DNA of 64,000 nt from Pleurotus ostreatus/Saccharomyces cerevisiae fusant (taxonomy: Eukaryota > Opisthokonta): NCBI GenBank assembly GCA_024196135.1, contig JAMQCK010000009.1, forward strand, positions 186,001 to 250,000, given 5' to 3'. Every line of letters begins with the position of its first letter. Within the stretch, counting starts at the first letter, position 1. The notes below the pieces were generated by a model. It was not told the origin of the DNA. It made no database searches and was given only the letters and a program-made list of their open reading frames with translations. Below are positions 1-64,000 of the stretch, one piece after another. A program made the translations under genes and the position numbers.

Positions 1-714
1 TCGATATTCATCCCGACCACTCAGGTCGACTCAGCGCAGGTCGCGCCGCACCGCAACTCACCAGCGCAGGGATACCCAAGCCGCGCAACGATTGGTGCCG
101 CGTATGTCGCCCGTTGGGTCTGGGGCAAGCAGTCACAGTGGGCTCTCGGTGCCAGCGGTGGTTTGGCGTACGAGGACGAGATCCGCCGACTGTTGGGCAA
201 GCGCTGGGTCGTCAGCGGGCAGACGCCTCTGAAGACCAACATTGGCGGCCTTCCCGCCAAAGCGCTCAGCAGCGGCAGCGGCAGCGGCGCGAGCACGCCC
301 TTCGGCGCCCCTCGCGGCATCGGGAACACCGTGTTCCGGGAGGAAGAGGAGGACGAGGTGCTGGATGTCGACGGGCAGCCGAAGAGCCCGGGTACGCCGT
401 TCACGCTGAGCGTGCCGAATCTGTTCCCGCGATTGCGCACACAGACGGGGTCGACCGCGGACACCGTGACGAGCGGGAGCTCAGGACCGACTGCCTCGAC
501 CGCCTTCACGACCCCGGACTTGAGCGTGGGCGGCGCGAGTGGCACGGGCCCGACGCCGCTGACGCCGGTCACGGCGATGCCGACGGCGGACGGCGAGCAG
601 CAAGTTGGCCTGGCGAAGGTCGCGGAGCCGGACGTGGACGCGTTCATGTCATACGCAGCGCTCGTGCCCGAGTTCTGCCGCCTGGAGGGGCTGCTGGTGA
701 AGGCGGTCGCGTAA
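1..714 (+). CDS. 3' end of an unrecognised protein-coding gene (partial)
   Basis: The frame is open from base 1 to a TAA at 712-714, with no ATG near the left edge, so this is the C-terminal part of a gene that begins outside the window. The first ~65 codons look like ordered protein and end in a short charged stretch (YEDEIRRLLGKRW). The rest is low-complexity: Ser/Gly/Thr/Pro-rich, with one acidic run (EEEEDEVLDVDG), consistent with a disordered tail, and a short hydrophobic end (FMSYAALVPEFCRLEGLLV). An upstream intron may end at one of the CAG triplets in the first 45 bases, so the first codons are uncertain. I do not recognise the family. Coding status is supported by the long GC-rich open frame and biased codon third positions. 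Confidence 0.6.
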   Translation, partial: SIFIPTTQVDSAQVAPHRNSPAQGYPSRATIGAAYVARWVWGKQSQWALGASGGLAYEDEIRRLLGKRWVVSGQTPLKTNIGGLPAKALSSGSGSGASTPFGAPRGIGNTVFREEEEDEVLDVDGQPKSPGTPFTLSVPNLFPRLRTQTGSTADTVTSGSSGPTASTAFTTPDLSVGGASGTGPTPLTPVTAMPTADGEQQVGLAKVAEPDVDAFMSYAALVPEFCRLEGLLVKAVA

Positions 715-850
715 TGAGACGAAACCTGGATCATTGTTCATAATAATGCTACTAACGACGTCGAAGAAGGGGGTGATATATGTGTGTAAGTACTGCGACG
801 ATCTCGTGGGCGATGCGGAGGCTACTGGTACATAGCATTGCTTTCTTCGT

Positions 851-1001
851 GGCATTTGTTTTCTCTCCTTCTGCATATGCATCCTTTGTTCCTTCGGCAT
901 CTACCCGTCTCTTCACGGCATCTACTCGTGCCTTCGAGCATCTATGTGCCCCCTTGGCATCTACATATTCTCTCATTCGGCATTTGTGCTTCCTTCTCGT
1001 A
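851..1001. repeat. Degenerate ~21-bp tandem repeat, about seven units
   Basis: GGCAT-type unit starts recur near 851, 873, 896, 917, 937, 956 and 979, a spacing of 18-23 bp. The best conserved core is GGCATCTAC followed by a pyrimidine-rich tail. On the minus strand the units are nearly in phase as seven-residue repeats (VDA-centred) within an open frame from about 976 to 752. The block lies between the partial gene and the 3' end of CWH43. It could be a decayed coding minisatellite or simple intergenic repeat. Confidence 0.55.
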
Positions 1002-1100
1002 TCTCTCCTCTCCCTGTCTCCGCACGCATATAGTACGCATAAAGTTTGTCATTCGACGTCGGGCTCGGTCACTGCCAGGTCTGTCTGTTGTTGTTTTGAA

Positions 1101-1170
1101 TACAGTAACGAGCACGATAGCTACAGTAGGGAGCGCGATACCTAAGTACAATAACGAGCGCAATAGCTGC
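1101..1170. repeat. Three imperfect ~21-25-bp tandem units
   Basis: Three units begin TACAGTAACGAGC, TACAGTAGGGAGC and TACAATAACGAGC and share a GATAGC/AATAGC end. They lie 3' of CWH43, in non-coding sequence. The rest of 715-1493 shows no gene that I can support. Confidence 0.5.
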
Positions 1171-1493
1171 AAGTGTGGGTTGCCAATGTTCTGGACGAAA
1201 GTAGAATATATACCGCGCCAGCGTGTCTTGACCGTCGCCTTCTATCGTTCACCTTCGCAAGATACAAGACGGTATGTTTGCACGAAGATGACCCCTACTA
1301 TATCTTGTTGGAACTCGAGATCGCAAAAGGACCTCAACGCTCTGTGCTTCGTTCGACTAGGAGATAAATATATTGTTCGCGTAGAGAAGATAGCAAGAAG
1401 TACAATGCAAAGCATGGTCCATTGGAGCGTAGCACGACAAGATGATACAGATGGATACTTACATTGTGGGTCAAGAAATGGCTGGCAGGACTA

Positions 1494-4400
1494 TCATACG
1501 CGAGCACCCTCTGGCAGGCGATAGTACAAGGGCTACAAAGTGCATCAGTATTTCCTCAGCGCTGCGAGCTCCGCCAACTCACCGTATCGAAGACATGGTA
1601 GAAGTGCTTGTTCTTGCCGCCTTCGTGCTTGTTGCCGTAGTACTCGTCCGGGAACCACTACACGTCGGTCGGTCAGCAAGGGACAAAATGGGGTACTAAA
1701 GTCAAGAAGACATACGTGCTCCACCGGCAAGTCCTCCCTATACGAACGAAGGTACCGGTCCTCGAATGACAGGTCACCCGTCGTCTCGCCGTGCTTGGGC
1801 ACCACGAACTGGCCGATTTGCATCTCTGTGTCCGTGACGACGCCGCGGGATACGCGGGCGTACGCGGTGCGGTAGAGGCCGCGGTAGAGTATGTACTCGC
1901 ACCTGGCACGCATGTAGCCTCAATATGCGCACAGGTGAAAGAAGCGAAGACTCACCATCTATCCTTATCTTCCTCGTCAATATCATACATCTGCCCATCC
2001 TCGACGAGATATCGGTACGGATTGGGCTTCTTGGCGTGTGGCCGAGTAACGACGTAGCCAAGGAATATGGTCGGCATGGGATATGCCTCCGCCATCAGCC
2101 GTCCAAGCTCTGTACTCTGCAGCTGGCGGTCGAGTCTGTCTTCCTCTGCGTTCAACTTCAGTAAGAAAACCAGAGACTTGATGAGCGATACGCTTACTCT
2201 GCCCATTATGCGAGACGACGACCATGACGTCCGTCCCCCAAACGTCCAGTATGGCAGTGATCGCAGGCGCCAGCTCGCCGTGCGGCGATGGTAGGAGATG
2301 GTGCGTCGAGTTCTTGATGGGGAACTACAGGTCACACCTTCAGCATGATGCTCTCGAAAATGCCTGAGGGTGTATGATGTTCACCTTCGACAGAAGAACG
2401 GCTCCCCAAGTGTGCTTGTTAGGCCCTGGACCAATGTCGACGAACTAGTGGGCCAGTTAGCTCAGGACAACGAAGCCCAGACAAGTCACCCACATAGCCT
2501 TTCTCCTCAGCCATATATCGCGACCTATGATACGATTTTAGTTAGCATTCCTGTCGTACGAAGCGATCCACAACACCCACAAGTCCCGGTTCCCAAAGAC
2601 AGTCCGCTGTTCGCAGACATCAGCATCAGCATTGTGCTCAGAACTGGTCGCCTCACATGCAGATCCGTCTCCAACAAGCCCAGCACATCCAGACGCATAT
2701 CGCTAGAACGCACGTCAGCATACTTTCCCCTACTGTGCAGCCAACTACCACAAGACCAAGGACACAACAAAATTAGACACTCACTCCGCAAGCTGCGCAA
2801 TCAGTCTCTGGCTATCCCGCCCCGCATTATCGAACCCAAAGTGCACCGTCCAGATCCCTGCAGTCACGATCCTCGGGCCCGCGTTATACGGCCGCGGCGC
2901 GGCGGTCGGTTGTCGGTATAAAGACGTCGCCAGACCGAGGATGCACAGTAGGGCGAGTGCGAAGGAGGCGCGGAGGCGGGCGGGCTTGGGGAGCGAGAGG
3001 GTTGGGAGCTGGACGCGGTCTTTGGAGAAGGAAAATGCAAGGGTGGAGGCGAGGAGGGCGGTTTGGGCGATCATGACCCTAGGGCCGGCGTGAGTGTAAT
3101 GGGAGGCTGGGAAGTTGAGAAATAACAGCTTACAAGTCCGTCCGTTCGCGCAGATAGATACCCCCGGGCACAAAAGCATACGCCACAGTCCACACGCTCG
3201 CCAGGATCAACAGGATGTATACGAACATTGCCAGACCGAGTGTACGACCGGGCTTCCCAGTCGATGCAGCCCTCGAAATGATGCTCGGCACCAGCGAAGT
3301 CCAGTAGATGGCCGCTGCGAGGCTGCCGGCGTAGCCGGTCCAGCCCCGGTAGCGGTACGTTACGAAGGACGCCACGCTGCCCAGGATATGCCATATCGGA
3401 TGCGTGAGAAGGGATGCAATGAGGTTTTGTGTGAGATGTTGAGCGTTCGATGAGGTATCTGATCCTTCGTCGCGCAGGGAGGATACAGCGAGCGCAGCAC
3501 CGATAGCCATAGCGAGCAGCGTCAGCACAGCATGGTGAGGAAGTGGTCCGCTGGGCTTGTAGTCATTCCATCCCGTCCATGCCCAGGCCGCAAGAGTACC
3601 GGGCTCGGTGAGGTAGGCGTGCAGAACGAAAGTGAGAGCACCGAGCGGGAGGGCGCCGAAGACCCAGTGCACCTTGGGGGTTTCTGCGGTGCGAGGCGTT
3701 GGAGGAGGCGCATCTGAAGTTGTCGGATGGCGAAGGACGAGCTCGACACAGCAAAAAACGGCGAACAGGATCCCGGTCTTATTGTACCCGCCCGTCGCCT
3801 CGTTGACGAAGGGCCAAACTGGAATCAAGATTTAGTCGCAATGAGAAGACTAGAAGTGTCCAACAGTGCTCACCTGGGCTGTTCGAGTGATTCGCGTACT
3901 TCCCCAACGAGAACATTACGAGGCCCAGCAGCCAAACTGCAAACATCTCAGCTCGACTCCCCTTTTACACAGCACTCGCTCTCACCAACGCTATAATACG
4001 CCCTCCACTGCCTCCTCGGCTGCACCAACAGTGCTGCCTGCCGCAGCGTAACGAACGACGTGCTCGGCGTTACCAAGAACAACCGCTGGACCGGGCTCGA
4101 CGACATGTATGATAGCAGCCCAGCGAGAGACAGCACGTGCAGAGCGGCTTGGCCTTTCTTGCTCGAGGCCCAAGAGGCGATAGTGCGCGAGCCGAGCAGG
4201 GCGGGGGAGAGGACGCTGAGGATGGCGAGTTCGGGGCCTGCGATGGCGAGCTCCCAGACGGAGAAGTAGAAGAGTGTGGGCTGGACGGCGGTAAAGACGG
4301 CCCAGAAGGTGTGGGCTGGTACTGTTAGCGGGTTCCCTTAGCGGCTGGGATTGGGACACGCGTACCGAGATATAGATCTAATACGAAGGCTGCAAGAGAG

Positions 4401-5539
4401 CGGAGCGATGCTGAGCGACGTCCAGTGTAGCCGGAGTTCACGGCTGGCTGGACGGCAGAATGGGTTGCTCGAGTATCATTTGCTGCAGACTTCACGTCCA
4501 AAAGGTGACTATATGCGGGGTTAATCGGCTTAAAATTTGGTGTACGCCCGCGGGCATCATGCAAGGCGGTGAATATGGGCATACGTTTCTTCAAGAGGTA
4601 TATTAGAAGCGCTCCCAACGGATAGAGAGAACTATGAAATTTCGTCAAAACTTTTCAGGGCGACGACGAGAGCATCTGCTTGCCTGAATATTATTTGCTC
4701 GGAAATCCTCCTCTGCGGCGGCGTCGAAGAGCACGTCGAGGATAACAAGACCCCATTCGAAGAAGCTATACCTCGTGTAGGCTTCGGACGAGTCAGTTCT
4801 GAGCGCATCCATCAAGATTAGACTGCTCACCCCCGGGTATGCGTTTGACCTTATGCTGATAAAAGAAGTATCCAAGAGGCAGGAGCGAGGCGAAGAACGC
4901 AGACGCGACCGTTCGTCTGTTGATGTCAGTATACATGGCCTAAAACTTAAGACTATATTTACCTCCATCTTCTGGCCTTTCCAGACGAACGCAGGGTCCC
5001 GCCAATCATCCACGGCAAAGTCAGGACAACGTAAGTGATCATGCACACGTCGTGAATGTCATGGTCGTCCGTCGATGTTATGTAGACCCATCCGCCGCAG
5101 CTCAGTGTTCTCAGGATGCCGATAACGAAGAGCGCATTCGACCGGTTCAAGCAGTACAGCAGATACACAAGGGCGAACCGGGGACCTGAAGAGGGGGATC
5201 AGGACCATTACGAGCCAGGCCTTACGCGCCTCTCACCGGATGTCAGCGCAATCATGATCTGAAATATATTCCGCTCGGGGTACCAATCTCCGATCCTGTG
5301 CCCCGCGTTAGCCAGCACGCCCGCTCACCGTGACGAACGCGTCGAGATCCTACTCACGTCGCCGAAACCGAGGGGAACCATTCCTTGGGCCACCCAGCGA
5401 CGCCATTCTTGACGATCTTCTTGTAGTGCAGCATGCATCCGATGAAAAGCGCGCTCGCGAACGCGGTGAGCGCGAGGACGGTGTGCACGCGCGCGATGAG
5501 CCATCCCGGCAGCGCCCTGGGGGATCCCGGGCTCGACAT
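1494..5539 (-). CDS. CWH43: CWH43-type GPI-anchor ceramide remodelling protein
   Basis: Multi-exon minus-strand gene from ATG at 5539 to TGA at 1494-1496. The N-terminal exons (5539 to about 4700) encode a FRAG1/DRAM/Sfk1 (PGAP2-like) membrane domain. The central exons (about 4640-2950) encode many hydrophobic helices, matching the PGAP2-interacting-protein part. The last exons (about 2900-1494) encode an endonuclease/exonuclease/phosphatase-like domain, with segments such as [56 protein letters not shown] and WFPDEYYGN, ending [12 protein letters not shown]. Introns are ~50 nt; the last two can be read exactly (donors gtatgt and gtgagt, acceptors gtgtag and ttgtag). In yeast, Cwh43 exchanges GPI-anchor lipid for ceramide in the ER. 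All parts of the fungal fusion are present and no break was seen. The start is the first ATG in the frame and directly precedes the first membrane helix. Confidence 0.93.
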
Positions 5540-5877
5540 GGAGGGGATGGTGGTGGTGAGAGGCAAGGGGAGCTTTTGTACCGCACGCCAGGCCGACACC
5601 CGAATTCAAACGCGCGCGCCGAGAACGCGCCTGAACCCCCGTTGGCGATCTCGGCGGACGTCAGCCGGCGAGCAGCGGGCCTCAGTTCGCGTCTCCATCC
5701 GTGACGATGACGTCGGTGGACCTACAGCCGCACACATCTGTCCAGGAATATGGCCGGAATACAAATCCTCCGTCCGAGTTGGCATTGACAAGCTGGAGAT
5801 CTTGCAGAGGAAAATGCATGATGGCTGAGACCAAGACCAACAGCGAATAACCACAAGCCTACTTGGGCAGTTGTTCT

Positions 5878-5889
5878 CGGCAAGTGCCG
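5878..5889. repeat. Palindrome CGGCA-AG-TGCCG
   Basis: Perfect 5-bp arms around a 2-bp centre, upstream of CWH43. One of four exact CGGCANNTGCCG sites in the window, all outside predicted coding exons. Confidence 0.7.
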
Positions 5890-6383
5890 GCCAATGTTGT
5901 ACTTTAGCCTTCGGCGTCCATCACTGCCTTAGCGTTCCACTCACTTACGTGGGGTGTAGGGGTGATAGGTCTGGGTCTGCTTTATTCTTGAATGCAAAAC
6001 ACAACGTCTCGCATAAACCTCAGAAGGAAACAGCCACGGAAGAGTAGCGCGGAAGGCCGAACCATGAACAACTGCTTTAAGGTGAAGAAGGCGACGCTAC
6101 TACGGACAAGCCATCACGGACCACCTTGGCGGTTCTCCCACCCTTTGGCACTAGCTTTCCTTAACTCCCTCTCCCGGGCTTTGGCGATAGCGTCCCGAAC
6201 TCGGGATTGCTCATCTTATTGACATTCTACGTCTGCGGTGCCCCAAAGCCTCCCCCCACCGCGTGGGAAATTCCGCGACGGCTCATATCCAGCAGGCCTC
6301 TTCAGGGCATAACAGAAGAGGAATAGGCCCTTTACCAGCATTGAGCTTTGCGGCAGGACATCCATCACGAAGGGTGGTCGCGC

Positions 6384-6397
6384 TCGGCAAATGCCGA
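6384..6397. repeat. Palindrome TCGGCA-AA-TGCCGA
   Basis: Perfect 6-bp arms around AA. Second of the four CGGCANNTGCCG sites, 280 bp beyond the stop of the first hydrolase gene. Confidence 0.7.
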
Positions 6398-6675
6398 ACC
6401 GCGTTCATCGAAGTCCGGTCCTGCGCCATTCTGGGATTACCAGCGGGCTGTACTGCAGGACAAGCTCCCTTGCGACTTATGATGCTCGAAATTGGGTCTG
6501 GATCTACAATTGACCAAGAGGGTAGGGATGGTCTCGACGCGCTTTCACGAGATATAGCAAGTGTCGTATTCCATCGTCAAACCAGTACAACAGACTAAGT
6601 CGAAGGAAAGATCAACAATGCCATTATGTCGATACTACAGTAAGTGATTTACATGCAAATGTTTGCATTCAATAT

Positions 6676-8855
6676 CTAGAGATCGTCTTCTATACGGCGC
6701 TTGTTAGCTCCGGTCGCAGAGGTGCTCGTCTGGGCACTGACTTGAGTAGAAATGGGCTTCGGGAAAATAACCACATCGTCGTCGATCTCGCATTGAGTGG
6801 CATTGCCGGAGGGTAGCTGTATGCGACGTTGAGCCAACTTCAATAATAACAAGGTCATAACTAGCAGACATACCGAGCCGTCAGTGAAGTACTGCCTAAT
6901 GGCATTGATCGTGCACGTCGACTTCTCAGCCAACGAAGTATGGCCGAAGCCATTCTGCGTGACGAGGACGGCCTTGTCTCCAAGCATGCTAGCCACGCGC
7001 TGAGAGTTGCTGTAGGGAGTGATCGGGTCGACCTGCAGAGTGGCGTTCGTCAGTAAAATCCTGGTAGCACGACGTCAACTTAGCGAACTACCACGCACCT
7101 TATTCCCAATAACAAGCACCCGATTCTTCGGCTTGCTATTCCACGGACCCGTATAACGCTCGACGGCCCTTGCAGGCCACGCGTAGCAGAGCTTCGCAGG
7201 GATGACATGCCATCGCGGGCCGAAGAGGGGCGATACGTCCCTGGAGGTGTTCACGATGCCCTCGAAGCTGTCGCGCATGGTTTGGCTCTTAACGTCGCGC
7301 GTCGTTTGGTTCTCTGCATCGACAACATCGACAGCATCCCCGCAGTATATCGACTCAGTCCCGAAGGCCGGCGGCGCGGTGATGTTGTACTTGAGGGCGA
7401 CGAGCTTGGCTGCTACGTCGGAAGGAACACCGGTGCCAGACGCAACGGCATCGAGCGACTGCGCCCAAGAAAAGAGCGTATCGGCAACGGCGGACCATTG
7501 CGGGGGAAGGTAGAGCGTGCTCCAGAGCCACTCGCGGGCCTCGGCGGAGGTGAGGGTTTGGGTCATATCGGCGCCTGAGGCCAGGAGGGAGTGGGCGCGC
7601 TGGTGAAGGTGGTGAGTCGGTGAGCCGCGTCGTTCAGAGACAGGATTCACTTACATCGAATAGGTCACGGACGTATTGGACGACGTCCGCGCCCGTGGTA
7701 TTGTCGGTCTGGACAAGCGAGCAGCCGTCCTTCCCGGCTTGAGCGCAGGCATCGGCGAAGCCGGCGAAGGTCTCGTCAGTGTTGAGCATGTTGTTAGGGT
7801 AGTACTATATTGGGTGAGTAAAGGAATAATCCATTAGGATAGTAACTTACATGTATGGATGGCTCGGTCCAGTATAGTTCAGGATCTACATGCCTCAGGA
7901 CCAAGTCTCGGAAGGCCGATGGGATACTCACTCATGCAGCCATCGAGGACGACATGGCCGACGCGTTCGGGAAACACTAGATTAATCGTCAGCCCCACAA
8001 TCGAGGAGCAAAGATGGATAACCTACAGTTGATGAAGACAAAGCCAATCGTCGTCCCATACGAAATGCCCCAGTAGTTAATCTCCTGCACCCCTGGGTCG
8101 AGATAATCCGCCAGCGCCGCAATATCGCGCGCCGTAGCCACCGTCCCCACATATCGCAGCGTCTTCCCATCCGCATCCGCCTTCGCACAGCGCTCCGCCA
8201 GCCCTCGGTACTTCGCGTCCATCTCGTCTATATGCGAGTAAAACTGCTCGACCTGGTCTCCGTCGGTTAGGCTTCCATGGATCTCGATCCCCGTGGCCTC
8301 GAGCGTGTCGTTGAAGAAGTCGTTGTATTCGTCCGCGTTGGAGAAGCAGGAGATGGCGCCTGGGGTGGTGTTGCCCGCAGAGCCGCGAGGGTCCCAAGCG
8401 ACGATGTCGTAGTGGTTGCCTACGGCGGCGCGGAGTTGGGTGCCGTTCATGAGGAGGAAGCCGACACCGGAGACGCCTGGTCCGCCTAGAAGGAGATCAG
8501 TAAGTTGAGTATGTGAGTTTGGGCGAAGTGATATACCTGGATTGACGAACATGGTCCCCCAGCGTTCTTCCGGCGCTGGGTCCTTCGCTAGTGCTAGCTT
8601 CGCAGTACCCGCCAACTCGTCAGCATAGTCTAGGGGCACCTCGTAGAAACCGCAGGTGATGTTGGTCGCGTCGGCGAAGCTGTATAGAGGGTTTAGGTCA
8701 CTACATGAAGACCATTCAACCTCAGAGCCGCGCTACAACTATCAGGTCAACAATCATATTGTGGCAAGCATACAGTGACTAACCTCCGTCGCACCATACG
8801 CGCTGACCGCTAGCGCGCACGCGCCCAGAAGCACCACCGAAGTCGAAATGGTCAT
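6676..8855 (-). CDS. Secreted TAP-like serine alpha/beta-hydrolase, copy A
   Basis: Multi-exon gene, ATG at 8855, TAG at 6676-6678. A short hydrophobic signal peptide (MTISTSVVLLGACALAVSA) is followed by a Cys-containing segment (SSCSDLNPLY, NITCGFYEVPLDYA), an oxyanion-type NPGGPGVSG split by an intron, VAWDPRG, and the nucleophile elbow WGISYGT. The C-terminal exons give a TAP-like lid/C-domain (NKPKNRVLVIGN), a probable catalytic Asp in DPITP and His in GFGHTSL. The arrangement matches family S33-type hydrolases with an Abhydrolase_1 plus TAP-like C-terminal domain, which release short peptides or hydrolyse esters; the substrate here is unknown. Many NxT/S sites suggest glycosylation and export. 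Copy A is the most divergent of the four paralogues (SAGNTTPGAISCF where the others have EPGPPACF). No break was found. Confidence 0.88.
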
Positions 8856-8901
8856 GCTAGAGACGTGGGAATGGAAAAGCGATAATTTGAGCAGTTGAAC
8901 T

Positions 8902-8909
8902 CTTATATG
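8902..8909 (-). promoter_or_regulatory. TATA-like box of hydrolase A
   Basis: CATATAAG on the minus strand, 47 nt upstream of the ATG at 8855. All four hydrolase paralogues carry a TATAA(A/G)G-type box at 47-62 nt from the start codon, which supports both the start choice and the box. Confidence 0.6.
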
Positions 8910-9442
8910 GGGCCTCTCAGTGGTGACCTAAGATCGGCGGCTACTGCCCGTCTTATGAACAGAATGGTTGGCTGGGTATTACACTCCGAAGGTAACACGC
9001 CGTTAGGCTACGTCGGCAAGGGTGTCAGCACGCTGACGATGGAACACGGGCCTCATCCTCGACAACGCCGCAGCGAGCGAGCTGCGAGAGCCAGTGTTTC
9101 ACCCGGGCATATAAGAGACTCCAAGCTTCAAGTCAGCCTCTCCAAAGGAAGACATCGAATATGTTGCAAGATTGGAAGACTAGTCGGTGAGGCCCACGTC
9201 GTGCTCGTGTCCAACTTGAACATGAGCGTACGAAGGAAGTGAGAGATCCCGTGCCATTGATTGCCGTAGTCCACCGACCATCACAAGTGTAAACAAGGAC
9301 CCACCGCATATAAGAAGCTTAGGCAGCGCTCTGTTGTGATGTCTGATCGCGCCGAGATCTTGTAGAATACACAGCACGAGCTCAACATAGCCTTCTAGTT
9401 GCCGTATGACTCTGAAAAAGTCGGAACACCCCTCTGGCGAGT
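8910..9442. other. Intergenic with an orphan promoter-like segment
   Basis: No gene seen. On the plus strand, CATATAAGAG at 9108-9117 resembles the copy A TATA box and is followed about 45 nt later by an ATG that opens only eight codons. Confidence 0.4.
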
Positions 9443-11561
9443 CTATTCGTTAGAAGCAAGGATACTCCGCCTCACACTGGCTTGCGTCGCGTTCGAGTTG
9501 GGGAAAAGGACGACGCTGTCGTCGATCTCGCATACCGTGTCATCACTCTCGGGTATCTGAGGGATTCTGCGTCAGATGCGTCTGCAACCAGTTGGGGGCG
9601 ACCTACCGAGCCTTCCGTGAAGTACTTGTTGATGATACCGATAGTGCAGCTCGACTGCTCCGCCAGCGACGTATGACCGAACCCGTCCTGTCTCACAAGA
9701 ACAGCGCTGTCCCCGAGCAAGTCGGCCATAAGCTTTGCATTCTTAAAAGGTGTGAGCGGGTCGGCCTGCAGATTCCATGTCAGTCAACATGTGTCAACGC
9801 AGGCGCATGAACCCGAGCTCACCGTATTACCTATGATCAGAATCCGATTCTTGGGCTTGTTGTCCCAAGGACCCGTATAGCGCTCGACAGCGCGCGCCGG
9901 CCAAGCGAAGCACGCATTCCCAGAATTACCCCATTGCGGCCCGAACAAAGACGACACATTCTCCGACGCTGCCACGATGGCGTCGAAGCCGTCCCGCATC
10001 GTCATGTTGCCCGCATCGACGACGTCGCTGCAGAGTATCGCCTCGTTGGCGTGCGACGGAATCACGCTGAAGTCGGTCTTGAGGGACGAGAGCTCCGCGG
10101 CGATCTCCGCTGGCACGGTCTGGTTGGCGGCGAGCGCGTCGAGGGCGATACCCCAGTCCTGAAGGAGGCTGGCGGCGGATGCCCAGCTTTGGGTGAGTTG
10201 CAGGTTGTTGTAGAGGTTAACGCGAGCCTCGGCAGACGTGAGTACCGCGCTCATATCAGCGCCCCCGATAGCGAGGTTGTGAGCGAGCTATGAGGAGGAC
10301 GAGTTAGAACGAGTGACTGGAGCAGGTAAGGACATACATCAAGCATGTCTTGGAGGTGTTTCTCGATATCCGCGGCCGTGTCACTGTCGTTCTTGACGAG
10401 CGGGCAACCTGCCTTTCCGGCCATAGCACAGCCGGCGGCAAACCCAGCGAAGGTCTCGTCGCTCGATTCGAGGCTATTGAGGAAATACTGCGTACAGGTC
10501 ATATACGACACGCACAGCAGTAGTAAACACTTACCTGAGTGCTCGGCTTGGTCATGTACAGAACAGGGTCTGTGGAAGTTACTATGTATGAGGTCTTCGC
10601 GAGCACGGTCGAAGAGACGTACCCATGCAGCCATCAAGAACGACACGCCCGACGCGTTCGGGAAACACTGGAAGACGATCAGCTAGTGTTCACAGGATGA
10701 GAAGCCTAGAAGCTCACTGTTGACGAAGGTGATACCAAGCATCGTCCCGTACGAAACACCCCAGTAATTGATTTCTTGCACACCAGGCTCCAAGTAGTCC
10801 GCAAGCGCCACAAGATCACGCGCCGTGGCAGCCGTTCCGATATACTGAAGCGTGTCCCCATTCTTGCCCGCCGCGCACCGCTGCCCTTCCCCTACGAGCT
10901 TCCCCTCCATCTCGTCGACATGCGAGTAGAGCTCGGCTACCTGATCGCCGTCGCTGAGGTTGCCCTTGATCTCAATCCCAGTCACCTGAAGCGTGCCGTT
11001 GTAGTACGCGTAGTACTCGTCAGCACTGTCGAAGCACGCAGGAGGTCCCGGCTCTGTGAACCCGTTGGACCCGCGAGGATCCCAGGAGACGAGGTCGTAG
11101 TTGCCGCCGGTTATGGCGCTGAGGTTCGCGCCGTACTCGATGACAAACGCCACGCCCGAGTTGCCTGGGCCGCCTGGAGGACATCAGAGATGTAAAGTGA
11201 GACTCGCAACGACGAGGACAAACCAGGGTTGACGAAGAGGGTGCCGACGCGCTCCCCCGAGGCGGGGTACTTGACCACAGCGAGCTTCGCATTGCCCACG
11301 GTCTCGTCAGCGTAGTCGAGGGGCACTTCGTAGTAGCCGCATGTGATGTTCTGGGAGTCGCCAACGCTGTATTGAGGGTCGAACCGGCTGCACGAGAACC
11401 ATTCTATCCCCGCGTCGTGCTGCAGAAGCTGGTGAGCAAGGGGGCGCATATTTTGGAGTTGAAACACGTACAGCTTTCGCAGAGGATCCAAGTGGTCCAA
11501 AAGCCTGACCGGTAACAATTACACCAGCTACAGACAACTTGAAGCTTGAAGTCCGCGCCAT
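9443..11561 (-). CDS. Secreted TAP-like serine alpha/beta-hydrolase, copy B
   Basis: ATG at 11561, TAG at 9443-9445. The first exon is a signal peptide (MARTSSFKLSVAGVIVTGQA). Its intron (gtacgt...caccag) is followed by IEWFSCSRFDPQYSVGD, NITCGYYEVPLDYADET, FVNPG/GPGNSGVAFVI, VSWDPRGSNGFTEPG, the nucleophile elbow WGVSYGT (Ile of the other copies replaced by Val), and VFPERV. The C-terminal part carries NKPKNRILIIGN, DPLTP-type Asp and GFGHTSL His. The last exon reads IPESDDTVCEIDDSVVLFPN and ends ILASNE. Of the three tandem genes this one is closest to the distant copy D (shared YYAYYNGTLQV, GNLSD, LEPGVQEINYWG). Spacing to copies A and C is about 0.45-0.6 kb, all on the same strand, so tandem duplication is the simplest origin. 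Intact as far as I can splice it. Confidence 0.88.
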
Positions 11562-11622
11562 GGCTTTTGTAGTGACAGCGTGCGCAGAGGATAGATCAGC
11601 TGTAATTAACCGCGAGTCGTTT

Positions 11623-11630
11623 CCCTTATA
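11623..11630 (-). promoter_or_regulatory. TATA-like box of hydrolase B
   Basis: TATAAGGG on the minus strand, 62 nt upstream of the ATG at 11561, inside a purine-rich stretch (GGAGGTATAAGGG). Confidence 0.55.
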
Positions 11631-12008
11631 CCTCCTCTCCCTGACTACGCTGGTCCCCAATCGCTTGCTAGGGTGGTCTGACCATGCTGTACTGGTAAGG
11701 AACGTGGTACAGCCTTGATGTAGACAATCAATTAGATTTGTATTGACGCACCCTCGAGTAAGTGTAGGCAGTGCAGCCCTTGGAGTTAAAGAGTGGCAAG
11801 GCTAGCGGCCGGCGACCTTTGTCCGATGACTTTTGCTAGATCTTGATCGTGGTGAGGCTCGTTTTTGGATATGAATGTAGGAAGCAAGTGAGCGCAGTAT
11901 CAAGGAGTAAGGCGCCGTAGTCGTGCTTCATCATATAATACTTCAAATAGAATACGAGCTCACATAGACCTGCTGTACAGTGTATTTCGAGCACATCGGA
12001 ACGCCGAT
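11631..12008. other. Intergenic between hydrolases B and C
   Basis: A 447-bp spacer (11562-12008) holding the copy B promoter and the 3' flank of copy C. No other feature seen. Confidence 0.5.
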
Positions 12009-14121
12009 TTAACGCGCCTTCTCCGCGGCGGCCAGCAAGCTCAGCCTCACGCTGGCCTGCGTTACGGTCGAGTTGGGGAACAGGACGAAGCTGTCATCGA
12101 TCTCGCACTGCGTGTCGTCGCCTTCCGGTAGCTGAATAGACTGCGTCAAATGCGCTCGCCTAGTGTACAAGCTGTAGACCGCTTACCGAGCCTGTAGTGA
12201 AATACTTGCGAATGATGTCGATAGTACAGCTCGACTTCTCCGCCAGCGACGTATGTCCGAGCCCGTCCTGCTTCACAAGAACGGCACTGTCGCCGAGCAG
12301 GTCGGCCATGAGTTGCGCGTTCTTGAACGGAGTGACTGGGTCCGCCTGGGGTCACAGACATCAGATAGTTCGCGACGTTCAGGTTTAGAACACACCGTGT
12401 TACCGATAATCAGCACCGGATTCTTGAGTTTGCTATCCCAAGGTCCCGTATAGCGTTCGACAGCGCGAGCAGGCCAGGCGAAGCAGGCGTTTTCAGCATC
12501 ACCCCAAACCGGTCCGAACAAAGGCGACACGGTCTCCGACGCGAAGACGATAGTATCGAAGCCGTCCCGCATCGTCATGTTACCTGCGTCGACGGCGTCG
12601 CCACACGATATCGCCTCATACGCATACGACGGTATCGAGCTCAAGTTAGGCTTGAGGAAAGAGAGCTCCGCAGCGATGCCGCCGGGCACGCTCTGATTGG
12701 CAGCGAGGGCGTCGAGCGCTATTCCCCAGTCGCGGATGATGCCGGCGACCGTGGCCCATGCGCTTGAAAGTACATGATGGAGTAGAGATTGGTGCGGGCT
12801 TGAGCGGACGTGAGGACTTCGCTCATGTCCGCGCCTGCCACCGTCAAGTCGTGGGCGAGCTGCAGGCATGTATCGATGAGTATGGGCTTGCGTCGGTGGA
12901 GGGGAGTTCGGCTCACGTCAAGCAAGTCTTGAACTCTCTTCTGAATGTCTGCAGCCGTGTCGTTGTCGTCCTGCACGAGCGCGCACCCTGCCTTTCCAGC
13001 CAGGGCGCAGCCGGCGGCAAAGCCGGCGAACGTCTCATCGCTCGATTCAAGCGCGTTGGGGTAGTACTGTACGCTATTCATGTGTCTTCATTAGGATAAC
13101 ACTTTCGACTCACCTGCGGGCTCGGTCTATCTGTATATAGGATGGGGTCTAGAGAGGTTATAAGTCCGTTCACACAAGAGTCAACGGACATACCCATGCA
13201 ACCGTCCAGGATAACACGTCCAACGCGTTCAGGGAACACTGGCATTTGGTCAGGCGGATGATTAGACAGAAAGATGAAGAGGCAGTACTGTTGACGAAGG
13301 TGAGGCCGAGCATCGTGCCGTATGAGATACCCCAGTAATTGATTTTTTGTACGCCGGGGTCGAAGTAGTCCGCGAGGGCCACAATGTCGCGCGCTGTAGC
13401 GGCCGTGCCAAGGTACTGGAGAGTCTCTCCGTTCTTGTTATCAGCGCAACGTTGGCCTTCGCCTGTGTATTTGGCCTCCATCTCGTCGACATGGGAGTAG
13501 AAGTCAGCGATTTGGTTGTCATCTCTGAGATAGCCTCTGATCTCTATCCCAGTCTGCTGAAGTGTGCCGTTGAAGTACTCGTAGTAGTCGGCGGCGGTAT
13601 CAAAACAAGCAGGGGGTCCTGGCTCCGTGTGCCCTTCCGATCCTCGCGGATCCCAGGAGACGATGTCGTAGTTGCCACCTGTCATGACGCTGACGTTCAG
13701 GCCGAAGCCAACGACGTACTCAATGCCTGAGCCTCCCGGACCGCCTGAAGTGCATCAGTAGGTGCTGACAGCTTCAAGAGCTTCGGAACATACCAGGATT
13801 GACGAAGAGAGTTCCCCAGCGCTCCCCAGAAGCGGGGCATCTAGCCACGGCTAGCTTTGCAGTACCCGCGGTCTCGTCGGCGTAGTCGAGGGGAACTTCA
13901 TAGTAACCGCATGTGATGTTCAGAGCGTCACCGATGTTGTACTGGGGGTCGAGTTCACTGCAGGAGAACCAGTCTATCTCCGCGTTACGCTGAAATGTGC
14001 GGTTAGCCAAAGAACCGCGTCCATGGATAGACAGACTTACAGTGCTCGCTGGAGCACCAAATACACCAAGCGCCCGCTCGACAACGACAGCTATCACGAA
14101 CAACCTCGACTTCGGTGCCAT
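12009..14121 (-). CDS. Secreted TAP-like serine alpha/beta-hydrolase, copy C
   Basis: ATG at 14121, TAA at 12009-12011. Signal peptide MAPKSRLFVIAVVVERALG, then an intron, then RNAEIDWFSCSELDPQYNIGD, NITCGYYEVPLDYADET, FVNPG, VSWDPRGSEGHTEPG and nucleophile WGISYGT. The cap region has extra acidic/basic exchange relative to copy B (YLRDDNQIADFYSHVDEM). The C-terminal domain has LKNPVLIIGN, a DPVTP-type Asp and GLGHTSL, where copies A, B and D have GFGHTSL. The last exon is best begun at CTACCGGAAGG, giving LPEGDDTQCEIDDSFV and ending AAAEKAR. An Ala/Lys-rich tail differs from the other copies. Two in-phase acceptors are possible at the last intron (12130-12140), changing three residues. No stop or frameshift found. 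Confidence 0.88.
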
Positions 14122-14523
14122 GATCTGCAGATGGCGAGAGGCTGGGTGGAGTCCGGGGAACGCGCCCCTGCGCCTTTATATCTCTCATCAGAGCTGCTGT
14201 TGAACGGACATCAGCCGCGCCAGCCTGTGATAGAACGGACACAACGACGTCTGGAGGCAGGGCAGCCCGTGAAGGAAGGCGATAGGATGGCAGATTAGCG
14301 CCCATCAGACGTTGCCTGCGCACTCACCTTTCCTGAGGGGCAGAAGATCAAAGCAGAGGCGCGCACTCTCGCCGCCATCTTCGGATGTAGAGTGTCACAA
14401 GGCCAGAGAGCTGTAGGGTGAGCGCGCCGACAACCAAGAGCCGACGTCGAATGCAGGCACTGTAGATCGCGAGTGCAGCTCGAACACCCGCGTACCTTGT
14501 GCCAAAGTCCGAGCTGTCGGGCC
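14122..14523. other. Intergenic upstream of hydrolase C
   Basis: Promoter region of copy C. Nothing else recognised before the left end of the MITE. Confidence 0.5.
14173..14180 (-). promoter_or_regulatory. TATA-like box of hydrolase C
   Basis: TATAAAGG on the minus strand, 52 nt upstream of the ATG at 14121. The octamer and the following CG match the box of copy D (ATATAAAGGCG). Confidence 0.65.
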
Positions 14524-14525
14524 TA

Positions 14526-15167
14526 CAGTTGGGGACAACCAAAGTCGACAATTTCAGGTACTTTGCCGGAAAACTTCGGACTTTGCAGAAAACGACGCCT
14601 TTCGATGAGGGGAGTAAGCTAAATAAATTTCAGACAGCACGGCTCTGCCGTTGGCCCACAAATCGCGATTTATTGGTCGAGGGGGCCCAAAATATTGGCC
14701 ACCCCTCATTTCTGCCCCTAAATTCAAGTAAAAATGGTTTTTGAGCGCCTTTCGCCCATGTCCTTCTGTTTACGCGGTCGAAAAGTGACCGGAGCAATGC
14801 CGAAAAGCGCTCAAAATAATAAAAGTGCGTGACGTTATGCGGGTCTGTCACACCATCGCTACAGTGATGGTAGCTGGGGATGGTCCGCACCTTGCTCGCG
14901 AGCTAGATTCCGCAAGCTGGCGCGACATGGGGATGGTCCATGCTCCACATCTACGAGGTTTTCTCACTTTGAGCGCTTCCGGCACTTGCCGAACGCCGTT
15001 GAAACTGGCCAAAAAATTGGCCACCCCCGAAAAGTGATCCTAAAATCGCGGAAAAATCGTTTTTGGGGCTTTTGAGCTCTTCTGAGTTCATTTCTGAGCT
15101 TAGATTCCCGTCGGATGAATTATTTTATGCTCCGACCCGTTTTGTCGACTTTGGTTGTCCCCAACTG
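14526..15167. mobile_element. MITE with 26-bp perfect terminal inverted repeats, Tc1/mariner-like
   Basis: The left end begins CAGTTGGGGACAACCAAAGT (14526) and its exact reverse complement ends at 15167; the arms match perfectly for 26 bp. Both ends are bordered by TA (14524-14525 and 15168-15169), the target duplication expected for Tc1/mariner/pogo elements, which commonly start CAGT. The 642-bp interior encodes no transposase and is AT-richer than its surroundings. It has two related subterminal blocks (about 14685-14757 and 15007-15078) that share TTGGCCACCCC, CCTAAA and GTTTTTG. It also holds a CGGCACTTGCCG palindrome at 14980-14991. The element lies 75 bp beyond the NUP84 stop codon. 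Perfect arms suggest recent mobilisation in trans by a transposase encoded elsewhere. Confidence 0.9.
14980..14991. repeat. Palindrome CGGCA-CT-TGCCG inside the MITE
   Basis: Third exact CGGCANNTGCCG site of the window, inside the MITE, which offers a way for the motif to spread. Confidence 0.7.
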
Positions 15168-15242
15168 TACCGCATACGCAGGCGGTGACTCAGAGTACAT
15201 CGTATAATTTCCATACCAGGGCATGATCATAGCAGGACATCA

Positions 15243-18029
15243 TCACATAACAACCCTAAAAGGATCCGACCCGCCGTTCTCCAGCCCGGCAATGGCCGCA
15301 TCACGCACCATCTTCAGGTAGTCGGACAATCTGCGACCCTCCTCGTTCACAAAGTCATCGTACACCTTGTACCGCGAGTCCGCAACGATGTTCGCGAGAG
15401 AGAGGGCGCGCTTGAGGTTGCTATGGTGAATGGTCAGAATATGTACGTGCAGATGCAGAGGTCACAGGACGTACCCTGGGACGTGTTGCCTCGACGAGAG
15501 CATGAGAGTGTGTATCCGCATTACGAGATCGGGGATGTAGGTTTGTCGGATGCGGATGAGCTCGCGGCGGCGCGCATCACCACCGGGTGCTTCCACATCT
15601 ACGACCAACCACTCCATGACCGTCAAGAGATGCACAACCTCCTCCCAGGCCTGGTCAAGGAGAGCCTACGCGAGAGGTAATCAATACTAAACAGGTACGT
15701 AGTCCGCAGATATCGCACCTTGTAGTCGGTCAACCACGCCTTGCGCGCATCCCGACCCATGTCAGGGGTTTCAAGCGCGGCAGCAGCGGCACATCGCTCA
15801 AGCAAGTCCCAGAGCTTCAAGAAGCGCATGTAGTGCATGTACTCCGTCGCGCGCTCTTCGGGTGTGCGGATGTTCGCGAGCTCTACAGGCAGTTGCTCCA
15901 TCAGTGAGCGCGCCAGGGCAATGCGTCCGCCAGCTGGTGAAATATGGTAAGTCAAGCGGCCAGTAAAGAGACTGATAAAAAAACGTACCAAGGAAGCGGC
16001 GCAGAATGAGATTGGCATGCTCAAGTGCGCTGGGGAACGTCGCATCCATGAACGTCGTCCACTCAATAGATCGCGCCAACAGGAGCTCCTCATCCGATGG
16101 CGGTGGCTGCGGGGCATTCAAAGGCGGCAGTGGTCCGCGCAGCGAGGGCAGCAGCTCAAGAGCGCGCCCGATAGTCTGCTCCGCCGTCGCAATCGCCACC
16201 CGCGCGATGTCCAGGCCATGCTCCTGCGCGCGATGCAGCGCCGCACGACGTTCGTTCCGGTCGGACGACAGCTCGAGCGAGACCAGGAACATCGCGTACC
16301 GCTCGACGGCGTTGTCGCCCAGCACGCTCGCGTAAAGCGCAATGAGATCACGCTCGCCGGCGTCCTGGGATCATGGAGTCAGCATATTACAGCATAGAGA
16401 CTTAAAAGCGACTGACTTCCAACACCCGCAAGTACGACTCGAAGATGACCTGCGCAGCGAGCGGCGGCACAGGCTCGTTCAGCTGCTTCAAAAAGAGGCA
16501 CAAGTGCGCGAAGAACCGGCAGATCACTGGATACTCGGCCATGAGCAGCGTCTCCGGTCGCTGCAGCTCTGCCGCAAACAGCTCGACCAGCTCACGCGTC
16601 CGGCCCTGAATGACCTTCAGCTGTGAGAAGTAGAACGGGTGCTGCGCGTCGGGGCCCTCCTCGACTTTGACGGTTTCGAGGCTTTTGAGCGCGAGGGCCA
16701 TTTCGCGTTCCCACTCCTGTTCTTCTTGGTCCTCTTCCTCTGGCGTTGGTATGTGGACGCCTTCCTCGGCTGCAAGGAGGCCACCTTCCCAGAATCCGCC
16801 TCCGAGCCGGTTGAGTTCGGTGCTGATCTTCTCTTCGAAGACAATGGCGACTTGGGTCCAGAGGTGGTCTTCCCAAGTCCGACAGGCCATCTTGAGGACG
16901 CCCGACGTTTGTGGTGATGGTGCGAGTGCGGCGAAGACGATGCGGTCGTAGTCCGCGATTCTTGTCTGCAAGTCACGTTCACAACGGCACCCAGGCAAAA
17001 TTGCAGTAAACTTACACTGAGCGCGGCACGCGTGCATGTCCTTTTCCACAGTCGGCGATTCCTATTGCCTTGCAAGACATCCCTCTCAATGTCTTCCTCG
17101 GCATCTTCAGGGTCGATCGCTATAACAAGTGTGAGCGCGAGAAGGGAGTGAATGTGAAGACGCGTACACAGTGCAGGCCATTCAAACAGGATGGAGCCAT
17201 TGATGCACGCCGCGCGCCATGGGTGGTGTGAGTCCCTACACAAGTCCGCGCCTTCACGCGTTCGTCCTGCACGAATGTATCGGTAAAGCGCTTGCGCAAG
17301 GGCCTTTTCATAGTTCTATATGGGTGTAAGTGATTCGCGCACGGCATGTCATTGCATCTCATCCACGCACCATGTCATCCGGATCCAGCGCCTTCTCATC
17401 CCTATGATGCGTCGCGTCCGGGTCCAGCGTCTGCACGCGCCACTCTGGCGGCGGCGCACCCATCCGCGCCGCCTGCGCCAACGCGTTCTTCGTCCCCCTC
17501 ATATACCCCGTTGTCGATTCTGGCCTGGGTGGTGGCGGTGCAAAATCCTGCACCCACTCGCGAATGACGACGAGTTCTCGCAGCATGGGGGAGGAGGCGA
17601 GGATGGCATTGACCACTGTCACCGTTGGCGTGTAGGGGTTCTCCGCAAGCAAAGCAGCTGCAGATGTGCGCGGGGGGTTGTCTTCGATGATGCGGCGCTC
17701 TCTGGAGGTGCAGGGATCAGGAATTAGTGGGGACATGGGGGAGTTGATCGGTAAACGCACGCGGTCAGTAATTGCAGTAGAGCCCATGTATTCCTCTCCA
17801 GTCGGAGAAGCTCGAGAGTGTGAGGGTCGGCTCCATGCTCTTCATACTCTTGTAGTCTTCTCAAATGTCAGAGGAATTCCTGCGCACAATTCAGCACACA
17901 CCTGTCGTCACATAACCTGCGAAGGCGTGACGCAAACCCAGTCTCGGGGTCCAGCAACTCCTCTGGATCGTCACTTCCCTGGCACACCGACAGAATATCC
18001 GCGTACGACGCGTAAAGGGACTCCGCCAT
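15243..18029 (-). CDS. NUP84: Nucleoporin NUP84/NUP107
   Basis: Multi-exon minus-strand gene, ATG at 18029 (MAESLYASYADILSVCQG), TGA at 15243-15245 (ending ENGGSDPFRVVM). It is a largely helical scaffold protein of the Y-shaped (Nup84/Nup107-160) subcomplex of the nuclear pore. Diagnostic segments in order: REWVQDFAPPPPRPESTTGY; NYEKALAQALYRYIRAGR and AACINGSILFEWPAL; the exon with WKRTCTRAAL; TRIADYDRIVFAALAP; and the C-terminal helices around DAGERDLIALYASVLGDNAVERYAMF and EHGLDIARVAIATAEQTI. Length and order fit fungal NUP84. Introns are short with normal borders. The end of the gene is only 75 bp from the MITE, so its 3' UTR or polyadenylation site may include MITE sequence. Confidence 0.9.
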
Positions 18030-19167
18030 GATTTTCACAAGACAAGACGCGTCAAACGCGACCGCGTCGATGATGGATAAAAGAAAGTACGAAATAGGAA
18101 ACCGAACCTGCGCTTGGACTCCGCTTTGTTCTCCTAATAGACTCTAAGCCCATTGTTCCTTTCTGAATCTCACCAAAACGGCTTCCAATAATTATAGCAT
18201 GTGTTATTCTCCCTCAGCGAAGGTCATGCGGTGGTATAAGTACTCGTACTATACAAGCAGAGCAGCGTAGGGTAACCTGAAAGAAGATCTATGCTTGTCA
18301 TGCGCCCATGACCATGTGCGGGTGTCCTGCTCCAACCCAAAAACCGAATGTATGTAAAAACAGCTCGACCGTCCGCATCGTTAACCAGACACGCACAGTG
18401 TTCCGGTGTTCCAGCGTACTAACTGATAAGAAAGCCATCCTGCGTGCAAAGGAGAGGAGTACCACACTGCCGCGACAAGGATACAGATCATCTCCAGGGC
18501 GAAGGACGTGTGTGTATGGCCGCCTACTTACTGTTATGTAGCAGGGGAGGACCATGCTCCCGGCGCGTGGGGAACCCGCAACGCGTCATGACGAGAGACT
18601 TTGCAACAGCAGCGCCAGCTGCTATACACCGACGCCCTCGATGCCCGTGGGCGGCGCGACGAGGTTCTTCTCACGAACCCGCGCATCGACGCAGAGGGCG
18701 CGAAGGTCGCCCTTGGTACCTGGCGCAAGATCGAGGCCCGCGGCTACGAAGGCAGATCTACATGGATGTCATTTGTCTGCCATACTCACCGGACTTCGCG
18801 ACTGACCTCCTGACAAGTGCACTGGCAGGCGAATATGACAAGGGCGTAACGCCCGATCGCGGAGTATGGCGCCAGAAGGGCGATGGGCGGACTGGCAGGC
18901 TACAGTTAACCTCGGCGATGATAGGCCATGAGACGAGGGCTCACGGAGAGGCGGTTCGGGACGGACGAGTTCGCCCGCGCATGGCGTTGTCAGACTCCTG
19001 CGCTGCATTAAACGGGGTCCTAATGCACCTGGACCACTGTCAGCCGTACTGCCTCGTCGCAGTTGGAATGCTATACGCACCCCCAGGCCCAAACGAGCTG
19101 CGGTTAAAGGTCGTGTCAGAGAACGCTATTGAGCGGCAGGCTGCGACCACCGTTAGTACCCGAATAG
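18030..19167. other. Intergenic: NUP84 promoter side and 3' flank of the next gene
   Basis: A long plus-strand open frame (18444-19334) crosses this region but overlaps the minus-strand gene and has shuffled, Arg-rich composition. A shorter in-frame stretch near 18592-18760 (TNPRIDAEGAKVALGTWRK) looks more protein-like but has no start or partner exons. I make no gene call. Confidence 0.4.
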
Positions 19168-20292
19168 TCAACAATAGCCAGAGCACGCACATTCCGTGTC
19201 GTCATCCATATCTGGTGAGCGCGGATAGGGGATCTCGAACTCAGTTGCGGCGCGCCAACGATTCCGTGCGCCGTCTGAAGGCGACGACATGGTGGACTCG
19301 ATGCTCGGGAGGTCGGGAATCTCGATCTGCCTGACTTCAGCCGTGCGCCTCCTCGCCTGCTTGCGCTCCCACTCCGCGAATGCGCGCTTCTTCTCATATT
19401 CCGTGAGCCCGCGCTCATTACTGATCTTCGCGTAACGACTGGGCGTGTCGTCGTCATCGTCCGCGTCGTTGCGCCGCGCAGGCGTATAATTATGCGTCTC
19501 GCCGCGCATGTACGCATCAAAGTCGCAAGGGGCCGGCTCAGGCACGGTCGCCATGCGTGTGCGCGCTTGACGTGCGCCGTGGCCGATGGCAGCAGGATTG
19601 ATCGCATCGCCAGGGCGCGGACTTTGCGGCGCCTCGCCTACTGGCGGCGCGCTGCGACTGCGCGTGGGACGATGGCGAGGGCGGAAGCCCGGCGGCGGGG
19701 GAGACAGCAACCCGGGGTCGTAGGAAGGGATCTTCTTCGGATGAGGCCGCGCCTTCGGGTACATGAGCGGGTCCTTGGGCTTCGCGGACGTGGGCGAGGG
19801 CAGCGGCGAGGAGAGGCGGAGCGCCTTCTTGTTCTTGGGGCTCGCGCTCGGCGTGCGCGGCGAGGCGTCAGGCTTGGTCGATGCGGACGAGGATGTACGG
19901 CCGCGCATCGCCGGCTTCTCGTCCGCGTCCGCGTCGGTGTCCTCCTCCGAGTCGAGCTCGCGCTCGAGCGTGACCATAATGCCCTTCCCGCTGCACCGGC
20001 GGCTGTCGATGCGTCCGCGCTCCTCAAGCCCGTCAAGGGTGCCCGCGGCCTTCTCCGTCGCTGCGTCATCCAGCCCGAGGTCGACCGCGCTCTTGGAACC
20101 GCGCGCGCTGTGGTGGTGGGTGCTACTGCTCTCCTGGTGGTGCTTCCCAAGCTCCGCGGCGCTCTTGCCGAAGCGCCCAAGGCCCAAGCCTAGGCTGCGG
20201 CGCTTGAGCGCGGTGATGAAGGGGGAGCTCGGGGCGGGCGCGCTGGGCGTCGGGAGCGGCATTGGCGAGACGAGCACGGTGAGGTCGGTCAT
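19168..20292 (-). CDS. Hypothetical low-complexity basic/Ser-Pro protein
   Basis: Single-exon open frame of about 374 codons, ATG at 20292 (MTDLTVLVSPMPLPTPSAPA); the frame is open further upstream but without an ATG. Residues ~1-60 include a basic segment (ALKRRSLGLGLGRFGKSAAE). The middle is Ser/Pro/Lys-rich (PSPTSAKPKDPL, KARPHPKKIPSYDPGLLSPP) and looks disordered, perhaps with nuclear-localisation-type clusters. The C-terminal third is more structured: FDAYMRGETHNYTP, RYAKISNERGLTEYEKKRAF followed by EWERKQARRRTAEV (a likely helix), then FEIPYPRSPDMDDDTE. I do not recognise the family; it resembles fungal hypothetical proteins with a conserved Tyr/Glu/Lys helix near the end. A regulatory or cytoskeletal linker is possible but not shown. 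Confidence 0.7.
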   Translation of the reverse strand: MTDLTVLVSPMPLPTPSAPAPSSPFITALKRRSLGLGLGRFGKSAAELGKHHQESSSTHHHSARGSKSAVDLGLDDAATEKAAGTLDGLEERGRIDSRRCSGKGIMVTLERELDSEEDTDADADEKPAMRGRTSSSASTKPDASPRTPSASPKNKKALRLSSPLPSPTSAKPKDPLMYPKARPHPKKIPSYDPGLLSPPPPGFRPRHRPTRSRSAPPVGEAPQSPRPGDAINPAAIGHGARQARTRMATVPEPAPCDFDAYMRGETHNYTPARRNDADDDDDTPSRYAKISNERGLTEYEKKRAFAEWERKQARRRTAEVRQIEIPDLPSIESTMSSPSDGARNRWRAATEFEIPYPRSPDMDDDTECACSGYC

Positions 20293-21385
20293 TGTCGTGG
20301 TGGTTCTAGTGGTTCTGAATAAAAGAGCATCGGCGGTAAGGAATGAATTAGGCGTCGCTGGTGGCGATGTCGTGGCGGTCGTTGCCGAGGCTGTAATGAT
20401 CGTCGGAGGGTCAGAAATGCCGGGAAACGTAGGAGAAGTATATTTGCGCACTATCAAAGTTGGTGTAGGTTAGAGAAAGCGAAAAGGAGGGCCTGACGGC
20501 GGGGAATATTGCTCGAAGATGATGGCTCCGGACAAGAATAATGATTGCCAAAAAGAGCAAGTCGAAAATCAGAAAACTTGCTGGACTGCACTTGGCTCCG
20601 CTATTTATTTACAATCGACGTTGCTGGGCGATTTCCGCGACCTGGCGCGTATAGATGAAGTCCCAAGAGGTCCAGAAACTGTGCAGATGACAGTTCGGGA
20701 AGACCGAGGAGTTTGCGCTAGAACAGAACGGGCGCAACCTTTGATTGGCATAGCAACGAAGATGCCTTTCGACTCAATAGACTTGATCAGCTGCTCTGCA
20801 GATGGATACCCATAAGCACGAAAGAGGACCGGAGTGAGCCTTGCGATGCACTCTTCCTGTTCGTACAGCAGCGTCGTATTTGAAGGAATTTGAAGGGAGG
20901 AGGTTCGCTCAAGAAGTCATGATCATGCTCGATACCGTCGCGTCCGTGAACGGACCACAACTGGGGTAAAATCTCTTTGCCTTGTCCTCATATATTATAC
21001 TTTGGAGGTAGCGATATGCGACGCGGGCTGACGTTCATTAGGGGGAACAGCGCAGCGCAAGGAAACCAAGAGCTTAAGACCAAACCTAGCAAGTGTCATT
21101 CCGCCCTACGCTGCCTGAACCTGCATGAAGGCGAACTTCAGCTAGCCCACAGACGTCTTGACTGTCTGAGCTGGATTGACCAGGATTACCACGGAACTCG
21201 ATCACTAACTCCAACACCCAAATCCGTGGTAATCCTGGTCAATCCGACGTCCGATCACCATTTGTTGCCTATTTGGGAAACAACACTTCACGTGCTGGCC
21301 ATAAAATGCACGTGGTTTTATGGGCACATCGCAGCCCGTCATCATCGAAAGCATTAACGCGCAGAATACTCGCCGGAGCGCACAG
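20293..21385. other. Intergenic up to the transposon
   Basis: No supported gene. Contains the perfect hairpin at 21173-21245 and ends at the left terminus of the Plavaka element. Confidence 0.5.
21173..21245. repeat. Perfect 23-bp inverted repeat with 27-nt loop
   Basis: Left arm 21173-21195 (starts GGATTGACCAGG) is the exact reverse complement of the right arm 21223-21245 (ends CCTGGTCAATCC). The loop is 21196-21222. No flanking duplication or coding frame explains it. It lies 141 bp outside the left end of the Plavaka element. It could be a tiny foldback element, a transcribed hairpin or a recombination scar. Confidence 0.85.
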
Positions 21386-21397
21386 CATCAGGAAAAG
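21386..21397 (+). repeat. Left terminal inverted repeat of the Plavaka element
   Basis: CATCAGGAAAAG, followed by an imperfect extension (GCCAAGTTG) that matches the right end in part. Confidence 0.85.
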
Positions 21398-21429
21398 GCC
21401 AAGTTGGGTAAAACGTCAAGATAAGCACG

Positions 21430-21630
21430 AAGCCACCCCTAGTCAGCCGACAAAAGCTGAGATTTGGGAGTAAGATCGCTCATACCGGGTAATATGGCTT
21501 ATTATGTGGCCTGGCCACAACTCGAAGCCGGAATAAGCCGCACACAGAGTATAGTAAGCTCAAAGTAAGCCAGACACAAGCCGCAAACAAGCCAGATGTG
21601 AGCCACAGGACGGCGGATGTAAGCCAAGCC
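21430..21630 (+). repeat. Left subterminal AAGCC array
   Basis: AAGCC occurs at 21430, 21525, 21535, 21567, 21578, 21589, 21621 and 21626 on the plus strand, most within GTAAGCC, ATAAGCC or ACAAGCC contexts. Clustered short subterminal repeats are the usual transposase binding sites of CACTA-like elements. Confidence 0.7.
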
Positions 21631-21812
21631 CTTCGACATTGATACATGCAAATAAGCGTAAACAAGGGTCCACAAATACGCATGCGTCGTCGACTGGAAA
21701 GCAGAGAACACACTTTGTTCAGATGGAGCACACAGTAGCCTCACGACGTATGAGAAACTAACAAATCAGTGCATTAGGACGAAGTAAGCTATATCATACG
21801 ACAACCCAAGAA

Positions 21813-23858
21813 TTAACCTTCCATCGCATCTATGTCTACCATTCCCATGATGTCCTCCACCTCGATATCGTATCCAGTCTCCATGTTCTCACTGTACAGT
21901 AACATCAGTGTGAGTCAGGAATACAACAACAAAAACGAACCTGGAGCGCTCATATAAATGAGCCAATAGATGGTTGTATTTCGTCAGATTGGCAGCCTTG
22001 ATGTTGTCGAGCACGCCCAGAAGACCCTTGTACGCGCCGAGGCAGAACTTGGTGGCAAAGTCCTTGGCGCTATATTGGCCAGAAGGGCTCCCCCACTGGT
22101 GGAGGGCGACGAATATCTACAGCACATGTAAGCCAGTTGGCAGTAACACATAAATATAAGAGACGTACCGCTGTAGCAGCCAAAGCCACCGTTGGAGCTG
22201 GGACTTGCACCATGCCGTTGTACTTCGGGAACTTCTCGATGAAGCGCCCAACCGATCTATCCCTCTTCGAAGAGAAGAGGGCGTGCTCGAGGACGGCAAT
22301 GACGCAGGGGTGCAGGAAGGCCTTGCCCTTGTCAGGAGATCCATCTTCCTATCAAGGTGTTAGTAAAGGGCATTGAATCAGGACGAAGGTGACAGTACCT
22401 TCGTGTCGTTGATGAAGGAAAAGGTCTTAAGCATATGCGAGATCCTGGCGGAGAGCTCGCCCTTCGGTATGCGCTTCAAACCATACGAAGATGCGACCTG
22501 GTTCTCCGCAACTACCTTCCAAGGACGGCGGAAGGTAGCCATGCGGGTCTTGAGCTGCCAAAGGAGTCAGAAAAGATAACAATATACAGATGTTTTCGGA
22601 CTTACATGTCGCCTCAATGCGTGAAAGTAGGCCGGGTCGTGGCGTACACGATCAGCAATGGCAGGATAATGGTTGGCCTCCGCAGCCTTGATGATAGCGT
22701 CGCGTATGTAGGCCATTATCGTCGTATCGGAATGGAAGGCGACGCGAAAGAGGATGTCGTACTTGATGTTCTCTTCGGTGGCGGCAAGGACGGTGCGCAG
22801 CTCGATGCTCTGACGGAGAACGGCGAGTTCGCGGGTGGAGCCGACAATGTTGGTATAGTCAGGGAAGTGGATAACGGTCTGGCTAGTAGGGTGCAGCGAA
22901 GGGGTGGATTGGGAGGGTTGATGCGGGGGGTCGTCGTTGATGACAGGCTCCTAGGTAAGGTCAGCAAGTGGTGAGACTATAGACTTGGTAAACGACGCAC
23001 CTCGGCAAGACGTTGGGCGTCACGGCGTCCGCGAGGTCGATGCGGACGCCCACGAGACCCCTCTTCAGCCTCACTGTCGAAGAGGCGCGATGGATCGCGG
23101 CCTCCTGGTTGCTCCGAAACCTCGTCTTCAAAGTGGGGAACCTACGGTATGTCAGCACCGGTCGCAGAGGTATACTATTGCAACGTACTTCTTGCTGCGT
23201 ATCGACCTCGGGTTCCTGTTCCCCGTCCTCAACACCGTCGTCACCACCGTCTTCGGGTCCCTCGTCGTCTACGTCTGCGCGGGGTGTGTCGTACTCGTCT
23301 TCCTCCTCGTCAGCGCGCACGCGCGCAGCCTGGCGGCGGTGCTTCGGAGGCTGAGTGCGATCGATGTCGTCGCGGTTGCTGTCGTCCTCGTCGTCACTGT
23401 TCAGATTAATGTCTTGCGATCCCAGAGGCACGCGCTGACGCGACACAGGCCTGTCGCGTTGGGCGCGCGCAGCATCAGCACGGCAGTTCACTGCGTGCAC
23501 TGGGCATGGCAGTTAGTGTGTGTGAGACGGGGCTAGATGGCGACGCACCGCCGGTGGTAGAATTCGTCCTCGGTCGCTTGGACGGAGGACCGCGGCTCGT
23601 CTCCTGAGACGACCGCTTGCTGCCCGCGCGTCCGACACGTATATTCGTAGAAGCTAGGGTGACATTAGCCAATGGGCAACGAGTAGTATCAGTGCACGCA
23701 CCATGGCTGTCGGCGACCCGCTGTTGAGCAACTCGCGGTCGCTGCGTACCGCCCGTTACGGTTGTCGCAGCGGCACGCTGAGCGGTGGACTTGCTCCGCT
23801 CGCGCGTGTCCCGACGTGGTCCAGCGTTCGGTCGACGTGAGGAGGAGGAGGGAGGCAT
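21813..23858 (-). CDS. DUF6532-domain protein carried inside the Plavaka element
   Basis: Minus-strand, about six exons, ATG at 23858 (MPPSSSSRRPNAGPRRDTRE), TAA at 21813-21815 (ending MGMVDIDAMEG). The first ~90 residues are basic and Ser/Arg/Lys-rich with nuclear-localisation-like clusters (SKRPRT-type). A long acidic linker follows (SDDEDDSNRDDIDR; DEEEDEYDTPRADVDDEGPE). The C-terminal ~250 residues form the DUF6532 core: DAIIKAAEANHYPAIADRV, FRRPWKVVAENQVASSYGL, FLHPCVIAVLEHALFSS, PAPTVALAATAIFVALHQW and YNHLLAHLYERSR. DUF6532 is a basidiomycete domain of unknown function. Because the gene lies wholly between the transposon ends and shares the divergent promoter, a role as an accessory factor of transposition (DNA binding or regulation) is inferred. 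Confidence 0.75.
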
Positions 23859-24766
23859 TGTAAGTAGTGTACTAATTAAGGCGAGTTCAACCGAATGACT
23901 GCCGGGAGAGAAGGTAGGAGGGTGAAGAAGGACGCGCGCGCGCGGCGTTTATATATGCGCTGGCCATGCGTGACGTCACGCGGAAAGTCAAGAATATTCG
24001 TCCACGCGTCCGGTGACCGGTCCGATTGTGACTTGTCCTCCTCCCCTGCGCCGTTCGCCTTCAGCCCCGTCAGGCGCTGCAATCTGGGAACACAGGGTCG
24101 GCCAAAGACCTCCTATAGGTATGTATATACCTTATACTTCGATTCCGCCCACAATCTCAGCCTGATCAAGGAACATCGCCGCCACCTACAGCCTTCCGTC
24201 CAAGAGCCGCCTCTCACTGATCCTTGTCGCCTCTGCCGTCCCCCACTTTTGCGGTACGTCCCTGCCTACGTGATCGTGATCCAAACTCACTATTATAGAC
24301 AAGGCTTCGTCCTCCCGTTGCCCACCAACCCGCATCAATATCATCAAAAAAGCTCGCTCGCCTCCTTCCTGTCTCTGTGCTTATTCCTTGCCTCCTATTC
24401 CCCCCCTTCTCGCGCGGCGCTACTACACACCACGTTTCCCCCCTTCTCGCGCGGCGCTACTACACCCCACGTTTCCCCTCTTTGGCTCGATCGCCTACAC
24501 CTACGGTTGATCACGGTCCCGAAACTCCAATCTGTCGTACTTCCACCCCCCACCCGCGCGCTGTTTGGCTTATCTGTCAATCACAATATATCCTCTGAAC
24601 TTTCTGTCACTGCAAATCGTCGCGTCTACGCTCTCAGTTCCCGAGAAATCCTTGGCAAGTGGCCCTACAAGAAGGTACGCTTTTTACTGCTGCTTAATCC
24701 ACATCAAAATCTTATTGTTCTTTTGTACTAGGCGTTGTGAATTTCAACCTTCATCGCATACGTGCT
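23859..24766. promoter_or_regulatory. Divergent promoter region of the two transposon genes
   Basis: A 0.9-kb non-coding stretch between the ATGs at 23858 (minus) and 24767 (plus). It is pyrimidine-rich on the plus strand before the transposase and contains a 37-bp tandem duplication at 24401-24474. A TTTATATATG stretch at 23949-23958 may be a TATA element for the minus-strand gene, about 95 nt from its ATG. Confidence 0.45.
24401..24474. repeat. 37-bp tandem duplication, two copies
   Basis: Copies at 24401-24437 and 24438-24474 differ at a single base (ACAC versus ACCC near the 3' end). Each contains TCGCGCGGCGCTACTACAC. Located in the promoter region of the transposase. Confidence 0.85.
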
Positions 24767-27700
24767 ATGTTTGTCAGGTGTCCAGGATGCAACAAGCGCG
24801 TCAGAAGTAATGGCCTGACAAACCATATACAACAAACTACCGACCCAATATGCATCGAATACCACCGAAATCTCGCCAATACATACTCCATGCGGGCCGA
24901 GCGCGCACCTTCCCCATCTTCCCCTCCGCCTGTCCGTCCCCTCGTGTCTCCTGAATCCATACCGGTCGATGACCCATCCGACCCGCGCAATGAAGCGCCA
25001 ATTCCGACTGATCCGGGTGGTGATTTCTTCGGGGATTACATGGGCGTCGACTTCCCCGGGATTGTAGACGATGACGATGCGGTCGTTGGATCCGAGGCGC
25101 ACCCTTCCGTGATGGACGTTGATGACCCAGTCATTTTCGACGAACTCGAAGATGACGAGGACAACTGGGAGGATATCAGCGCGGGAGGAGACGATGAGAA
25201 CGATGCTATCGACGCGCTCACTGCGGAGCTCGAAGCGCACCTTGACGATCATCTGGACGTCGAGGAAGATGTTGAGCAGGATGCAGAAGAGAGTGACGAA
25301 GACGATGAACCACACATAGAAGATGCCGAAGAGGGCGTCGAGGAAGTTGCAATGGACGTTGACGATGACTCAGGCGCTACGGTCGAGGCTGACAGTGGCA
25401 GAAGTCCTGCGCCTCCCGAGCGCGAGATGCGAGATGTTGCCGAAGAAGACTTGCGCCAGCAGCCTTTTGTGGTACGCTTTCCTGGCGGGAGGGCGGGGAA
25501 GCCTCTGCCTGGCGTACACAATACACTGCATCAGAGGTACGCTGCTAGCGTCAACGATAGCGACGGCACAAACATGTATGGCGTCTTCGGACATCAGCTT
25601 GCTTGGGAAATTGCACGATGGGCAAAGCTTCGAGGACCTAGCTCGACAGCCTTCACGGAGTTGATGAAGATCGATGGAGTGAGTCCCCGTTCGCTTTGTT
25701 AGTGAATTAAACCGATTATATTATCAAGGTCGTTGAGAGGCTTGATCTGCCATTTAAGAATTCCGCAGAGCTCAACACGCTTGTAGACGAGCACTTACCC
25801 GGCCGCCCATCATTTGTGAAGAAGCAGATCAGTCTCGGAGGCGAAGTATTTGACTTATACTTTCGGGACATCATAGAGTGTGTCAAGGCGCTCATCGGTG
25901 ACCTCGACTTCTGTCCGGTGCTGAAGTTCGAGCCTGAGAAGCATTACACGGACGATTCACAATCAGAGCGTCTATACTTCGACATGCATACGGGGCGTTG
26001 GTGGTGGGATACACAGGTGAGGATCTTCCTTATGATCTTTCTGCTGATTATCTGACTCAACGTCGCAGAAAAAGCTGGAAGCGAGGCTGCCAGGCGCAAC
26101 AGTAGTGCCTATCATCTTGTCCAGCGACAAGACGCAGCTGACGCTCTTTCGAAACAAAAGTGCGTACCCATTGTATATGACAATCGGCAACATTCCGAAG
26201 GAAGTGCGACGCAAACCGTCTGCGCGCGCCTACGTCTTGCTGGGTTATCTACCAACGTCACGCCTTCTGCATATCAAGAATGCAGCTGCACGACGTAGAT
26301 GCCTTGCGAATCTCTTCCATGCTTGTCTCCGCCGCATCGTCGCGCCTCTGAAGGCTGCCGGCTTGAATGGAGAGGCTATGACAACAGCGGATGGCTTGAC
26401 GAGGCGATGCCACCCCATCTACGCATGCTTCATCGGGGACTATCCAGAGCAGGTTCTCGTGACGTGCACCTACAGCGGTGACTGTGCGCAGTGCACGACC
26501 CCAAACGCTGCACTAGGGCACTTTGACCGCAACCTTGCCGATGGGCAGACCAGCCGTCTTCGGAATCTGGAGTCTCTCGTCAAGGTCTTTGACTCGTTCA
26601 ACGATGACCCGGGGGGCTATCTACAGCGCTGCAAGAAGCACCGTGTTCGCCCTATCATCAAGCCCTTCTGGCGCGATCTGCCTTACTCGCATGCCTATCG
26701 CGCGATAACTCCCGACGTACTCCATCAGCTTTATCAAGGTGTTGTCAAACACCTCTTGAGCTGGCTCAAAGACGTACTTGATCCTGCCGAGATGGATGCA
26801 CGGTGCCAGCGCCTCCCACCGAGCCATAGCATCCGCATCTTCATGGGCGGTATATCTAACCTCAGTCACATAACTGGGCAGACTCACGATGAGATCTGTC
26901 GAGTGCTCCTTGGTCTGGTTGTTGATGCTTGCCCACAACACAGTCAGCACCGTGACCCCCGCATAGTTCGGTGTGTCCGTGCTGTGCTCGATTTCCTCTA
27001 TCTTGCCCAATATCCCATTCACACCAATAACTCCCTCACTCTGATGAACGATGCGCTCGAGCGGTTCCACGACAACAAGAGTGTCTTCATTGATCTTGGT
27101 GTCCGCAGCGACTTCAACCTTCCCAAACTTCACTTCGCCCAGCACTACCTGACACAAATCAAGCTGTTCGGTACCACCGACAATTTCAACACCCAGTATA
27201 CTGAACGTCTTCACATTGATCTCGCCAAACATGCATACGCTGCTACAAACCGCAAGGATGAGTTTGCCCAGATGACCACCTGGCTGGAGCGGCGCGAGAA
27301 GATTCTGCAGCATGAGCAGTACATTGCTTGGCGCTGTTCAGGATCCCCTCTACCACTTCATGATCAGTGGTCCCCTCCAGGCTTGGAAACACGGAAGATG
27401 CTCAGCCTACCCAAGCATCCATCTGCACGTGCAACATTCGAGGCGCTCACTCGCGACTATGGCACAACATTCATTATTCCATCCCTCTGTCGCTTCATTG
27501 CGATGACAAACGATCCGTCAATCCGGTCCAAGCAGCAGCTCGATTACGCTGCAGCCAATATCATCCTTCCATTCACATCAGTCGAGGTGTGGCACCGGAT
27601 CAAATTTGTGCAGCAGGACGCATGGACAGGGGTTCAGGAGACGGTTGATTCTGTTCACGTCTACCCTGCGCATTGGGAAAGACGGAGGCGAGGATCTCAT

Positions 27701-28180
27701 ATCACTTCAGCGCGTTTTGACACAGCACTCATTGACATGAACAACGGAATGGCTCGAGAAACTGGAGTTCATGGTAAGTACCTGCTTTTGTGCGCTGATT
27801 TGTTTGTATTCACCAAGTGTCTAGGATATCGAGTCGGCCGCATCCGTGCTATATTTTCCATCCCTCAACAACATCTACGTCACGTCTTTCTTCCAGGAGT
27901 GCGAGTGGCGAGACATCTTGCCTACATCGAGTGGTATACCCCATTTAGCCCTCGCGCAGACCCTGACAACCTCATGTACAAGATCTCGCCCGTTCACATT
28001 GATGGGGGTATATTGTCGAGTGTTACACCGCTTGCTCACATCCGGCGTAGTGTGCATCTCTTTCCGAAGTTCGGAAGAACAGCACCTACTGAATGGACGA
28101 GCAGCAACGTTTTGGATCTTTGCAAAACATTTTACGTTAATTCATTTACAGACAAGCATCTATACCGTGTATTATATTGA
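24767..28180 (+). CDS. Plavaka-type transposase
   Basis: ATG at 24767, stop at 28178-28180. The N-terminus is a C2H2-like zinc finger (CPGCNKRVRSNGLTNHI...C). A ~200-residue acidic Asp/Glu-rich linker follows, then the conserved core: FRDIIECVKALIGD, RLYFDMHTGRWWWDTQ, VPIILSSDKTQLTLF, YMTIGNIPKEVRRKPSARA, LANLFHACLRRIVAPLKAAG, FIGDYPEQVLVTCTYSGDCA, RAITPDVLHQLYQGVVKHL, VLDFLYLAQYPIHTNNSLTL, LPKLHFAQHYLTQIKLFGTT and NTQYTERLHIDLAKHAYAAT. This order is diagnostic of Plavaka transposases. Three ~50-nt introns are inferred (after IDG, after WWWDTQ, and within VHG-YRVGRIR near 27774-27823); the last is in frame if retained. No internal stop or frameshift was found in the spliced reading, so the enzyme appears intact. 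I could not assign catalytic acidic residues with certainty. Confidence 0.9.
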
Positions 28181-28558
28181 TATAATCTGTCACTGTGCGT
28201 GTTTGCGAGACTCAATCAGCATGTTTTCTGCGAATAGTATACACATGGACATGGTAGAACCTTGCCCACAAGGTGGCTTTCATTCAAATGACAGCCCCCT
28301 GAAGATATCGCCCAAGCACCTCCGTCGCCTCTCAAGTCACATGATAAGTTGAAAATGCACGTGACCGAACCCTCGACTCGATCTCGGCACCTCACTGCAT
28401 AAGTGCTCACTCGTGGGTACTCATGGCTTATCTTCAAGGTATATACAGTAGGATCACTACCTTTGGGAAATTAGTGAGCAGAAATAAGCTACTATAAGCC
28501 AAAAAACTCGATTGAGAGCCATTGCCTTTGCTTATTCTGGCTTTTTCGGCAATCTAGG

Positions 28559-28570
28559 CTTTTCCTGATG
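28559..28570 (-). repeat. Right terminal inverted repeat of the Plavaka element
   Basis: CTTTTCCTGATG, exact reverse complement of 21386-21397. The 150 bp inside carry GGCTTAT, ATAAGCC and GCTTATTCTGGC motifs matching those of the left end. Confidence 0.85.
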
Positions 28571-28799
28571 AGGCTGCTGGCAGATGAAGCACTCCCGTAC
28601 GAGCACATTCTATTTGAGTGTCCCTCGCCCGCCCAACATCTTGACTTTATCCTCCTTTAAATATACTGACGGCCGCACTACGTCTACTCCGTTTCTGCAC
28701 TTTATAGTACTTTTTAGACCCTCTACTGTAGTCTGCCACATCATCGTTTTTCCCTCAAACCCCCGCCTTCCCCGCGATGGCATCTCCATCAATCATCGT

Positions 28800-29582
28800 T
28801 CAATCGTCCTTTTCCGAAGTCGGCAGCACCTCGACCAATTCTGCATTCTGCCGGCCCTCTTCAACCCGCGCGAAGATCTCGCGCCTGTTCCGCCCACCAC
28901 CATAGGAGACCTCGTGCACTCGGATGCGATAAAAAACCTCTCTCAGTCCCTCGCGCAGGATTTCGATGCGCTCTGCGTCGGTGACAGACTCGGCGTCGAG
29001 AGGAGTGGGGATCTTCCAGCGGACACGGCTGGTCGTCGAGGGGGCGCCAATGTTCGTCGAGCGGATGTCACTGCTCGTCGAGCGAGTGCCACTTGCGTTC
29101 GTCGAGGGGGGGCCACTCGTCGAAGGAGCACCACTTGCATTCATAGGGTGAGGACCATCGCCACCGTGCTGGAATGTGGGGAGAAAGTCGCTGCTCTTTG
29201 GGCGGTAAGCCAGGGGCATTGGCCCGCGCGGTCTGGTGGGCGGAGGGGGCGGTGAGTTTGAACGATCGTGGGCGTCCGTCACGCGAGTCCCGTGCGATGA
29301 AGGCTGCGAGGGTGCATGGCACGAGTCAGGAGCCCGGGAAGCGAACGGCGAGTGGTATATTATGGCGAGGTTGCATGCGGTGTCGATGTTCAGAGCACGA
29401 CGGGCGGGGTCCGTTTGGCTTGGGTTCGCAGGCATATTTGTTGCTCCAGGGGAAGTACGAGGAGAGAGGCTCGAGAGGTGTCGATGTGCAGCTGCAGGTG
29501 TGACGCGCGAGTCGCTAGAAAGCCTCAGAATATCTGAAGGGCTGCCAGCGAGTGGAGGCAGGGCTAAAGGGACTGGTGGCAT
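28800..29582 (-). CDS. Hypothetical low-complexity protein
   Basis: Open frame of 260 codons from ATG at 29582 to TGA at 28800-28802. The first half is Pro/Ser/Ala-rich. The middle has degenerate eight-residue repeats (GAPSTS, GPPSTNAS, GTRSTSS, NIGAPSTTS) mirrored in the DNA as spaced CGTCGAG blocks at about 29030-29140. The last ~75 residues are ordered and charged (VRWKIPTPLDAESVTDAERI, REGLREVFYRIRVHEV, REIFARVEEGRQNAELVEV), which argues that the frame is coding. On the same strand at about 29876-30000 there is a strongly hydrophobic stretch (CCAGLWVVLLLAINVVTYAR) that may be an upstream membrane-anchor exon, but I could not find a convincing splice path. Function unknown. It begins 230 bp beyond the transposon's right end. 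Confidence 0.45.
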   Translation of the reverse strand: MPPVPLALPPLAGSPSDILRLSSDSRVTPAAAHRHLSSLSPRTSPGATNMPANPSQTDPARRALNIDTACNLAIIYHSPFASRAPDSCHAPSQPSSHGTRVTDAHDRSNSPPPPPTRPRGPMPLAYRPKSSDFLPTFQHGGDGPHPMNASGAPSTSGPPSTNASGTRSTSSDIRSTNIGAPSTTSRVRWKIPTPLDAESVTDAERIEILREGLREVFYRIRVHEVSYGGGRNRREIFARVEEGRQNAELVEVLPTSEKDD

Positions 29583-30911
29583 CCTCGCGGTGGTATAAGA
29601 ATAATCCCGTCTCCCTTTGTGACCGTTCTACGGTGGTGGCACTTCTTGGGTGCGTGGCAGCACCTTTGCCGCGAGCGATGGCTTGGTTGTCTTCTCTATT
29701 TGCAGTGATCTTCTGTGATTCGTGGATAGCTCTTTGCGTCGAATGCTGCTTGTTGGGCGAAAGCATCTCAATGGCCCATCGGGTCCAAGGAATACGCACC
29801 AAACCGCTCGATGTGGTCGAAGTCATCGACGCAAGACCCATCGATGAAGACAACCAGGACGTAAGTTGCTTGCCATCGTGCGCCACCGAGAGCGTAAAGC
29901 CCTCAAGCTTGCGCGCGTACGTTACGACGTTGATTGCCAGCAGCAGCACCACCCACAAACCTGCGCAGCAGATGAAGAACGTTCGTTTGCATCGATAGCG
30001 TTCTTTCGATATCGGTGTCTTTCTGACGAGGTTCGCTGCGATTCCTGCGGTGATCTTTCATGATCAGGATATCGAGTCTATTGATCAGTGTGCTGCATCG
30101 AATCGGTGGCCTCACCGCCCTCAATGCATGAAGCCGCGCCGCGCCGGGTAGGTAGACCGCCGCACGCTATAGCGCGGGCGAACCTCGTCGATGGGCCCGC
30201 ATCGAGCCAGTTACGCTGTCGACTGAATCGCTGCGATCGGGCTGGGAAACAAGTGGTTTGTCCCGCTTTGGCATGAGCTAAATGGGCCTTGCGGGGAGCA
30301 CATGCCTAGCGGGTCAGCCCGGGGCCCGGGCTGCCGCTCGGTTCCAGGACCGCTGCGGGTGCTTGGTCCGTTACAGGTCGGAAAAAGCTTTCTCTGTGTT
30401 AACAACCTGTCCGATCTCGCGAGCACGCTCAAGCTAACGCTGTCGGAGGAGCCATCGAGGACGGAGGGAATGACGGTAAGATCAACATGCATTTTATGGC
30501 CAACGCGTGCCTTTCTCGGGACGTCATTCTGCTGTATATGGCTCCGTGTGGCGTTAATTGCAGGTAATGGCGAACATCAAAATCTCTCATACCTCTCAGA
30601 AGTATAGCTTAACTTCGTATGTTATTGCACAACTGTACTATACTACAGTCTACACCACTGCTTGCTGTAGGTTCAAGATGAGGCAGCCTCCCTGTGCCAG
30701 TGGACGGACGATGCCGCCAAGCCGGGCCTGGCATATTCTCGCGGTTTCGTTTCTCCGCGGTCATGAGCGCATTCTTGACGTCTGATCCTCGCAAGCGGCA
30801 AGCGAACGCGCTCCAGGCTGCAAGCGGATCTCCAGTTCGCCTAGTTTGCTTCTTTCTTCCGACCACCATCTGCCTCATAAGCCAGCGCCGAGCAAGCGTC
30901 GCTCGCCAGCA
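29583..30911. other. Unresolved region upstream of TPS3
   Basis: Contains a possible minus-strand membrane-helix exon (about 29876-30000) and several short plus-strand frames (for example 30302-30480) that I cannot join to anything. The TPS3 reading frame stays open upstream of its ATG back to about 30786 without another ATG. Confidence 0.35.
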
Positions 30912-33900
30912 ATGAGTCTCTTCCGCAACCACGGCGTCATCATCGCCTCCCTCTTCCTCCCCGAGACCGCCGTGCTCGGAGAGGAGATCCCAGAAACGCC
31001 AGAGAAGGCCCCGATCACTGAAGAGGCCGCCGCGGCCCTCACGCCCCAGCCCCTACGCGGCGGTCCCCTAAAGAGTATCGTAGAGGATCTGAAGGACAAG
31101 GTGCGCACCGATCGCGATATGACGGAGTCCGCAAGCTGATCGGACGATCCCCAGACGCGCCATGGCACGCCGTCCCTCTCACCGCGTGAAGAGCCCGGGA
31201 ACCCCTTTGCGGGATTCAATCGCACTGCTACGACCAACACCCTGCGCGCGGTGTCGAAGGCCGTCGGGGAGCTTCCAGAGGCGCAGCGTCCGCCGCTGTC
31301 GCGCGGCCCGACAGGCCCGGGCGCGCAATCAGCGCATATGAATGCGACGCTGAGGCGCCAGCTGTCCGCCGCGACGTCCCCGACGCGCATGCAGCGCCGC
31401 CACTCGCGCTCGCAGTCGCAGGCGCGGCGATCGGGCGAGCAGAACGGCACCACGAATGTCGAACCTTGGCACGTCGAGTCCAACCCGCACTGCAATGGCG
31501 GACTCCGCAATGCGATCGAGTCCGTCGGCACGCGCCTCAAGCGCAAGGTCTGGGTTGGCACGCTCGGTATGCAGACAGACTCTTGCTCGCCGAAGCTTCG
31601 TCGCGATATCGATCGTCGGATGGCCAAGGACCACCAAAGCTTGCCCGTCTGGATTCCGGACGACGAGTTTGAGAAGTGCTACGATGAGTTCTGCCATCAG
31701 GTCCTATGGCCGTGCCTGCACTATGTCATCCCCGACGCCCCCAAGACCACCCAGTTCTTCCAGTCGTCCGCCTTTAAGCAGTATGTCGCCGTGAACAAGC
31801 GCTTCGCCGACGTCATTGCCGACAACTGGCAAGAGGGCGATGTCAGTAAGTAAATCCCTCGCCCATCCCGTCCTCCTCGCTCACTTATCGCTAGTCTTCG
31901 TGAACGACTATCACCTTATGATGCTACCCCTCCTCCTTCGCCAGCACCCCAAGCTCCCGCACAACGTCCCCATCGGCTTCTTCATGCACGTCGCCTTCCC
32001 CTCCAGCGAGATCTTCAAAGTCCTCCCCATGCGTCACGAGCTGCTCAAAGGCGTCCTCGGCGCCGACCTCGTCGGATTCCAGACCGCCAACTTCGCGCGC
32101 CACTTCCGCCAGACCGTCTCGCGCATACTGTCCTACGAGGCGCTGCCCAAGGGCATCCAGGTCCCCGACGGCCCCGTGCCCGGCCCGCAGCCCAACGGCT
32201 CGACCAAGGGCCGCTTCGTCGACGTCGGCGTGTACCCGATGGGCATCGACGTGAACCAGCTGGAGAAGCGGAAGAAGGACCCGGAGGTGGCGGAGTGGGT
32301 GAACGTGCTGCAGCAGCGGTACGCGGGGATGAAGATGATCGTGGGGCGCGATAAGCTGGATGGGATCCAGGGTGTGAGGCAGAAGATCCAGGCGTTTGAC
32401 ATGTTCTTGGAGCGCAATCCGGAGTGGCAGGGTAAGGTGGTCCTGATCCAGGTTGCGCTGCAGACGACGGAGGCGAACGAGGTCGGCGGGGGCGTTAGCG
32501 ATTTGGTGGCGCATGTGAACTCGAAGTGAGTCGACTCCTTGGTTGGTTGCTTCGCAGAGTTGCTCATGAGAATACAGATTCTCGACGCTCACCTATCAGC
32601 CCATTGTCTTCCTGCACACCCAGGATCTCACCTTCTCGCAGTACCTTGCCCTCTTGACAGTCGCAGATGTCTTCCTCGTGACCAGTCAGCCTCATTCTAT
32701 CGGATGTATACGTTCGATCGCTCAACTGCCTTCTCCAGGTCTTCGCGAGGGTATGGCCCTTCGTGCGCACGAATTCGTCGAATGCCAAGAGGGTCGCCAC
32801 CGTCCTCTCGTCCTCAGCGAGGTTCGTCACACCTTCCTCATCTTCTCTTTCACGCCCCTTCTGACCCCCACACCAGTTCACCGGCAGCTACAGCTACAGC
32901 GGCTTCCGTTCCTGCATCGCCATCAACCCCTGGGACGCCCGCGGCACCTCCTCCGCGCTCGCCCAGGCGCTCACCATGTCCGACGACGAGGCGCTCTCCC
33001 GCTGGGAGGACCTCCACAACCACGTCATCACGCAGACCGCGCAGGCGTTCGTCACCTCGTTCCTCTCGCGCTGCGTGCGCGCGCACCTGGAACACATCCA
33101 GCCGGATGTGGAGGACGTGACGGTGCTGGATGCGCATAGGGTGGTGCCGAGGTATAAGCATTCGTCGAAGCGGATGCTGTTTATTGATTTGGAGGGGACG
33201 TTGTATAAGAGGTGGGTGGATGGATTATGCGTAAGAAGGGGCGGAGGGACTGATTTATGTTGAAGGGATGTGTCGAGGGATGCGCTGCTAGACAACCGGT
33301 TTGACCCCCCGGAGGCGGCGCTCGAGATTCTGGAGAAGCTGGTTGCAGACAAGCGCAATGAGGTATGCTTCTCCTCTGTTTCTGGACCTAAGAAGGAGCT
33401 CATGTTTGAAGGTCTGGCTTATGAGCGGCCTGCCGAGGAGCGTCCTGCAGAGGATCGCAGACAGGATTCCGAGGCTGGGTATCATGTGAGTTCGTTCGAC
33501 CAGACAGCGAGAGCAGACGTTGATCGAATATCAGCGCCGAGAACGGGTGCTTCATCAAGACCCTCGGCTCTGGCCCCAACAACACGGGCGAGTGGATCAA
33601 CATGGTCGCGAACTTCAACTTGACGTGGAAGACGTCCGCGCTGGAGATCCTGAACTACGTGCGTCAACTCGCTCATCTACTGCAAACGCAACGTCTGACC
33701 TGCTCTACAGTTCACCGAGCGCACGCCCGGTGCGGTCGTCGAGGAGCGCGAAGCATCGCTCGTCTGGCGCTTCTGGACTGACCCTTCGAAGCCGACTGAC
33801 TCGCCCGACCGCCAGTGGGCGCGCTGGCAGGCGGCGGAGGCGCAGAATCATATCTTTGACAGGTAAGCTTGCTCCTTTGCACTTGCTTTAGATTGTCGCT

Positions 33901-34321
33901 TACCATTCCCTTTTCAGCCTTGGCGAGCGCTTCGGCCTGCGCATCATCCCCGGCGCGAACTCCTTCCTCGTCCTGCCGAACAACATCTCGCGCTCGACCG
34001 CGGTCGGCGCGATCATGCACCCCGGCGGTCCCGCGCACTCGCCCCTGGCGGGCCGCGCGGCGTGGATGAGAGATGTGGACGGTGGGCTGGATCCGGGAGG
34101 TAAGTGTTCAAGCATGTGTACGCGACATGGAAGCTAACATCTTCTCTACAGACCTCGACTTTGCGCTCGTCATCAGCGGCGATGAGAAGCTTCTGCGCCG
34201 GATGAACGATTTCGACCAGGCAGAGACGTGCTCGACGAGCGGGAAGGGCACGGAGGCGCGGTGGAAGCTCGACCCCGAAGAGGTGCTGAATGTACTCGGG
34301 GCGTTTGTGAAGGCGACTTGA
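30912..34321 (+). CDS. TPS3: Trehalose synthase complex regulatory subunit (TPS3/TSL1-like)
   Basis: ATG at 30912, TGA at 34319-34321, about eleven exons. The N-terminus (GVIIASLFLPETAVLGEE) matches the start of TPS3/TSL1 proteins. A disordered Ser/Arg linker precedes the GT20 domain: ESNPHCNGGLRNAIESVG, KVWVGTLGM, VIFVNDYHLMMLPLLL, GFFMHVAFPSSEIFKVLPMR, GADLVGFQTANFARHF, VGRDKLDGIQGVRQKIQAF, VADVFLVTS, EGMALRAHEFVECQE. The HAD phosphatase domain follows, with motif I as FIDLEGTL instead of DxDGT and a final SGDEKLL where catalytic enzymes have GDDxxD. These changes, and LREGM in place of the usual LRDGM, indicate a non-catalytic partner that scaffolds the trehalose-6-phosphate synthase/phosphatase complex in the cytosol. 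The first intron (31101-31154, 54 nt) removes an in-frame TGA. A short upstream exon cannot be excluded. Confidence 0.88.
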
Positions 34322-35205
34322 GGGTCATATGAGTTCGGGCTGCTTCGCCAGTGAGAGATAGCCGCCTGAGAAGGGGATGGAGAGAAAGCCGTAAGACACG
34401 AAGCGGCGCGCTGATGTCGCCGCGTTGTACAATTCTGAATAACCTCCTAGAGTAGATTCGCATGTTGTATCCATTAGCACTGTACTCGATGTATACATGT
34501 AACTTGCTGTGCTTGCAATAGAAGGGTTGGGACCTTAGTGAGATGGGTCAATTGGTTCTTTTATGGGAAAATCGAAGGTGGTAGGTCCATGTTTACTGTT
34601 GTGATGACCAGCGGAGATCAGTGAGTGCCAATTCCTTCTCATGCTTGTCTTGTGCGTTCATGTGCAGATTCAGAAACTCTTCAGCCTATAAACTTTGCAT
34701 TTTCAGCGATCACCTTCGAGAATACCATGTCGCGCTGAGGTCGCCTGCGAACTGTTGAGCTTGAGGCGACCGTGCGGGTTCAAAGGCCTGTTCTTAAAAC
34801 AAGGTTGGGACGAGGTACGCGGTCGCTTCGGTTTCACCCGCGTTCGAAACAGCCTGCATCCGACGTCGGTTCTCGAGTGCGGGATGCTTCTCTGCTTCCT
34901 CACTATGTCCTCCCTCGTGACACTATGCCCGAAGACGACGGCGAAAGTGCGCCCCTCTGCGTACCCCTCCGCGACTCTGCTTGACCTTTCCGCGCCTCAC
35001 GGCGCGCGATGACCAAAATCTAGAAAGAGTGTGCACCCGGGCAACGCTCACCGGGCGCTAATCCACGGGTTACGTTGCCTCGAGATGTCTGCTGCGTCAA
35101 ATTTATCTTTGGCCCTTGGCGTAGTCGAGGCTGTACAACGTTCGCAGCACATTCGACGGCCCTGGCGGGTGACCTCCGCGGACTCCAGCAGTCGACGACG
35201 AGAGA
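34322..35205. other. Intergenic: TPS3 3' flank and hydrolase D upstream region
   Basis: No supported gene. An open frame at 34695-35012 lacks protein-like features. Confidence 0.5.
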
Positions 35206-35213
35206 TATAAAGG
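35206..35213 (+). promoter_or_regulatory. TATA-like box of hydrolase D
   Basis: TATAAAGG, 56 nt upstream of the ATG at 35269, followed by CGGAGGG. It matches the box of copy C. Confidence 0.65.
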
Positions 35214-35268
35214 CGGAGGGTATTCGGGATCAGTTCTCGACCTACCTTTCACCGCTCAGACCATTGGC

Positions 35269-37384
35269 ATGGCGCCGACGGTGGGTTTGTTCGCTGCTGC
35301 CATCGTCGCTGGACAAGTGCTCGGCGCACTCGGAGCCTCCTCGAGCACAGTATGTACTCTCACTTCAGGACGTGCGCATCCCAACCAATCGGCCATTCCA
35401 GCATAACTCGACGATAGACTGGTTCTCATGTGGCCAGTTCGACCCTCAGTATAGCGCTGGCGACGCCCAGAACATTACATGTGGCTACTATGAAGTGCCC
35501 CTCGACTACGCCGACGACTCCGTGGGCACCGCAAAGTTGGCCGTAGTCAAATACCCTGCTACCGGGGAACGCACCGGCACCCTGTTCGTAAATCCTGGTA
35601 TGTCCTCATCGTTCGGGATTGAATTCATCTTCTAATGCCCTTTAGGTGGCCCGGGAGGCTCCGGCGTCGCATACGTATTTGCGTATGGCGCGAACCTCAG
35701 TGCCATCACGGGTGGCAACTACGATATCGTCTCTTGGGATCCGCGAGGGTCCGACGGATTTACGGAGCCTGGCCCGCCTGCTTGCTTCAACAACGCCGCC
35801 GACTACTACGCGTACTACAACGGCACCCTCCAGGTGTCCGGAATCGAGATCAGGGGCAATCTCAGCGACGATGGCCAGGTCGCCGAGCTCTACACCCATG
35901 TCGACGAGATGCAGGCCAAGCTTATAGGCGAAGGGCAGCGCTGCGCCGCGAACAAGAACGGAGACAAGCTTCAATATATCGGAACGGCGGCCACAGCTCG
36001 TGACATCGTATCCCTCGCGGACTACTTCGAGCCTGGCGTGCAAGAGATTAATTACTGGGGAATTTCGTACGGGACGATGCTTGGGATCACCTTCGTTAAC
36101 AGTGAGAGTCCCGAGGCCCCATTGATGAGCGTTGAGAACTTACCATACTCCAGTGTTTCCCGAACGCGTCGGACGTGTCGTCCTGGACGGCTGCATGGGT
36201 ATGTCTCTTCGACCACACACAACAAGACATTGAAGTAACCCCTGCAGATCCCATTCTGTACATGGACAAACCGAGCACTGAGGTTCGTTCGTCCTATTGC
36301 TGCGCGTTTCTTTATGAATCGTTCGTAGTATTACCCCAACGGCCTCGCATCAAGCGAGGCGACCTTCGCTGGTTTCGCCGCCGGTTGTGCCAAGGCTGGA
36401 AAGACAGCTTGCCCGCTCGTGCAGAGCGACAACGATACGGCCGCGGATGTCGAGAAGCACTTCCATGACCTGCTTGACGTAGGTCCTTCACTTGTTGACC
36501 AACACGCCTCAGCTCATTCCATCTCATAGCTCGCTCACAACCTCACTGTCTCCGGCGCCGACATGAGCGCGGTGCCTACATCCGCCGAAGCTCGCGCCGA
36601 CCTCTACACCATCATGTACTTCACCCAACTATGGCACTCGGCCGCAACCCTCATCAACGACTGGGAGACCGCCCTCGAGGCGCTCGCTGCCAACCAAAGC
36701 GTGCCGGCAGACATCGCCGCGGAGCTCGCGTCCTTCAAGACCAATTTCAGCGCGGTGCCCTCGTATGCGGAGCAGGCGATCTACTGCAGCGACGTCGTCG
36801 ACGCGGGGAATATGACGATGCGGGACGGCTTCGACACCATCGTGTCGGCGTCAGCGAACGTGTCGCCTCTGTTCGGGCCGCGGTGGGGTGATCCTGGCAA
36901 TGCGTGTTTTGCCTGGCCGGCGCGTGCGGTCGAGCGCTATACGGGTCCCTGGGATAAGAAGCTCAAGAACAAGATTCTCATCATTGGGAACACGGTGAGT
37001 TGGTCAGGTCCTGACACTATCGCGTCGACTGACAGTTATGACACTACAGGCCGACCCGATCACACCCTTCGAGAACGCTCAGCTCATGACCAAGTTGCTC
37101 GGAGACAGCGCCGTTCTTGTGAAGCAGGACGGATTCGGACATACGTCGCTCGGGGAGATGTCGACCTGCACATACGGGCTCATCAACACGTACCTCACCA
37201 ATGGCTCGGTAAGCAGTTCCTATAGCTCTTTGGCACGCAAGTCTGACGCGAACCTCTTCAGCTCCCAGAAAACAATGATACATTGTGCGAGATCGATGCC
37301 GATGTTGTTCTTTTCCCCAACTCACCGGTGACGCAAGCCGACATAGCAACGTTGCAGAGCATGATCGCCGCTGTGGATGTCTAG
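35269..37384 (+). CDS. Secreted TAP-like serine alpha/beta-hydrolase, copy D (dispersed, opposite strand)
   Basis: ATG at 35269, TAG at 37382-37384. Signal peptide MAPTVGLFAAAIVAGQVLGA; the first intron is 35350-35401. Exon 2 carries TIDWFSCGQFDPQYSAGD and NITCGYYEVPLDYADDS. Exon 3 (35646-36101) carries GGPGGSGVAY, VSWDPRGSDGFTEPG and the nucleophile WGISYGT near residue 230. Later exons give MFPERVGRVVLDGCM, YYPNGLASSEATFAGFAAGC, the TAP-like domain (LKNKILIIGNT), Asp in DPITPF and His in GFGHTSL. The last exon reads LPENNDTLCEIDADVVLFPN and ends MIAAVDV. The intron pattern is the same as in copies A-C, about 21 kb away on the other strand. Closest to copy B. Intact; the separation and inversion imply rearrangement or dispersed duplication after the family formed. 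Confidence 0.9.
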
Positions 37385-37517
37385 GTTTTCCTTCATGCGT
37401 GTGTGTAACTCGCGAGCTCGTGCTTGTATTCGGGCTGCCTCATGACAATGCATGTAGACGTCCTGTCCTACATATGTAGTACTCCATACAGAGCTATGAA
37501 AGTTCAGACTTTTATCT

Positions 37518-39284
37518 TCACAGGACGGGGGCTCTGGCCCCTCTCGCTCGATCTCGGACCGTGTACTGCCGCTCTATCCACCCAGTAGCTGTCTGCTTGA
37601 CCTCCACCTCGTCCGCCTTGTCGTCCCGCTCGCAAGGCGTCACCCGGTACCGATGGCTAAGCTTCATCTCCAGGATCCAGTAAAATCCATGATGCTCGCC
37701 ACTGGGCCACTTCACTTGGTCCGGCTCGCCCTCCCTGATAATCAGCTCCTGGAGTCGTGTCCCCTTTGCTGTAATCGCGCGCCATATATCGCACGCCTGG
37801 GAGTTGTTGAACTCAGCATAACGCTTCAGCCGACTGTGTATCGAGGCCAGGTCTTCAGGCCACTGCTCCTCCGGAAGCGCGCGGCCGCTATGTTCCCCTA
37901 ACGCGCTGTACAAGTGCAGCCCAAGGTCATGGTTAAGCGTGGCGCGCCGCAAGCGGGGCGGGCGCGCGAGGATCTCGCACACGGCGTCGAGGTGCTGCTC
38001 AGGCGCGTCCGAGTCTTGGTCGATGTCGATCCCGAGATCCTCGAGCAGATGGCAGGCAGCACGGATGGCAGCGATCTCTGCGAGCGTGAGCACGCGACGC
38101 GGTGGGTGGCCCGTCATTTCTGGGTATGGCTCGTGCTGGTGGATGTGCAACTTGCGGAGGGTTGGCCCGTGGCGGGATAGCACGGGGGACAGGTCGGACA
38201 GGGCATCGCGCGGACCATATATGGTCAGGGATTCCAACGGAGGGACTTGAGCGAAGAATATGTCGACGTTGGCTATTACGTGTTCGGTCTTGCGTTCGAC
38301 AGTATCGAAGCCCGCGTACTCCAATGGCTCAAACAGCAGCTCAACGTGTTTGAGCGCCGACAGCGACGCGCCGATCCCACCATCCCAATATTCATCGATG
38401 CGCAACAGACCCAGTGACTCGATGCGGTCGAGGTTCACGTACTCGAGCAGCATGGTGAGGGCGTCTTCGCCGTCGACGTATATCTCCCGGATATCCCTCT
38501 TTGGGTAGTCCTCAGAGAAAAAAGTGTTGTACTTCGCCGCCCAATGCTCGTGGGCGTAGATACCCCCGTACTGCTCCAGCACCAGTGGCTCGTAGCGCAC
38601 GCTCTGCAGATCCGGCGCGCTCCGCACGAGGCGAAGAAACGCCGGCCAGCGGAGGTCCTCCATCCCGTGTCTGTACACCGGATGGAAGGCGTGCAGGGAC
38701 CGCAGGGCGGGCGATCCGACGAGCACCGCCTCGTCTGCGTCCGAGGCATCGAGCTGCGGCGCCTTGCGCGTCCAGTCGAGGAGGTGGAGCCGCACAGGAG
38801 ACTTGCAAGCATGTATGGCTTCGACGAGGGCGCGCGGGATCGGCATCGGGCAGTCGAATGTCACGGACCGGAGGTGCACTAGACGTGGGAGGAGGCGAAC
38901 CAAGTTGTCCCAATCGACCCAGTCCATGGACGAGTAGGAGCGTAAGTTGAGGTTGTCAACAAGCCTCGGTGCGTGTATAACAACGTGATGAGCGTGCTCG
39001 CATACGATCCCACCACAAGTGAGCCATTCTGCGAGGCGGGCGGCGGTCTCTCGAAACCCGTCCTCAGAGAAATCGAGGAAGCAGCGGCGGACGGTGTGAG
39101 GCAGAACAATTTCGTGTAATAGCTTGTTTGTCCTGAGCAGATCAAAGATGCTGTTCCTCGAGGTTTCGTGTAGCTGTAGGTGAGTGAGAAGGGCCGTAGA
39201 TCTGTTGGCGATGCATGCGTGACTAACTTCGTGAACAACGGTCTCGATGAGCTCGCGTGGCAAAGCTAGGAAGGAATTTGCCAT
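37518..39284 (-). CDS. F-box-like protein with leucine-rich C-terminal part
   Basis: Single-exon frame of about 588 codons, ATG at 39284 (MANSFLALPRELIETVVHEV), TGA at 37518-37520. The first ~45 residues resemble an F-box helix set (LPRELIETVV...LHETSRNSIFDLLRTNKLLHE). The remainder has irregular Leu-rich repeats of the kind seen in basidiomycete F-box/LRR proteins (LVRLLPRLVHLRSVTF, LRSLHAFHPVYRHGMEDL, IESLGLLRIDEYW, LRKLHIHQHE, LLEDLGIDID). Such proteins usually act as substrate receptors of SCF ubiquitin ligases; basidiomycetes carry many. Partner and target are unknown. Converges with hydrolase D with a 133-bp gap. Confidence 0.8.
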   Translation of the reverse strand: MANSFLALPRELIETVVHEVSHACIANRSTALLTHLQLHETSRNSIFDLLRTNKLLHEIVLPHTVRRCFLDFSEDGFRETAARLAEWLTCGGIVCEHAHHVVIHAPRLVDNLNLRSYSSMDWVDWDNLVRLLPRLVHLRSVTFDCPMPIPRALVEAIHACKSPVRLHLLDWTRKAPQLDASDADEAVLVGSPALRSLHAFHPVYRHGMEDLRWPAFLRLVRSAPDLQSVRYEPLVLEQYGGIYAHEHWAAKYNTFFSEDYPKRDIREIYVDGEDALTMLLEYVNLDRIESLGLLRIDEYWDGGIGASLSALKHVELLFEPLEYAGFDTVERKTEHVIANVDIFFAQVPPLESLTIYGPRDALSDLSPVLSRHGPTLRKLHIHQHEPYPEMTGHPPRRVLTLAEIAAIRAACHLLEDLGIDIDQDSDAPEQHLDAVCEILARPPRLRRATLNHDLGLHLYSALGEHSGRALPEEQWPEDLASIHSRLKRYAEFNNSQACDIWRAITAKGTRLQELIIREGEPDQVKWPSGEHHGFYWILEMKLSHRYRVTPCERDDKADEVEVKQTATGWIERQYTVRDRARGARAPVL

Positions 39285-39700
39285 CGTTACATTAGCGGAA
39301 ATCAATAACAGAAATTGAAATGCGTAAGAAAGTCGAGGGCGTTGTCAGAGCTCCTTGACGGTAGGGAGAAGACGAGTTCGGCGTGCAGACGAGTTGTCGC
39401 CACGATGCACATCGTGGGAAATTTTATCACGTGTAACTTGAACTGCTCACGTGCCTGACGATCGTGCATGGTGCTCCAGACGTTGCAACCGTTATGGTCT
39501 CAAAGGAAGACGAGCGGTATATTCCCTAGAGAGATACTCTATATCTATAAGCACGGAACCTTCCTCGCCTCCGTTGCCACTCGTAGCTCATAACAAACTT
39601 ACGATCAACACGGTCTACTGCCCACTCGGCGTCGATCAAAATCTCGTCGACTGCTTACCACCTTCCCATCTAATCTAAAACCCCACTCAGAAATTGGCGC
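39285..39700. other. Intergenic between the F-box gene and MDP-1
   Basis: Holds the F-box gene promoter and the MDP-1 3' flank. Nothing else recognised. Confidence 0.5.
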
Positions 39701-40686
39701 CTACTCATCGCCATCCCCAGCTGGATCTTCGACGACCTTCACAGGATGTCGGCGGCGCCACTCCGCGAGACCCTTCTCAAATGTCTGCAGGTCCATGCCG
39801 TTTCGAACGAGGCAGAAGGTGACGCCTGTTGCGGGACATCAGCCTTCGGTCTACGCGACAGGGTAACGGGTAGAAGTATGCTTGGCAGAAGACATACCGA
39901 GGCTCTCCACTTCACTGTTTCGATGCTCGTCATCGAAGAATAGCTGTGAGAATTTCAGACGGGTTAGAAGGCACGGACGGGGTATGAGGACTTACCATCT
40001 CATCGTACGGGATGCCAGTACGCTCATGGATCTTCTTGAAGTGCTTGAGCTTGGAACCTGGTAAAAATTAGTATTGGGCTTGCCATGTGTGCCCAGGGAC
40101 AGGATGGCATGCCTGGGTATATCTCCATCTCGTCGAAAAAGCTCTCTGCCTTCAGGACCTTGCCATCGGCATCGCCACGCTTGGGAGGCACAAGAAGCAA
40201 AGAGAGAGCTTGCCGGGCGCTAAAGAGCAGGGTGAGCGATTGATTCGAGGAAGAAAGGAGCAAGGAGACACACAGATTCGGGGCACTTGTCCGTGAAACG
40301 GCAGCGACAGTGACGCCAGCATCGCGTATGCGGTGAAGAATATCGGGAACTTGCTTGTAGAAGCAGATCACATCATTATGTCTGAAGAGAGGCGTTCAGA
40401 GGTTGTCAGAAGGCAGGAAGCCTTGGGGGTACGCGGTGTGCCACATACCGATCGCGAACTTCATTCAGCGCGTTCTTGTTGCGATGAAGAGGGCCTGGAA
40501 TGCGTTGTTGAGCCTGAGATTCCTGAAAGGAAGAAGGAGATCGCACCAGTAACATGCGTGTCTATCCAGAGATCCCAGAGGGTATAGCTGAGGCAAGCGA
40601 TCGTCAGGCGATGCGAAGTGCGGGGAGCGGGTGGTACGGACGGACTCGAGGTCAAAGGCGATGAGCTTAGGCATACGGGTAGTCAT
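39701..40686 (-). CDS. Magnesium-dependent phosphatase 1 (HAD superfamily)
   Basis: ATG at 40686 (MTTRMPKLIAFDL), TAG at 39701-39703, about six exons. After splicing, exon 1 joins exon 2 to give AFDLDYTLWDLWIDTHVT, the MDP-1 signature with the nucleophilic Asp and the DxDxT motif. Then follow LNEVRDR, VICFYKQVPDILHRIRDAGV, the Ser of AAVSRTSAP (motif II), RQALSLLLVP, AESFFDEMEIYPG, SKLKHFKKIHERTGIPYDEM, and LFFDDEHRNSEVESLG (motif III/IV). The C-terminus is FEKGLAEWRRRHPVKVVEDP. MDP-1 enzymes are soluble phosphatases active on protein tyrosine and sugar phosphates or fructosamine-6-phosphate. All HAD motifs are present. It shares a 258-bp upstream region with the mannosyltransferase gene. Confidence 0.88.
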
Positions 40687-40944
40687 GGTGAAAGACTGTC
40701 TATCGTGTACGTCTAGACTGAGGAGTTCAAGTGAGATGGTGAAGGTTCGCTGGAAAGAGGCCGAAGGGGACGCTGATGTGCCCCACCTGCACATGACGTC
40801 AGTGACGGTCACCATGCGATGGAACGCTCACGCCGAGATTGCCGCGGGACAGGCAGACGCGCAGCGCCAGCGCAGTCAGCCGAACATCACTCTTGCTCCC
40901 GACCGCCACCTTGAGCGAGCCCGCCCTCGCGAACGGCGCCAGCA
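40687..40944. promoter_or_regulatory. Short bidirectional promoter region, MDP-1 / KTR
   Basis: 258 bp between the divergent start codons at 40686 (minus) and 40945 (plus). Contains TGACGTCAGTGACG at 40795-40808, a perfect CRE/ATF-type TGACGTCA core. No TATA box seen. Confidence 0.5.
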
Positions 40945-42576
40945 ATGCACACATCCGCGCGCTATGTTATCCTCGCCCTCACCATCCTTGTGCGCGTCCC
41001 GCTCTTCGCTCCCCCGCGGCCTGCTGACCCCGCCCCCCGCAGATTTCCCTCCACTACATTCTTTCCTCGACACACGAAGCATACGGAAATGCCACGTCGA
41101 TCGACAGCCTCGCGTCCCGCCTGCGCGGCCGGCCATCCGACAAGGTGATCGTGCCCGAGGAGTACTACGACACTCCCGCAGTCCCCGGCACGAACCACTC
41201 GTCCCCCCACCACGACCGCCCGAGCGCGACGTTCGTCATCCTCGCGCGCAACTCGGACCTCGACAGCACAATACAGAGCGTGCGCAACGTCGAGGACCGC
41301 TTCAACCGCAAGTACAAGTACCCTTACGTCTTCCTCAATGACGAGCCCTTCTCGGAGGAGTTCAAGAGGTGCGTCTGACCGTACCCTGGTCCATTTGCCG
41401 ACGCTCACACGAGGAACAGCCGGCTCTCCAACATCATTAGCAGCACCGCTGAATTCGGCCTCGTTCCGCGCGAGCACTGGGTCCAGCCGGACTGGATCGA
41501 CGAGGAGAAGGCGTCTGCGTCGCGCAAGAAGATGGAGGAGGACAACATCATCTACGGCGGTAGCCTGTCCTACCGCAACATGTGCCGCTTCAACTCGGGC
41601 TTCTTCTTCCGGCACCCGCTGCTCGACAAATACCGCTGGTACTGGCGAATTGAGCCCGATGTGCAGTTCCACTGCGATCTGGACTTTGACCCGTTCGTGT
41701 ATATGCAGGAGAATAACAAAGTGTATGGTAAGTGCGCCTGTGATGTTGCTGGAACGCTCAGCTCATGCGCCCCCAGCTTTCACGATTGCGATGTACGAAT
41801 TCGAAGCTACGATCCCCACATTATGGAGCACCGTGAAAGGTCAGCTTGATTCCAGACGCTTCGCTCGTCCCACGCTGAACCTCATCGCTAGACTTCATCA
41901 AGGAGCACCCCGAGTACGTTGCAGAAGACAACGCGATGGGCTTCTTGTCAGACAACAACGGCGACTCGTATAACCTTTGCCATTGTGAGTACTTCCAGCA
42001 TACTTCCTGCCACACTACTCTGCCCTCGCTTTGCATCCTTTTCCACCTCTGCCATTTGCGCTATAATCACCAACACATCCCTCACTTATGCATTCCTACG
42101 CTCGTCTCCTGTGCGTAGAAGCAACTATGTACTGACACCAACCCCAGTCTGGTCCAACTTCGAGATCGCCGACCTCGAGTTCTGGCGCGGACCCGCGTAC
42201 ACCGCCTTTTTCGACTACCTCGACAAGCGCGGCGGGTTCTACTACGAGCGATGGGGCGACGCGCCCGTGCACTCGATCGCGGCGGCGCTGTTTGCGAAGA
42301 GGGAGCAGATTCAGTTCTTTGATGAGATTGGTGAGTGGTGGTTCAGTGGTGTTGTGTTTTCGAGTTTTCTGTTGTTCAGCGATTCCTTTTTTTGTTCTGT
42401 GATTATGTCGACTGCATACTGACACCACCATCCCAGGCTACTCCCACAACCCGTACACGCACTGTCCGCAAAGCGAGGCCAAGTGGCGCCGCGGGAAGTG
42501 CGCATGCGACCAGAAGCGCAGCTTTGACTACGACGGGTACTCGTGTATGAGGCAGTGGGATCGGATACAAGGTTGA
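40945..42576 (+). CDS. Alpha-1,2-mannosyltransferase, KRE2/MNT1/KTR family (GT15)
   Basis: ATG at 40945 ([15 protein letters not shown]), TGA at 42574-42576. A 53-nt intron (gtgcgc...ccgcag) joins exon 1 to [19 protein letters not shown], forming a type II membrane anchor and short stem. The catalytic domain follows: [91 protein letters not shown] (the EPxV motif with the probable nucleophilic/metal-binding Glu), [77 protein letters not shown], and [21 protein letters not shown]. Golgi enzyme adding alpha-1,2-mannose to O- and N-glycans from GDP-mannose. Complete; length fits the family. Confidence 0.93.
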
Positions 42577-43312
42577 GTGGGGGGAGTGGAGGTTGGCGGT
42601 GGTGCAGACGGTACGAGGATGGAGGTGTAGGTTGCGTGGATGGAGGTGTGGGTTGCGTGGATGGATGAGAAGGTATGAGATAGCGGCAAGAGACAGTACG
42701 ATGACCGTCGGACAGTAGTAGCACGAGAGCACGCAGAAATCCGTCGGAAACGCACGATTACCCGCATATTTATTTGTACCTTACTATTCTCACTGTATCA
42801 CATAGCAGATTTCAGTATAGACCTCCCCAAGCTGACATTCTGGAACTTCACTAACGTTCTGAAGCTCGCGACAAGCGCAGAGGGGGGGGTTCCAATCTGC
42901 AGTTTATGCTGCCTGTGAGCTTTCACTCATTCCACCACAAGGTTTCACCTCACGCAGCTAGTGAGTTCACCCTATACCGCTGGTACTAATAAGCTTTCGT
43001 TCTGTAACCATTGTTCTTGGGTGAATTCTCACCATATAAGGAAAAGGTTGCCACCCGCCTCGGCGATCGCCGAGCGCGCCAATTGTCGCTTACATCAGCC
43101 AAAGGCGGGTACACCGTTCATCGACGTGCGCCGCGTTTCTCGTTTGCCACCATCATCTCCCGACTAGCTGCGAGGTCTTGCTTTGCTAGTCCGTGTACAC
43201 GCGACTTCTGTAGCCTCCCTCGACTCAAGGAAACAAATCTCTGTTCTCACAAGCCCTTTTTGATCAAAACCCCCACGCTCGACAAAGCCTTCGGCCCCAA
43301 ACTTGATTCAAG
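42577..43312. other. Intergenic: KTR 3' flank and SUMO promoter
   Basis: Contains a short tandem repeat at 42617-42658; no gene seen. Confidence 0.5.
42617..42658. repeat. 21-bp tandem repeat, two copies plus a partial third
   Basis: Two units GGATGGAGGTGTRGGTTGCG(T), then GGATGGATGAG. It starts 41 nt after the KTR stop, so probably lies in the 3' UTR. Confidence 0.8.
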
Positions 43313-44263
43313 ATGTCTGACGAGGAGAACCGCGCGGGCCAGCAGGAGGAGGAGCAGGTGAAGTCGGAGGACCCGAACGCGCCTATCAATATTAAGGTGT
43401 GTGGGGGTGTCTTCTTGTGGGTGGAGGTGTGGGCGGATATGGGGGACGCGTGAAGGGGAAGTTTGGTTAGAGGGGGTGCGTGGTCTAGGATGTGTGTGGA
43501 GGAGGAGGGCGGCTCCTTCGTGCTGTTGTTGTGGTGGTGGACCGTGTGTGGCTATGGACGCGGGATCGGGATTCCTGTGGAGGGAGCGAAGGTGATTGCT
43601 GACGCGCCGGATATGCAGGTCGTGAGCTCGACCGGGGAGGAGGTGTTCTTCAAGATCAAGCGCAACACGAAGCTGAGTAAGCTGCAAGGCGCGTACGCGA
43701 ACAAGGTCGGGAAGGATGTATCGAGCATTCGGTGCGTAGTCTTCTTCTTCAGTCCCAACATCCTCAGTCCGTGCTCGAGCGCTACTCCGGGAGCTCGCAA
43801 AACTGTCACAGCTCCATCGTCCTATCCTTCACCTGCCCCTCCCTCTCTCCCAGTGGTGAGAAGGGGAGCACCCTTACGCGCCACATATCATCCTTCTCGC
43901 TCATGCCTAACGTCCAAATCTGACCCATATGCAGCTTCATCTACGAGGGTAGCAGAATACAGGACGATGACACACCAGGCTCGCTCGACATGGAGGATAA
44001 CGGTGCGTGATACCCCTGTAATGCTAATTGGAGAAGCGGCTCATCAGTCTTGCAGACACGATCGATGTAATGGTTGAGCGTACGTCCTTTCCTTTGTCCC
44101 CGTCCTCGAGAGCCAGTGCACCACGTCATCCCCTTCGAAGCGCTGCATCGCTTGACTCCAATCCGATCTTCGTTTCGATTCCCTTCCACACTATCATCCT
44201 GTCTTCATCGACCCGCTTACTGACAACACTTCTGTAGAGGTCGGCGGTGCGCGTAGGCACTAG
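43313..44263 (+). CDS. SMT3: Small ubiquitin-like modifier SUMO (Smt3)
   Basis: ATG at 43313, TAG at 44261-44263, five exons and unusually large introns for this window (about 220 nt for the first). Exon 1 encodes the flexible acidic N-terminus MSDEENRAGQQEEE and ends NAPINIK. It contains VKSED, a PsiKxE-like self-sumoylation site. Exon 2 encodes VVSSTGEEVFFKIKRNTKL and LQGAYANKVGKDVSSIR. Exon 3 encodes FIYEGSRIQDDDTPGSLDME. Exon 4 encodes DTIDVMVE. Exon 5 encodes QVGGARRH. The diglycine of QVGG is followed by four residues that an Ulp-type protease must remove. Roughly 100 residues in all, normal for SUMO. Acts in the nucleus as a covalent lysine modifier. Confidence 0.95.
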
Positions 44264-45038
44264 CATAGAACCCGGCTGTCGCAATGCCTGAATACTCCGT
44301 CCCCTTCATCGCTTTCTTGTTGCATGATTTCTTGCCGTCCTGTGTATCGCAGCCACTGTAGGTAGTATTGACCGAAATGTATCATCGCTTGCTCTTTCTT
44401 CACCTCGCTTTCTGTGCTCTGCGGCGTGAGGGGCATCGCCGAGCCATTCATTGCAGCCTCTGCATCTGTTTTCTGTCCTGTCGGGCTGTTGACTCTTCAC
44501 CGGAGCCCTGACTGGTACTGTGGTAGACGGCCGTAATGAAGATTGCAGAGAAGTACTGCGACAGCGTACCTTTCCATTGTTCTCGAGTCCGGCCCTGATG
44601 GACGTCTTCCCCATAATTCCATCGGTACATAGCAACCAACGACCAGCACACCTTGCACTCAACCACCATCACCTGCTATACCCAGTGCCCACTGTCCCTT
44701 CTCCGCCAGAGCAAGCCTCACACTTTCGTTCATTTGCAAACACTTTGAGAAGATTCCGCCTCGAAAAGGTCCCGAAGGTGAGACAAACAAGCGACAACAG
44801 AACGGATTTTCGGGGATTTTGCGCTTGTTCGAGGCTTGCTTCTTGCCAGCACGAGGCTGATCCCGGCGCGTCGCATTGACACGAGGCTCGCGCTCATCTC
44901 CTCGTCGTTCGCAGCAGCGCCCCGCACCGACGACCGCCGTCCGACGCGTCCGCGGAACCAAAAGCTCGCGACTGACAGGTCGCGACGCGCGTTGATAGCG
45001 ACCAGACGCGCCCCGCGCGCTCGCTCTCTTGCTGCATC
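44264..45038. other. Intergenic: SUMO 3' flank and promoter of the next gene
   Basis: A 775-bp stretch with only overlapping short frames on both strands; no gene supported. Confidence 0.5.
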
Positions 45039-48000
45039 ATGGGTCTCTTCTCACGAAAGCCACGACAGACGTCCCCGAGCCCACCGAAGGCGACACCTGA
45101 GTCCAGCGTGCGCATCGTGCCCACACCAGAGAGCCTTGAACATCACTCCGTGTCCCCCGCCCAGCGCACCTGGTCGAAGGACTCCGAGGGCTATCCTTCC
45201 TGGCTCCCCAAGCGCCCACCACCCCCCGCCCCCGCCTCGACCTTCCAGTCGTCAGCCGGCACGCCCACGCCCATGTGCGACCCCGTCTCCAGCGAACCGT
45301 CGACGCCCGGGCCCGCGTCCTGGGGAGGCCGCAAGCCCACCCCTCGGTCCATCCGTATCGTCAGCCTCACCGACGACCGCCGCGTGCCCACCGACCACAC
45401 TCGCGTCCCCAGTACGCCCCTGCAGCCGCGCGTCTGGTCCCGCGCGACCGCCGGCGCCATCTCCCCCACCGTGTTTGATGGCACCGAGCCGAAGCCCCTC
45501 CAGCCGCGCTTCCGCGCCAACGGCCTCCATCTCGAGCTTCTTCGCAGCCCATCGGTCGCCTCGCGCCTCTACTTCGCGCTCTTCCATGCCCTCGTCTTCC
45601 TGCACATCCCGCTCCAGACGTTCTTGGATTTCAACGCCGTGTTCATTATCTATCAGTGAGTGCCGATCCCCCACCTTTCCCTGACCATCGCTCACGGATG
45701 TCGCCAGGGTAGCCAAGTATCCGAATCCAGAAGCACCTGGTGTGCCTGGCTCAGGCAAGAACTGGGCCCTCGCGATGGCTGCGTACATTGCCTGCTGGGT
45801 CTTCTGGATCTTCGGCGTCTTCATTCTCTATGAAGTGGTCTATTCATTCGCCCGGCGTTGGAGGATCAGTAAGTCACTGCCGCATCTAATCTGGAAGCTC
45901 TGATTGACCGTCTACGTCTTCCAGAACGGCCATTGATGCTTCCCATCTACATGTCATCGCCTGCGTTCAATCTCGCGTCGATCACTTCATATAGCAACTT
46001 CTGCTTCCTGCATCATCTCCGATACGCAGCCTTCTTCGGGGAGAACGGCAGCTTTCGTGATGGGTTGGCTGAAACTTGCTGGTATTACGCCCAGAATCTG
46101 CCGACTGTCGCGCTGCTGCTTCCTCGGGCGGGATTGGCCATTGCGCTGTTGCTGAGCTATTCGTCGTCACAGACCAGCGAGGTGTTGGCGCTTCGCTCTG
46201 GTGGTCCCCGGAGAGATGGCACGTTTTTCCACGGAGATGACGGCACGCTCACTGCGTATGCTCAGGGCGTGCTGTATGCTAACGCGGCATGGACGGGGTG
46301 GCGCATTGTCGTCCTCTTCGGAAGCTGGTGAGCGATCCGGAATATCGTTCGAGGGATTGATTTTGATATTATTCTTGCAGGCTTGGTTTGTGGATCATGA
46401 GCGGTCAGGCTTTTGGCGGACTTTGTGGCCCACGCTACAGATGGGATGAGGAAGAGACTGAGAAGCGGCTTTCCATGTTCTCCGACAACATGTCTGTCCC
46501 GGACACCGTGTTGTGGGACTGGCGCGAGCGCACGAAGGAGCGCCTGCAGGAGGCCTTCGAGTTCTGCCTGACGATCAAGCATCGGCGGCACTGGAGTGGA
46601 CCAGACGGCAAGCAGATATCGGAGACTACGCAATTGGTCAGCGGGGTGTCGCGCGCGTCGCCTGCGCCGTTCGATGGGATGGATCGTGTCATGGCTGCGG
46701 TCGGATTGCCTAGCAGTCCTGCACCCGCCAGACGTCCTGTACTCTCAGGAGACCTTTTCTCGGAGCCAGGCCCTTCGGGCACGCAGCAGGGGCTTTCAGA
46801 TGTCATACCGCCGGTCAAGAAGCGCTCTTCGAAGGAGGAGCGTGCACCTGGGGAGTCGGAACCGCTGAAGGTGTTGCCTTACCCTTTTACGGCGCCGTCT
46901 GCGCGCGGGTCTTCGTCGGACAAAGTGCCCTTCCCGCCGTCACCTGTGCTCTCGAGCCAGAAGCAGACCACGAGTGAAGGCACCGAGGAGCACGACACTG
47001 AGGAAGGAGAGGAGGAAGAAGATGATGAGGAAGGTGGTGTTACGAGCGGCACGGGCGAAGTCGAGCAGCCATCGGAGCCCAGGACATCCGCGTCCATGTC
47101 GAGTTTGGGACAACCTATCAACTCCAGGTATCCGTTCCAGTTCCGCCATCCTCGTCGCGGGAACTCGCTCTCGTCTGGCTCGCCGTCGCACATCACCCCG
47201 CACTCGCACGGGACGACACCCTCGAGCAACTCGCACCAGACGCCCTCGACCGGCAACTCGCACCATCAGACGCCGTCCAGCAACTCACGCTCCGCACAGT
47301 CGCGCCTCTCGCACGGCGCGCAGTCGGCCTCGACGCGCTACCACGAGAGCATCGACTCGCACTCGCCGCGGTCGCAGTACACGTCGACTAGCTCTGACAT
47401 GCCGAGCCCGATGAGCTCGAACGGGATCCCGATGCCCCCGCGCCACCCCGGTCGCGAAGGCCGCCGCGCGCGCGCGGGTACGGTGCCCTCGAGCATCATG
47501 GAGTCGCCGAGCCCGGTCAACTTCCCGCGCGGCAGCCGCCCGAGGGCGCAGACGCGGGCAGGCGATTTCGGCTCGGCGCTGTCGAGTTCGGAGGCGCTGC
47601 AGTCGGACTTTGACGACTCGTATCTGGACGACTCGATGGCGTTTGAGCATCCCGAGCCGGAGGGATCGCACGAGGCGGCCGAGAATGAGGATAGTGTAGG
47701 CTTGTTGTCGCAGGCGTCGAGCAACAGCCCGCGGCCGTCGCTGCTGGGGTCGCCTCGGCACCGCTCGCGATCGGGGTCTGCTTCGCGGACGAACTCGCAC
47801 TCGGACTCTTCGCGCTCAAGGGCCGGCTCGTTCTCGCTCAGTGTGCGCGAGCGTACGCAGAGCTTGATGCAAAGCGTCAGCGCGGCGAGCCAGTCCTCGA
47901 TCGACCTTGTTGCGGGTCGTCGTTCGCGCGTGAACTCGTCGATGGCGCGCCTTGAGGAGGATACGCACTACATGTCCGACCGTACGCACTCGCGCTCGGG

Positions 48001-48553
48001 TAGCAGCTCGGACGCTGTAGCGAGCAGTGGGGAGAACTACACGTTTGGTGTGCCGTTGCGGCACCAATGGCAAGCGCGCGATGAACAGCGCGTGGACGAA
48101 GAACCGGAGCCGACCTCGCCCACGACGTCGACGTTCCCAACGCCCACGATTCGTGCGCCGCCGTCGCCGCGCGTCGTGAAGAATGACAGTGATGAAGACA
48201 TCACGCAGCGCATCCCAGACGACACCCTCTCGCACGTCTCGGAAGAGTCCTACCCAGGCCAGGGCGACACCGCGTCGATCGCCGCGCCCTCCGCGCACCT
48301 GTCGGAGATCACGGTGTCCGCGTCGCCGCCTGATACTTCGCGGTCGAGGGAGGGTCTGGCGATTCCTGGTCGGGAGCGGCAGTCCCACGAGCAGTCGTCG
48401 GGAAGCAGCCATCGCGACCTTAGCACGGCGCCCGCGTCGTTCGTCACGGGCGCGCCCACCATGCAGGACTCGACGTCGAGCCGGCGGGGTCCCTCGAGCT
48501 GGGGCGACTCGCACATGGTGGACCGCTCTGACGATGCGTGGAGGAATCCGTAA
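45039..48553 (+). CDS. Large polytopic membrane protein with long disordered tail, function unknown
   Basis: ATG at 45039 (MGLFSRKPRQTSPSPP), TAA at 48551-48553, four exons, about 1,100 residues. Residues 1-175 are Pro/Ser/Arg-rich. Then come four or five membrane segments: LYFALFHALVFLHIPL, ALAMAAYIACWVFWIFGVF, NLPTVALLLPRAGLAIALLL, and TGWRIVVLFGSWLGLWIMSG, with a conserved-looking loop (IYMSSPAFNLASITSYSNFC, HLRYAAFFGENG). After the last helix there is an acidic/basic patch (YRWDEEETEKRLSMFSDN, WDWRERTKERLQEAFEFC) and a ~600-residue Ser-rich, His/Ser-repeat tail (SNSHQTPSTGNSHH) with many candidate phosphorylation sites and Asp/Glu clusters. The second splice (45656 to the acceptor at about 45707) restores IYQVAKYPNP. 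The layout suggests a phosphoregulated fungal membrane protein. I do not recognise it. Confidence 0.8.
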
Positions 48554-49449
48554 TCGCCCTTCGTCCACGTCATGCTGTACCAACGTGCCTTTCATGTCTT
48601 CCGATGCTCACACGCCCGCGCCACGACACACCATGCCTCTATCCCCTCCACTTGCACATTCTTGATTACGCCCCGCCCAGGATGCTCACCATCTTCCCCT
48701 GCTTCATCCCCCGTTGCATCGTGTTCCCTTCGCATGCACCCGACGTACATCTAGACTCCCCTCATCTTACTTATTGCGTGTATTATATTGTTGTCTCCCC
48801 TGCTTTCACGCCTTGGTCCATGCCTTCTCACCTTGGCCTACGCCTTCTCACCTTGGCCTACGCCTTCCCACCTCCCCACCCGCCTCGGTCTTCCCCCCGC
48901 AACACCACACCTTTCCTATTACCCAGTTTCTCGGATGGAAGACGCGCCGCGCACGGAATGCATAGTCGGAACTACTAATCAACTTACTTATCCTCTACCT
49001 GCGATACTTTCACCCTTCCACCCCCATGTTCTAACCCTTCCATCCCCATCCTCTAACCCTAGTTACCTGTGTCTAGTCTACTTAGTTAGCTGCAGTTGTC
49101 TGCGAATGAAGAACAGAGGTCAGTTACCTCGGAAGTTGAATGGCGATGGCACGGTAGCATGAGATGTACGTAGGCTAGTGGTAGTTTCGCAAGGCTCGAC
49201 TGCAGGTGCGGCTGTAATGGAGTAGCAAGTTCGTCAATCATGATCCCTGTATTTTGTCCTCATCTGCTCCTCTCGGCCTTCGAAAGACGCGAAGCGGGCT
49301 GCGGCCCAAGTTCAACCAGTCATGTGATCTCTCGGCAAGCGCCGTATTAACAGTGCGTCACGCCGACTCTTCTCCATCGCTTCTTGCCCTAAGCTTTGAC
49401 CACTGACGTGCACCACAACCACTTTCGTACTCTCTCATTTCACCTGAAA
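48554..49449. other. Intergenic, pyrimidine-rich, with short repeats
   Basis: 3' flank of the membrane protein gene and promoter of the AlkB-like gene. Contains the 20-bp repeat at 48821-48873 and a looser one around 49016-49062. No gene supported. Confidence 0.5.
48821..48873. repeat. 20-bp tandem repeat, 2.6 copies
   Basis: Units of (T/C)GCCTTCTCACCTTGGCCTA at 48821 and 48841 and a partial third from 48861. Probably in the 3' UTR of the membrane protein gene. Confidence 0.8.
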
Positions 49450-50565
49450 ATGAAGCCACAGCCTATTCTTGGCCCCGACGACTTGATAGGAGAGGGTGAC
49501 TCGCGACTCGTACTGAACCTGCTGCCGGACGAGCTTCGGGAAGGCATCTTTGAGAGGTTGCGCGAGGAAGTGGCCTGGGAGACTATGTACCATCGAGGTA
49601 TGTATAAGTAAGAGCGAAAATGGGGAGTAGACTGATGCACGATGAAGGTGGTGAAGTGCCACGCCTCGTCGCAGTACAGGGTCGTATCGAGGAGGATGGG
49701 AGGTAAGCTGGCTTTGAATCATCATCCCCGCCCGTCTACTCGAGACCGAATGAAACCCTGACAATATCACAGCTTCCCCGTCTACCGCCACCCCTCCGAC
49801 CAGTCTCCCGCGCTTCGCCCATTTACGCGGACCGTAGACCTCGTCCGCCGCCATGCGGAAGCCGTTATTGGCCATCCTCTGAACCATGCACTGATCCAGC
49901 TCTACCGCGAGGGCAAGGACTACATCAGCGAGCACTCGGACAAGACTATCGACATCACCCGCGGCACCAGCATCGCGAACGTGAGCTTCGGCGCGAGGAG
50001 GATTATGATTCTGCGTCGGAAGAACGACGCGACTCAGAAGAACAAGGAGACACACAAGCAAGCGCAGACGGACCTGCAAGCGCAGGTCCTTGACTCAACC
50101 TCTGTCGACGACTTTAGCTCTCCTCGCCCCTCGCCAGGACCCTCACGCGAATCCCAACGCATCGCCTTACCCGACAACAGCATGCTCGTCATGGGCCTGC
50201 GCACGAACGCCGCATGGCTGCACGTCATACACCGCGACAATCGGCCAGACAAGGCGAAGCTGCCAGAAGAGATGGGCGAGCGCATCAGCCTCACGTTCAG
50301 GTGCATAGGGACGTTTCTCACTGCAGACAGCACCGTTTCCACTGCGGACAGCACGGCCCTCACCGCGGATGGTACTATGCGCATCTTCGGGCAGGGTGCG
50401 ACGCGGAAGATGAGAGATCAGGCTCAACCTGTTGTCTTTGCGGGTGAAGAGGCGAAGGAGCTGCTGGCGGCGTTCGGGAAGGAGAACCACGAGACCAACT
50501 TTGACTGGGAGGCGAGCTACAGGAAGGGATTCGACGTGCTGCATTTTGCGGCAAAGAGGGGATAG
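49450..50565 (+). CDS. AlkB-like 2-oxoglutarate/Fe(II) oxygenase
   Basis: ATG at 49450, TAG at 50563-50565, three exons. Exon joins give YHRGGEVPRLVAVQGRI and EEDGSFPVYRHPSDQSP. The double-stranded beta-helix core carries the Fe(II) HxD motif in YISEHSDKTIDI, then GTSIANVSFGARRIMILR, the distal region DNSMLVMGLRTNAAWLHVI with a candidate distal His, and RISLTFRCIGTFL with the 2-oxoglutarate-binding Arg. These motifs match fungal members of the AlkB-like 2OG-Fe(II) oxygenase family, which includes alkylated nucleic-acid demethylases; the true substrate is not evident. Just after IGTFL is a short threefold TADST/TADGT repeat. The C-terminus (EEAKELLAAFGKENHETNFD, YRKGFDVLHFAAKRG) is typical of this fungal subfamily. 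Complete. Confidence 0.85.
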
Positions 50566-50676
50566 TTTCTGATTCCTGGGATCTCGTTCAGTGAACCGCT
50601 GACATAGAAGTCTCATACTGCCATCTCATCTCTATATCTTCGACCCCCTGCCTCAAATCTGGGCATCGTTCTGTAC

Positions 50677-51521
50677 TCAATACATCTCCGCGCCCCCCGT
50701 CGCAGAGATCGTCTGCGCGGTCACCCATCGCGCGCTCTCGCTGGCCAGCCACACCACGATCGGTGCCACATCCCCCATCGTCCCCAGCCTCTGCTGCATC
50801 GCCGTGCGCCGCTTCTGCTCCTCCACATACGCGTCGGGTATCATCTCGAACATCTCGGTGCCTACAATCGGCCCCGGCGAGACGACGTTTACCGAGTGCC
50901 CCAACGCGCCGAGCTCAGCGGCGCAGGCGCGCGAGAAGCCCTCCAGCGCGGCCTTGCTCGCGGCGTAGAGGCCATAGTACGCGGCACCGCGTCTTGCGGC
51001 CATGGATGAGATGTTTATGATGCGCCCGGGGGCGCGCAGGACGGGGATGACGGCCTTGGTTAGGAGGATTACTGCGCGAACGTTGATGTCGAAGACGTTC
51101 TCATAGTCTGCGATGGTGGTCTCTGTAATTGGCTTGACGAGCTCGGTGCCGGCGTTATTGACGAGGACGTCGATGGCCTCGGTATGGAAGGCGCGGAGGG
51201 TGGCTTGTATGAGTTCGGCGGGGGCCTCTGGATCACGAAGATCTGCGCGGACGGCGACTGCTTGGGCACCGTTGTTCAGTGAGTTGATGCGGGTGACGAG
51301 GGCTTGGGCAAGGGTCGTGCTGGACTCGGAGACGTAGGTGATCATAACCTGAGAAGATCGAGTGAGTATTCGGCTCTCCGTACAGCGCCAGCGAAAGGAT
51401 AGCCTACCTTCGCGCCATGCTTGCCGAATTCGTATGCGATCTCCTCGCCGATGCCTCTGGATGAGCCTGTCACAATAACGACCTTCCCTTGAAGCCCCGA
51501 TGCAGTGGAGATGGTGGCCAT
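50677..51521 (-). CDS. Short-chain dehydrogenase/reductase (SDR)
   Basis: ATG at 51521 (MATISTASGLQGKVVIVTGS), TGA at 50677-50679, two exons joined by one ~60-nt intron after FGKHGAK. Classical SDR with a Rossmann TGSSRGIG cofactor motif, ADLRD for the adenine region, VLVNNAG, a catalytic Ser in INISS, and the YAASK (YxxxK) catalytic pair. The segment SPGPIVGTEMF follows and the C-terminus is ARWVTAQTISATGGAEMY. About 261 residues, normal size. NADP use is plausible from the basic residue after the glycine motif but not proven. Related to 3-oxoacyl-reductase-like SDRs; substrate unknown. It converges on the AlkB-like gene with a 111-bp gap. Confidence 0.9.
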
Positions 51522-52289
51522 ATCACAATGTTGAGGTTGCGGGTACGAGTGGAGGATGGTTTATACCAATGCAGATCGCGAGGATCCGCCTCGCTCTATA
51601 TATGCGTACCGCACTTGCCGACGGCTGCGTCACCCTGGCCCTTAGACTGCTGGCGCGCGCTGATGTAGATGCAAATCTCTTCTCCATACTGGGCGCATCA
51701 GGTGGAAGAGGGGGAGCAGGCTGCCCGCAGAACTCAAATGAAACAGGTCTGCGAGCGTCGTGAAACAAACAAGAGGGTAGCCTGCGCCTGCTACAGACGA
51801 CGATCTCGCGGATGTCAGAGTGCTTGCATATCCCATTTGCCGTCCTTCGTAAGCGCTCGGAAGTCTTCAATGATCGTCGATGTCCAGATGGAAAACCAAA
51901 GCAAATTGTCGCCTCATACAGTGGACCGGGGTTTTCATGGCCTGCAGGTTACTTACGTGGACAAAGTGTGCGAGGCCTATACTTGGCCAATGTACATGCA
52001 ACTGGGAATCGTTATCAGCAACAGAACCGCCAAAAAGATATACGGCCTACCTGAAAAGTGCTCGGCAGCTCCCAGGGAGGTGAACAAATTCGACGAAACC
52101 AACATTATCCACGAAACAAGGACTCTCAGAAGCATAGCCTTCAGGGGACGACACCTTGAAAGAACACACCGTGTGCACAAAGGGTCGATGTAGATAGGTC
52201 AAACGTTCACTGTCCTCTCGAGGTTCAATCTAGTGAGCGCAATCTACACCGTAGGCTGATGTAGGTGACCAAGCTGGAGCTCGAAGTCT
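51522..52289. other. Intergenic: SDR promoter side
   Basis: 768 bp with no supported gene. A degenerate CGCACTTGCCG near 51611 resembles one arm pair of the recurrent palindrome. Confidence 0.45.
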
Positions 52290-53790
52290 TCATCGCCCAC
52301 CGCCAAGCTCCATCGACCCAACAGCGCTTCCAATCCGACACCGCCCGCCCTCCGTCATGCTGAAGCCTTCCTCGCTTGAGGCTAGGAAGGTATCGGGTAG
52401 GATGAGTTCCTGGGCGGAGTCGGGGAAGATGGCGTCCAAAGTAGGGTGATCGCCAATGTCGTGCAAGGACTCGACCTCTGACGAGCCCATGTACGGCGGA
52501 TTGACGAACGCAATTTTCGGTTGGGGAGGGCGCTTGAGTAGATCGCGTACGGCGCTCGACACGGATGGGTCGCGGACGAAAAACTGGAAGTATATATGAG
52601 AGCTCGGAGCGGAGAGGGACAGAAAGAGGAAGGCGACGTACAGCGACTTCCTTCCCTGGTGGTATATAGGCGCCCTCTTCGAGTGCGAGTGTTCCTCGAG
52701 ATGGATCGCTCGACATGATGGTGTGCATTTGGGTGACCTGCGAGAAGGAGGTGAGCAACTGTGCAGCTCGCCTCGAAGGAGGACATACCGTGTCACCATC
52801 CACCACACCCAGCGCGAATCCTTGATCCTCGACCAACGACATCGCAGGCTCGGCACCAGCCTCCCGCGCCGCTCGGAGGAAATGGTGTGTCGGCTTCTCG
52901 CCAGAGAGGCCGGTGACTAAGTTGCCCTGTGCTCTACCCATCCAGTCAGCATTTCAACCCCATACGCATACCAAAACACAAGTACACTCACTCAGTAACA
53001 CTAAACGTCCTGCTATCCACACGCCGCATACCCGCGAACGTCGGCTTCACACTCGCTTGCGGCCACGAGTCCAGCGCCACGCCCACACATCCCCTATCCA
53101 GGATACGGTTGTTGTAGAACAGTGTGTGCGGGAGGCCGGTGAGGAAGGGTGTGGCGGAGGTGTGGAGGTTGAGGAGCGAGTGGGAGCGGGTGATGGCGCG
53201 GGGGACGGTGAGAGAGGCAGAGAGGGTAATGAGGTGTTTGTTGGTGAGGTCTGAGGGGCTATTGGGAGTGGGGTGGGGTGGGGTTAGGTTGGATGGGAGG
53301 GGAAGGGTGTGGGGAAGTAGGCATACCGTAGACCCTCGATCACTTCGCCCGAATCCTCTTTCTGCGCGTCACCGAATGCGTGCCATCTACCGACGCGTAC
53401 ACGTCCGTCGTCATCGTATTCGACGCGGAATGCGCGTGCGGATGTGGAAGGAAAGACTGCTAGTGCGCAGGACAGCAAGGAGTTTCCGCCATTTCCTTCA
53501 CTCCTCCTTGAAAATGGAGGCGGCGCCGTTATGCATCCCACCACATCCGCACGGGATGTCCATCCTTGAACCTCGTTGACCAGATCATTCAGCACCGCCC
53601 CATGCTCCCGCGCAAGATCGGTATCGTCTGGGGAGATGCCAAGGGCGAGGAGGACGGCAGGCTTGTCGCGAGCTTCCCCAGAGCTGTCAGACCCTAGATG
53701 TTGAGGAACAGTTCGCGCAAGGTAGTCTAGGACATGAACTGGATTCCGCGACCGGGTGATGAACGTGCTGACGGACGGGAAAAGGGACAT
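52290..53790 (-). CDS. Unrecognised protein, possibly FIST-domain-like
   Basis: ATG at 53790 (MSLFPSVSTFITRSRNPVHV), TGA at 52290-52292, about five exons. The N-terminal exon reads VLLALGISPDDTDLAREHG and ADVVGCITAPPPFSRR, then FRVEYDDDGRVRVGRWH. Next come LTNKHLITLSASLTVPRAIT, LFYNNRILDRGCVGVALDSW and MRRVDSRTFSVT. The third part has GNLVTGLSGEKPTHHFLRAA and ALGVVDGDTV. The fourth has IMSSDPSRGTLALEEGA and the last FFVRDPSVSSAVRD, IAFVNPPYMGSSEVES and ILPDTFLASSEEGFSM. The pattern of a VGC-type turn, a GLSGEKP loop and a C-terminal GS-E-GF motif reminds me of FIST N/C sensory domains found in FBXO22-like proteins, but I hold this loosely. Soluble; no membrane segment or signal peptide. Confidence 0.7.
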
Positions 53791-54950
53791 GGCGCGCGGT
53801 GCAGGGGACAAGGAAGCGGCGTGAGAAATGGGATAGATCACGTGTGCGTTCAGTCATGGACCCACTATACCATGGACGAAGTCGTTCAAGGCGCCGTGAA
53901 CAACGACACACTCACGATGTCAGCGCGCCCGTCAGCCCAACGCTCGCGACGCAAGCTACGGAGCATCAGATCTCCTAGAATTAGCCAAGTGAGGTAGTAA
54001 ATATACGCGTTCCCGGACATGCGATGCCTAATTTCGGTTGTACGATCCTTACTTGGTGCTACAGACTGATGTGCGTATTTCGCAGGAAGTTTTGAGGAGT
54101 TGAGATTCTACGCAGGTACGGATTCCCGTTGAAGCTAGAATAAGAGAGAGGGATGGTGCACTGCACATAGGGCACTGATCGAAGATGCCAGCAAATCGGG
54201 ACCGGAAGAGGTGTAAGCAACAAGCAGACATCAAGGTGGAGATCGTAAGCGAGCGAGTGTTGGCACAGAAGTATCGTCGTCCGATGGGGAGGAAGTGCGC
54301 CAGCCGAACACGATCGTGTCGGCAGCAAAAAAGGGACGCTACGCCCATCGATGTCGGACGCAACCGGAATGGCTGACATCTCCATTCTGTGGTCGATCTC
54401 CCCCTGCCAACTTCAAATACTGACAGTTGGAGAGGGCCTTGTCCTGTAGCTGCACTTGAGTGAGGACGTCGATACTACGCTGAAGGTCTGAGGCCTGGGA
54501 GTGCGCCAGAAGGTCGGTGAATTGTAGATGTCGAGAGTGGACGCTAGGGTGGGACCAGCGTATGGTCGGCTGCCGTAAGTAAATTACCCGAGCCTAAGAG
54601 AGCATGACGAGGTATGAGGGGCGCTCAATAATTCTGATGAAGTGACCACAGTTGACGCCGCAATGACAATAAAACCAGAATTGGGTTGACGGTTTGCAAT
54701 CCACCTGGGAGGAGGCTCTCTCGTTGACCATGTCATGCGTGATGAAGCCTTTGCGCACAAGTCGTATACACTTTCCTTCGTCAATAGACCAGGCCCAGCA
54801 GATTCGCAGAAGATAAGGTCAGGGATGACGAGGTGAACACGAGTGGCGAGTTGCTGGCGAGTGGCAAGCGGGCGATTCGGGGTGCGGACCGGCAATTGCC
54901 GAGCGCCCACGTGTGGTGTGTTTCGATGATGCACAACCAAACAAGGCTCT
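53791..54950. other. Divergent intergenic region, FIST-like / KIN1
   Basis: 1.16 kb between divergent starts. Contains the palindrome at 54890-54901, 50 bp before the KIN1 ATG. No gene supported; the open frames here are short and unspliced. Confidence 0.5.
54890..54901. repeat. Palindrome CGGCAATTGCCG
   Basis: Fully palindromic 12-mer, fourth exact CGGCANNTGCCG site, 50 bp upstream of the KIN1 start codon and so within its promoter or 5' UTR. Confidence 0.75.
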
Positions 54951-57900
54951 ATGTATCCACGCCCCAGTGTTGACCGGGAAGAGTCGAGCGGGTTGCCGAC
55001 GCCGTCGCACGGAGGCACAGTCCAGGCAGGCAACGAGTACGACATGCCAGTCCTTACAAGAGAAAGGACTCCCCCGACGCCCCAGGACCAACCGCGACCG
55101 CGCCAGAACCAGCCCGCTGCACGCCAGCGCCCTCTCAGCATGCCCCCGCAGTCAGCCGCGGCGGCGGCGGAGGCCTCACCAGCACGACACGAATCCCGCA
55201 GGGAGCGCCGGGAGGAGCGTCACGAACGACACGAACGAGAACGCGACAGGGACCGCGACCGCGAACGACAGCGCACCAAGATCGTCGGCGACTATACCCT
55301 CGGAAAGACCCTCGGCGCAGGCTCGATGGGCAAGGTCAAGCTCGCGACGCACAATCAGACGGGCGAGAAGGTGCGGGCTACGACGCTGACGTCGGCTCTG
55401 GGGACGCTGACACCCTCCGCAGCTCGCGATCAAAATTCTGCCCCGCGCGCAAGTATCAGCATCCGCGGAAGGTTCGAAAAAGGATAAGGACGCGAGCAAG
55501 GTGAGCGCCACGACGAGCGCGGTGGCCTCAGCTGACGTCTCCAGGAAATCCGCACTCTCCGCGAAGCCGGGCTCTCGCTACTTCTTCACCATCCGTATGT
55601 CTGCGGCATGCGCGAGCTCATTGTCCATGCGCACCACTACTACATGGTCTTCGAGTACGTCAATGGCGGTCAGATGCTCGACTACATCATCTCCCACGGC
55701 CGCTTGCGCGAGCGCGTCGCACGCAAATTCGCCCGCCAGATCGCCTCCGCCCTGGACTACTGTCACAAGAACAACGTCGTCCACCGCGACCTCAAGATCG
55801 AGAACATCCTTATTTCCACCTCTGGCAACATCAAGATCATCGACTTTGGTCTCTCCAACCTTTACGACCCCACTGCCCACCTCGACACCTTTTGCGGCTC
55901 CCTTTATTTCGCCGCACCCGAACTCCTCAATGCCCGCGTCTACACTGGCCCGGAAGTCGATGTCTGGTCATTCGGCGTCGTACTCTACGTGCTTGTCTGC
56001 GGCAAGGTTCCCTTTGACGACCAGTCCATGCCCGCTCTACACGCCAAGATCAAGCGCGGCCTCGTCGAGTACCCGATGTGGCTGTCAGCTGGTGGGGCGC
56101 TCGCCATACTTCTCCCCCATTCACTAACGCCCTTTAGAATGCAAACACTTGCTATCGCGCATGCTGGTCACCAACCCACAAGCCCGTGCGCCGCTCTCTG
56201 AAGTCATCAATCACCCCTGGATGGTGCGTGAACAACCGCCGTCTTTCCCACGACTAACAAGCAGCTAGATACGCGGCTTTTCTGGCCCACCTGAGCCGCA
56301 CCTTGTACACCGCGAGCCTCTGCGCGCGGCTGACCTCGAGCGCTCCGTCATTCACAGTATGGTTGAGTGCCAGGTCGTCAGTGGCATGGGCTTGGAAGGC
56401 GACGGCAAATCTGGTGCGTTCGCGCCCTGGAATAATTGCCTCTTTCCCTCCATACTGATATGAATCATTCAGTGCCTACGTCCGACGAGCGTCATACTGG
56501 TCCCGATGACCCTCCGGCGACACCAGCGAAGCCCGCCAACGACGAGGAGAAGAGGCGACGCGCTGAAGACGAGCTCGAACGGCGCCTGCGCGAAATACTC
56601 GAGAGCGAGAGCTACGCCCGCGCGGTGCGACATTGGCAAAACAAGCGGTCAGGTGAGCTATCGGACAGACTGGAATATCGCGGCGCCTCCAACCGTCAGA
56701 TTATACTTTCACGCTGTTGCGAGGCTACTTGTGCTGATGAATGACCGCAGGCAAACGGGATGCGCTCGCAGTCAGCAGCTCCAGTTTGATCAGTGAGCAT
56801 GCCCATTCACTGCACTGCACGTTGAGCCGTACTAAGTGACATTAGCGCCTGCGTCGCCGTCAAGTACGTCTCTCGACTCCAAGGATACGCCACGCAAGGC
56901 CAGCAGGCGGTTCTCTGGTTTCGACTTCTATCGCAAGAAGTTCTTTGGCGCGACACCAGGGAACGGTGTAGAGGCGGACGCGAATGGCGGTCAGTATCAA
57001 TCACCCAGAAAAAAAAACACCGTGAACTAAACGCTCGTTAGTAGGCGGCATCTCGTCTTCGTCTCTGCTCGGTGGACGCGAACCTCCGGACCCGACATAC
57101 GGCTATCACCCGCTTATCTCCATGTACTTCCTCGCTCGGGAAAAGCTGGAGCGCGAGCGCGTTTACGGGCCGGGCTACTTCGCCAGTAGCGCTCTCAGCC
57201 TGGCACCAGAGGCTGCTCTCAACGGCGCTTCATCAGCTGCCACGAATGGAAACACCCACGCACCCGTCAATGGGGCTGCAGAGGTTGGCGAGGTCAGTGC
57301 TGGCAGGCTCTCCGCGCCTGCTGCTGCCGAGGTCAAGGAGCACAAGGAGCGCGAGGCTGCTCCTGCGCCGCCAGCGAAGGCCGACTACAGCATGCCGCTA
57401 CCGCGTCTGCCCGCACCTGCGCCGGGCCACTATTCGGGCATGAGCTACGACAATGGTGCTCAACCGAGCCCGACGAGTGCAACGTTCCATCCTGTGCCGC
57501 GTGCTCGCGACCCCGGTTTGCCACCTCTGAGCCCGATTGCGAAGGACTCGCCTGCATCACCTCGGCCTTTGGAGAAGTGTGAGTAAACCTCGTCGGTGTC
57601 GTAAGGCTCGATAACTGACCACTTCGAACAGTGCCTGCGACTCCGGACCGGGCGAAGACCATTGGCGGCGACAAAGCCAAGACCGTCGCCGAGCAGAGGG
57701 TCAAGTCGGTGCGCGCGCCCCCTGCGTCTACGCACAGACGGAGTCACAGTCTCAGCCAGAGGCCGACCGTCCTCCGCGGATGGGGCAGCGTCTTCGGAGG
57801 CGACCGCGGCGACGAGCACGGTATGCCTGCTATTCCTGAGCCGCCGCGTACCGCAGGGCCGGCCATCTCGACGTTCTCCGAGGCTGCTGAGAAGCAGGAC

Positions 57901-59501
57901 GGCGAGAAGGAGAACGTGAGCGAGATGGGCGTGCGCCAGCGGGAGCCGCAGCCTGAGCACGGCGCGCTCGGCACGGGTGCGACGCTAGTGCGCAGGTTTG
58001 GGAGCATCCTGTACCGCGGCGACGACAGGAAACCGGGCGATAAGCCGACGAAGCGGGGCACGATACTCGGTGGGCTGCACCTCTCACCGAAGAGCACGCG
58101 GGAGGACCGTGTCGATGAGAAGAACGGCGAGGGCAGTGAGGGTGATCAGACGCCGACCGCCGACAATCGCTCGCATACGCCCGCTTTTGAGCCGCCACCG
58201 CGGCCGGCGAGTGCTGCGTCACCGTCACCTGCGCCGAAGTCGCCGACTGTTGGTCACCGTCGCGCGGCGACGTTGCTCGATTCGCGGAGGCATGAGCGCA
58301 GGAGCTCGACGGGTGGTGCTCTGCTCGCGAGCGTGTCTACGGGTGGTACATTCGGTCGGAGACCCAGGCGGCCGTCTACGGGACAACAGGCTGGTCGTCC
58401 GTCGACTTCTTCGGTTAAGCGCCCTGTTGACCAGCTCTTTGAGCACGAAGAGGAGACGGGCGAACCCAAGGACGATGATGGCGCACACACCGATGCGACG
58501 AGTGCCGGTGAGGAGGATGAGCGGTCTGAGCGCGAGGCGAAGCCCGTGTTCTTGAAGGGCCTCTTCAGTGTGGCGACGACGTCTACGAAGCCGCCCGCGG
58601 TCATCAAGGCTGACATTCGTCGGGTGCTCGAGCGCATGCAGGTGCAATACCGCGAGACGAAGACCGGCTTCGAGTGCCTGCACATGCCCAGCATCGACCT
58701 CGCCAGCGTCGACCCCGCCGCTCACGCGCGGGAGACGTCGGACAGCACGCGCCGGTCGGAGACGCCTGATGCGCACGCCACGCCGAGGCAGTCGATTGTG
58801 AAGAAGGCGAGCAAGCTGTCCTTCGTGCGCCGTGGCGAGAAGGGCAAGGAGCGGGAGTCGGTGCGGGACCACGACTCGATCAAGGAGCGGCCGTCGGGCG
58901 AGCAGAGGCCAGAGGGTCGGGCGTCCAATGCGACGAACCTTGGGCCTACGCCGAGCAGTGGCTCTTCGAGCTTCTTCGGTGCCAGCACGGCGTTCAGCGG
59001 CAGCAACACGGGCGTGTCGACGACCGGGACCGGTACGTATTCTTGGCCTGGCGTATCAACTATGTTACTGATCATCCCATCAGCTACTGAGACCGCTCAG
59101 CCTACGCACCCATCCGATGGTCTCACGGTCGACACCGCTGCGTCCCAGCGCTCACATTCTCCTCGTGGCAAGGTCCTCCCGCCAATACCGCGCGACTTCG
59201 CGACACGGGCGGAGAGCACCCGCACGACGTCGCCCATGCCGCCGCAAAGCCCCTTCCCTACGGGCGGGCTCGACAAGGACATGTTCGACAGCATGGGCAG
59301 CAACACGTTGAGCGTTCGCTTCGAGATCACCATTGTCAAGGTAAGTCACTGTCGCTTCTCTGGCTGGTGGCAACGACTAACGAGTGCTTTCTCCAGGTGC
59401 CCTGGTTGCCTCTGCACGGGATCCAGTTCCGTCGGATTGGCGGCGATGGCTGGCAGTACCAGATGCTCGCGCGCCGTGTGCTGACGGAGCTCAAGTTGTG
59501 A
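54951..59501 (+). CDS. KIN1: KIN1/KIN2 (PAR-1/MARK) family serine/threonine kinase
   Basis: ATG at 54951 ([14 protein letters not shown]), the first after an in-frame stop at 54927; TGA at 59499-59501; about eleven exons. An Arg/Glu/His-rich N-terminal region leads to the kinase domain: [18 protein letters not shown] (glycine loop), AIKILPRA (Lys), [47 protein letters not shown] (catalytic loop), [42 protein letters not shown], and INHPWM. Then follow a long Ser/Pro/Lys-rich region with [36 protein letters not shown], and [21 protein letters not shown]. The C-terminal KA1 domain is [20 protein letters not shown]...[19 protein letters not shown], which binds anionic lipids. The role at the plasma membrane in polarised growth and exocytosis is inferred from yeast Kin1/Kin2. 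All kinase motifs are present. Confidence 0.93.
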
Positions 59502-60286
59502 CCGCGCGAGCGGGCGGGCTCGCGTATTGCGATACTTCCTACATATATATCAACCCCAAGCACGATTCGGGCTGTTAGCACATAGCATACCTATATACAG
59601 CGACTTGCTGCTCTCCGACGACCCCCCTCGTCCCCGTCGCGTCCGACGTGTACATATACGCTGCCCAGCGTCCGCCTTCGTTTCGCCCTACGCTACGTTG
59701 ACCCTCTCTTGCGTTTTCTCACCTCTTCTCTCACCCTCTCTCTCACTCACTCACTCTTCTCCACTTCGCACACTGATGCTGAAGATCATAGCGAACGTCT
59801 CTGACCGCCAGCGATGGCTGGCCCTAGTTTAACGATGCCGGATGGCGGGTAGTTCTGGATACCACGGACTGATGACGGGCGGCGCGCGCCTTATGTATCT
59901 TATTATCGTACGCTGATGATACTCTGCCTTAGGGTCAGTTACGCACCTGGCACGGTGCTGCTCAATGTAAAGGGTTAGGCAGATAATTGTTCGCATGCCC
60001 AGTCCATCTATAGCTATAGATCCCTTCGACCCGCCCTGGACGATGACCGGATGTCAACCTACAAACCTGAGACGTTCTAAGCTAACCTTGAAAGTTACCA
60101 GTGGCCTTTGGCGAGCAATCCTTTGCGATAGGCCACGAAAGCAGCTCACGGTGAATGCCGATATTGACAGTACTGACCTTCGTTGACCAAATCGGGCAAT
60201 TTCCGTTCTGCGACCTGCACTCATCGTGGTCGCTTGGTCTTTGCTGCATTCAAACGGTTCTTTCTCGTCGATTTCATACATCAGCC
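59502..60286. other. Intergenic: KIN1 3' flank
   Basis: Contains a pyrimidine-rich CT/CTCA microsatellite tract around 59703-59765; no gene supported. Confidence 0.5.
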
Positions 60287-61360
60287 ATGGCAAAGGAGGA
60301 TTCTGATGGCGCCAAGCGGCTCACTGGGCTTGCAGCCGTGACGAGCCCGGTCGTCAAACGCTCTCACGCTCCGTCGCCGTCTGCGTCTTCGACCTCAGAG
60401 TCTACCAATATCTCTGCACCGTCAGCTCAACCCCTCGCTCCCGCCCAAACAAGCACTACCAAAGTCGTCGAGAATGGCTTGAGCAGCAACGCCGCCTCTA
60501 TCGGTCGATCCGAATCTCTTGTCAAACCTTCGACCAAGGAGCGCCTGCGCAAGATCGCCATCGCTCGCGCCGCCTCCAAAATTCTGGCCTCAAAATCTTC
60601 TGTCATAGCTCCTACCGTCTCCGAAGATCATCACGCGGAAGCTTTATCGACCGCTACACCCTCGCCGCCCGTGATGTCGTCTTCCTCCTCACCGTCTACG
60701 TTCACCTCCGCCGCATCTGAACCTCTACGGCCTTCCAAACCTTCGACACCTGCTCGCTCACCCGCGTCCTCTGCCTCTAACGGCTCCTTCGCGTCCCTCG
60801 CAACTCGCTCGGCCACATCCTCCGCTGCTGTCTCCCCTACATCCTCCGCTACCGTCTCCCCCACGTCCTCCGCTACCGTCTCCCCTGCGTCCTCCGCTAC
60901 TGTCACCCCCACGTCCTCCGCAACTCGTGCCACCGCCCCCAATCGCTGGCTCTCTACACTCTGCAACGTATGCATCCACCTCACGATCTTCATCACAGTC
61001 TTCTTCGCCGTCAACTACGCCGTGAGACCGGTATCTCAGCTTCGATCTCGGACGGCCAAGGCGATAAAGGCCGCGGCTGCAGTAGCGCCAGGACAGCCGG
61101 CTGCAGTAGCGCAAGGACAACCGGCTGCAGTAGCGCAGGGACAACCGGCTGCAGCCGTTGCAGGGCACGCGCAACGAGCTGCTGGGGGGAAGGCTCCAAC
61201 GCCCGCCGCGGGCCAGGCTCAGTCAGCGAAGCAGGGTCGGAGGACTGCGGTGGGCACTGTCTTCGTAGGCCCGGACGGCCGCGCTCGCCGCCGTATCCGC
61301 TTCGTTCCTCCTCCGGATAATGCGTCGAAGAAAGTGGCGAGGAAGCGGGCGGTCATGTAG
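60287..61360 (+). CDS. Orphan single-pass membrane protein with two 8-residue repeat blocks
   Basis: Open frame from ATG at 60287 (MAKEDSDGAKRLTGLAAVTS) to TAG at 61358-61360; an in-frame ATG at 60155 would add 44 residues but the reading there looks like leader sequence. The N-terminal ~220 residues are Ser/Thr/Ala/Pro-rich, with a basic helix (STKERLRKIAIARAASKILA) and a repeat block SPTSSATV/SPTSSATV/SPASSATV/TPTSSATR. One membrane helix follows (LCNVCIHLTIFITVFFAVNY). After it is a second block of three AVAQGQPA-type repeats and a basic C-terminus (GRARRRIRFVPPPDNASKK). No intron is needed. Family unknown. The topology suggests a small anchored fungal protein with an O-glycosylation-like Ser/Thr region on one side, but which side is outside cannot be told. 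Confidence 0.7.
   Translation: MAKEDSDGAKRLTGLAAVTSPVVKRSHAPSPSASSTSESTNISAPSAQPLAPAQTSTTKVVENGLSSNAASIGRSESLVKPSTKERLRKIAIARAASKILASKSSVIAPTVSEDHHAEALSTATPSPPVMSSSSSPSTFTSAASEPLRPSKPSTPARSPASSASNGSFASLATRSATSSAAVSPTSSATVSPTSSATVSPASSATVTPTSSATRATAPNRWLSTLCNVCIHLTIFITVFFAVNYAVRPVSQLRSRTAKAIKAAAAVAPGQPAAVAQGQPAAVAQGQPAAAVAGHAQRAAGGKAPTPAAGQAQSAKQGRRTAVGTVFVGPDGRARRRIRFVPPPDNASKKVARKRAVM
60825..60925. repeat. 24-bp coding tandem repeat, about four units
   Basis: Units of TCCTCCGCTACCGTCTCCCC with small variations, 24 bp each, encoding SSATVSPT. Confidence 0.8.
61077..61156. repeat. 24-bp coding tandem repeat, three units
   Basis: Units of GCAGTAGCGCAAGGACAACC plus GGCT, encoding AVAQGQPA three times (the first with P for Q). 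Confidence 0.85.
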
Positions 61361-61743
61361 GCTCGGTGCAACTCGATGGACTACAAGGAAGGTGGAATAT
61401 GATAGAATGACTCGGATGGATGGCAAGGACTCCCGACTCTATTGTGGCACTCGCACTCTCCTTTCGCATGTGTATGGACTCGACTAGGTTCCTTCATTGT
61501 GTAGTCCTCTAGGACATGATCGATGTATAGCATATATCCGGTCCGCATATTGCTCAAATTTGAATTTTCAAAAGGTCACTGCAAACTTGGTTGTGAACTC
61601 GAGCCGCGCGAGTTGGAGCTGTCTCTGAGGGGAATTCGACCTAAAGTGGTACATAGTAATAACGGTACAGGCAAACTAGTCTTGAAGTCATACACTACAC
61701 TATAGGCGGGTCGTCTTAGGTATACAAGAGGAATAAAGTATAG
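61361..61743. other. Convergent 3' spacer
   Basis: 383 bp between two convergent genes; nothing seen except likely 3' UTRs. Confidence 0.5.
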
Positions 61744-62573
61744 TTACATCACAGAGCAGCTCCCTTGACTGCTAGCCGCGGCCCGCGCAGCGCGCTCCTG
61801 CTCGACTGCTTCCTCGATATCCTTTACGGTCGCATTCACCAAATGCTTCAGCATAGACACGGAAAGTCCCGCCGCAGAGCTCAGCGCTACCTCACGCTCC
61901 TCTCCCGAATTGTTGAGGACGTCGAGATAATCCAAGGCAAATCTGAGCGCCCTTGCCACTGGCGCACGCGCGTCAGCGCCATGAACCGCGAGAGACAACC
62001 ACGTCGCACTCACTCTCTTCTTCCTTCTCGGGGTCTTCGGGGGACGGCTCGTGCGCAGCGATGGCCGCCTCGACGAGGCGCAAATAGATCTTTTCAAGCG
62101 CCTTTTCCGTCGCTTCGAGGGGCAGGCTGAACATCAGGCCCAGGTAGGCGTGAAAGAGTGCAGCCCTGGCCTTCTCGCTCGAATTTGGGGCTCCTGGGAA
62201 ATTGAAGAGGATGGCGGGGATCTGGTTGGCGCATATGAGCAGTGACAAGTCCTGCGTGAAGGGTTCCTGATCAATGAGGGGCAGATGCGACGCGTAATTG
62301 ATAACGCACGCGTCGAAACTTTTCCTCGCGTGCCAGTTTGCGCTCGAGGGAGGCTATGAAGAGCGCGCGCTCGAGGATAAGGACGGACGCTGTGGTGCCA
62401 GAGTTCCAGAACGTCGTGTTGAACCCGTCGGGGCCTTCCATGATGCTCGTCAAGGCGGCGGGGTTTTGTGGTGGGGAGATGAGCAGGAAGAGGTCGACCG
62501 AGTGGGCGGCGTCGATGACTGCGGCAGTGACGGCGGGCTCGAGAACGGGGGCGACATTTGGTCCACTTGACAT
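61744..62573 (-). CDS. Unrecognised helical protein ending in a CaaX prenylation motif
   Basis: ATG at 62573 (MSSGPNVAPVLEPAVTAAVI), TAA at 61744-61746, three exons. Exon 1 ends KLAREEKFRR and a 43-nt intron (gtgcgt...gatcag) joins it in frame to EPFTQDLSLLICANQIPAIL. Exon 2 continues FNFPGAPNSSEKARAALFHA, LPLEATEKALEKIYLRLVEA, then an acidic DPEKEEE. Exon 3 starts MARALRFALDYLDVLNNSGE and ends VKDIEEAVEQERAARAA, then SSQGSCSVM. About 240 residues, mostly helical. The last four residues, CSVM, fit a CaaX box with Met as X, the type preferred by farnesyltransferase, so membrane attachment by prenylation is inferred. No GTPase motifs are present. I do not recognise the family. Confidence 0.75.
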
Positions 62574-63484
62574 TGTGGCTTGGCTGGTGTGGCTCGACAG
62601 GGTGGCGAAGTCTATGCTGAGAGGGCTGAGAGCGGCGCGAGAGGCGCAAGGCAGTCGAGGGCTCGTGGAGATGATTGCTGGTGCAAAGACGCGAGCGGAC
62701 AGACGCGCGATTACATGGGGAGATTAAGCGCCTATAAGCGCTGGGTCCAAAGACGCCCACACAAATCGTGGCGCACGCATGTCCATCGCCTTCTTCTTGA
62801 ATTGCGGCGCCCAGTAGAGAAGTGATCTCACGAAGTTGCCGAAGCACAGGATCCGCAAACCTTCGTCTTCTGGGCGGGAATAGTCGTCCCGTATATCATT
62901 ATCCAGTGAACTGCATCCATTTCGAGCATGAATAGCATACAAAGACGCCACAAGATACGCCCGCGCGGAGAGAGATCAAGACAGGATATCGTGTTGAGAC
63001 GGTCAACAGATGACGCTGATTGCAGTGAGGGTTTTCGCCATAAATTGCGGAGTGAGGCGATACATAGTAGAGTGGAGACCAGAGTTGCCGAGCAGGGCTG
63101 AAGCCTGAACGTGGACTGTCCAGAGAGACTTGTTCAAGGGAGAGAGAAAGAGAGCTTGGAGTTATACATTTTCGATGCTGGGCGTCAGGAACAAAGTGAG
63201 AAGACCGCTTGATGGCAAGCGACACGCCACATATCAGCACTTGCAAACAAGTAGCGGCATGGTCTTGGACACGCCTGTTGTACGGCGTCGTCTTTGGATT
63301 TGAAGTACCACTGTCCATTCAGAAGCAGATCAAGATGAGAGTGCACAAGGGTATATTGCTTGTATACTACGTAGACAGGACGAGACCGCGAAGCCGCAAC
63401 TCGAAGACGCTGGGACTACCGATCAAGTCATAACAACGGGGGGCGGGCGCGTACGTAGGTAAGAGCGGACGAAATTAAGAAGAT
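62574..63484. other. No supported gene
   Basis: A 75-codon minus-strand open frame (62951-62724) contains CFGNFVRSLLYWAPQFKKK, which looks protein-like, but it has no ATG and no clear partner exon; it may be a remnant. Confidence 0.4.
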
Positions 63485-63535
63485 GGTGTGACTGCGATTT
63501 GAACGCACAAGGGCTCCCGACTGAGCCGTCACACC
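63485..63535 (-). ncRNA. tRNA-like relic lacking an anticodon arm
   Basis: Read on the minus strand, a 51-nt segment starts GGTGTGA and ends with the fully complementary TCACACC (7-bp acceptor-like stem). Next to the 5' stem is a D-arm-like GGCTC-AGTCGG-GAGCC. Before the 3' stem is a T-arm-like loop GTTCAAATC with a stem pairing in four of five positions. The anticodon arm and variable loop are absent; only CTT lies between the D and T arms. A-box-like (GGCTCAGTCGG) and B-box-like (GTTCAAATC) sequences are present but too close together for normal Pol III spacing. Probably a deleted tRNA gene or part of a tRNA-derived SINE, not a working cytosolic tRNA. Confidence 0.5.
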
Positions 63536-63596
63536 GAGGATAGACGATGAGCGAGGACGGGCGAACCGACAGTGGAGGTGACTGCGATGACAGATG

Positions 63597-64000
63597 TCAG
63601 TGGCGCAGGAGTAAGAGAAAGAAAGATAGCGACGTACAGATGAGTGAAGGCCGAGAGCGGGGCACAGTCAACGGGTCCGAATCGCCAGAAGCCGGGGGGT
63701 GTCGGAGGTGCCGCGCGTCGCCTGTGCATGCACGCGCTCGACAGCGCGGACCTGGGGGACATACGAAACAGAGTCCCACCTGCCTCTTGAGGGCGGGGAC
63801 CGGCGCGGGAGGCGCCCAGCGCAGATGGTCCGCCCCTCGTCCATCGTGACCTTCAACCACAAGTGGGGTCACGACGCACCCGGGGAAACAGAGTCTGCGC
63901 CCGCTCGCATCCCATGTTCGTTGTCGAAGCCGTTCCGCGGCGGTGTCGACTGTAGATGTTGTCAGTGCGAAGATGAAGCACACAAGACCGGCGACGTACC
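63597..64000 (-). CDS. Possible C-terminal exon(s) of a gene running off the right edge
   Basis: On the minus strand an intron-like segment (gtacgt...catctacag, about 63950-63999) is followed by an open reading of ~57 codons (VDTAAERLRQRTWDASGRRL, then PLVVEGHDGRGADHLRWAPP). A possible donor gtggga lies after LKRQ, and the downstream frame soon stops. The composition is plausible but no family is recognised. Confidence 0.25.
   Translation of the reverse strand, partial: YVAGLVCFIFALTTSTVDTAAERLRQRTWDASGRRLCFPGCVVTPLVVEGHDGRGADHLRWAPPAPVPALKRQVGLCFVCPPGPRCRARACTGDARHLRHPPASGDSDPLTVPRSRPSLICTSLSFFLLLLRH

What the first reader, a model, noticed from the sequence alone, without database searches (positions are those of the whole stretch)
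21386..28570. Complete Plavaka transposon that carries a DUF6532 gene as divergent passenger
Seen: 12-bp perfect terminal inverted repeats (CATCAGGAAAAG), AG on both flanks, an apparently intact Plavaka transposase, and a whole DUF6532 gene between the ends, transcribed divergently from the shared region. Known: Plavaka elements are CACTA-related transposons of Agaricomycetes, and DUF6532 is a basidiomycete domain of unknown function. Inference: DUF6532 is a mobile-element gene, perhaps an accessory DNA-binding or regulatory factor comparable to the second gene of En/Spm elements. If this pairing recurs, many genomic DUF6532 genes may be transposon cargo, which would explain their expansion.
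Basis: partly seen in the sequence, partly recalled or inferred. Interest (0 to 1): 0.78.

Follow-up and report, generated by a model that had tools for sequence, protein, structure and literature searches.

The report
DUF6532: Plavaka transposon's second gene
In this mushroom genome a protein family of unknown function (DUF6532) turns out to be a recurrent second gene of a group of jumping genes called Plavaka, paired head-to-head with their transposase, which suggests that DUF6532 serves these elements rather than the host.

Summary
Window 21386-28570 is a complete 7,185-bp element with perfect 12-bp inverted ends, a 2-bp AG target duplication, an intact four-exon Plavaka transposase and an intact nine-exon DUF6532 gene, divergently transcribed. 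The species is Schizophyllum commune, judged by a near-identical public protein.

The pairing recurs. PF20149 gives ten matches at nine places; two places are one locus on overlapping contigs, leaving eight loci, and 8 of 8 have a divergent Plavaka gene close by. Four loci besides the window are complete elements with both genes; three of those four have a 2-bp duplication. Two deeper Plavaka lineages have a diverged, divergent DUF6532 gene that one search missed, one only just over the Pfam cut-off. Transposases share 62-82% identity, DUF6532 26-50%.

I read DUF6532 as a core second gene, probably a TNPA-like factor binding family-specific subterminal repeats. The pairing is shown; the role is inferred. 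No solved fold matches convincingly. Fifteen of 24 Plavaka loci show no DUF6532. One genome only. Passages of six of eleven library papers naming Plavaka do not mention the pairing.

The parts
21384..21385 (.). target-site duplication, left copy (AG)
21386..28570 (.). whole Plavaka (PlavakaB-type) element, 7,185 bp
21386..21397 (+). left terminal inverted repeat, 12 bp perfect; imperfect extension to 21427
28559..28570 (-). right terminal inverted repeat, 12 bp perfect; imperfect extension from 28529
21386..21685 (.). left subterminal region with clustered TAAGC/AAGCC repeats (7 TAAGC, 9 AAGCC in 300 bp, both strands)
28271..28570 (.). right subterminal region with the same repeats (4 TAAGC, 5 AAGCC in 300 bp, both strands)
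21813..23858 (-). DUF6532 gene, 9 exons, 549 aa: low-confidence (probably disordered) N-terminus with acidic and KR-rich stretches (by eye), DUF6532 domain at residues 300-503, IDAM motif near the C-terminus
23859..24766 (.). shared 908-bp region between the two divergent start codons
24767..28180 (+). Plavaka transposase gene, 4 exons, 1,086 aa, Plavaka domain at residues 313-633, D/D/E with CxxC and HxxxH motifs intact
28571..28572 (.). target-site duplication, right copy (AG)

Best explanation
This is a complete and probably autonomous PlavakaB-type cut-and-paste transposon with two core genes. The Plavaka protein is the DDE transposase that cuts the CATCAGG ends and makes a 2-bp duplication. 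The divergently transcribed DUF6532 protein is a required or helping second factor. Most likely it is a nuclear, sequence-specific DNA-binding protein that recognises the short repeats inside each end, bridges the ends or loads the transposase, and may also control the shared promoter, as TNPA does in En/Spm. Shown here: the anatomy, the recurrence of the pairing in one genome, and the faster divergence of DUF6532. Inferred: DNA binding, the need for DUF6532 in transposition, and regulation.
For:: 8 of 8 DUF6532 loci have a divergent Plavaka partner (the eighth, C367, is cut by the contig end and rests); five complete elements with both genes, the window included; two deeper lineages have a divergent DUF6532 gene over the Pfam cut-off; families are old, and DUF6532 is less conserved than the transposase in 15 of 15 pairs. 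C726, C618 and C1156 fall together in both trees (with C360 also among them in the DUF6532 tree); repeats inside the ends are family-specific and exceed all of 300 shuffles in the window element; 9 of 9 differences to the Loenen D allele lie outside the domain. (passages of PMC2613891): in CACTA elements the transposase is conserved, while the binding protein and its subterminal repeats vary.
Against: No convincing fold match to a DNA-binding protein, and the models rest on 8 sequences. Subterminal repeats were not significant in C625 and barely so in C726. Fifteen of 24 Plavaka loci have no PF20149 match on their contig's cut-off; for eight of them about 1.5 kb beyond the match was also scanned with my own profile without a hit at E below 0.5, and DNA further upstream was not read. 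The same profile missed C360 and saw C568 only weakly. The DUF6532 tree has no branch over the support threshold, and the identities of the two genes are not significantly correlated (p 0.08). Everything is from one genome.
Confidence: 0.6

Rival explanations
1. DUF6532 is a core transposon gene, but its job is to counter silencing or control expression (like VANC of Arabidopsis VANDAL elements, or the TET/JBP gene of other Plavaka families), not to take part in the cutting reaction.
For: VANC proteins also have highly variable regions and recognise short family-specific motifs (passages of PMC5735166). Some PlavakaB families carry a TET/JBP gene. The window's shared promoter holds 3 TAAGC and 2 AAGCC in 908 bp.
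Against: The window's repeats concentrate in the two terminal 300-bp stretches (11 TAAGC, 14 AAGCC) rather than in the promoter. Pfam shows no second domain in the protein.
Confidence: 0.25
2. DUF6532 is host cargo captured by an ancestral element and carried along without a role in the transposon's life.
For: The role is unproven, and transposons do capture genes.
Against: No DUF6532 locus free of Plavaka was found (0 of 8). The divergent layout is kept across families whose transposases are 62-82% identical and in two deeper lineages. The domain is unchanged between two strains while the N-terminus is not.
Confidence: 0.1
3. The pairing is a peculiarity of S. commune, or of some Plavaka lineages, and DUF6532 elsewhere is an ordinary fungal gene family.
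For: Only one genome could be examined. Fifteen of 24 Plavaka loci show no DUF6532's cut-off. A Suillus placidus DUF6532 protein exists (P0008) with unknown gene order.
Against: P0008 shares the domain and the C-terminal IDAM motif. The pairing spans divergent lineages inside this genome, so it probably predates them.
Confidence: 0.2

Closest known systems
PlavakaB DNA transposons (Kojima 2025, PMC12730594)
   Same: Termini CATCA..TGATG, 2-bp duplication, Plavaka transposase with CxxC and HxxxH motifs between second D and last E
   Different: The abstract, passages and one section seen there mention TET/JBP as the extra gene of some families and no DUF6532 second gene; the supplements were not read. 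Three of five two-gene elements here have CATCG at one or both ends.
En/Spm (CACTA) with TNPD transposase and TNPA
   Same: Conserved transposase plus a fast-diverging second protein, and short family-specific subterminal repeats
   Different: TNPA and TNPD come from alternatively spliced transcripts of one gene region (PMC2613891, passages); here there are two separate divergent genes. No sequence relation of DUF6532 to TNPA was shown. Termini differ (CACTA versus CATCA).
VANDAL elements with VANC
   Same: Accessory element protein with variable regions and family-specific short motifs (PMC5735166, passages)
   Different: Different transposon group (recalled); VANC function is anti-silencing; no sequence relation shown.
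PF20149 (DUF6532)
   Same: 97.9 bits over residues 300-503
   Different: The Pfam entry gives no function; here the family is tied to a transposon.

Membership tests
PlavakaB transposon | Plavaka transposase domain (PF18759) | tested here: met
   368.7 bits, full length 1-325 of the profile
PlavakaB transposon | termini 5'-CATCA..TGATG-3' | tested here: met
PlavakaB transposon | 2- or 3-bp target-site duplication | tested here: met
   AG/AG in the window; of the 8 elements whose two ends and flanks I read, 7 have a 2-bp duplication and C979 does not
PlavakaB transposon | C(2)C and H(3-4)H motifs between second D and last E | tested here: met
   CAQC at 539 and HFAQH at 755; two D and E conserved in the aligned rows that reach them; C97 is cut off before the last two motifs
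PlavakaB transposon | placement with PlavakaB in a transposase phylogeny | not tested
   reference sequences of the 2025 paper were not at hand
DUF6532 (PF20149) | profile match over the curated cut-off | tested here: met
   97.9 bits against 24
CACTA / En-Spm two-protein system (works like) | family-specific subterminal repeats | tested here: met
   window 0 of 300 shuffles reach it; C618, C979, C350 also high, C355 and C403 weaker, C726 borderline, C625 not significant
CACTA / En-Spm two-protein system (works like) | second protein binds the subterminal repeats | not testable with these tools
   needs EMSA or DAP-seq
CACTA / En-Spm (member) | CACTA termini and 3-bp duplication | tested here: not met
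   CATCAGG termini and 2-bp duplication
TNPA (homology of DUF6532) | sequence or fold relation to TNPA | tested here: inconclusive
   Pfam shows only DUF6532; fold searches gave nothing usable; TNPA itself was not compared

The most novel reading that the evidence does not exclude
DUF6532 is the universal second gene of PlavakaB transposons across Agaricomycetes: a new all-helical DNA-binding family that co-evolves with family-specific subterminal repeats. Essentially all basidiomycete genes annotated as DUF6532 would then be transposon genes or their remains, not host genes.
Probability: 0.4. Interest if true: 0.75.

Novelty: new variant of a known kind. Interest (0 to 1): 0.6.

Why it matters
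It gives a biological setting to a domain of unknown function, and it makes a clear prediction: DUF6532 counts should track Plavaka counts. A comparative paper already names Plavaka and DUF6532 in one list of domains found in the same two Ganoderma species (one passage of PMC8955403) without linking them there. It also gives Plavaka elements a two-gene design that can be tested with a simple excision assay, and a model for how a DDE transposase and a fast-evolving partner co-evolve with element ends.

Tried and rejected
Empty site: the two flanks joined without the element matched only this locus in its own genome, so no empty allele or paralogous empty site is available here.

Protein searches beyond the species: three searches returned P0001 to P0009. 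P0001 to P0007 are named S. commune, P0008 is Suillus placidus, and P0009 is an unnamed 129-aa fragment that I did not use. The low-complexity N-terminus probably crowded the candidates. Searches scored only the candidates sharing most words, so relatives may have been missed.

Viral contigs: no relatives of the transposase or of DUF6532 confirmed.

hhalign of C360 against A5 is not independent, because A5 contains a C360 row; I rely on the Pfam score. My own profile from nine rows did not find C360 at E below 0.5 and found C568 only weakly (E 0.084).

Spliced alignment of the window's DUF6532 to C97 and C367 gave unusable models; those two were read by open frames instead. Of 17 Plavaka rows, nine went into the tree and six into the identity table; the rest were dropped as cut, decayed or too distant.

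C1156: only one end was found in the 12.7 kb held. C97: the end at 7287 is a candidate only, 3 kb beyond the domain match. The pairs at C620 and C978 were not fetched.
Full report
What is there. Window 21386-28570 is bounded by the perfect 12-bp inverted repeats CATCAGGAAAAG, which extend imperfectly to 42 bp, and by AG on both sides. Inside are two divergent genes. On the plus strand, four exons (24767-25678, 25729-26016, 26069-27773, 27825-28180) encode a 1,086-aa Plavaka transposase. On the minus strand, nine exons from 23858 down to 21813 encode a 549-aa DUF6532 protein. Pfam scores are 368.7 and 97.9 bits against cut-offs of 26.3 and 24. A public protein of Schizophyllum commune Loenen D (P0001) has the same length and differs at 9 of 549 residues, all between 67 and 206 and none in the domain. 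This supports the exon model, indicates the species, and suggests constraint on the domain. The transposase keeps DKTQ, DYPEQ, CxxC, HxxxH and TERLH, in line with the motifs that Kojima 2025 gives for the group (passages of PMC12730594).

Does the pairing recur? The window lies in a 40.05-Mb assembly of 1,277 contigs. PF20149 gives ten matches at nine places: C409, C625, C726, C367, C1156 (two matches), C97, C618, C979 and C1167 (the window). C409 and C625 share 6,665 bp at 99.985%, and C625 ends exactly at the end of the element, so I count them as one locus. Of these eight loci, seven have a PF18759 match on the same contig in divergent orientation, with 2.3 to 5.3 kb between the matches. 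The eighth, C367, showed no Plavaka domain because its contig ends. The last 1.3 kb there encode the N-terminus of a Plavaka protein, 64% and 56% identical over two pieces to that of C97 (E 4.6e-66), again divergent. So 8 of 8. By my own arithmetic, with 24 Plavaka loci in 40.05 Mb the chance that one random site lies within 5.3 kb of one is about 0.6%, so eight of eight is not chance.

Complete elements. Five loci have both ends and both genes: the window (AG/AG); C618 2076-9755 (CA/CA); C726 11362-20906 (TC/TC); C625 137090-143862 with C409 to 6704 (TA/TA); and C979 7211-14178, which has good ends but no duplication. Three of these five have CATCG at one or both ends. Three short elements have the same kind of ends and 2-bp duplications: C350 (GC), C355 (TT) and C403 (AC). 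C355 and C403 share about 140 bp of terminus with C726. None of the three has a DUF6532 match in my profile scan or a Plavaka match in tblastn, so they look like non-autonomous relatives that lack both genes. Of the 8 elements read at both ends, 7 have a 2-bp duplication, with 1 in 16 expected for each by chance. The C726 pair was picked with a bonus for the duplication, but it also led on end identity alone (14 of 16 against 9 for the next listed). Two further inward pairs, C620 and C978, were not read.

Deeper lineages. C568, a more distant Plavaka, has a divergent DUF6532-like gene at about 20.4-21.2 kb that one search missed. Pieces that I joined score 30.9 bits. C360, more distant still, has a divergent gene upstream. 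A hand-joined version scored 21.2 bits, and a version spliced on GT-AG introns scored 25.2 bits, just over the cut-off of 24. My own nine-row profile did not see C360 at E below 0.5 and saw C568 only at E 0.084, so these two are distant relatives, and C360 is marginal. One search lists 44 PF18759 matches on 25 contigs, which I count as 24 loci (C409 and C625 as one); two of them, C1057 and C1201, are below the Pfam cut-off. Nine of the 24 have a DUF6532 partner: seven of the eight loci (C367 has no PF18759 match) plus C568 and C360. The other fifteen have no PF20149 match on their contig's cut-off. C1209 cannot be tested because its contig ends. For seven more (C347, C326, C407, C550, C101, C836, C575) about 1.5 kb around the match was held and scanned with my profile without a hit (C1209 was scanned too), which is too short a reach to find a partner. 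Since one search also missed C568 and C360, this absence is not conclusive. My requests for the upstream DNA of three of them did not complete.

Age and rate. Over 15 pairs of the six closest families the transposase stretches are 62-82% identical (mean 67.7) and the DUF6532 domains 26-50% (mean 33.2); DUF6532 is lower in 15 of 15. In the Plavaka tree C726, C618 and C1156 form one group (94/100), and C568 and C97 another. In the DUF6532 tree C726, C618 and C1156 also fall together (83/99), but with the partial, long-branched C360 row among them, and C568 joins C367 (76/94). The DUF6532 tree has no branch over the support threshold, long branches affect both trees, and the rank correlation of the two identity sets is not significant (p 0.08). 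So the trees are compatible with shared descent but do not prove it. The pairing is old by the divergence of the families, and the second gene changes faster.

The ends. In the window the words AAGCCA and ATAAGC occur 9 and 8 times in the two 286-bp ends (tips left out), and 0 of 300 dinucleotide shuffles reach this. The two terminal 300-bp stretches hold 11 TAAGC and 14 AAGCC (both strands), against 5 and 10 in the 6.4 kb from the DUF6532 stop to the Plavaka stop. The three best words of the window count 23 in its own ends and 0 to 3 in those of seven other elements. C618, C979 and C350 also exceed nearly all shuffles, with different words; C355 and C403 do so more weakly; C726 is borderline and C625 is not significant. 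Middle stretches of the eight elements are not enriched.

How it most likely works. A conserved transposase, conserved tips, variable repeats inside the tips and a fast-changing second protein are the pattern described for CACTA elements, where TNPA binds the subterminal repeats and both proteins are required (passages of PMC2613891). I therefore propose that DUF6532 is the TNPA-like partner of Plavaka. The predicted domain is mostly helical. The N-terminus is modelled with very low confidence, so is probably disordered, and by eye has acidic and KR-rich stretches, which would fit a nuclear protein. An IDAM motif near the C-terminus is shared with Suillus. DNA binding itself is inference. The main rival is an anti-silencing role like VANC, which also recognises short family-specific motifs (passages of PMC5735166), or like the TET/JBP genes of other Plavaka families.

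Known or new. The element fits PlavakaB as defined in 2025: CATCA..TGATG, 2 or 3 bp. In the library searched, 11 papers hold the word Plavaka and one holds DUF6532. That one names both in a list of domains found in Ganoderma boninense and G. leucocontextum, without linking them in that passage. I looked at passages of six of the eleven Plavaka papers, plus the abstract and one section of PMC12730594, and these do not mention the pairing; the other five I know only from the listing. Supplements could not be read, and Iyer et al. 2014 (recalled as the paper that named the group; cited) did not appear in the listing. So 'not reported' holds only for what those calls showed.

Verdict. A real, complete and otherwise ordinary PlavakaB element, with an unexpected and recurrent second gene. 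New variant of a known kind; interest 0.6.

Noticed in passing
window 21173-21245: A perfect 23-bp inverted repeat with a 27-bp loop lies 140 bp outside the left end of the element; perhaps a small unrelated element or a hairpin.
   Followed up: no
C625 end and C409 start (L010, L025): Two contigs overlap through nearly a whole Plavaka element at 99.985%, and C625 stops at the element's last base; probably one locus at which the assembly broke.
   Followed up: partly
L004-L007 (C355 16837-18903, C403 27867-29921): Two-kilobase elements with Plavaka-type ends and 2-bp duplications but no transposase or DUF6532 match, sharing termini with the C726 element; likely mobilised in trans.
   Followed up: partly
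P0001, P0002, P0003, P0004, P0005, P0008 C-termini: A short IDAM motif near the C-terminus, outside the Pfam domain, is shared between S. commune families and a Suillus protein.
   Followed up: no
L064 2-352 (C568 about 16.2-16.6 kb): A fragment that looks like Hsp70 (by eye, no call) lies between the Plavaka and the DUF6532-like gene of the C568 locus, which may hold an insertion.
   Followed up: no
window 29033-29122: Three imperfect 24-bp direct repeats in the right flank.
   Followed up: no
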